NCBI GenBank assembly: GCA_024637305.1
Contig: JAGXFI010000145.1
Location: 1-33,253, forward strand
DNA length: 33,253 nt
DNA from: Sulfitobacter sp.
Lineage (GTDB): Bacteria > Pseudomonadota > Alphaproteobacteria > Rhodobacterales > Rhodobacteraceae
Direction of reading: 5' to 3'
Shown: positions 1 to 33,253 of the stretch, one piece after another
How positions within the stretch are numbered: the stretch's first letter is position 1
How the letters are laid out: every line of letters starts with the position of its first letter
Program-made: the position numbers and the translations under genes
Notes under the pieces: generated by a model
Databases searched by the model: none
Seen by the model: the letters and a program-made list of their open reading frames with translations, nothing else
Told to the model about the DNA's origin: nothing

Positions 1-1
1 C

Positions 2-124
2 ACAACGCTCGCCCCATCCAATGCTGCGTTAGTAAATATTACCGCCGCGATCTGCGAACAACACGAACGCCCGGTCGCCACTTGGCAACAGGCACGCGAG
101 ATACTTGGGCTGAGAAAAAGTTGA
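2..124 (+). CDS. 3' end of a probable BKACE family (3-keto-5-aminohexanoate cleavage-type) protein, partial
   Basis: An open frame enters from the left edge and gives 40 residues ending in a TGA at 122-124. The tail (about ..APSNAALVN..ICEQ..RPVATWQQAREILGLRKS) resembles the C-terminus of BKACE-family enzymes, zinc-dependent proteins that cleave beta-keto acids with acetyl-CoA. The catalytic part lies outside the window, so the substrate cannot be inferred. The stop is two bases from the CCA end of the tRNA-Arg 3' half on the other strand, so this is host DNA at the left edge of the island. The assignment rests only on remembered C-terminal similarity. Confidence 0.5.
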   Translation, partial: TTLAPSNAALVNITAAICEQHERPVATWQQAREILGLRKS

Positions 125-126
125 CT

Positions 127-171
127 TGGCGGACCCAAGAGCATTCGAACCTCTGGCCTCTGCCTTCGGAG
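127..171 (-). pseudogene. 3' half of a disrupted tRNA-Arg(CCG)
   Basis: On the minus strand this reads anticodon loop CTCCGAA, anticodon-stem arm GGCAG, variable loop, T arm with TTCGAAT, acceptor arm TGGGTCC, discriminator G and an encoded CCA. No 5' half precedes it. The missing half is at 10807-10849, and its acceptor arm GGACCCA pairs perfectly with TGGGTCC here. The T stem (AGAGG/GCTCT) has a G-G clash at the otherwise near-invariant 53-61 pair, as expected for a fragment no longer under selection. It marks the left edge of the island. Confidence 0.88.
161..171. repeat. attL core, 11-bp direct repeat
   Basis: TGCCTTCGGAG covers the anticodon loop and part of the 3' anticodon stem of tRNA-Arg(CCG). 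The same 11 bases recur at 10807-10817. Here the outer flank (GGCCTC) is tRNA sequence and the inner flank (CGGGCC) is island sequence. Joining the two outer flanks around one core restores a continuous tRNA gene, so this is read as attL. Confidence 0.85.
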
Positions 172-350
172 CGGGCCTAATGGTCTTTCCGAAACGTACG
201 ATAGAGTCCGCTAGAGCGCTATAATCATTGAAAAAATATAGACACAGCCACGCGCTGCGCCGAAAGCTCTATCCGAGAATACGCCTTGTTTTCCACCCGC
301 GTGATTGCGTGGTGCTTTCGCGGATTCGGGCGCAAGAGAGGGTTTGGAGC

Positions 351-701
351 ATGCCGAGGCTCACGAAACGATTTGTCGAAGCGGTCAAACCGGGACCCAA
401 GGGCACGGCGGTCTGGGATGACGAGATGCCGGGTTTCGGACTCCGTGTATACCCCTCCGGTAAGCGAAGTTACATCGTCCAGTACCGCGCGCGGGGACGA
501 TGCTGCCGCTACACGATCGGCCGGCACGGCGTCTGGACGCCCGAGACGGCGCGGCGGGAGGCAAGGGCCCTGCTCGGGAACGTCGCCCGAGGCAATGACC
601 CGGCCGAGGAACGCGAGGAGGACCGGAGGGCGCTGACGGTCAAGCAGCTCTGCGCGCAGTACATCGAGGATATCAGATGTGAATTGCTCGATCTACCTTA
701 G
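351..701 (+). pseudogene. truncated DUF4102-type tyrosine recombinase (integrase), N-terminal part only
   Basis: The ATG at 351 opens a frame of 116 residues that begins MPRLTKRFVEAVKPG and continues with WDDEMPGFGLRVYPSGKRSY. This is the typical arm-binding DUF4102 domain of P4-like integrases. Residues about 90-108 (ALTVKQLCAQYIEDIR) begin the core-binding domain, then the reading ends in an unrelated CELLDLP and a stop. Full-length members have about 400 residues, so the catalytic R-H-R-Y domain is absent. Its position 180 bp from attL suggests it was the island's integrase. Loss of the catalytic part would leave the island immobile unless helped from elsewhere. Confidence 0.85.
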
Positions 702-757
702 CGATAGTGCTAGTTTGAACAGTGTCTCTCGCGGGCAAATAAATGAGAAAGAAGAAG

Positions 758-1099
758 ATGCATATCTCGCGCATAAAAATTGAGAATTTCAGGAATTTTT
801 CCGAGCTAGATGTTGCCGTTGCAGGAAATATCGTCGTCGTCGGCGAAAACCGCGTCGGAAAGAGCAACCTGCTTGAGGCACTCAGATTGATCTTTGACCC
901 CGGAATGCCGGATAGCGCGCGTCAGCTAGGCCTCGCTGATTTCTGGGACGGACTCGAAGAGCTCACAGCCGACGACAAGATCAGTGTCAGCGTCGAGATC
1001 AAGGAGTTCGAGGGCGATCCCGACATTCTGGCGATCCTGACGGATTACCGCCTGGATGATGATCCGCATAGGCTCGCTGGCGGACGCACAACAACCTGA
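758..1099 (+). pseudogene. truncated OLD-type ATP-dependent endonuclease, ATPase N-terminus
   Basis: The frame starts MHISRIKIENFRNFSEL, typical of RecF/OLD-like ATPases, and has a Walker A loop GENRVGKSN about 30 residues in. Similarity fades near residue 105 (after RLDDDPH) and the frame soon stops. OLD proteins have 500-700 residues with a C-terminal TOPRIM nuclease, and nearly all of that is missing. The in-frame ATG at 743 is possible, but the ATG at 758 follows a GAGAAAGAAGAAG purine run and gives the conserved family start. OLD-type proteins include phage-defence nucleases such as GajA. This fragment alone cannot be assigned to a system and is most likely non-functional. Confidence 0.75.
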
Positions 1100-1154
1100 T
1101 CGTCGCACGGAATTGCGGCAACTCGACAGCCAGATTGGGCAAACACTTGTCAGG

Positions 1155-1502
1155 TTAGAAGAAGCAGTTCCTGTCAGCGAGCAGACAGATGTCAGCAACG
1201 GCCGGATCTTCCGGCTCGAGCAGCGCAAGGCAGCCATCGTCTTCCCAGTCATCATTACCAAGATGCTCGAGAAACAGGATGTCGCGCAACTCGAGCAGGC
1301 GCTGGCGCAGACGGTGCGTGAGCGGCCCGGGCTGATCGAGCCCGTCCAAGATGGCATTGACGAGCCTGGCGCCCCTGCGGCCTGCCAACAGCACGGCTGC
1401 ATGGCCAAGCGCATCGGCATTCGACGCCAGAAATGTCCGCAGCCCTGCTTCGCTGGACCTGCACGCGTCTGTCCCGTTGGGGATTATTTTTCCGTAATAC
1501 AT
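1155..1502 (-). CDS. hypothetical protein, 115 aa
   Basis: The ATG at 1502 has a strong Shine-Dalgarno, GGAGGTAAC directly upstream on the minus strand. This decides the start over an upstream in-frame ATG at 1562. The product begins MYYGKIIPNGTDA and is Leu/Ala rich and probably helical, with an acidic stretch NDDWEDDGCLALLEPED about two thirds in. There is no signal peptide or membrane segment. I do not recognise the family. The end (LLADRNCFF) looks abrupt: a one-base shift after LLADR would read ELLLLT then stop, so the C-terminus may be frameshifted. The overlapping plus-strand frame has no such start signal and is taken as its shadow. Confidence 0.5.
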   Translation of the reverse strand: MYYGKIIPNGTDACRSSEAGLRTFLASNADALGHAAVLLAGRRGARLVNAILDGLDQPGPLTHRLRQRLLELRDILFLEHLGNDDWEDDGCLALLEPEDPAVADICLLADRNCFF

Positions 1503-1743
1503 GTTACCTCCGATTGATGGTTGGTTGGTTGAGCGATCCGGGTTTCGTCCCGGCGGTGTCAAAAGGCTCGGAGGTATTCTTCATCGTCAGCCGCTGCGTC
1601 TCGCGCCTGCCAAAAAAGGCGCGCAGACCAGCGGATCGTCATTTGTCCTTTCTTCAATCGCGTTTCTTGTTTCCCTGCTTGTCGAAAATGAGATTGGCTG
1701 AAGTGCATAAACGCGAAGCATTTTCTTCGATTTCTGTAAAAAA

Positions 1744-1944
1744 GTTGCCCGGGTTGTGGCGGAAACGTTGATCGAGGGTGAGACGGTCAAGGGGGTGGCT
1801 GGGCGCTATGATCTGATCCCGAGCACGGTATCGGACTGGCGTCGCATGGCGCGGCAGGGCATCCTGGTGTTGCCCAATCTGGATGGCATGGCATTTGTGC
1901 CTGTTGAGATGGAGGAAGCGGCAGTGCCTGTCGGTGCGGGACGC
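1744..1944 (+). pseudogene. IS66-family TnpA fragment
   Basis: The frame reads VARVVAETLIEGETVKGVAG, then RYDLIPSTVSDWRRMARQG, LVLPNLDGMAFVPVEMEEA. This is the helix-turn-helix part of the small accessory protein TnpA of IS66-family elements. The 5' end is missing, similarity fades after about 65 codons, and neither tnpB nor tnpC follows. A second IS66 piece (tnpC) lies at about 8216-8341, so the two could be ends of one element split by later rearrangement or two separate insertions. Confidence 0.75.
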
Positions 1945-2027
1945 TCATGCGCGCGTTCGAGATTACAATTTATGATTTCATCTTTCGGCAGACAGGCACC
2001 GGTCCCCGCAATTCTGAACATATTCTT

Positions 2028-2051
2028 CCTTCCCGAACGAACTCGGGAAGG
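2028..2051 (-). terminator. hairpin downstream of the SbcC-like gene
   Basis: CCTTCCCGA and TCGGGAAGG form a perfect 9-bp stem with a 6-base loop, 44 bp beyond the stop codon of the leftward SbcC-like gene. No clear T-run follows on the minus strand, so it may be a weak terminator or a 3'-end stabiliser. Confidence 0.4.
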
Positions 2052-2094
2052 AAATGGGTCGGCCCTTGTCGGGACGGGAGAAATTAACCCCCTG

Positions 2095-4731
2095 TCAGGC
2101 CATTTGGTCTGGAATTTCGATTGTTGCGCGGGTACCACCGAGTTCTTCGAACGCCCGGGTGCGACAGGACAGAACGATGATCTGCTGATCCTTGGCGCTC
2201 CGTGTCAGTGCGGTGAACATTTTCACAATGCGATCATCATCCGAATAGACCAGGGCATCGTCGAGAATGACAGGCACTTTCTTTCCGGCCCTGGAATAGA
2301 GCTTGGCAAATGCCAGGCGCGTCAGGATGGCAATTTGCTCCGACGCCCCGCCGCTGAGCGTGTCGATCTTTTCGGCAATGCCATCCCTGACGATCTTGAT
2401 CGGTAGCATCGTGTCGGGATCCATTTCAACGGCGGCATCATCGTGCAGCATTGACAGCAAAGGCCCGATCTCTTTCTTCACGGGCTCGAAATAGGCATCG
2501 TGGGCTTGCTTGCGCGATGTTTCGAGATGGCCCCGAAGTTCACTGAGGGCTTCGACCTCGAATTTATAGCGCTCTGCCCGGCTGCGGGCTTTTTCGAGCT
2601 TCCCCCGGGTCTCCTCGAGCCGGGTTTCAACACCGTCATCCGCCCGCGCCCGGATTACCCCGCCCAGGATATTGAGCCGCTCCAGACGCCGCTCCCTTTC
2701 CTTCGTGGCATTGTCGCGTGCCGAGGCAAGCCGGGCCACGAGGGCTTCTGCTGCCTCCGTGTCAGGAGCCTCTTTCTGAAGTTCTTCGATGTCGGCCTTG
2801 ATCCTGGATACGGTGCCCTGCGCGGCTTCGAACGATTTTTCCATTTCGGCATGTTCTTGCGCGGACAGTTCTGCCGCGGCAGGCGCTTCGAGCGCCTCGA
2901 GAGCAAGACTGTGCTTGGTGCGGGCCGCGGTTGCCAGGCCGGCTGCCGCCTCATGAGCCAGGCGCGTCTCATCCTGGTAGTCAGCAGCAATGCGCTCCTT
3001 CTCCTCGGCGGCGGAAACCCGTGACTGCAGGTCATCCACATCAATGACCTCGCCCTCGTCGTCAGCATCATCCTCTTCGATGTCATCGAGATCGCGGCGC
3101 AGTTGCTCTGTGCCATCGGGCACCAGTGTTTCGATCGATTGCCGCGCAAGAAGCTCTTCGCGCTCGGCATCGGTGCGGCGCCGCATTTCGAATCTGGCGG
3201 CCTCCATTCCATCAAGCTCGAGATCTGAAAGCAGCGTGGAAATCTGCGCGGCAATGTCGTCGGGATCCTCGGCGTCGCTACTGCCCGCAATCCGTGCGGG
3301 CGCAAGTTTCATCGATCCGATCCCGGGAAGTTCGATATTCATATCGCGCAGTAGCGGAATTTCCTTGTTTTCGGGAAGAGGCTGATCTGCGTCCATCAGG
3401 ACGGTTTGGCCGGCATAGCTGACTTGCAGGGTCGCGGCTCCGGCCTCCCGCAGGGCTTTTGTCGTGACAAGGTTCTGGGTCAGGGTGTTCAACCGGTCCA
3501 GATCTTTCTGGGTGATCCGGATATCGCGCAGCGTGGCGGCATGGGCCTTGCGCGCCTTTTCGAAGGCGTCGACCTTGGCAAGCAAGGCGACCAGGTTCTT
3601 TCGCTCTTGCGCCTTTTGACGTCGATCGAGTCTTTTGCGGGCTGCAGAGAGTGTATCGCGGGCAGATTTCAGGTGCGACCTGACATCCCTGAGATCGAGT
3701 GTTGCCTTTTCGTGAGCCTTTTTGGCTTTTTCGGCATCGACGCCGGTCACCTTTGCCGCGTCCTTGGTGACCTTCTCTGCGGTTTCCAGTCGTTTGCGCA
3801 AAGCCCCGGCTGCTGCGTCGGCGTCGATCCTGTCCTTGCAGGCTTTTGCTTCGAGTTCTGCCAGTCGCAGATCGCGCTGGCGCTCGACGATGTGACGCGC
3901 ATGGCCCTGGGCATCCTCGAGAGCCTTCTGGGCGCTTTTGATCGCCTGATCGCGCTTGGCCGCAGCATCGGGATTTTCGCTGGCTTTGTGTGCGGCCTTG
4001 ATCTGTGCGTGCTCGCGCAGAGCCTGCCCCAGCTCGGAAACCTGACTTGCAAGACGGGTTTCCTCGGCCTCAAGATCTTCGACCCGCTTTACCGCCTTGT
4101 TCCATTCGCCCCCGGCCTTCGGTTGGCCGGTTCTGGTGGCGAGGGCATCGAGATCTGCCTCACAGGCTTTCATGATCTGGTCCATCCGGCGACCGCCGGT
4201 AACATTGTCGATCTGCCCGGCGACAGAGGACATCAATGTCTGGCGTGCCTCCCTGAGCTTCTCGCGTTCGCCTTTTTCGCGTGCGCCACTGCCGTCGGGA
4301 CCAAAGCCCGAGATCCCCTGACGGACCCAGAGGAGGCCTGCGGGGCCATGGGCATCCGCGCCGATCAGTGTCTTGATCCATTGCTCGGCTTCGTCCGCCT
4401 GCGCAATCAGGCGATCTGTGGCAAGGTCGGTGATGGTTGCGCTCTTCGAGGCCATGTAACGTTTTTCGATCCGGAACGGATTGCCGTCATCATCCTCGAC
4501 ATCGACGGAAATCTCGACCGCACCCTTGGAATGAGGTTGCAGGGAGCGGACCTCCAGCGGCTGACCTGAGTGCGGATAGAAAAAGATCGCGTGCAGGGCA
4601 TCGAAAAAAGTCGATTTACCCGACTCGTTGGGTGCACAGATCGTCGTGATACCATCTGCGAGTCCCGATATCCGCGCGGTGGTGCCCTGGAAGCGACGGA
4701 CATTCTTGAGAGTGATCGCACGAATTTTCAT
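2095..4731 (-). CDS. SbcC/Rad50-like (YhaN-type) AAA ATPase, 878 aa
   Basis: This looks like the ATPase subunit of an SbcCD/Mre11-Rad50-like DNA-processing complex in the cytoplasm. The N-terminus MKIRAITLKNVRRFQG leads to Walker A APNESGKST (33-41). Near the C-terminus are the ABC signature LSGGASEQ (about 792), Walker B VPVILDDAL (about 819-827) and a D-loop-like SDDDR. Long charged heptad-like stretches lie between about 180-420 and 540-730. No CxxC zinc hook is visible. Instead the middle (about 430-520) is a non-helical, beta-looking segment with LQVSYAGQTVLMD and ELPGIGSMKLAPAR, presumably at the apex of the coiled coil. The start overlaps the stop of the nuclease gene by ATGA, so the two are one operon. 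At 878 residues it is shorter than E. coli SbcC (about 1050). Confidence 0.85.
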   Translation of the reverse strand: MKIRAITLKNVRRFQGTTARISGLADGITTICAPNESGKSTFFDALHAIFFYPHSGQPLEVRSLQPHSKGAVEISVDVEDDDGNPFRIEKRYMASKSATITDLATDRLIAQADEAEQWIKTLIGADAHGPAGLLWVRQGISGFGPDGSGAREKGEREKLREARQTLMSSVAGQIDNVTGGRRMDQIMKACEADLDALATRTGQPKAGGEWNKAVKRVEDLEAEETRLASQVSELGQALREHAQIKAAHKASENPDAAAKRDQAIKSAQKALEDAQGHARHIVERQRDLRLAELEAKACKDRIDADAAAGALRKRLETAEKVTKDAAKVTGVDAEKAKKAHEKATLDLRDVRSHLKSARDTLSAARKRLDRRQKAQERKNLVALLAKVDAFEKARKAHAATLRDIRITQKDLDRLNTLTQNLVTTKALREAGAATLQVSYAGQTVLMDADQPLPENKEIPLLRDMNIELPGIGSMKLAPARIAGSSDAEDPDDIAAQISTLLSDLELDGMEAARFEMRRRTDAEREELLARQSIETLVPDGTEQLRRDLDDIEEDDADDEGEVIDVDDLQSRVSAAEEKERIAADYQDETRLAHEAAAGLATAARTKHSLALEALEAPAAAELSAQEHAEMEKSFEAAQGTVSRIKADIEELQKEAPDTEAAEALVARLASARDNATKERERRLERLNILGGVIRARADDGVETRLEETRGKLEKARSRAERYKFEVEALSELRGHLETSRKQAHDAYFEPVKKEIGPLLSMLHDDAAVEMDPDTMLPIKIVRDGIAEKIDTLSGGASEQIAILTRLAFAKLYSRAGKKVPVILDDALVYSDDDRIVKMFTALTRSAKDQQIIVLSCRTRAFEELGGTRATIEIPDQMA

Positions 4732-5858
4732 GACCGCACCCCGGCTGCATAATCGTAAAGACGGCCAAGGGCTGCGGCGGAAACCTGGCGTTCGGTCTCG
4801 GTCCGGCTTTCGTCGTAGCTGTCTTTGGCGATTTGTTCTGCTGCTGCCCGCAAGGCACCTCCGGTGTCGATTTCGTCCAGATCACCGGCTTGCTGCTCGA
4901 TACTCAGGGACTGGAGATCGGATTCGAAGAAGCTGAAATCGTCGGCAGCCTGCGTGAGGGTCGCATTGAGCAGGGCGCGCTCCGCCAGACTGAGCCGCCC
5001 AGTGCTGCGAAAGACGATCAGGGCCCGGCGGCGCGTGGAGATGTCTGGCAATTCGGTGTTCAGGCGATCCTCGATGTCGTCACCGGTCCGAAAGTCGGCC
5101 TCTACCTCAGACCATGTGAAATGACTTGTAGGAACGATGTCGACCGATGGCTCACTGCCGCGCGCCGCGATATCCACCAGCAGGGCCCCTGCCCCGTCCT
5201 GATGCTTGAAGTTATCGGCCTCGGGCGTACCGCTATACCAGCAACGCGGCCCGACGCGTATGCGCCCGTGCCAATCGCCCAATGCAAGGTAATCAAGGCC
5301 GGCCCGTGCAGGGCGATCCGGGGGGATGATGCCAAGTGTGCTGTCTTCACCGAAATCCTGAATGGATCCGTGGGCAAGGCCGACAATAATCCGGTTTTCG
5401 CTTCCTTCAGGCAAATCGACATCGTCCATCCACTCGGTCAGGTCGCGCCCGGGGTTTCGGGATGTCGGTGGCGCGGGCAGGATGACGAGATCGTCTCCGA
5501 TAAGGATCGGCTCCGGCGCAAGAGCCAGGATGACATTGTCCGGCTTTTCCCTGGCCATTCTGTCCCAGAGGTCGCCGGCGGCGAGACTGTCGTGGTTACC
5601 GGGAAGCACGACCCAGGTGACATCCTTTTCCGCACCAAGAGCGCGAATGGTATGACGCACCACTTGAGGGTGGGGTGTTTCGGCATCGAATGTATCCCCT
5701 GCAAGCAGAACCAGCCCTGCTTCGCCGCGCCGTGCGATGTCGGCCAGGGCGGAGATCTTCTCATGTCGGGCTTCGCGCAACCGTCCGCGCAGATCCTCGT
5801 CAAACCGGCCGAAGGGCTTTGCGAGATGAAGGTCGGATGAATGCACGAATTTGACCAA
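4728..5858 (-). CDS. SbcD/Mre11-like (YhaO-type) metallophosphoesterase, 376 aa
   Basis: This is the probable nuclease partner of the adjacent ATPase. All the metal-binding motifs of calcineurin-like phosphoesterases are present: SDLHL (D9, H11), GDTFD (54-58), GNHD (87-90), LAHG (H163) and GDWHG (D195, H197). The C-terminal 170 residues are the variable capping region that contacts the ATPase in known complexes. The start is TTG at 5858, supported by GGGAG seven bases upstream; no ATG fits before the conserved SSDLHL. It comes first in a two-gene operon with a 4-bp overlap. It sits inside a mobile island, so it is more likely an accessory or defence copy than the housekeeping SbcCD. A role in phage or plasmid restriction is inference. 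Confidence 0.86.
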   Translation of the reverse strand: MVKFVHSSDLHLAKPFGRFDEDLRGRLREARHEKISALADIARRGEAGLVLLAGDTFDAETPHPQVVRHTIRALGAEKDVTWVVLPGNHDSLAAGDLWDRMAREKPDNVILALAPEPILIGDDLVILPAPPTSRNPGRDLTEWMDDVDLPEGSENRIIVGLAHGSIQDFGEDSTLGIIPPDRPARAGLDYLALGDWHGRIRVGPRCWYSGTPEADNFKHQDGAGALLVDIAARGSEPSVDIVPTSHFTWSEVEADFRTGDDIEDRLNTELPDISTRRRALIVFRSTGRLSLAERALLNATLTQAADDFSFFESDLQSLSIEQQAGDLDEIDTGGALRAAAEQIAKDSYDESRTETERQVSAAALGRLYDYAAGVRS

Positions 5859-6300
5859 GTAATTTCTCCCAGAAGAATGCCGTCACAAAAACGATCGTGA
5901 GCGGAGGATAACCTTTGGAGAATCTTGGCCGAAAGGCCTTTTTACAAAGAAATTCGAGAATATCAGATCAAGGATAGGGAGAGGCCCCTCGGAATCGCCA
6001 CACTGGCCCGCCGTATGATGGGGGCCGCCGCGATCATGGCAATGATGACGGACCGCATGACGATATTGACTGTCGAGCCGGCAAGGAATGCCGGCAAGCG
6101 TGGTCTGGACAAAGCCGATCCAGAGGCAGGACCCCTTGCACCTCATGTGTCGGCTCAGACTGATCTTGAAGAGGAATTCACCATTCCCTGGGGAGGCTAT
6201 GAAATAACGGCCGTCCAGTGTTTGGGCATTGAAGCCCTGGTCTTGGGCAGGTTGGATTATACGCAAAGAGATATGGACATCCTGGTGCCTATCGACCTCG
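5859..6300. other. unassigned stretch upstream of the SbcD-like gene
   Basis: This stretch must carry the promoter of the leftward SbcCD-like operon. A plus-strand frame with a TTG start (5925-6311, 128 codons) and an overlapping minus-strand frame (5883-6332) are both open, but neither has a good ribosome site or a motif I recognise. A short inverted repeat GCCGGCA/TGCCGGC lies at 6077-6095. I see no defensible gene here. Confidence 0.4.
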
Positions 6301-6531
6301 CACTGGCATGAGGCTGATCGCGTTCTTCGCACAGCACTACTGGTGATCGGTGAGCAACTTGCTGGGCGCGGGCGACTTCATGTCGCCGAGATCGGCTCGA
6401 TTTCCATAGCGAGGCGTCCGCCGAGGCGCTACTTCAATCCCAGAACAAAAAGTGAGGCCATCTCTGAAGGAGATGTTTCTCTGAAGATCAACATCTCCAA
6501 ACAGATGCGAAAGTGCATCGATAAGGAGTAG
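6301..6531 (+). pseudogene. HU/IHF-family DNA-binding protein, 5'-truncated
   Basis: The frame reads EADRVLRTALLVIGEQLAGR, then LHVAEIGSISIARRPPRR, YFNPRTKSEAISEGDV, SLKINISKQMRKCIDKE. This matches the second half of an HU-like protein: the beta-arm entry (GxGSF replaced by EIGSI), the PPRR-x-x-NPRT DNA-contact segment, and the C-terminal K-x-S-x-x-M-R-x-x-I. The N-terminal dimerisation helices are not encoded. Upstream the frame becomes a Trp-rich, unrelated string back to an ATG at 6229. Either the 5' end was replaced by recombination, or a fusion of about 100 aa is made. Confidence 0.6.
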
Positions 6532-6571
6532 GAACCCTGCGCGGTCAAGGGTCGGGTGATCGTGAATGGGG

Positions 6572-6606
6572 GACCCGGAGAAGCCTGGCGGAGGCGGCTC
6601 CGGGTC
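6572..6606. terminator. stem-loop after the HU fragment
   Basis: GACCCGGAG and CTCCGGGTC form a perfect 9-bp stem. The enclosed sequence can form a second short stem, GCCT/AGGC. GATTTAATT follows on the plus side. It lies 40 bp beyond the HU-fragment stop and fits a plus-strand terminator, although the T-run is broken. Confidence 0.45.
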
Positions 6607-6850
6607 GATTTAATTCAGGGTGGTGAACGCGGGAAAAATCCATCCCTGCTGCCGCTCCGAGCTTCCCTCGCGGGCAAATTTCTGCAGGCGTAACCGGCGC
6701 TGATTCAAGCGAATATATATCTTCCCAATTCGGGACTTTGGCTTCAGGTTGGGATTATTGATAAGCAAAATGCGATTGGCCAGCATGTTCAAGAAAACTC
6801 TATCGTTCATAGTCGGATCATTCTGAATCATTTTCAGAGCCGGACGGGTC
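6607..6850. other. intergenic stretch, no firm gene
   Basis: This region lies between the hairpin and the rightward membrane-protein gene. A 73-codon minus-strand frame (6610-6831, start MIQNDPTMNDRVF, basic C-terminal half) is divergent from that gene but has no recognisable motif. It is left unannotated. The region should hold the promoter of the membrane-protein gene. Confidence 0.35.
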
Positions 6851-7537
6851 TTGGCCTTTATTTTTTTCCTCAGCTTCTTCGTTGCCAGTCACACGATCAC
6901 AGCACTGGCAGCAATCACAAGCACTGCAATTTCGGCAGTGACCGGAACAACATCCACTGTTATGGGCCGCTCGAAAGCCACGGCGCGCGACCTAACCGCG
7001 CAAAACAAACTTTTAAGGACCGATCTCGACGATGTCCGGCGCCGCAATTCCGGCCTCGTTGCTGATAATGCGCGCCTTCGAAGAGAAAATATCGTGACAT
7101 TCAGGGGGCGGCCTACGATCGTCAGGCAAGCCTCACGTGAAGTTCTTGACAGCACAATGGCGCGAACGACACGGTCAACCCTCGCAAACGTGTCCAGTAT
7201 TCCAGGTGAAAGTATCCCGGTCTACGGGATTGCCATTGTCCTGGCGGCAACAGCCTACGAGATCAATGCCGCCTGTGACAACATGAAGGATCTCTACGAG
7301 CTTCAAGTCGCAATTGATCCTGAATCCGCCCGATCCGATGACAAAAATTCCGTTTGCGCCATAGAGCTTCCCACAAAAGAACAGCTTTGGCAGAATTTCA
7401 AAGACTCCCCGCAGACTACCTGGGATGCGAGTATTGCAAAGATTGGAGACATATCTGACAGCGTCACAACGATGGAGCCCCCCGAATTTGGCGGTATGTG
7501 GCAGAGATTCATGAATTGGGTCACGACACGGCTTTAA
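6851..7537 (+). CDS. membrane-anchored coiled-coil protein of unknown function, 228 aa
   Basis: The product has a strongly hydrophobic N-terminus (residues about 2-31, one or two membrane passes). A heptad-rich charged stretch follows (about 45-82: DLTAQNKLLRTDLDDVRRR and DNARLRREN). A second hydrophobic segment lies at about 121-140 (IPVYGIAIVLAATAYEI), then a Cys-containing soluble tail (C142, C168) ending WQRFMNWVTTRL. I do not recognise a named family. The start is probably TTG at 6851, because an in-frame TGA lies about 25 bases upstream and the next ATG would remove the membrane segment. GGACGGG upstream can serve as the ribosome site. Base composition is more AT-rich than the flanking host genes, as expected for acquired DNA. 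Confidence 0.65.
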   Translation: MAFIFFLSFFVASHTITALAAITSTAISAVTGTTSTVMGRSKATARDLTAQNKLLRTDLDDVRRRNSGLVADNARLRRENIVTFRGRPTIVRQASREVLDSTMARTTRSTLANVSSIPGESIPVYGIAIVLAATAYEINAACDNMKDLYELQVAIDPESARSDDKNSVCAIELPTKEQLWQNFKDSPQTTWDASIAKIGDISDSVTTMEPPEFGGMWQRFMNWVTTRL

Positions 7538-7820
7538 GAGGTAGACCAGCCGATCTGTTTTTGGCTGCATGAGGGGTATGACCGCCCAGAAAAGCGCCAA
7601 GTTCCGCGCCTTGCTGCGCTGAAGGTGCGCCGAGCGCATCATGATGCCGGGCGATGCATTGCCCTGACCAGTCGAAAGCCCGGTGGTCGGACTTCGTTCT
7701 GGGCAGGTAGTTTGCCGAGTTGCGTGCCACCGGCTGCTAAGTCTTCCACGAGACCGGATCAGTTATGTGGAAGGTCCGCGCTGTGGCACCTCAGAAGCGG
7801 CGGGTGAAGCCCATTGCGTG
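7538..7820. other. debris region, no recognisable gene
   Basis: Frames on both strands are open for 60-70 codons at most and show no motif I can assign. The stretch joins the membrane-protein gene to a ketoacyl synthase fragment and is probably scrambled remnant DNA. Confidence 0.4.
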
Positions 7821-8215
7821 CTATGCAAAAGTTGTCTGGTCGCGGTGGAAGTCATGGCGGGTCACAACGGACTGGATCTGGCAAAATTCCCATCCGCTGG
7901 GATAGGTTCTGAAAAGGCTGGTGTTTTGCGCCGCCGGATCAGGGGTCAGGACAGCCGCCGCCGCTCCATCGCCGAACAGGGCGGCTGTTTCGGGATCGGT
8001 TTTTCAGGGCAGCGTCCGGCTCGCCACCTCCGAGGAGACGATCAGGGCTTTTTCATAAGCCCCGCCCCGCATCATCTTGCCGACCTTGTCGATGGCGCAG
8101 AGGAAGGAGAGGCATGTCGTGTTAATGTCGAATGTTTCGATCATCCTGTCTGCGATCCCGAGGTTACCCATGAGGATTGCCGAGGATGTCGGGATTGGCT
8201 GGAACAGCACCGCAA
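7821..8215 (-). pseudogene. 3-oxoacyl-ACP synthase III (FabH-like) fragment with internal stop
   Basis: The minus strand reads QPIPTSSAILMGNLGIADR, then MIETFDINTTCLSFLCAIDK and YEKALIVSSEVASRTLP. It then meets an in-frame TGA and continues in the same frame with KTDPETAALFGDGAAAAVL, ending TRHDFHRDQTTFA. This is the central part of a KAS III (FabH-type) enzyme, with the active-site Cys in the DINTTCLSF motif. The TGA stands where family members usually have Trp (TLPWKTDPE). Both ends are missing, about 130 of 330 codons remain, and the right end abuts IS66 sequence. It is dead. Its origin could be a lipid or secondary-metabolite gene. Confidence 0.75.
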
Positions 8216-8341
8216 AGGCAAAAACGATCAGATCAAACTCGCCGATATCCGGCTGGAAAAGCTGATGGCGGACTTCAAGCGGGCGCAGTTTGGTTCCAAA
8301 TCCGAGAAGGTTGATCCAGATCAGTATCAATTGGCTCTGGT
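8216..8341 (+). pseudogene. IS66-family TnpC transposase, N-terminal fragment
   Basis: The frame reads KNDQIKLADIRLEKLMADFK then RAQFGSKSEKVDPDQYQLAL. This is the leucine-zipper-like N-terminal segment of IS66 TnpC, with its RAQFG-x-x-SEK motif. After QLAL the similarity stops, so the DDE domain is absent. It lies directly against the FabH fragment, suggesting that an insertion or deletion at the IS end removed the rest of both genes. Confidence 0.72.
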
Positions 8342-8848
8342 GTTTCAACCCAAAATCAAACGAGGTCGCCACAAAACGCGGCCAGCGCATCGGGCCGAAA
8401 CTTCGATCGTGACTGAAATTTCGGTGTAGGCGATCTGAATAGAGCAGATTCTTAGCCAATTGGCGCGTGTGGCAGAAGGAACACTTCTCAAGTCGTGAAA
8501 TTGCGCGCAACTCAGGTCATTAGAATGACTTTCGCATTCTACCGAGGGCCAGATTTCACTCCCATGACTTTCAGCACATCATCTTTTCCGGTCTTGAAGA
8601 CGCCCAAACCATCCGTGACACGTCGGACGGCAGATACGCCAGAGCGGTAACGACCGCCCAGAGGGTGTTGCCATCGAGGTATCCTGTTGGCGACCCTGCA
8701 CACCCCCCCTACCGAGATCCCGTCCTCAACCTCCATCCCGGACCGCGGTCCCTCCCCTGCTTGCATCCCTCCTTGAAATTCCCTGCCTTGTATTGCCGCG
8801 CAAAACTGCGATGAGTTTTGAGGCGAATGCTTTCATGGAGGCTATGAA
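8342..8848. other. intergenic stretch of about 500 bp upstream of the ASCH operon
   Basis: No frame has recognisable motifs. A pyrimidine-rich run (CACCCCCCCTACC, near 8700) precedes the start of the rightward two-gene operon, whose promoter must be here. GGAGG at 8837-8841 is the ribosome site for the TTG start at 8849. Confidence 0.4.
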
Positions 8849-9397
8849 TTGAAAGACGATGACAGACGGATCTATACTGCCCAGGATATGTCAGGGATAG
8901 CGGAGCAGATTTTGGTCCTTGTCGGCAAGATCCGGGAGGCCAAAGTTTGCATTGAAGGGAGCGAGAGCGTCTATTTCAATGTGATAGGTGATGCGATGGA
9001 AGAGTTTCTGGACTTCCCCGATGTCGCGACGCTTACCGAAAGACTGGTTGAAATCCAGAATGATCCAGACAGTGCGCTTGACCCTTCAATTTTCGAGGAA
9101 AGAGAAAGCACTTACAAGACCGACACACCTGAGGAATCTCACATCCTGCAAAGACTGACGCGCAACCGGCTGCGCGCAGGTGAACGCGACTATTCCTTTG
9201 ACGACGTGCACTTCGATCATCTCGGACGCCCGCCGCGCGCTGAGAGGATCATTGACGCGCTTCGCGAAAAGATCAGGGAGCAGGAAACACTGAGCGGTGG
9301 CATCGACCTCCTGCTGGAGAATGTAGCCGCCTTCCAGGAGCTCCACGATGCTTATACTGAGGTACCTAAGCAAGACTTGAAGAAAGAACTCAAATGA
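8849..9397 (+). CDS. acidic protein of unknown function, 182 aa, first gene of the ASCH operon
   Basis: The TTG at 8849 is preceded by GGAGG at 8837-8841. The ATG at 8845 is out of frame and stops after two codons. The product is acidic and probably all-helical, starting MKDDDRRIYTAQDMSGIAEQ and ending PKQDLKKELK. It has no signal peptide or membrane segment. I recognise no domain. Its stop overlaps the start of the ASCH gene (ATGA), so the two are translated together and probably act together. Possible roles are a partner subunit or an antitoxin-like regulator, both inference from the arrangement. Confidence 0.65.
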   Translation: MKDDDRRIYTAQDMSGIAEQILVLVGKIREAKVCIEGSESVYFNVIGDAMEEFLDFPDVATLTERLVEIQNDPDSALDPSIFEERESTYKTDTPEESHILQRLTRNRLRAGERDYSFDDVHFDHLGRPPRAERIIDALREKIREQETLSGGIDLLLENVAAFQELHDAYTEVPKQDLKKELK

Positions 9398-10266
9398 CCG
9401 TAACACGCGGCCTGATCATCGCCGAACCCTGGATCGACCACATACTCGAGGGCCGGAAGGACTGGGAGATGCGCTCCCGGCCAACTTCGGTTCGCGGCTG
9501 GTTCGGTCTTATCCGAAAAGGCAGCGGCACGGTCGTGGGACTCGCTCGGCTCGTAGAGTGTGGCAAGGCGCTCAATCAGGCAGAGATGCTCGCCAGCAGC
9601 GATCGCCACCGTATCCCCGAGGTCATGATACGACGTGGCGAGGTCGCAAAGTGGGTGGTGCCCTGGAAACTCGCCGACATCATCCCGCTCGACCGACCTG
9701 TGCCTTATGAACACAACGCCGGCGCGGTCACCTGGGTCACCTTAAGCCCTAATGTCAGCCGTCAGTTGGCAACGTATCTTGCCCAAGAGCCCCCCACGGC
9801 CGAAATCCAACCGGCGCCCCCGGCCCGAGTGGTCGACCATGTCGCGGCTCTGTCCCCCACCCCAGACACTGCGGCCAATCCGGCCAGGCGGAAAGCTCCG
9901 GATCGGGCACCGATGCCGCCGTTGCCGGAGGGCCACCGCAGAGTGCTCGGCCGGAGCGTGCTGAGTGGAGGCAACATCCGAAACAACCACATGAAGCTGG
10001 CATCGCTCATGCACGCATTTCCCCGGGACGTGATCGGAGGATCCAACAAGACGGAGGCCGCACCACGTAATCTGGAAATCGACTGGGGCGGGCCCGAACC
10101 AGTCATGACAGACATAGACGGCACGAAATCGATCTTTCGCGCCCGAGGATGGGTCCGACGTTTCTTCGCGGCATCAGATGCACATGAGGATGATACCGTC
10201 GTCTTTACCGAAACCGCACCCTACCGGATCAGCGTGCGACTCGAACCAGGCAAGCCGACGATGTGA
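9394..10266 (+). CDS. ASCH domain protein with a B3-like C-terminal domain, 290 aa
   Basis: Residues about 5-120 form an ASCH (PUA-like) domain: GLIIAEPWIDHILEGRKDWE, then MRSRPTSVRGWFGLIRKGSG and TVVGLARLVECGKAL. A Pro/Ala-rich linker follows (about 130-180). The C-terminal part (about 190-285) contains NNHMKLASLMHAFP, IGGSNKTEAAPRNLEIDWGG, TDIDGTKSIFRARGWVRRFF and DDTVVFTETAPYRISV. That pattern resembles B3-like DNA-binding pseudobarrels. ASCH and related EVE domains bind RNA or act as readers of modified bases, and B3-like folds occur in DNA recognition domains of restriction enzymes. No nuclease motif is seen. The 4-bp overlap with the upstream acidic gene implies joint function. The B3 assignment is from sequence pattern only. 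Confidence 0.7.
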   Translation: MTVTRGLIIAEPWIDHILEGRKDWEMRSRPTSVRGWFGLIRKGSGTVVGLARLVECGKALNQAEMLASSDRHRIPEVMIRRGEVAKWVVPWKLADIIPLDRPVPYEHNAGAVTWVTLSPNVSRQLATYLAQEPPTAEIQPAPPARVVDHVAALSPTPDTAANPARRKAPDRAPMPPLPEGHRRVLGRSVLSGGNIRNNHMKLASLMHAFPRDVIGGSNKTEAAPRNLEIDWGGPEPVMTDIDGTKSIFRARGWVRRFFAASDAHEDDTVVFTETAPYRISVRLEPGKPTM

Positions 10267-10632
10267 CACAACAAAGGCCATGTCCTGCGCCCCCGTATAA
10301 AAGCTCTGACATGAGCTACTGCCACACCGGGGAAGACGCAGTTGCACTGGCAATGCGTAGAATACCTCGGCCGCCTTGGGGACGATCAATGCTGCACACC
10401 TGCCGTGGGCCTGTGGGCTGGTTTTCGATGACCCGGGTGGCCACAGGCTGACGTTTCGGTCGAACAGCGAGCAGTCCGACAGATCCGGGATCGGGCGTCG
10501 TCCTGAGGCCTAATACTTAAAAGCGCTGATCACTGCTCCGTGTGGTAGATCCGAAAACATTGAAAAGTTCGCAGTATGGTTCCTGCTTCGATCCGACCCG
10601 CAGTGTCCGGTGTTTTATTGGCGGTAGTGTGG
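10267..10632. other. 366-bp stretch between the ASCH gene and the tRNA, no gene seen
   Basis: Short frames exist on both strands (up to about 70 codons), but none has a ribosome site with a recognisable product. It probably holds the ends of both transcription units, which converge here. No strong hairpin with a T-run stands out. Confidence 0.4.
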
Positions 10633-10709
10633 TGGTGGTCCCGGCGCGATTCGAACGCGCGACCTTTCGCTTCGGAGGCGAACACTCTATCCAGCTGAGC
10701 TACGGGACC
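10633..10709 (-). tRNA. tRNA-Arg(CCG), complete, carried by the island
   Basis: On the minus strand a full cloverleaf of 77 nt can be drawn: acceptor GGTCCCG/CGGGACC, D stem GCTC/GAGT, anticodon stem TTCGC/GCGAA with loop CTCCGAA (anticodon CCG, reading CGG), T stem GCGCG/CGCGC with TTCGAAT, discriminator A and encoded CCA. It differs from the split resident tRNA in the acceptor, anticodon-stem and T arms, so it is not a duplicate of it. It lies 97 bp inside the right att site. A possible promoter upstream is TTGCAA with TATAGA 15 bp on, close to attR. It probably supplies the decoding lost when the resident gene was split. Confidence 0.95.
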
Positions 10710-10717
10710 ACATTTTA

Positions 10718-10759
10718 GGCCAAGTTTCTGTGCGGTTTCTGTGCGATCTCGACTTGGCC
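10718..10759. repeat. tandem 11-bp direct repeats framed by an inverted repeat
   Basis: GTTTCTGTGCG occurs twice head to tail (10724-10734 and 10735-10745). The pair is framed by GGCCAAG (10718-10724) and CTTGGCC (10753-10759). It lies between the island tRNA and attR. Short direct repeats beside the core are typical of arm-type integrase binding sites, which DUF4102 domains contact. The inverted repeat could also fold in the leader of the tRNA transcript. Both roles are inference. Confidence 0.55.
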
Positions 10760-10806
10760 AATCTGATTTCTATATTACCTTTCAACGACTTGCAACCATA
10801 GCAAAA

Positions 10807-10817
10807 TGCCTTCGGAG
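10807..10817. repeat. attR core, 11-bp direct repeat
   Basis: A second copy of TGCCTTCGGAG. Here the inner flank (GCAAAA) is island sequence and the outer flank (GGCAGC) continues as the 5' half of tRNA-Arg(CCG). Confidence 0.85.
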
Positions 10818-10849
10818 GGCAGCGCTCTATCCAGCTGAGCTATGGGTCC
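10807..10849 (-). pseudogene. 5' half of the disrupted tRNA-Arg(CCG)
   Basis: On the minus strand: acceptor GGACCCA, TA, D arm GCTC..GAGC, anticodon stem CTGCC, loop CTCCGAA (anticodon CCG) and GGCA. The sequence then departs into TTTTGC. Acceptor and anticodon stems match the half at 127-171 base for base. The resident promoter should lie to the right of this half, so a truncated transcript may still be made. It lies 50 bp beyond the sufS stop codon. Confidence 0.9.
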
Positions 10850-10899
10850 TTCTAGGGGCGGTATAGCCAGCACGCCTTGCCCCTGCAATGGAAAATCGG

Positions 10900-12120
10900 T
10901 CAAGCAAAGAGATCATGTGCCAGCTCTAGCGCTTCGACCAACGTATCGATCTCCGCTTCGGTGTTATACAGCCCCATCGAGGCGCGGCATGTGGCGTTCA
11001 ATCCAAGATGGGTCATCAGTGGCCCCGCGCAATGTTGCCCTGCCCTTACCGCCACACCTTTCTTATCCAGAATGGTCGATATGTCATGCGCATGCGCCGC
11101 ACCGTCCAACGTCATACTGAAAATTGCGGCCTTGTCCGGGGTTGTTCCCTGAATCTGTAACCAATTGAGACCGCCCAGTTTTTGCACAGCATAGTCCCGC
11201 AACCGGTCCTCATGTGCGGCAATGTTGTTCATCCCCAGCCCCATCATGTAATCCAGCGCGACGCCCAGCCCGATTGTCTGAACAATGCCGGGGGTACCTG
11301 CTTCGAACTTCATCGGCGGATCGTTATAGGTTACGTTATCCTTCGTTACCTCACGGATCATGTCACCTCCCCCGATAAAAGGGCGCATTTCGGCCATGCG
11401 ATCAGCCTTGATGTAGATCGCCCCCGAACCGGAGGGACCGTAGAGTTTATGGCCGGTAATGGCATAGAAGTCACAACCGATTTCGCTGACGTCGACGGGC
11501 ATATGCACCGCCGCCTGCGATCCGTCGACCAGCACCGCGACACCTTTGGCGTGAGCCGCGTCTGTGATGGTTTTTACTTCAACTTTAGTCCCCAAAACAT
11601 TGGAAAGATGGGTTATTGCGATAAGCTTGGTGCGTGGAGTGATAACATCGATCACCTTTTGAGGGTCCAACGCGCCGGTGCTGTCCGTGTCCACCCACTT
11701 CAGCACGACGCCTTGTCGTTCTCTGAGGAAGTGCCAGGGAACAATATTGGCGTGATGCTCCATCACGCTGAGGATGATTTCATCGCCGGCTTCCATACGA
11801 GGCATCGCCCATCCATAAGCAACGAGGTTGATCCCTTCGGTCGTTCCCGAATTCAAGACGATCTCTTGCTCGGACGCGGCACCGAGGAACCTTGCAATGG
11901 TTCCACGCACCGCTTCATATTTGTCGGTCGCCAGGTTAGAAAGATAATGCAAGCCTCTGTGAACATTTGCATATTCCATAGAGTAGGCTTGGTTAACGGC
12001 GTCGATGACCGCTCTGGGCTTTTGCGCCGACGCCCCGTTATCGAGATAAACCAAAGGCTTGCCGTTCACTTCCCGGGCAAGAATTGGAAAATCCTTGCGG
12101 ATCGCGTCTACGTCAAACAT
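10900..12120 (-). CDS. sufS: cysteine desulfurase SufS, 406 aa
   Basis: A group II PLP-dependent cysteine desulfurase, which takes sulfur from cysteine for Fe-S cluster assembly in the cytoplasm. PLP lysine K225 lies in ITGHKLYGPSG, and the persulfide-forming cysteine C364 in RAGQHCAGPLM, the short-loop form of SufS. The N-terminal YLDNGASAQKP and RGLHYLSN motifs are also typical. Its length matches E. coli SufS (406). It is the last gene of the suf operon here. Its ATG overlaps the stop of the upstream YIP1-like gene by 8 bp. SufS usually needs SufE or SufU for activity, and neither gene is in the window. Confidence 0.96.
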   Translation of the reverse strand: MFDVDAIRKDFPILAREVNGKPLVYLDNGASAQKPRAVIDAVNQAYSMEYANVHRGLHYLSNLATDKYEAVRGTIARFLGAASEQEIVLNSGTTEGINLVAYGWAMPRMEAGDEIILSVMEHHANIVPWHFLRERQGVVLKWVDTDSTGALDPQKVIDVITPRTKLIAITHLSNVLGTKVEVKTITDAAHAKGVAVLVDGSQAAVHMPVDVSEIGCDFYAITGHKLYGPSGSGAIYIKADRMAEMRPFIGGGDMIREVTKDNVTYNDPPMKFEAGTPGIVQTIGLGVALDYMMGLGMNNIAAHEDRLRDYAVQKLGGLNWLQIQGTTPDKAAIFSMTLDGAAHAHDISTILDKKGVAVRAGQHCAGPLMTHLGLNATCRASMGLYNTEAEIDTLVEALELAHDLFA

Positions 12121-12703
12121 TTGCGGGAACTCCCAAGCTAGACAAGCCGACCAGTCCGCCGATTAACAGCAATCCGAACACCATCGCTACGGCTGCGAGG
12201 ATGACAACTGCCAGACCGTGCGCGACAGATGGCAGGTGCAGAGCGGCGGAAATGAAATTTACCAGTATCCAAAGGCCAAGCAGCCCTGTCGCGAAGGAGA
12301 AAAGCAGGGCAATCCCCGGAGAAATCGCCATCAGGACGAACATCCCGGCCTGAGCGACAGCGCGCAATATCTGCAACCACACCAGCAGCGCCAGAAGATC
12401 CCCAAGGTCTCCTTTTCCACCGATCGACAATCCGGTCCAGTAGAACGCATGCACACTCAGCACCAGCAACCCGGTCAGCACGACGAAAAAGGCGAGTGGC
12501 GAATTGAAAATCGCGGGTAACGTTTGTGACTCTCCCGTAGTCATGACGCTAAAGTTGAACAATACCGTGTTCAAAATCGCCGCCAGCGCCAACCCGGACC
12601 ACAACACGTCACGCCCCAATTGAAGGGACATGATCTGCGCTGCCGCCTGCTGGGGAGCGCGCAATGTCAGGATCGCAAGATCCGTTAACGCAGCCCTGTT
12701 CAT
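12113..12703 (-). CDS. YIP1-family membrane protein in the suf operon, 196 aa
   Basis: A hydrophobic protein with about five membrane segments in the YIP1-family arrangement (LGRDVLWSGLALAAILNTVL at about 40-60, then four more helices up to residue 190). The ATG at 12703 (MNRAALTDLAIL) is chosen. A longer open frame reaches 12988, but that extension overlaps the neighbour out of frame and looks non-coding. ATGA couples it to the gene upstream, and its end overlaps sufS. A YIP1-like protein within the suf operon is common in Rhodobacterales as far as I recall; its role there is unknown. Confidence 0.8.
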   Translation of the reverse strand: MNRAALTDLAILTLRAPQQAAAQIMSLQLGRDVLWSGLALAAILNTVLFNFSVMTTGESQTLPAIFNSPLAFFVVLTGLLVLSVHAFYWTGLSIGGKGDLGDLLALLVWLQILRAVAQAGMFVLMAISPGIALLFSFATGLLGLWILVNFISAALHLPSVAHGLAVVILAAVAMVFGLLLIGGLVGLSSLGVPANV

Positions 12704-13188
12704 GTACTCGCTCCTTCTGCCGTCAAAAGACCGCTGATCCAGAACCAGCCAAAGATGATGCCCCAAAGAATCCCCACCGATTGCGCCTGCACGCCCGGTC
12801 CGATCAGTCCAGCGACCAGGCCCAACAGAAGGATTGCCGGCGTGGAGGCAAGCAAAGCCCAAAAAAGTGTCATCCGGATGGCAAACCCACTGATCCGCCG
12901 TGCTGCAACGCGCGATAAAACCCAAACCATCGCCGCAAAGAGGTAGAGAAGCAGCGGCATGATGAAAATCCACAGAAATGCGCTCCAATAGAGCCTGACG
13001 GCAAGTGGTCCATAAGGATCAAGCTGCGCCTGACGCGCGTGAAAGGGGGCGCTGGCAACGAATATTAACGCCCCAGCGATCATCACGAAGATCAGCGCAC
13101 TGACCTCGTTCCGACCTTGCGACAGGAAACGCGCCTGCACCCGGGCCGGCCCGCGATAGGTCGCGATGATGTCCCGAGTCAGTGCCAT
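12700..13188 (-). CDS. YIP1-like integral membrane protein, 162 aa
   Basis: The start MALTRDIIATYRGPARVQAR is a soluble N-terminus, followed by four hydrophobic segments: about 31-47, 66-92, 105-129 and 135-154. It resembles the following YIP1-family protein in layout and probably pairs with it. The ATG overlaps the sufD stop (ATGA), and the end overlaps the next gene by 4 bp, so it is part of the suf transcript. Its function is unknown. Possibilities are membrane attachment of the assembly machinery or an unrelated passenger role. Confidence 0.75.
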   Translation of the reverse strand: MALTRDIIATYRGPARVQARFLSQGRNEVSALIFVMIAGALIFVASAPFHARQAQLDPYGPLAVRLYWSAFLWIFIMPLLLYLFAAMVWVLSRVAARRISGFAIRMTLFWALLASTPAILLLGLVAGLIGPGVQAQSVGILWGIIFGWFWISGLLTAEGAST

Positions 13189-14468
13189 CAGTCACGGTGC
13201 CGCGCAAGCCAGGCATCCAAACGCGAGGTGAGTTCCTCTTTCAGCACGTCCGATTGCACCTCTTCGACGGCCTCGGCAAGAAACGCCAGGGTCAACAAGT
13301 TCGTAGCCTCATTTTGGGGAATTCCGCGCGCCCGCAGATAGAACAGCGCGTCTTCGTCAATCGCCCCCGAGGTCGAGCCATGCGAACATGCGACGTCATC
13401 GGCATAGATCTCCAGTTCCGGCTTGGCCAGAAACTGACTGTCCTCGTCCAGCAACAGGGATTGGCTGATCTGGTAACCATCTGTTTTTTGGGCACCATTT
13501 TTGACGAGAATCTTGCCCTGAAACACCCCTACTGCACCATTGCGCAGCACCTTCTTGAACACCTGACGGCTCTCGCATCCGACGGCATCATGCGTAACGA
13601 ACACCGTATCGTCATGGTGAAAATCGCCATCGCCGACACAAACACCGGCAACATGCGCGGTGGCATCATCGCCCGTCAACTCGATCACACATTCGTTCCG
13701 CGTCAGCTTGCCATTCACGGTCATGGTAAACGATTTGAAAACTGATTCCGCGCTGAGCCGCGCAAACATATGCGTCACAGCGCGGCGTTCATGGTCGCGT
13801 CCCTGCGCGCGCACATGGTGAAAGGCTGCGCCGTCACCGATGTCCACTTCCATCACCTTGTTGAACCGCGCCGCAGCCGGCCCGTTTTCTAGCACTGTCA
13901 GCTCTGTCCCTGCATCCAGCTTGATGCAGTGGTGTAGGATTGCATCAGAACTGTCTGATTCATGGGTGTAAATCAAACTTATCGGCTTGCTGACCTTGTC
14001 GGTAACGTGGATTAACAGCCCATCTTCGGCATAGGCGGTATTGAACGCGGCCAATGTGCGCGGGACAGGCGTCTGACCTGCCGCTTCCAGTTTACCATAC
14101 AGGTCCTTGGCCCAATGCAGATCGCTCTGCGCAGTCGCAAGACGTTCGATCTTGACGCCTTCCAGCGTCAGGTCATCCGATGCGTTTTCATCAAAGACAC
14201 CATCGACAAACACGATACGCAGGCGATCCATGTCATCAAAAAGCGGTTTCTCATCATTATGGAATACCGCAGCCGAAGGAGCAGGCATCTGTATCAGCGT
14301 ATCGGGACGGGTGAACTTCCAATATTCGTCTCGGCGATGCGGCAGGCCCAAAGTGTCGAGCCGGCTCAACGCCTCGACGCGGGCAGACCTGGCCCATGGC
14401 TGGTCGGGCAGCTTGCGATCGGCGGTCAGCTCCGTCGCGCTGGATCTGGAAAGTGCAGCTTCGGCCAT
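13188..14468 (-). CDS. sufD: Fe-S cluster assembly protein SufD, 426 aa
   Basis: A subunit of the SufBCD scaffold. The C-terminal half has the beta-helix core of the SufB/SufD family, ending with the conserved C-S-H-G-S/T motif (ADDVACSHGSTSGAIDEDALF) and FYLRARGIPQNEATNLLTLAF. The N-terminal region (RVEALSRLDTLGLPHRRDEYWKFT) is the usual SufD start. Length matches the family (about 420). The start overlaps the sufC stop (TAATG). In known systems SufD pairs with SufB on a SufC dimer to build the cluster. Confidence 0.95.
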   Translation of the reverse strand: MAEAALSRSSATELTADRKLPDQPWARSARVEALSRLDTLGLPHRRDEYWKFTRPDTLIQMPAPSAAVFHNDEKPLFDDMDRLRIVFVDGVFDENASDDLTLEGVKIERLATAQSDLHWAKDLYGKLEAAGQTPVPRTLAAFNTAYAEDGLLIHVTDKVSKPISLIYTHESDSSDAILHHCIKLDAGTELTVLENGPAAARFNKVMEVDIGDGAAFHHVRAQGRDHERRAVTHMFARLSAESVFKSFTMTVNGKLTRNECVIELTGDDATAHVAGVCVGDGDFHHDDTVFVTHDAVGCESRQVFKKVLRNGAVGVFQGKILVKNGAQKTDGYQISQSLLLDEDSQFLAKPELEIYADDVACSHGSTSGAIDEDALFYLRARGIPQNEATNLLTLAFLAEAVEEVQSDVLKEELTSRLDAWLARHRD

Positions 14469-15223
14469 TACGCCACCTCCGCGAGAATGTCCGCGTAACC
14501 GTTATGCTCGACCTCAAGTGCCAGTTCCGGCCCACCGGTTTTCACGATCCGTCCATCCGACATGATGTGAACGACATCGGGTTTGATGTGGTCCAGCAGA
14601 CGCTGATAGTGGGTGATCACGAGAAAACCGCGCCCCTCGCTACGCAAGGCGTTCACCCCTTCGGCGACCAGTTTCATCGCGTCAACATCCAATCCTGAAT
14701 CTGTCTCGTCCAGAATGCACATCTTGGGTTCCAGCATCGCCATCTGGAGGATTTCATTGCGCTTTTTCTCACCGCCGGAGAAACCCATGTTGACGGGACG
14801 TTTCAGCATTTCGGCGTCGATCTTGAGATCCTTAGCCTTGGCGCGAATGACCTTGAGAAAATCGGCGGCGCTCATTTCCTCTTCGCCCCGCGCTTTTCTC
14901 TGTGCGTTCACGGCGGTGCGCAGGAAGGTCATGTTGCCCACGCCAGGGATCTCGACAGGGTATTGAAACGCCAAAAACAGGCCCGCCGCGGCGCGCTCTT
15001 CCGGTTCCATCCCCAGCAGATCGACGCCTTCCAGCGTTGCGGAACCGTCCGTCACCTCATAGCCTGCCTTGCCCGAAAGAACGTAGGACAAAGTCGATTT
15101 TCCCGACCCGTTCGGCCCCATGATTGCATGCACCTTGCCCGCCTCGACCTCGAGGTCGACGCCTTTGAGGATTTGCTTGTCTTCTTCTTGGAGTTTCACA
15201 GAAAGGTTCTTGATGCTCAGCAT
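14468..15223 (-). CDS. sufC: Fe-S cluster assembly ATPase SufC, 251 aa
   Basis: A soluble ABC-type ATPase that drives the SufBCD scaffold. Motifs are Walker A GPNGSGKST, signature FSGGEKKRNEI (the SufC-specific form), Walker B CILDETDSGLD and the H-loop VITHYQR. The start at 15223 (MLSIKNLSVKL) is supported by AGGAG upstream. A longer frame up to 15277 adds 18 unlikely residues. A 180-bp gap separates it from sufB, the only gap of that size in the operon. Confidence 0.96.
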   Translation of the reverse strand: MLSIKNLSVKLQEEDKQILKGVDLEVEAGKVHAIMGPNGSGKSTLSYVLSGKAGYEVTDGSATLEGVDLLGMEPEERAAAGLFLAFQYPVEIPGVGNMTFLRTAVNAQRKARGEEEMSAADFLKVIRAKAKDLKIDAEMLKRPVNMGFSGGEKKRNEILQMAMLEPKMCILDETDSGLDVDAMKLVAEGVNALRSEGRGFLVITHYQRLLDHIKPDVVHIMSDGRIVKTGGPELALEVEHNGYADILAEVA

Positions 15224-15295
15224 GGGAGGCTCCTGATAATTGTGGCCGGAGTGGCAGAAAATGAGGGGGCGATGCAAGACATGATCACGCTGCCC

Positions 15296-15403
15296 TCAGC
15301 TATGTGGAAAAGCGACGCGGACAATGCTTCCGGAACGACGCGTTTTCATCCGCGCATTTCCGATAGCATTTACCCCTCGGACCGCAGGTTCGTTGCTCGT
15401 CAT
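15296..15403 (-). CDS. possible 35-aa ORF between sufB and sufC
   Basis: The ATG overlaps the sufB stop (TGATG), the same coupling seen elsewhere in this operon. It gives a short basic peptide with TSNEPAVRGVNAIGNARM then KTRRSGSIVRVAFPHS. No family is recognised. It could be a genuine small protein, a translated leader for sufC, or chance. Confidence 0.25.
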   Translation of the reverse strand: MTSNEPAVRGVNAIGNARMKTRRSGSIVRVAFPHS

Positions 15404-16917
15404 CAGCCGACCGACCCTTCCAGCGAAATCGCAACCAACTGCTGCGCTTCCATTGCAAATTCCATCGGCAACGCTTGCAACACGTCCTTGCAAAAGCCGT
15501 TTACCACCAGGGCCACGGCTTCTTCTTCGTCCATCCCCCGCGAGCGGCAATAAAACAGTTGATCATCATCCACCTTGGACGTCGTCGCCTCGTGTTCAAC
15601 GCGGCTGCTGTTGTTCTTGACCTCGATATAGGGAACTGTATGTGCGCCGCATTCCGACCCAATGAGCAGGCTGTCGCATTGTGTATAGTTGCGCGACTCT
15701 TTGGCCTTGGGGTGCATGGATACCAGCCCCCGATACGTGTTCTGCGCTTTGCCTGCGCTTATCCCCTTGGAAACAATTCGGGATTTCGTCCGTTTGCCAA
15801 GGTGTATCATCTTGGTGCCGGTATCGGCCTGCTGCATGTTGTTGGCGATGGCAATGGAATAGAATTCGCCCTGTGAATCGTCGCCCCGCAGGATACAGGA
15901 CGGGTATTTCCACGTAACGGCAGATCCGGTTTCAACCTGCGTCCACATCACCTTGGCACGATCGCCCCGGCAATCAGCGCGCTTGGTAACGAAGTTGTAG
16001 ATTCCGCCCTTGCCGTTCTCGTCACCGGGATACCAGTTCTGCACGGTGGAGTATTTCACTTCGGCATCTTCCTCGATGATGATCTCGACCACCGCCGCAT
16101 GCAGTTGCGATTCATCACGCTGGGGTGCCGTGCACCCTTCGAGGTAGGACACGTAAGAGCCTTTGTCGGCGATGATCAGTGTCCGCTCGAACTGGCCGGT
16201 ATTTTCCGCGTTGATGCGGAAATACGTCGACAATTCCATCGGGCAGCGCACGCCGGGCGGCACGTAGACGAAAGACCCATCCGAGAATACGGCAGAATTC
16301 AGCGTCGCGTAGAAATTATCCGAAACCGGCACGACAGAGCCGAGATATTTGCGGACCAGTTCGGGGTGTTCGCGGATCGCTTCGGAGATCGAGCAGAAGA
16401 TCACGCCCGCTTCAAGCAATTCCTTCTGAAACGTGGTGCCGACAGAGACGGAATCGAATACCGCATCCACAGCCACCTTGCGCGCCTCCGCAGGCATTTC
16501 GCCCGCCCCTTCGACACCCGCCAGAATGGCCTGCTCCTGCAGCGGGATACCCAGCTTGGAATAGGTCGCCAGCAGCTTTGGGTCGACCTCGTCCAGCGAC
16601 TTGGGCTTGACCATCATGCTTTTGGGCCGTGCGTAATAATACTGATCCTGAAAATCGATCTCGGGATAGTCGACCATCGCCCAGTCGGGCTCTTTCTTGG
16701 TCAACCAACGCTCGTAGGCTTCGAGTCGCCAATCGGTCATCCACTGCGGCTCTTCGTTCTTTTCGGAGATGAGCTTGACGATATCCGGCGTCAGACCCTT
16801 TGGGGCATATTCCATCTCGATATCGGTGGACCAGCCGTGTTTATAGGCACCACCCACTTCGCGCACTGCATCCACAGTCTCTTGATCGACGCCGTCTTTC
16901 ACGAGTGTATCATCCAT
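15403..16917 (-). CDS. sufB: Fe-S cluster assembly scaffold SufB, 504 aa
   Basis: The main scaffold of the SUF system, on which Fe-S clusters are built. Family landmarks are [29 protein letters not shown], the cysteine-bearing [19 protein letters not shown], and the C-terminal [20 protein letters not shown] then [18 protein letters not shown]. The start at 16917 ([18 protein letters not shown]) gives the usual N-terminus and has AAAGGA upstream. A GTG at 16953 overlaps the upstream stop by four bases and would add 12 residues, so it remains possible. Confidence 0.95.
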
Positions 16918-16949
16918 GCTCTCGGTCCTTTTCCCAGTCGAATCAGCTT

Positions 16950-18089
16950 TCACGCTGCCCGTACTTCATGTTTCTTCAGCCGCGCCGCCCATGTATCGGC
17001 AAAGCGCAGAATGTCGTCTCGTTTCGTATCCAGCCCCAGCGATACGCGGATCGCGCTCGCCGCGTCGCTGGCGTCATAGCCCATGGCGGTCAACACGCGA
17101 CTGGCCTTGACCTTGCCCGAGGAACAGGCCGATCCTGCAGAGATTGCGAACCCCGCAAGGTCCATCTGCATCACCTGCGTCTCACCTCTCCAGCCAGGCG
17201 TGAGGATGCACGAAGTATTGGGCAAACGCACAACTTCTTTCCCGACAAAAATAGTCGTCCTTGAAGCAGCCTCAAGAGCATTTTCTAGAATATTTCTAAG
17301 TTGCGCCACTTCGTCCCACCGTCCAGTCGCCACATCACGACCCGCCGCCTCGGCAGCGGCACCGAATCCGGCGATGCCCACGAGGTTCTCCGTCCCCGAG
17401 CGCCGGTTCATCTCCTGCCCGCCGCCACGCCATAGCGGCACAGGATCGTCTGCGGTAAAGTTGATCATCGCGCCGACACCCTTTGGACCGCCTAGCTTAT
17501 GTGCTGACATGATCGCATAGGACGGCTTGCCACCGTCATAGGCTAAGGCCACCTTCCCCGCCATCTGGGTGATGTCGCAAACAACGGAATATGCTCCAGT
17601 CAGCCCATCGGCAGGACCATTCGCAACCACGCACCGGTCTTGCATCATGATGCCGGTTTCGCTGTTCGCAGCAGACCACCCCACCAAAGGCGCATGATCC
17701 TGTTCCGAGATCCAGTCAAAGAGGTTTTGTTCTGCCGATGGCAGCAAAATTCCGTCCGGGCCGTTCAGGCATGGCAAATCCGCCTCGCTCCATGCCAGCA
17801 AACAATCGTGTTCCGTCGGCAGTGCCGCAAATACGCCGCCATGTCGCACCTTCTGCGCCACGGCCAACGCCGCAGCCTCGGTCGCACCGGACGTGAATAT
17901 TACCTGCTGGGGCAAGCAACCCACCAGCCCCGCAACCTGCGCCCGCGCTTTCTCGACCAGGCCTTTTGCCGCGCGGCCTTCGGCGTGGACGGAGGACGGG
18001 TTACCGACCAAATCCATCGCAGCGGCCATCGCGGTACGCGCCTCATCCCGTAGCGGCGTCGTGGCGTTATGATCAAGATACGTTCGCAC
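16950..18089 (-). CDS. NifS/IscS-type cysteine desulfurase, 379 aa
   Basis: A group I PLP-dependent desulfurase between iscR and sufB. The N-terminal [10 protein letters not shown], the PLP lysine K198 in [10 protein letters not shown], and the active cysteine C322 in [14 protein letters not shown] on a long flexible loop separate it from SufS. The sequence is more divergent than housekeeping IscS, for example in the WSAANSETG segment. Its start directly follows the iscR stop. The operon therefore holds two desulfurases of different classes. Whether this one feeds the scaffold, tRNA thiolation or another pathway cannot be told from sequence. Confidence 0.92.
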
Positions 18090-18547
18090 TATTCGTCAAC
18101 CATCGCAAAGAGGTTCGGCACCGCCGGACAAGGTGCCAGTTCGTTTCCGACGACATCCGACAGCCTCACCTGATGCAAAAAAACGTAGACATTCGCGCTC
18201 AGCCCCTCCCAAAGGCGGTTCGTCAACGATTGTGCGCGGCTGCCGGACATGCCACCCGATGCCCCGGCCCCCTTGTGCATGGCATCGACCGTTTCATCCA
18301 CCGCCGCCAGAATATCGACGACGCGGATTTCGGACGTGGGTCGCGCCAATCTGTACCCTCCGCCGGGGCCGCGCACCGACGTCACAAGCTCCGCGCGGCG
18401 CAGCTTCACGAACAACTGCTCAAGATACGGCAGCGAGATCGACTGCCGTTCGGCAATATCGCCAAGGCTCACCAGTTGCCCGCCCGGCTGCAACGCGATG
18501 TCCGCCAACGCAACCATCGCATAGCGTCCCTTTGTAGATAGCTTCAT
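18089..18547 (-). CDS. iscR: Rrf2-family regulator IscR, 152 aa
   Basis: A transcription factor for Fe-S assembly genes. The winged helix (MKLSTKGRYAMVALADIAL, SISLPYLEQLFVKLRRAELV, SVRGPGGGYRLARP) is well conserved. The loop that carries three cysteines in E. coli IscR (C92, C98, C104) reads MHKGAGASGGMSGSRAQS here and has none. The only cysteine is C140. IscR of Rhodobacter sphaeroides is reported to lack the same residues yet still bind a cluster, so this may be a lineage trait. It is first in the operon, preceded by an Irr-type operator. Confidence 0.94.
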   Translation of the reverse strand: MKLSTKGRYAMVALADIALQPGGQLVSLGDIAERQSISLPYLEQLFVKLRRAELVTSVRGPGGGYRLARPTSEIRVVDILAAVDETVDAMHKGAGASGGMSGSRAQSLTNRLWEGLSANVYVFLHQVRLSDVVGNELAPCPAVPNLFAMVDE

Positions 18548-18649
18548 CTGTTCACGCCCCCGAATGGCACAAAACCTGCATTTGATTGACCTTTCAGTGC
18601 AGAGTGCCTAAATCCTCACCCTGACCCCGCGCCGTGTGGGATTCAAAGA

Positions 18650-18664
18650 TTAGAACCGTTCTAA
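18650..18664. promoter_or_regulatory. Irr box (ICE motif) upstream of iscR-suf
   Basis: TTAGAACCGTTCTAA is a perfect 6-bp inverted repeat with a 3-bp centre. It matches the core of the TTTAGAA-N3-TTCTAAA motif bound by the heme-responsive iron regulator Irr in alphaproteobacteria. It lies 103 bp upstream of the iscR start and 62 bp from the divergent hydrolase gene, so it could act on either. Control of suf genes by Irr together with IscR is known in this group. Confidence 0.72.
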
Positions 18665-18725
18665 GGTGCCTGAGCGAATTCGTCAAGAATAGCCAGAGCC
18701 AAAGGACCAACAATAAGGGACGCTC

Positions 18726-19379
18726 ATGCCCGAGGTCATTTTTCCCGGACCCGAAGGCCGCCTAGAAGGCCGCTACCACCCCCAAAGAGAACGCGACGCC
18801 CCCATCGCCATCATCCTGCATCCGCATCCGCAGTTTGGCGGCACGATGAACCACAAGGTCGTCTACAATCTGCACTATGCGTTCTACAATATGGGCTTCA
18901 CCGTTCTGCGGTTCAATTTCCGCGGCGTGGGCCGGTCCCAAGGCGAATACGACCAGGGTATCGGCGAACTGTCGGATGCCGCATCGGCGCTGGACTATCT
19001 CCAGTCGATGAACAACAACTCCAAGCATTGCTGGGTCGCTGGTTTCTCCTTTGGTGCCTGGATCGGGATGCAGCTTTTGATGCGCCGGCCCGAAATCACC
19101 GGTTTCATCTCCGTGTCGCCGCCCGCCAACATGTATGACTTCAGCTTCCTTGCGCCCTGCCCTGCATCAGGTCTGGTGATCAACGGCACTGCTGACCGCG
19201 TGGCCCCACCTGCGGATACCGTGAACCTTGTCAGCAAGCTGCACGAGCAGAAGGGCATTACCATCACCCATCAGGAAGTCGAAGGGGCCGGTCACTTCTT
19301 TGAAGAGCCGCATATGGACACGCTCATCACCTCGACGACCGATTACGTCAAAAGACGGCTGACCGAGACCTCGCGCTGA
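18726..19379 (+). CDS. alpha/beta hydrolase, 217 aa
   Basis: A cytoplasmic serine hydrolase of unknown substrate. The nucleophile S108 lies in GFSFGA, the acid is probably D157 (NGTADRVAPP) and the base H190 (GAGHFF). HPHPQFGGTMNHKVV and FNFRGVGRSQGEYDQGIGE place it with a widespread group of small proteobacterial hydrolases. It is divergent from iscR and first of three closely packed genes: its stop overlaps the next start (TGATG). Confidence 0.88.
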   Translation: MPEVIFPGPEGRLEGRYHPQRERDAPIAIILHPHPQFGGTMNHKVVYNLHYAFYNMGFTVLRFNFRGVGRSQGEYDQGIGELSDAASALDYLQSMNNNSKHCWVAGFSFGAWIGMQLLMRRPEITGFISVSPPANMYDFSFLAPCPASGLVINGTADRVAPPADTVNLVSKLHEQKGITITHQEVEGAGHFFEEPHMDTLITSTTDYVKRRLTETSR

Positions 19380-19615
19380 TGGCGGATTCTGTCATCATCG
19401 AAATGGCCAACAAACTGGCCGAAGAATGTCTCGCTGTTCAGACCGAAACCGGCGAGGACCGCCTGTTCATGGAGTTGGGCGATGTGCTTGGCACGTCGTC
19501 CCAGACCTTGGAAGAAGCGTTTCTGACCGCAATCCGGACACGCATGGCCAACGACAAGGGCCGCACATTTCTGGCGAACAAGCTCAAGGCGCACCGTAGT
19601 AAAGCCGCGGAATGA
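19379..19615 (+). CDS. conserved small protein, 78 aa
   Basis: A soluble, probably helical protein (MADSVIIEMANKLAEECLAV and ending LKAHRSKAAE). No domain is recognised and there is no membrane segment. It overlaps the hydrolase stop by one base and the HD gene start by 4 bp (ATGA), so it is translated as the middle gene of a tight trio. That arrangement supports it as a real gene. Confidence 0.7.
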   Translation: MADSVIIEMANKLAEECLAVQTETGEDRLFMELGDVLGTSSQTLEEAFLTAIRTRMANDKGRTFLANKLKAHRSKAAE

Positions 19616-20199
19616 CTGAAAGGCTCGACCGCCAGATTGCGTTTCTCAACGAGGCGGACAAACTAAAGACCATCGTGCGCGGCACCACGCTTTGCGATGC
19701 GTCGCGCTATGAGAACTCCGCCGAGCATTCGTGGCATCTGACGCTTTATGCTCTGGTGCTGGGCGATCAGGCGGGGCCGGACGTCGACTTGGTCCGCGTT
19801 ATCAAGATGTTGATCCTGCATGATCTGGTGGAGATCGACGCGGGCGACAACCCGATCTTCGGCGAGCTCGATCACGACGCCATCGCAGTTGAAGAGACCA
19901 AGGCGGCAGAGCGCATATTCGGTCTTCTACCGTACGATCTGAACAGCGATCTGCGCGCCATCTGGGAAGAATTCGAAGCGGCGCAAACGCCTTCCGCCAA
20001 ATTCGCCAAATCCCTCGACCGCTTTCAACCGCCGATGCAGAATCTGATGTCGGGTGGCGGCAGTTGGATGGATTACAAGGTCACCGAACACCAGATCGCC
20101 GCCCGCGTCGGATCCAAGATCGCGATTGGTGCGCCAGATCTGTGGACCTACGCCAAGGCCCGCATCTCCATGTGGTTCCAGTCGTCCGGAAACGCGTGA
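19612..20199 (+). CDS. HD domain phosphohydrolase (YfbR/HDDC2-like), 195 aa
   Basis: A metal-dependent phosphohydrolase related to the 5'-deoxynucleotidase YfbR. The HD signature residues are visible: H39 in NSAEHSWH, H70-D71 in LILHDLVEIDAGD, and D136 in SLDRFQP. Length (195) is normal. The likely substrates are deoxynucleoside monophosphates, by family. It is last in a three-gene unit and precedes icd by 93 bp. Confidence 0.86.
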   Translation: MTERLDRQIAFLNEADKLKTIVRGTTLCDASRYENSAEHSWHLTLYALVLGDQAGPDVDLVRVIKMLILHDLVEIDAGDNPIFGELDHDAIAVEETKAAERIFGLLPYDLNSDLRAIWEEFEAAQTPSAKFAKSLDRFQPPMQNLMSGGGSWMDYKVTEHQIAARVGSKIAIGAPDLWTYAKARISMWFQSSGNA

Positions 20200-20206
20200 A
20201 TTCTTT

Positions 20207-20228
20207 TCGGTGTACAACGGTATACCGA
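20207..20228. promoter_or_regulatory. imperfect inverted repeat upstream of icd
   Basis: TCGGTGTAC and GTATACCGA pair with one mismatch around a 4-base centre, 65 bp before the icd start and just after the HD gene stop. It could be an operator for icd. No regulator is assigned. Confidence 0.3.
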
Positions 20229-20292
20229 CTTCCCCTTATCGCTCAGATAGGCTAAAGCCAGCCTCAAATGCCATCTGCAACAGGAGACCTCC

Positions 20293-21507
20293 ATGTCCAA
20301 GATCAAGGTAGAAAACCCCATCGTCGAACTCGACGGCGACGAGATGACGCGCATCATCTGGGATTTCATCAAGAAAAAACTGATTCTGCCCTATCTCGAC
20401 GTGGATCTGAAATATTACGATCTGGGCATTGAATCCCGTGACGCGACCGACGACCAGATCACTATTGACGCAGCAGAAGCGATCAAGAAATACGGCGTCG
20501 GCGTCAAATGCGCGACCATCACGCCGGACGAAGGCCGCGTTGAGGAATTTGGCCTGAAGAAGATGTGGCGCAGCCCCAACGGCACGATCCGCAACATCTT
20601 GGGCGGCGTCGTATTCCGCGAACCGATCATCTGCAAGAACGTGCCGCGCCTCGTGCCCGGTTGGACCAAGCCGATTGTCATCGGCCGCCACGCCTATGGC
20701 GACCAGTATCGCGCGACGGACATGAAATTCCCCGGCCCCGGTACCTTGTCGATGAAATTCGTCGGCGAGGACGGCACGGTCATGGAAGAGGAAGTGTTCA
20801 AGGCACCCTCGTCAGGCGTCTACATGGCCATGTACAACCTCGACCAGTCGATCAAGGATTTCGCCCGCGCGTCGATGAACTATGGCTTGCAGCGCAAGTG
20901 GCCCGTCTATCTGTCCACCAAGAACACGATCCTCAAGAATTATGACGGTCAGTTCATGATCCTGTTTCAGCAGGTGTTCGACGAGGAATTCAAGGACAAG
21001 TTCGAAGAGGCCGGAATCACCTATGAGCACCGCCTGATCGACGACATGGTCGCGGCAGCGATGAAATGGTCCGGCGGCTATGTCTGGGCCTGCAAGAACT
21101 ACGATGGCGATGTGCAGTCAGATACTGTCGCGCAGGGTTTTGGCTCGCTGGGGTTGATGACCTCCGTGCTGATGACCCCAGATGGCCAGACGGTCGAAGC
21201 CGAAGCCGCGCACGGCACCGTCACGCGCCACTACCGCCAGCACCAAAAGGGCGAGGAAACATCGACCAACTCGATCGCGTCGATCTACGCCTGGACCGGC
21301 GGTCTGAAGCACCGCGGCAAGCTGGATGGCAACACAGCGCTGACCAATTTTGCCGAGACGCTGGAAAAGGTTGTCGTGGATACCGTGGAATCAGGAGATA
21401 TGACCAAGGATCTCGCGTTGCTGGTCGGGCCAGACCAGAAATGGCTGACCACAATGGGCTTCCTCGAAAAAGTCGATGAAAATCTGAACAAAGCCCTTCA
21501 GGGTTAA
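20293..21507 (+). CDS. icd: NADP-dependent isocitrate dehydrogenase, 404 aa
   Basis: The TCA-cycle enzyme that converts isocitrate to 2-oxoglutarate with NADPH formation. It belongs to the eukaryotic-like homodimeric type (about 400 residues), unlike E. coli Icd. Landmarks are [62 protein letters not shown] and [11 protein letters not shown] with the NADP-binding region. AGGAGA precedes the ATG. A strong terminator follows, so it is probably transcribed alone. Confidence 0.97.
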
Positions 21508-21512
21508 ATTAC

Positions 21513-21546
21513 AAAGGCCGCCTTTCGGGGCGGCCTTTCTTTTTTC
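21513..21546 (+). terminator. rho-independent terminator of icd
   Basis: AAAGGCCGCC and GGCGGCCTTT form a perfect 10-bp stem with a 6-base loop, followed by CTTTTTT. It lies 6 bp after the icd stop. It also faces the convergent DUF6356 gene. Confidence 0.92.
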
Positions 21547-21565
21547 ATACCAAGCTGCACACCTG

Positions 21566-21772
21566 TTATTTGCCGCGGTTCTGTGTCCGCGCATAAAGCT
21601 GTGCGATGATACGGCTGGCGGTTTTCTCGAAGAGACACGGTATGAAAGCGTGCACAAGTGCCGCAAATGCCGCAGCAAAAAGAAGGCCTGCAAATTTCAT
21701 GGCGAACATCATGTGTTCAAAAAAGGATTCGTTCACCGTTGCGGGATGCGAAAGAAATATGCGTGCGATCAT
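21566..21772 (-). CDS. DUF6356 family small membrane protein, 68 aa
   Basis: The ATG at 21772 is preceded by GGAGAG. The product reads MIARIFLSHPATVNESFFEH, MMFAMKFAGLLFAAAFAALV, HAFIPCLFEKTASRIIAQLY, ARTQNRGK. The HP-x-x-V-x-E-x-x-x-EH start, one hydrophobic span and the H-x-x-x-P-x-x-F-x-x-T-x-SR end match DUF6356. The function is unknown. A longer open frame on this strand runs to 22258, but only this part has family similarity and a ribosome site. Confidence 0.8.
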   Translation of the reverse strand: MIARIFLSHPATVNESFFEHMMFAMKFAGLLFAAAFAALVHAFIPCLFEKTASRIIAQLYARTQNRGK

Positions 21773-21886
21773 TGCTGCTCTCCTGTTTGGGTTTCCTTGT
21801 TCTACAACTCCGTGCGGTGGCAGTTTTCCCAAATTCATGCGCAATGCAGATTGATCTTGGGATAATTTCACGACAAACACCCAAAG

Positions 21887-22345
21887 ATGACGACAATTGA
21901 TGAAACCGACCGCCGAATTCTGCGCGCCCTGCAAAAGGACGCTGGCCAATCGCTCGAAGCGCTGGGCGAGGAAATCGGCCTGTCGCGAAACGCCTGCTGG
22001 CGGCGCATCCGCGCGCTTGAAGACTCCGGTGTCATCCGGGGCCGCGTTGTCCTTCTGGAGCCGGCCAAGCTGGGTTTGGGACTGAGCGTCGTGATGATGG
22101 TACGCACCAATGCCCACGCGCCCGACTGGCTGGCCCAGTTTTCCGCCGCTACACGGTCCATGCCGGAAATCACGGCCGTCTACCGCATGACCGGAGATCT
22201 GGACTATATGATCCGTGCGCGTGTTGCGGATATGGCAGGGTATGATGCCTTGTATCAACGGTTAATACGCAAAGTGTCGCTATCGGACGTCTCAGCCAGT
22301 TTCGTGATGGAAGAGATCAAGGAAACAACCCAGTTGCCCCTTTAA
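21887..22345 (+). CDS. Lrp/AsnC family transcriptional regulator, 152 aa
   Basis: A DNA-binding regulator, usually responsive to amino acids. An N-terminal winged HTH (ETDRRILRALQKDAGQSLEA and LGEEIGLSRNACWRRIRALE) is followed by a RAM ligand-binding domain (LGLGLSVVMMVRT to the end, with AVYRMTGDLDYMIR). Length is typical. The SMR transporter starts 10 bp downstream, so the two are likely co-transcribed. It may control that transporter, but this is inference. Confidence 0.93.
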   Translation: MTTIDETDRRILRALQKDAGQSLEALGEEIGLSRNACWRRIRALEDSGVIRGRVVLLEPAKLGLGLSVVMMVRTNAHAPDWLAQFSAATRSMPEITAVYRMTGDLDYMIRARVADMAGYDALYQRLIRKVSLSDVSASFVMEEIKETTQLPL

Positions 22346-22355
22346 AGGAAAACGA

Positions 22356-22688
22356 ATGCCTGCCTACCTTGCGCTGCTCATTGCCGTTGTCGCCGAAACA
22401 ATCGGTACCACGGCGCTCCAGGCGTCCCAGCAGTTCAGCCGGTTTTGGCCATCCGTGATTGTGGTCGTCGCCTATGCGCTATCGTTCTATCTGCTGTCGA
22501 TCACGCTCAAGTCAATGCCGGTGGGCGTTGTCTATGCGCTGTGGTCTGGCTTGGGGATCGTGTTGATCGCCTGTATCGGTTTCGTGGTGTTCGGCCAACG
22601 GCTCGACCTGCCTGCGGTGTTAGGTCTGGCGCTCATTATCACAGGGATCGTTGTCATTCAGATCTGGTCTGACGCAACGCCCCACTAG
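22356..22688 (+). CDS. SMR family multidrug transporter, 110 aa
   Basis: A four-helix inner membrane protein of the EmrE family, proton-driven efflux of cationic compounds or guanidinium. The essential glutamate E14 is in AVVAETIGTTAL, and the family pattern YALWSGLGIVLIACIGFVVF is present. Length matches the family (105-115). AGGA precedes the start by 7 bp. It lies 10 bp after the Lrp gene. The substrate cannot be told. Confidence 0.92.
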   Translation: MPAYLALLIAVVAETIGTTALQASQQFSRFWPSVIVVVAYALSFYLLSITLKSMPVGVVYALWSGLGIVLIACIGFVVFGQRLDLPAVLGLALIITGIVVIQIWSDATPH

Positions 22689-22754
22689 TTTCTGCTGGCC
22701 TTTGCTGCGGCTGCACGGTATGGGCGCGTCAACTCCCTGACAAAGGCTGAACCC

Positions 22755-24572
22755 ATGGACCTGCGCAACATCGCAATCATCGCACACGTCGACCACGGCA
22801 AGACGACCCTGGTGGACGAACTGCTCAAGCAATCCGGCACCTACCGTGAAAACCAGGCGACGACCGAGCGCGCCATGGACAGCAACGATCTGGAGCGCGA
22901 GCGCGGCATCACGATCTTTGCCAAGCCGACCTCCGTCGAATGGAAAGGCACACGGATCAACATCGTCGATACGCCAGGTCACGCCGATTTCGGCGGCGAG
23001 GTTGAGCGGATCCTGTCGATGGTGGACGGTGTCGTCCTGCTGGTCGACGCCGCTGAAGGCCCGATGCCACAGACGAAATTCGTGACCTCCAAGGCGCTCA
23101 AGCTGGGACTGCGACCCATCGTTGTCATCAACAAGGTCGACAAGCCGGACGGCGAACCCGACCGCGCGTTGAACGAGGTCTTCGATCTTTTCGCCAATCT
23201 GGACGCGACCGAAGATCAATTGGATTTTCCTGCCATGTATGCCTCCGGGCGCTCCGGCTGGGCGGATCATACGCTGGACGGTCCCCGCAAGGGGCTTGAT
23301 GAACTGTTCGAGCTGATCTTGAAACATGTCCCCGCACCGGCGCAGATCGCGGACACCGACAAGCCGTTCACGATGCTGGCAACGACCTTGGGTGGCGATC
23401 CGTTTCTGGGCCGTCTTTTGACCGGACGCGTCGAATCCGGCACATTGAAGGCGGGCCAGACGATCAAGGCGATGTCGCGTGACGGCAAGCTGATCGAGAA
23501 TTTCCGCTGTACCAAGATCCTCGCCTATCGCGGATTGGACCAGGTGGCGATCGATTTGGCCGAAGCCGGTGATATCGTATCCATCGCCGGCATGACCAAG
23601 GCGACCGTGGCCGATACGCTGGCCGACCAGTCGGTGACCGAGGCAATCCCAGCGCAGCCCATCGACCCGCCCACGATCACGGTGACCTTCGGCATCAACG
23701 ACAGCCCTCTGGCCGGTCGTGACGGCAAGAAAGTCCAAAGCCGCGTCATTCGCGAGCGTTTGCACAAGGAAGCCGAATCGAACGTCGCCATCAAGATCAG
23801 CGATACGCCCGGCGGCGAGGCCTTCGAGGTCGCAGGCCGCGGCGAACTCCAGATGGGGGTGCTGATCGAGAACATGCGTCGCGAAGGATTCGAGCTGAGC
23901 ATCAGCCGTCCGCAGGTGCTGTTCCGCGACATCGACGGCGTGCGCCATGAGCCGATCGAGGAAGCAACCATCGACGTAGATGACGAATATTCCGGCGCTG
24001 TAATCGAAAAGATCACCGGTGTACGCAAAGGCGAGCTGATCGAGATGAAGCCGGCAGGTGCCGGCAAGACCCGCATCGTCGCGCATATCCCGTCACGCGG
24101 TTTGATCGGCTATCATGGCGAATTCCTGACCGACACGCGCGGTACCGGCGTCCTTAACCGCGTGTTCCACGATTGGGCACCGCACAAGGGCTCCATCCCT
24201 GGTCGCCGCGCGGGCGTCCTGATCTCGATGGAGAATGGTACGGCCGTTTCCTATGCGCTTTGGAAGCTCGAAGATCGGGGCAAGTTCTTTATCGGCGCAC
24301 AGACGGATGTCTATACAGGGATGATCATCGGCGAGCATAGCCGCGAAAACGATCTGGAAGTTAACCCGCTGAAAGGCAAGCAGCTGACCAACGTCCGCGC
24401 CTCCGGCACTGACGAAGCCGTCCGTTTGACGACCCCGGTGACGCTGTCGCTGGAACAGGCCATCGCCTATATCGACGATGACGAACTGGTCGAAGTGACG
24501 CCCAACGCAATCCGTCTACGCAAGCGGTATCTTGACCCGCATGAACGCAAGCGGATGGCAAAAGCCGGATAA
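22755..24572 (+). CDS. typA: ribosome-associated GTPase TypA/BipA, 605 aa
   Basis: A translational GTPase that binds the ribosome and helps 50S assembly and stress adaptation. G1 AHVDHGKTT (10-18), G2 with RERGITI, G3 [11 protein letters not shown] and G4 NKVDKPD are intact. The C-terminal part has the BipA-specific sequence ([20 protein letters not shown]). Length matches the family (about 605). It appears to be a single-gene unit with a GC-rich hairpin after it. Confidence 0.97.
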
Positions 24573-24577
24573 GCACT

Positions 24578-24606
24578 GCGCCGGCTGCATGAAAAGCAGC
24601 CGGCGC
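24578..24606. terminator. bidirectional hairpin between typA and the DUF1330 gene
   Basis: GCGCCGGCTGC and GCAGCCGGCGC form a perfect 11-bp stem with a 7-base loop, 5 bp after the typA stop. There is no T-run on either side. It sits between convergent genes, so it may slow or process both transcripts. Confidence 0.6.
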
Positions 24607-24641
24607 TATGTCGTATTCCCAAGACTGACGCGGGACAGCCG

Positions 24642-24929
24642 TTATTCGCTGGTCTCGATGATCATCAGTTCGCGCTCTGATGCACCGCGCGCATGGTTCA
24701 ACGCGGCTTGATAAGCATCTGAATGATAGCACTTTTCTGCCGTTTCCACGTCTGGAAAACGTGCGACGACATTGCGCGGGCGTTCGCGCCCTTCAAGTTG
24801 AACGAAACGGCCCCCACGGGCGATGAAGGTGCCGCCATGATCGGCGATGGCCTTCGTGGCACCTTGGGCGTATTTCGCGTAGGCATCTTCATCTGTGACT
24901 GTCACATGGGCGATCCAGAGAGCGGGCAT
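24642..24929 (-). CDS. DUF1330 domain protein, 95 aa
   Basis: A small ferredoxin-like-fold protein. MPALWIAHVTVTDEDAYAKY, GTFIARGGRFVQLEGRERPR and NVVARFPDVETAEKCYHSDA, YQAAL are the DUF1330 pattern. The biochemical role is unknown. It starts 5 bp after the alaS stop and is likely co-transcribed with it. Confidence 0.92.
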   Translation of the reverse strand: MPALWIAHVTVTDEDAYAKYAQGATKAIADHGGTFIARGGRFVQLEGRERPRNVVARFPDVETAEKCYHSDAYQAALNHARGASERELMIIETSE

Positions 24930-24934
24930 AACAA

Positions 24935-27592
24935 TTATCCTTTGAGTATTTCTTCGGCTGCGGCGATCGCTGCATCGGCATTGTCGGCACTGCTGCCTCC
25001 GCCCTGCGCCATGTCGGGACGGCCACCGCCGCCTTTGCCGCCAAGCTCGGCCACGGCAGCACGCAAGATATCCACCGCAGAGATCTTGTCCGTCAGGTCA
25101 TCGGTCACGCCCGCAGCGACAGCCGCCTTGCCGCCGGTGTCGGCGATCAGCAGCACAGCACCGGAGCCAAGGCGCGCTTTGTGTTCATCGACAAGCGATG
25201 GCAGATCCTTGCCCGTAACCCCTTGCAGAACCTGGGCGTGGAAATTGATGCCGCTGACTTCGCGTATTTCAGGTGCAGCAGTAGCGCCGCCTGACATCGC
25301 CAGTTCGCGGCGCAGCTGAGCGACCTCGTTAGCCAGACTGCGGCGTTCATCCATCAACGCGCGCACGCGGGCGGACACACCGGACGGCGCTGTCTTGAGC
25401 GCGCTTGCGACCCCGGCCAGTGCCGCCTGCTGATCGCGCAACCAACGCAGCGCGTCCGCCCCCGTCAGGGCTTCGATCCGGCGCACGCCTGCACTGCTGG
25501 CGCTGTCGCCCAACAGAACGAACGCACCAATGTCACCGGTCTGGCGCACATGGGTCCCGCCGCACAGCTCTAGTGAATAGGTCGCCTTGTCCGCGCCCTT
25601 GCCGGAACCTTCGTGGCGGCCCATGGAAACGACACGAACCTCGTCACCGTATTTCTCGCCAAAGAGCGCTTGCGCGCCCATCGCCCGGGCATCGTCCGGG
25701 GTCATGATCCGCGTTTCGACCGGCGCGTTTTGCCGAATAAAGCTATTCACCTCCGCTTCGATCTTTTGCAGATCCGCATCGCCGATAGCGCTGTTATGGC
25801 TGAAATCGAAGCGAAGCCGGTCAGCCGCGTTCAACGACCCGCGTTGCGCGACATGCTCGCCCAATGTACCGCGCAGCGCCTCGTGCAAAAGATGGGTCGC
25901 GGAATGGTTAGCACGGATCGCTGTCCGGCGCGCATGATCCACCGTCATCTGCGCCGCCTGCCCGGCGGCAATCTCACCTTCCGTGATCCGGGCAAAATGG
26001 ATAAAGACATCGGCCGCCTTGCGGGTTTCCGTCACTTCCGCAACGCCGGTTTCCGTGCGGATCACGCCGGTGTCGCCCACCTGTCCGCCGGATTCGGCAT
26101 AAAACGGCGTCTGGTTGAAAGCGATCTGAACCTCTTCGCCGACCTTGGCGGTCTTGATCTGCCCACCGGACTGTATCAGCGCAATTACCTGACCTTCCGC
26201 CGTTTCGGTATCATAGCCCAGAAAATCCGTCGTCCCGTGCTGATCAGCCACATCGAACCAAACGGCTTGATCCGCCGCCTCGCCGGTACCTGACCAGGCA
26301 GCACGCGCCTTGGCCTTTTGCTGGGCCATTGCAGCGTCAAAACCTTCGGTGTCAACGCCCAGACCTTTTTCACGCAGCGCGTCCTGCGTCAGATCAAGCG
26401 GAAAACCAAAAGTGTCATAAAGCTTGAAGGCAGCGGCACCTGGCAAAGCGGCACCTTCGGACAGCCCGATGATCTCATCATCCAACAGCTTGAGACCACG
26501 TTCGAGCGTCTGGCGAAAACGGGTCTCCTCCTGATGCAATGTTTCGGTAATCAGCGGCTGTGCCTGACCCAATTCAGGATAGGCGGCGCCCATCTGGCGG
26601 ACCAATGCAGGCACCAACCGGTGCATTAACGGATCCTGAGTGCCAAGCAGATGCGCATGGCGCATGGCACGCCGCATGATCCGGCGAAGGACATACCCGC
26701 GTCCATCCTTGGCGGGCATGACCCCATCGGCGATCAGAAAACTGGCGGAGCGCAAGTGATCCGCGATCACGCGGTGATGCGTCTTGCCGGGGCCATCCGG
26801 GTCCGTACCGGATGCATTTGCCGATGCCTCTATCAGGCTGCGCATAAGGTCGGTCGCATAATTGTCGTTGGTTCCCTGCAACAGCGCTGCAACCCGCTCG
26901 ATTCCCATACCGGTGTCTATGGATTGCGCAGCCAGCTCGCGCCGCGTGCCATCGGCGAATTGCTCGTATTGCATAAAAACGAGGTTCCAGATCTCGACAA
27001 AACGATCGCCGTCCTCCTCGGGAGAGCCTGGAGGGCCGCCCCAGATGTGATCGCCATGATCATAGAAAATCTCGGAACACGGGCCGCACGGGCCTGTCGG
27101 CCCCATCATCCAGAAATTATCATCCGTGGCGATGCGGATGATGCGATCGTCCGGCAACCCCGCGACTTTCTTCCAGATCGCGGCGGCTTCGTCGTCGGTA
27201 TGATAAACAGTGACATAAAGACGGTCGGACGGGATGCCCAGATGCTTGGTGATCAGCTCCCAGGCAAAGGCAATGGCTTCAGCTTTGAAATAATCGCCAA
27301 AGCTGAAATTTCCCAGCATCTCAAAGAACGTATGATGCCGCGCGGTATAGCCGACATTGTCAAGGTCGTTATGCTTTCCCCCGGCGCGCACACATTTCTG
27401 GGCGGTGGTTGCACGTTTGTAATCGCGGGTCTCGACCCCGGTGAACAGGTTCTTGAACTGAACCATGCCGGAATTGGCGAACAGCAAGGTGGGGTCGTTG
27501 CGCGGCACCAAGGGGCTTGAGGGCTGCACAGAATGGCCCTGCTTTTCGAAATAGCTGAGGAATGTCGAACGAATGTCGTTGAGCGTTTGCAT
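24935..27592 (-). CDS. alaS: alanyl-tRNA synthetase, 885 aa
   Basis: This enzyme charges tRNA-Ala with alanine and edits mischarged Ser and Gly. The N-terminal catalytic motifs ([40 protein letters not shown]), the editing-domain HxxxH (HSATHLLHE) with the partner CGGTH, and the C-terminal Gly-rich Ala domain ([16 protein letters not shown]) are all present. The start MQTLNDIRS at 27592 is chosen. The open frame to 27664 adds 24 residues not typical of the family. It lies downstream of recA, with a terminator between. Confidence 0.96.
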
Positions 27593-27668
27593 GAAGAGCC
27601 TTCCGGGCGCGCGTAAACTGTTGCTTTGAAATACCCCCAGCGTCCGGTGCTGTCCACACGGCACGACG

Positions 27669-27697
27669 AAAAAGGGTGCCGCCTTCCGGCCGCACCC
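27669..27697 (-). terminator. rho-independent terminator of recA
   Basis: On the minus strand a GC-rich hairpin (GGGTGCGGCC, loop GGAA, GGCGGCACCC with one mismatch) is followed by TTTTT. It starts 27 bp beyond the recA stop. Confidence 0.8.
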
Positions 27698-27723
27698 CCA
27701 AAATCGCTAAATGAAGGCCTGGT

Positions 27724-28800
27724 TTATCCTTCGACCATATCCACATCGTCATCGTCTGATCCGGAAGCTCCGAAATCCAGACCATGTGCGGCGCGGATCT
27801 TGTCTTCGATCTCCATCGCCATCGCGTCATGTTCGCGCAGGAACTGCTTGGCATTTTCACGCCCCTGACCGATGCGTTCGTCGCCGTAGCTGAACCAACT
27901 TCCGGATTTGTCGACCACGCCGGCTTTGACACCCAGATCCAGCAACTCGCCCATCTTGGAGATGCCTTCGCCATACATGATGTCGAATTCCACCTGCTTG
28001 AAGGGGGCGGCAACCTTGTTCTTGACGATCTTCACGCGCGTATGGTTGCCCACGACCTCGTCGCGATCTTTCAGCGATCCGATGCGTCGAATATCGAGCC
28101 GCACAGAGGAGTAGAATTTCAGCGCGTTACCGCCGGTCGTCGTTTCCGGGCTGCCGAACATGACGCCGATCTTCATGCGAATCTGGTTGATGAAGATCAC
28201 CATGCAGTTGGAGCGGCTGATCGACCCGGTGAGCTTGCGCATTGCCTTGCTCATCAGACGGGCTTGCACGCCGACGGAACTGTCGCCCATTTCGCCCTCA
28301 AGCTCGGATTTGGGCGTGAGCGCCGCGACCGAATCGACAACGACCATGTTGACAGCACCGGAGCGAACGAGCGTGTCGGTAATCTCAAGCGCCTGTTCGC
28401 CATTGTCAGGCTGAGAGATCAGCAACTCGTCGATGTCCACGCCCAGTTTCTTGGCGTATTGCGGGTCAAGCGCGTGTTCCGCGTCGACAAAGGCGCAGAC
28501 GCCGCCAGCCTTTTGCTGTTCCGCCACGCAATGCAGCGTCAGCGTCGTCTTGCCGGATGATTCAGGCCCATAAATCTCGATGATTCGCCCCATAGGCAAA
28601 CCACCGATTCCCAGCGCGATATCAAGACCCAGAGAGCCCGTCGAGGACGCTTGGATATCCTGCATCGCCCCTTCGGCCCCCAGTTTCATGATCGAACCTT
28701 TGCCAAACTGCCGCTCGATCTGCGCCAGCGCGCTATCAAGTGCCTTTTGCTTGTCCGGGTTTTTCTTGCTGTTCATTGTCAAAAGATCTGCCGTTGCCAT
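27724..28800 (-). CDS. recA: recombinase RecA, 358 aa
   Basis: The central enzyme of homologous recombination and co-protease for LexA. Walker [10 protein letters not shown] lies at 78-86, with [20 protein letters not shown] (Walker B region) and the L2 loop [20 protein letters not shown] (GG follows). The C-terminus is acidic ([13 protein letters not shown]). The start at 28800 ([13 protein letters not shown]) has AAGGGAAG upstream. The in-frame ATG at 28842 lacks support. An SOS box lies 67 bp before the start. Confidence 0.97.
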
Positions 28801-28866
28801 TTGGGTTCTTCCCTTAGTGTCACAAGGTTCGGGTCGCGGCAATCGCGGCCTTTGCCTCCTGCTGAT

Positions 28867-28881
28867 GTTCCTCTATTGTTC
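28867..28881 (-). promoter_or_regulatory. LexA (SOS) box of recA
   Basis: GTTC-CTCTATT-GTTC on the plus strand is the exact GTTC-N7-GTTC direct repeat recognised by alphaproteobacterial LexA. It sits 67-81 bp before the recA start. A possible -35 TTGAAA lies just upstream on the minus strand, with a weak -10 (CATACG) 17 bp on that adjoins the box. Confidence 0.85.
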
Positions 28882-29004
28882 CGTATGAGGGTAAATATAG
28901 AACATTTCAATCGAATTCTTCGTATCCCATCTTTTTCCGCATTTGCTTAAGAAGTAGTTTATGAACTCCCCATAAGAGGGATAAATCTGTCGAAAGGCGA
29001 TCAA

Positions 29005-29598
29005 GTGCTTGTATTCTTTAAGGAACGGTTGGCGTTTTTAGCCGTGCCAAAAACCGGCACCACGGCGTATGAGCTCGCCCTGGCACCGCGAGCGGATATG
29101 GTGATTTCTGATCCGCCGCTGCTCAAGCACGCTCCGGTCTACCGCTACAATCGCTTTATCCGGCCAATGTTTCTGAATGTCTGCGATGCAGAGATGGAAC
29201 TGATGGCTGTCATGCGCGAACCGGTCAGTTGGCTGGGCAGTTGGTACCGTTATCGCCGCCGGCCTTTCATGGAGGGCAAAGCCAACAGCACCCACGGGAT
29301 CAGCTTTGATGAATTCGTCCTTGCGTACATGAAAGGCAAGCGCCCCGGTTTCGCCGACGTAGGCAACCAGTTGAAGTTTCTGGAGCGCCAGCCGAACGGA
29401 ACCGGCGTGACGCATCTGTTTCGCTATGAAGATCAGCAGCGCCTGCAACAGTTTGTGTCAGAGCGGCTGGATCTCGAGTTTATGTTGACGCAAGAGAATG
29501 TGTCACCTGAAATGGACATTTCCCTTTCGCCCGACATTGAGGAGCGCTTTCGACGCAAATTCGCAGATGAATTCGCTTTCTACGACGCCATTCCCTAG
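29005..29598 (+). CDS. sulfotransferase-like protein, 197 aa
   Basis: A small protein of the P-loop sulfotransferase superfamily. PKTGTTAYE (15-23) fits the PAPS 5'-phosphosulfate loop. REPVSWLGSWYRYRRRPFME (about 72) fits the 3'-phosphate-binding strand-Ser-helix. The start is GTG at 29005, with GAAAGG upstream and the P-loop 14 residues in, the normal distance. The acceptor is unknown. Such genes often modify surface polysaccharides. Its TAG stop shares the palindrome CTAG with the stop of the convergent cckA gene. Confidence 0.82.
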   Translation: MLVFFKERLAFLAVPKTGTTAYELALAPRADMVISDPPLLKHAPVYRYNRFIRPMFLNVCDAEMELMAVMREPVSWLGSWYRYRRRPFMEGKANSTHGISFDEFVLAYMKGKRPGFADVGNQLKFLERQPNGTGVTHLFRYEDQQRLQQFVSERLDLEFMLTQENVSPEMDISLSPDIEERFRRKFADEFAFYDAIP

Positions 29599-31907
29599 TG
29601 AAATTGATTATGCACTGTTTCCGTAAGGTCATTGAGAGAGAACGGCTTGGGGAGAAAGACGGAGTTCGGGATTTGCATCTGCGCCTCGCCAAAGCTGTCC
29701 TCAGCATAGCCTGACACGAAGACGACGCGCGTATCGGGTCGGACCTTCAGTGCCTCTCGGACCCAGCTGGGCCCATCCATACCGGGCATGACGACGTCGG
29801 TCACAAAGACGTCGATGTTAAGGCTCTCGTCTTCCAGCGTTTGCAGGGCTGCCTCGGCAGAATCCGCCTCAAGCACGGTATAGCCGCGCATTCTGAGCGC
29901 ACGGCTGGCGAAGGCCCGAACGGGCGCTTCGTCCTCGACCAGCAGAATGACACCATCGCCGTGGCGCGCGTTCTTGACCTTGGGCGGCAAGACGGGCGCA
30001 GCTTCCGGCACCTCCGTCGCTTCCAGCACGGGGAAATAAAGCGTGAAGCACGTCCCGACGCCAAGCGTGCTATCCACAAAAATGAACCCCCCCGTCTGTT
30101 TAACGATACCGTACGCGGTCGAAAGCCCCAGTCCCGTCCCCTCGCCCGTTCGCTTGGTCGTGAAGAATGGCTCAAACACCTTTTGCAATTTGTCTGACGC
30201 GATGCCGGTCCCGTCGTCGCTGACGCGCAGGATCACATATTTCCCGGCCTGCAACGTCACCTGATCGCGTGTCATCGGCGCTGTCAGCTTGGCACACTCC
30301 GTCTCGATCCTGATCTCGCCACCTGCGGGCATCGCATCGCGGGCGTTCACGACGAGGTTCATCAAGACCTGTTCGAGCTGCCGCTTGTCTGCCCGTATGG
30401 GCTCCAGCACTGGATCGTGGCTGAGCGTCAAGGTGATTTTCTCTCCGACCAACCGGTTGAGAAGATGCGTGAGATCCGCAAGCGTATCGCGCATATCAAG
30501 CGTTTCAGGGCGCAGCGTTTGCTTGCGAGAGAACGCCAGCAACTGGCCAACAAGCGCTGCGGCCCGATTGGCATTCTGATTGATCTGCACCAGATCGCTG
30601 TAATCCGGATCGCCCTGATCATGGCGCAAAAGCAGCAGATCGCAATGGCCCGAAATCGCGGTCAGCAGATTGTTGAAATCATGGGCAACACCGCCGGCAA
30701 GTTGCCCGATGGCCTGCATTTTCTGGCTCTGGACGAATTGAGCCTCAAGGGATTTCAGTTCGGTGGCATCGTTAAGCACCGCAATCAGGGACGGTTCGCC
30801 CTCTTCCGTCACACGGTTGAGGGTCACCTGGACGAACACCTCTCGGTCGCTGCGGGTCAGGCGCAGAAATTCGGATTTCTGGATCAAGCGACCCGCCAGC
30901 GTATCTGCCAACCAGTCGGAAATCGAACGCCCCAAACCTTCCATGAGCGATGAAAGATGCACGCCCTCGCTCAATCCGATACCTATCAGCCCTGATGCCA
31001 TACGGTTGAAAGACAGCACCGATCCGTCCGGTGCCACCTTGATCATCGGCACGGGCAAGTCGTGGAAAACCTGCCACTGCCGCGACTGGCTGCTGGTTTC
31101 GGGCGCGGGAAGAAAATAGAGCGCGCGACGGCCGACACCGGCATCCGTTTCGGCGATCAGCGCGTTGCGCACGCCGTCAGCGGTTGAAATTTCCATAATC
31201 GCCCCGGGAGTTACCGGCAGTTGCGTAAAAAGTTGATCAAGTGATTTCGCGCGCATACCGATAAGTTCACGCGCCGCATCATTCATGAACAATACGGCCC
31301 CGGTACGGCCGATCATGACCATCGGCAGCCCCGCCTGCTCCCCTCCGGAACGGCCAATCTGCCGGTCCGCGATTGTCTCGACCCGCCAGACGAACCCGTC
31401 ATTGCCCATGTCATGCACGGACAGCCGCACATGTTCCTTGCGCGTCACAATGTCCTCGCGCGCCGAACCTGTCGCCTCTGCGCGCGATTGCAGGCGATAG
31501 ATAATTCCCGAAGGGTTGGCGAACCGGTCCACCAATTTGCCGGCCAAGGTCCCGCTGTAGACGTTGCCGAACTGGCTTTGCGCTGCAAGGTTTTGCGCCT
31601 TGATTTCGCCGTCCGGGGCGGTGACGAAACCCGGTGCGCTGTCTTTTTCGATAAACTTCGCGACCGTTTCAAACACATCACGTCGATTTCGGGAGCGGTG
31701 GTTTTCCAGGATCATCACGCCCAAATACAGCATCCCGAGGGTCATAGCGGCAGTCGCAAGGCCCATACGAGCAAGCCCGTTTGGCAAAATGATCGCTCCT
31801 GTTCCAAGCAGGATGGCCGCGATCACCAGCAAATGTAAACGTCCGGTGCCGGACCCCAGAAGGCTGCCTGTTTCTGTGTCTTTCAGCTGCGTCACAATGC
31901 GTCCCAA
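29595..31907 (-). CDS. cckA: hybrid sensor histidine kinase CckA, 770 aa
   Basis: Top of the CckA-ChpT-CtrA phosphorelay, which in Rhodobacterales controls motility, gene transfer agent and cell-cycle functions. Two membrane helices (about 25-43 and 48-66) are followed by PAS-like regions (about 85-180, 190-270, 280-390), a HisKA domain with H409 in [11 protein letters not shown], a HATPase ([21 protein letters not shown]) and a receiver with D704 ([12 protein letters not shown]). The layout and length agree with CckA of this order. It ends convergently on the sulfotransferase gene, sharing CTAG for both stops. The 87-bp gap upstream carries its promoter. Confidence 0.93.
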
Positions 31908-31994
31908 TCAATCCGAATCGCACCCTTAATCTGGATACGAAACGTTAATCTGCGCTTAACTACGCATCTTGCACCTTTTAGTTGAGTAGACCGA

Positions 31995-33158
31995 CTACGA
32001 TACTCGCGTCAAGTGTGTCACAAAAAAGCCATCGCCATCCGCGCTTATCGGGTAACGATGCTGATGCGCGATACGCCAGGCAGGATGCCGGGCCACGAAC
32101 GCATTCACACGATCTTCATTCTCGACGTCTAGAACGGAGCATGTCGCGTAAGCCAGCGTGCCTTGCGTGGAAACCAACGCCATAGCCTGATCGAGGATGC
32201 TGTCCTGGATATCGCACAGCACGCGCAAGCGGTCCGGGGTCAAGGCCCACTTTCCTTCAGGGGCGCGGCGCCACGCACCGCTGCCCGAACAAGGCGCATC
32301 GCACAAAACCAGATCGAAGGGCGCGCGTGTCTCAAGCTCGTCGGAGCCAAGGCAGACAATTTCCGCCCCCGCACGTTCCGCACGCGCGGGCAAATCCTTC
32401 ATTCGCGCCGGATCCACGTCATGGGCAAAGACAGCCGTTCCGGGACGCATGGCAAACGCCAGCGCTTTGCCCCCGCCACCGGCGCAATAGTCCAGAACAC
32501 GGGCCGCCGCCGGAAGACTGGCTACGACGGCTTGGCTTGCTGCATCCTGCAATTCCACCTCGCCTTGCCGATAAGCCCAACTGTTGCGGACTTTTCTCGG
32601 ACCGGACAAAACCGTGAGCGCGGTATCCGCCAAGGGATTCAGCCGCGTTTCAATGCCCTCCGCGATGAGACTTTGGCGTGTTTCAGCGCTATCAGTCTTG
32701 GCCAGATTCACACGCAACGTCACCGGCGCGCGATCCTGCAGGGCGCGGGCCGCCGCGTCTGCATCTGGTCCCAAGGACTCATCGAAAAGTGGTATCAACC
32801 AATCCGGCAGATTCCACGCGACGTCCTGCGGCATCTGTTCGGACGGTACGGCGCGTTCGTGATCCAACAGAGGCTCTGGCGCATGGCCGTCACCTGTAAA
32901 AACCCGATCTATATCAACACCTTGCGCCCGAAGCAGCCCGATCATAAGTCCGCGCCCTGTGCCCGCCCCGCCGAGCCATTCAGCGCTTCGGCGCATGCGC
33001 AACACGTCGAACACATGATCCCGCACAGCCGCACGGTCACCTGATCCGGCATAGCGGCTGGCGCGGGACCAACGTGTCAACGCCTGCTCAGCGGCCAATC
33101 CGTCTGCCATCTGATCGAGAATCCCGATCGCCGCCGCAATCCTTGCGCCCGGCGTCAC
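31995..33158 (-). CDS. RsmB/NOP family RNA (cytosine-C5) methyltransferase, 387 aa
   Basis: An AdoMet-dependent enzyme, probably modifying C967 of 16S rRNA by family. The SAM motif DYCAGGGGK is at 223-231, motif IV DAPCSGSGAWRR has C290, and motif VI YATCSV has the catalytic C340. The start is GTG at 33158 (MTPGARIAAAIGILDQ), the usual family N-terminus. The frame stays open another 90 bases to the window edge without family similarity. The protein is shorter than E. coli RsmB (429); the alphaproteobacterial form has a reduced N-terminal NusB-like part. Confidence 0.9.
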   Translation of the reverse strand: MTPGARIAAAIGILDQMADGLAAEQALTRWSRASRYAGSGDRAAVRDHVFDVLRMRRSAEWLGGAGTGRGLMIGLLRAQGVDIDRVFTGDGHAPEPLLDHERAVPSEQMPQDVAWNLPDWLIPLFDESLGPDADAAARALQDRAPVTLRVNLAKTDSAETRQSLIAEGIETRLNPLADTALTVLSGPRKVRNSWAYRQGEVELQDAASQAVVASLPAAARVLDYCAGGGGKALAFAMRPGTAVFAHDVDPARMKDLPARAERAGAEIVCLGSDELETRAPFDLVLCDAPCSGSGAWRRAPEGKWALTPDRLRVLCDIQDSILDQAMALVSTQGTLAYATCSVLDVENEDRVNAFVARHPAWRIAHQHRYPISADGDGFFVTHLTRVS

Positions 33159-33253
33159 AGCTTGGATGACCGGTTTAAACCGTGCCGGAAAGGCCAGATA
33201 AGCATCCTTTATCCGATCCGGTAATTGGGCGACTCGCGGGTGATCTGCACATC

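Follow-up and report, generated by a model that had tools for sequence, protein, structure and literature searches.

The closest described system is tRNA-dependent lysogeny, reported for mycobacteriophage Fionnbharth and other phages, in which the need for the phage-borne tRNA was proven with mutants (PMC10865867). As that report presents it, a tyrosine integrase acts on a short core, about 10 bp in the phages, inside a host tRNA gene that is not remade, and the element brings a tRNA of the same isotype with paired putative arm sites beside the core (PMC10865867). The locus described here presents the same combination. A related case is provided by Rhizobium phages such as vTRX32-1, for which a 12-bp tRNA-Leu motif is the integration site and which carry a full tRNA-Leu without this motif, presumed to replace the cut gene (PMC8631192). 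These are Autographiviridae-like phages with another tRNA, whereas the tRNA carried here keeps at least CTCCGAAG of the core. In Sinorhizobium meliloti, tRNA-Leu(UAG) is inactivated by the integration of prophages and islands and is replaced by an element-borne isoacceptor closer to those of other species, a replacement that the authors term curious and poorly described (PMC11476347). The tRNA-Arg(CCG) case, the integrase clade, the series of remnants and the repeated replacement presented below were not found in the accessible part of that account.

Genomic islands catalogued by Islander likewise combine a tyrosine integrase, an anticodon-centred crossover and a tRNA fragment at the island end; they regenerate their target at one junction, whereas neither junction does so here (PMC4383910). 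The original prediction regarded integration in the anticodon loop as a minor class, which is at odds with the Islander counts as published, where 2083 of 3919 islands are anticodon-centred (PMC4383910). A Paracoccus prophage has been listed at tRNA-Arg(CCG) (PMC6536676). Our search by title and abstract opening, mostly in journals outside subscription, returned no description of islands that split tRNA-Arg(CCG) and carry a whole tRNA. The principle is already published for phages, as the available text of the lysogeny report makes clear (PMC10865867); what looks new is its use by such islands, its spread in Alphaproteobacteria and the hints that replacement is serial.

The window, meaning the whole stretch of 33,253 nucleotides that was analysed, is contig C180 of a 3.65-Mb Sulfitobacter draft (183 contigs, 91.9% complete). 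It contains a tRNA-Arg(CCG) gene that is cut in the anticodon loop, with the two halves bracketing a 10.6-kb island (Table 1). The halves lie at 127-171 and 10807-10849 and share the core TGCCTTCGGAG, as had been proposed; a search of the whole window located this core on the minus strand at 161-171 and 10807-10817 only. ARAGORN called no tRNA at either half, and the target tRNA is regenerated at neither junction. When the halves were joined by script, the resulting 77 nt were read by ARAGORN as Arg(ccg), with 7/7 acceptor pairs and 5/5 anticodon-stem pairs, which bears out the perfect stem pairing claimed beforehand. In two other genera (G335, locus L080; G128, locus L090) the intact gene agrees with the joined one at 76 of 77 positions. 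The sole mismatch is window base 142, the site of the G53-G61 clash already noted in the left half. The observation of a split gene is therefore confirmed.

Table 1. Features of the island, its junctions and the neighbouring sufS-like gene in the window.
Position	Strand	Feature	Remark
127..171	-	3' half of split tRNA-Arg(CCG), encoded CCA	Base 142 is G61, so the G53-C61 pairing is lost
161..171	.	Left copy of 11-bp core TGCCTTCGGAG	
298..325	+	Putative integrase arm-type repeats TGATTGCG, TGCTTTCG	Presumed role, from position
351..701	+	Truncated tyrosine integrase, reduced to the arm DNA-binding domain	PF13356 (Arm-DNA-bind_3)
743..1099	+	AAA ATPase fragment	PF13175
2095..4731	-	SbcC-like ATPase, island cargo	SMC_N, AAA_15, AAA_23, others weaker
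4728..5858	-	SbcD-like metallophosphoesterase, island cargo	PF00149
7683..8429	+	ORF with IS66 transposase leucine-zipper match, probably a remnant	PF13007, E 8.3e-6
9394..10266	+	ORF with weak ASCH-domain match just below the curated cut-off	PF04266, 21.0 vs 21.2 bits
10633..10709	-	Complete carried tRNA-Arg(CCG), different type from the split gene	ARAGORN
10718..10759	-	Inverted repeat GGCCAAGT...ACTTGGCC, encloses the GCACAGAAAC repeats	Any role putative
10724..10744	-	Direct GCACAGAAAC repeats, candidate integrase arm sites	Presumed role
10767..10795	-	Promoter-like TTGCAA-17-TAGAAA ahead of carried tRNA	Putative, spotted by eye
10807..10817	.	Right copy of 11-bp core TGCCTTCGGAG	
10807..10849	-	Orphan 5' half of split tRNA	Native distance from sufS
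10900..12120	-	sufS-like cysteine desulfurase gene	Fixed neighbour for finding the locus in relatives

The native place of the gene was examined beside the cysteine desulfurase gene, which we take to be sufS. Thirty sufS loci from the same genome and same-genus relatives were fetched, and one tRNA-Arg(ccg) was present in 29 of them. The start of this intact tRNA lies 48-114 bp from sufS in 23 of the 29 and 123 bp away in L040, as against 194-389 bp in the window (L034), L037, L047, L055 and L061. A cut 5' half occupies the sufS-tRNA gap in L034, L037, L047 and L055, strongly altered in L037; none was seen in that gap in L061. With 54 bp between its start and the end of sufS, the 5' half of the window occupies the native place. 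The gene is thus unsplit in relatives at the same distance from sufS, in line with the insertion that had been proposed. An unsplit gene between the same two flanks was also sought. The left neighbour gene, presumably of the BKACE type, was retrieved with 1.5 kb flanks at 29 loci, of which 27 belong to relatives, and adjoined no tRNA called by ARAGORN at any of them; this flank-to-flank comparison thus gave no unsplit counterpart, which weighs against the insertion.

The only tRNA that ARAGORN called in the window is Arg(ccg) at 10633-10709 on the minus strand, in agreement with the complete tRNA-Arg(CCG) with different arms already noted there. It is identical to the tRNA carried by Pseudorhodobacter turbinis, and a carried CCG tRNA was present in all 24 right ends read. 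The core portion kept by the carried tRNAs extends in some genomes to the whole native stem. The GCACAGAAAC pair was also present in four viral contigs, in three of them near a tRNA 3' end (L231-L233), and it therefore looks like an integrase arm site. Many other right ends bear GTAAGCAC-like repeats. The G241 row of the right-end alignment was not used. Among phage records, no place covered 80% of the window right end, and the matches listed resemble ordinary tRNA genes.

Taken together, we assign a probability of roughly 0.85 to tRNA-dependent integration by islands, with the carried tRNA staying in place as the element decays. A tyrosine-integrase element would have entered the tRNA-Arg(CCG) gene next to sufS, within its anticodon loop. 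Because element and gene share only about 11 bp, neither junction would remake the tRNA and the gene would be cut in two; the cell would survive because the attachment arm of the element carries a complete tRNA-Arg(CCG). This carried tRNA, about 100 bp inside the 5'-half junction, would then be left as the sole intact CCG gene. The old gene would be regained by exact excision, but any other loss of the carried tRNA should kill the cell or come at a cost; the element could therefore decay while the tRNA stays. We infer the action of the integrase, the expression of and need for the carried tRNA, and its retention by selection.

Dependence on the carried tRNA was assessed with the CCG 5' motif, allowing at most one mismatch, in 23 genomes with the layout. 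The carried tRNA was the only intact match to the CCG motif in 23/23, several of them drafts, in a search that more divergent genes would escape. The other matches comprised the orphan half and CCT-type matches, and G024 presented the carried tRNA as sole CCG match and no orphan half. Two candidates for a further gene were rejected: a one-mismatch match in G072, where ARAGORN called no tRNA, and a third CCG match in G209, which is the same orphan half within an exact 141-bp contig overlap. The source draft, at 91.9% completeness, yielded 28 tRNA matches above the cut-off, with ccg and cct as the only Arg anticodons. The original prediction had proposed a genome scan for other tRNA-Arg(CCG) genes, and no other intact CCG gene was found in the draft.

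By general decoding rules, a CGG codon needs a tRNA with the CCG anticodon. CGG makes up 64 of the 323 Arg codons in 12 ORFs to the right of the island and is present in 11 of these 12. Eleven of the 20 layout genomes of the family sample keep the carried tRNA without a clade integrase at E<=1e-25, counting clade integrases only. This retention lends indirect support to the view of the island as an addiction-like resident, which is plausible from the sequences compared.

The layout was searched for with a pattern that requires a CCG 5' half and, 88-148 nt further on, the start of a second tRNA. This pattern occurred in 17 of 394 sampled family genomes and its reversed control in 0/394, so that it exceeds chance; three further genomes of the family sample (G145, G229, G234) displayed the layout with changed letters. 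It is also found in the Pseudorhodobacter turbinis isolate, whose finished 1.58-Mb replicon bears sufS, an orphan 5' half, a similar spacer and the carried tRNA. The original prediction had proposed a search for the island-tRNA pair in other genomes, and the case proves not to be unique. That prediction is partly supported: its core is borne out, the rarity it claimed is not. The halves, the core, the carried tRNA, the recurrence, the link to one integrase clade and the single intact CCG motif appear in the DNA as read.

That clade was characterised at 60 integrase loci, obtained as 47 and 13 from two sets, with L199 and L108, and L200 and L107, as apparent double entries. A split 3' half of the CCG tRNA lies upstream of the integrase in 53 of the 60. 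Four of the seven loci lacking the half have just 102-238 bp of upstream sequence, and no 3' half was seen within 420 bp upstream in L219, L228 and L229. A complete tRNA upstream of the integrase was called by ARAGORN in 0/47. The count leaves aside the window, L118 (gene near a contig end), L221, L224 and L227 (match starting past the N-terminus), the more distant integrases L121-L135 and the matches without loci. The clade is present in many alphaproteobacterial genera, and the half was seen in named taxa such as Jannaschia donghaensis, Boseongicola, Hyphomonas pacifica, Maricaulis maris, Breoghania corrubedonensis, Aurantimonas marianensis and an Erythrobacter. The integrase closest to that of the window is from G174 (91%).

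Large elements with both ends were identified in three genomes. The orphan half and carried tRNA lie beside sufS in G360 and G292, with the integrase and 3' half about 59 kb and about 70 kb away, respectively. In G209 the integrase and 3' half lie about 46 kb from the orphan half and carried tRNA; its contig begins within the 5' half and is not beside sufS. G297 was not counted as such an element: its integrase and sufS are on one contig, 235 kb apart, and the orphan 5' half was unseen beside sufS. Ten ORFs of each of the G360 and G292 elements were scanned. The G360 element encodes predicted conjugation functions (TrbI, a TrbE/VirB4-like ATPase and a coupling protein) and the integrase, and the G292 element encodes BrxA, PglZ and BrxL domains (BREX), a methylase, and ParB_N and ArdC domains.

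Both of these integrases have PF00589 and PF13356, and the window copy is reduced to PF13356. Ten ORFs of the window island were also scanned with Pfam; besides the tabulated matches, these include transposase-like fragments. Three of the ten gave no Pfam match and none encoded conjugation apparatus, and no phage structural domain was among the Pfam matches of the ten window, ten G360 and ten G292 ORFs. The window island is a decayed remnant.

These islands differ from the published phage system in several respects. tRNA-dependent lysogeny, in the text available, concerns phages of Actinobacteria, whereas the present elements are alphaproteobacterial islands known from sequence alone (PMC10865867). 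Set against that source, the islands add conjugation genes in one element, BREX genes in one, the use of tRNA-Arg(CCG), the position of the tRNA within the attachment arm, and its persistence in remnants (PMC10865867). As the scanned ORFs gave no phage structural domain, islands of the window type appear to work like tRNA-dependent lysogeny, and we do not file them as members.

The alternative that survives best retains the same tRNA swap. Two successive elements would have used the same site. The right end with the carried tRNA would stem from an element of the GCACAGAAAC type and the left end from a member of the TGCTTACG-repeat integrase clade, with deletions between them; the integrase now visible would then not be the one that installed the tRNA. 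The left-end repeats of the window, TGATTGCG/TGCTTTCG, sit where other members have TGCTTACG-like repeats and differ from GCACAGAAAC on the right. As the two ends bear different repeats, the right end may not belong to the visible integrase, and the island was probably assembled from two elements and shortened by deletions, a point that the original prediction did not raise. G360, G292, G209 and G138 instead have TGCTTACG-like repeats at both ends. The window island is also short and broken, and the genomes with the same right-end type (G025, G027, G145, G241, P. turbinis) offered no both-ended element. Against this, no second core or internal junction was seen in the window, and G174 has left repeats like those of the window, with its right end off the contig; the type could normally have mixed repeats. 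On balance, we find two elements a reasonably probable history, and the window remnant probably derives from more than one.

Another history would be an ordinary decayed island, in which the tRNA at 10633-10709 is the host gene, the halves are leftovers of old attachment sites and no swap occurred. tRNA fragments are common beside islands, and relatives do have a complete tRNA-Arg(CCG) near sufS, some of the same general type. It is, however, an orphan 5' half and not a complete gene that is found at the native distance, the two halves match one another, the same spacer and tRNA recur as a unit in other genera, and the large elements have both ends. We therefore consider this history very improbable.

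The assembly was inspected at both ends of the window. Positions 1-141 repeat exactly the 141 bases with which contig C106 ends, and base 142, which carries the clash, is the first base past this overlap; we infer a branch of the assembly graph there. A mixed population, in which cells with the sound base coexist, is possible. Contig C113 holds a second copy of the left flank, 85% similar, which ends in a 3' tRNA remnant with G at position 61; the G61 change may be older than the decay of the window island, or may have arisen by chance. The right end of the window contig overlaps no other contig. An artefact, in which the metagenome bin joined pieces of different genomes, would accord with the 183 contigs, the exact overlap with C106 and the similar 141-bp overlap in another draft (G209), but is the least likely account of all, since the right-end structure stands on a finished replicon of an isolate, which argues strongly against an artefact of one bin, and in G360 and G292 a single contig holds both ends.

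Returning to tRNA-dependent integration, the fit of the halves was compared in nine genomes with both, which lie on different contigs in five (G138, G121, G340, G443, G229). Own halves gave 12/12 acceptor and anticodon pairs in 8/9 genomes, and swapped combinations did so in 15/72. G443 was the sole genome with non-matching halves. Its integrase-side half has exactly the sequence of the 3' half in the carried tRNA of G443, G360 and G229, and this distinctive half, with the stem GCCGA, also occurs in L111, L117 and L183. We read the G443 half as coming from an element that split a tRNA delivered by an earlier element. A carried 3' half of the same sequence exists for 13 of the 53 integrase-side halves. 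Among those of the GGCGG and GGCAG types the native gene may have this sequence too, so that weight is given to the four GCCGA cases only. We give even odds to the wider proposal that a clade of conjugative and defence islands in Alphaproteobacteria swaps the host's only CCG arginine tRNA. Each integration would kill the resident gene and install its own, which would stay after the death of the element and could be split by the next, as a ratchet of serial replacement.

The authors of the lysogeny study asked, in the part available, how frequent the phenomenon is outside phages of Actinobacteria (PMC10865867). The window case points to an integrase clade in many alphaproteobacterial genera and to islands with conjugation or BREX genes. 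If this is true, natural tests already exist in the both-ended elements, the integrase-less remnants and the unsplit relatives, and the ratchet would be visible as orphan halves beside sufS and as integrase-side halves identical to carried tRNAs. The presence of foreign tRNA genes at native places would then be explained, and a tRNA swap would allow mobile DNA to hold its host without any toxin.

The distinctive GCCGA-type stem, known from the 3' half of tRNAs carried complete by some elements, was also found in 3' halves lying upstream of the tyrosine integrase, in genome G443 (comparison of its contigs C5 and C15) and at the fetched loci L111, L117 and L183. As these integrase-side halves were identical in sequence to the element-carried tRNAs, the comparison suggests that in G443, L111, L117 and L183 some elements cut tRNAs brought by earlier elements.

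At six loci (L035, L045, L046, L053, L060 and L062), the acceptor stem of the tRNA-Arg(CCG) gene near sufS, formed by GGACCCA and TGGGTTC, contains a G-U pair; these genes look as if a 5' half had been fused to a 3' half of unlike origin. In Yoonia maricola (L226), ∼9.6 kb separates an integrase fragment with a 3' half from an intact tRNA-Arg(CCG); no orphan 5' half was seen at this locus, which may have been repaired via recombination between an orphan half and a carried tRNA. In genome G297, 235 kb lies between sufS and the integrase on one contig, and no orphan 5' half was seen beside sufS. A giant island, a rearrangement and another site are alternative explanations of this arrangement.

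Coordinates of the features at the compared loci
Locus	Position	Feature
Window	2095-5858	SbcC-like and SbcD-like gene pair, island cargo
G000:C113 (L105)	4314-4455	Stretch compared with window 1-142, in another copy of the left flank gene
G297:C1	2514810-2749907	Interval between sufS and integrase with 3' half
L226	9.8 kb	Integrase fragment with 3' half
L226	19637-19713	Intact tRNA-Arg(CCG) near sufS

The second flank copy in the window's own draft genome is 85% similar and terminates in ∼16-20 nt of the 3' end of the same tRNA as the split gene, with G at position 61 as in the window, followed by a transposase-like gene that appeared IS110-like by eye. Within the window island, the SbcC-like and SbcD-like reading frames are intact and surrounded by debris. 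The both-ended G292 element contains BREX-type defence genes (L153-L154).

The repeat in the window's right spacer, GCACAGAAAC, was identified as direct repeats close to tRNA 3' ends in three viral contigs (L231, L232 and L233), in what are likely phage attachment sites.
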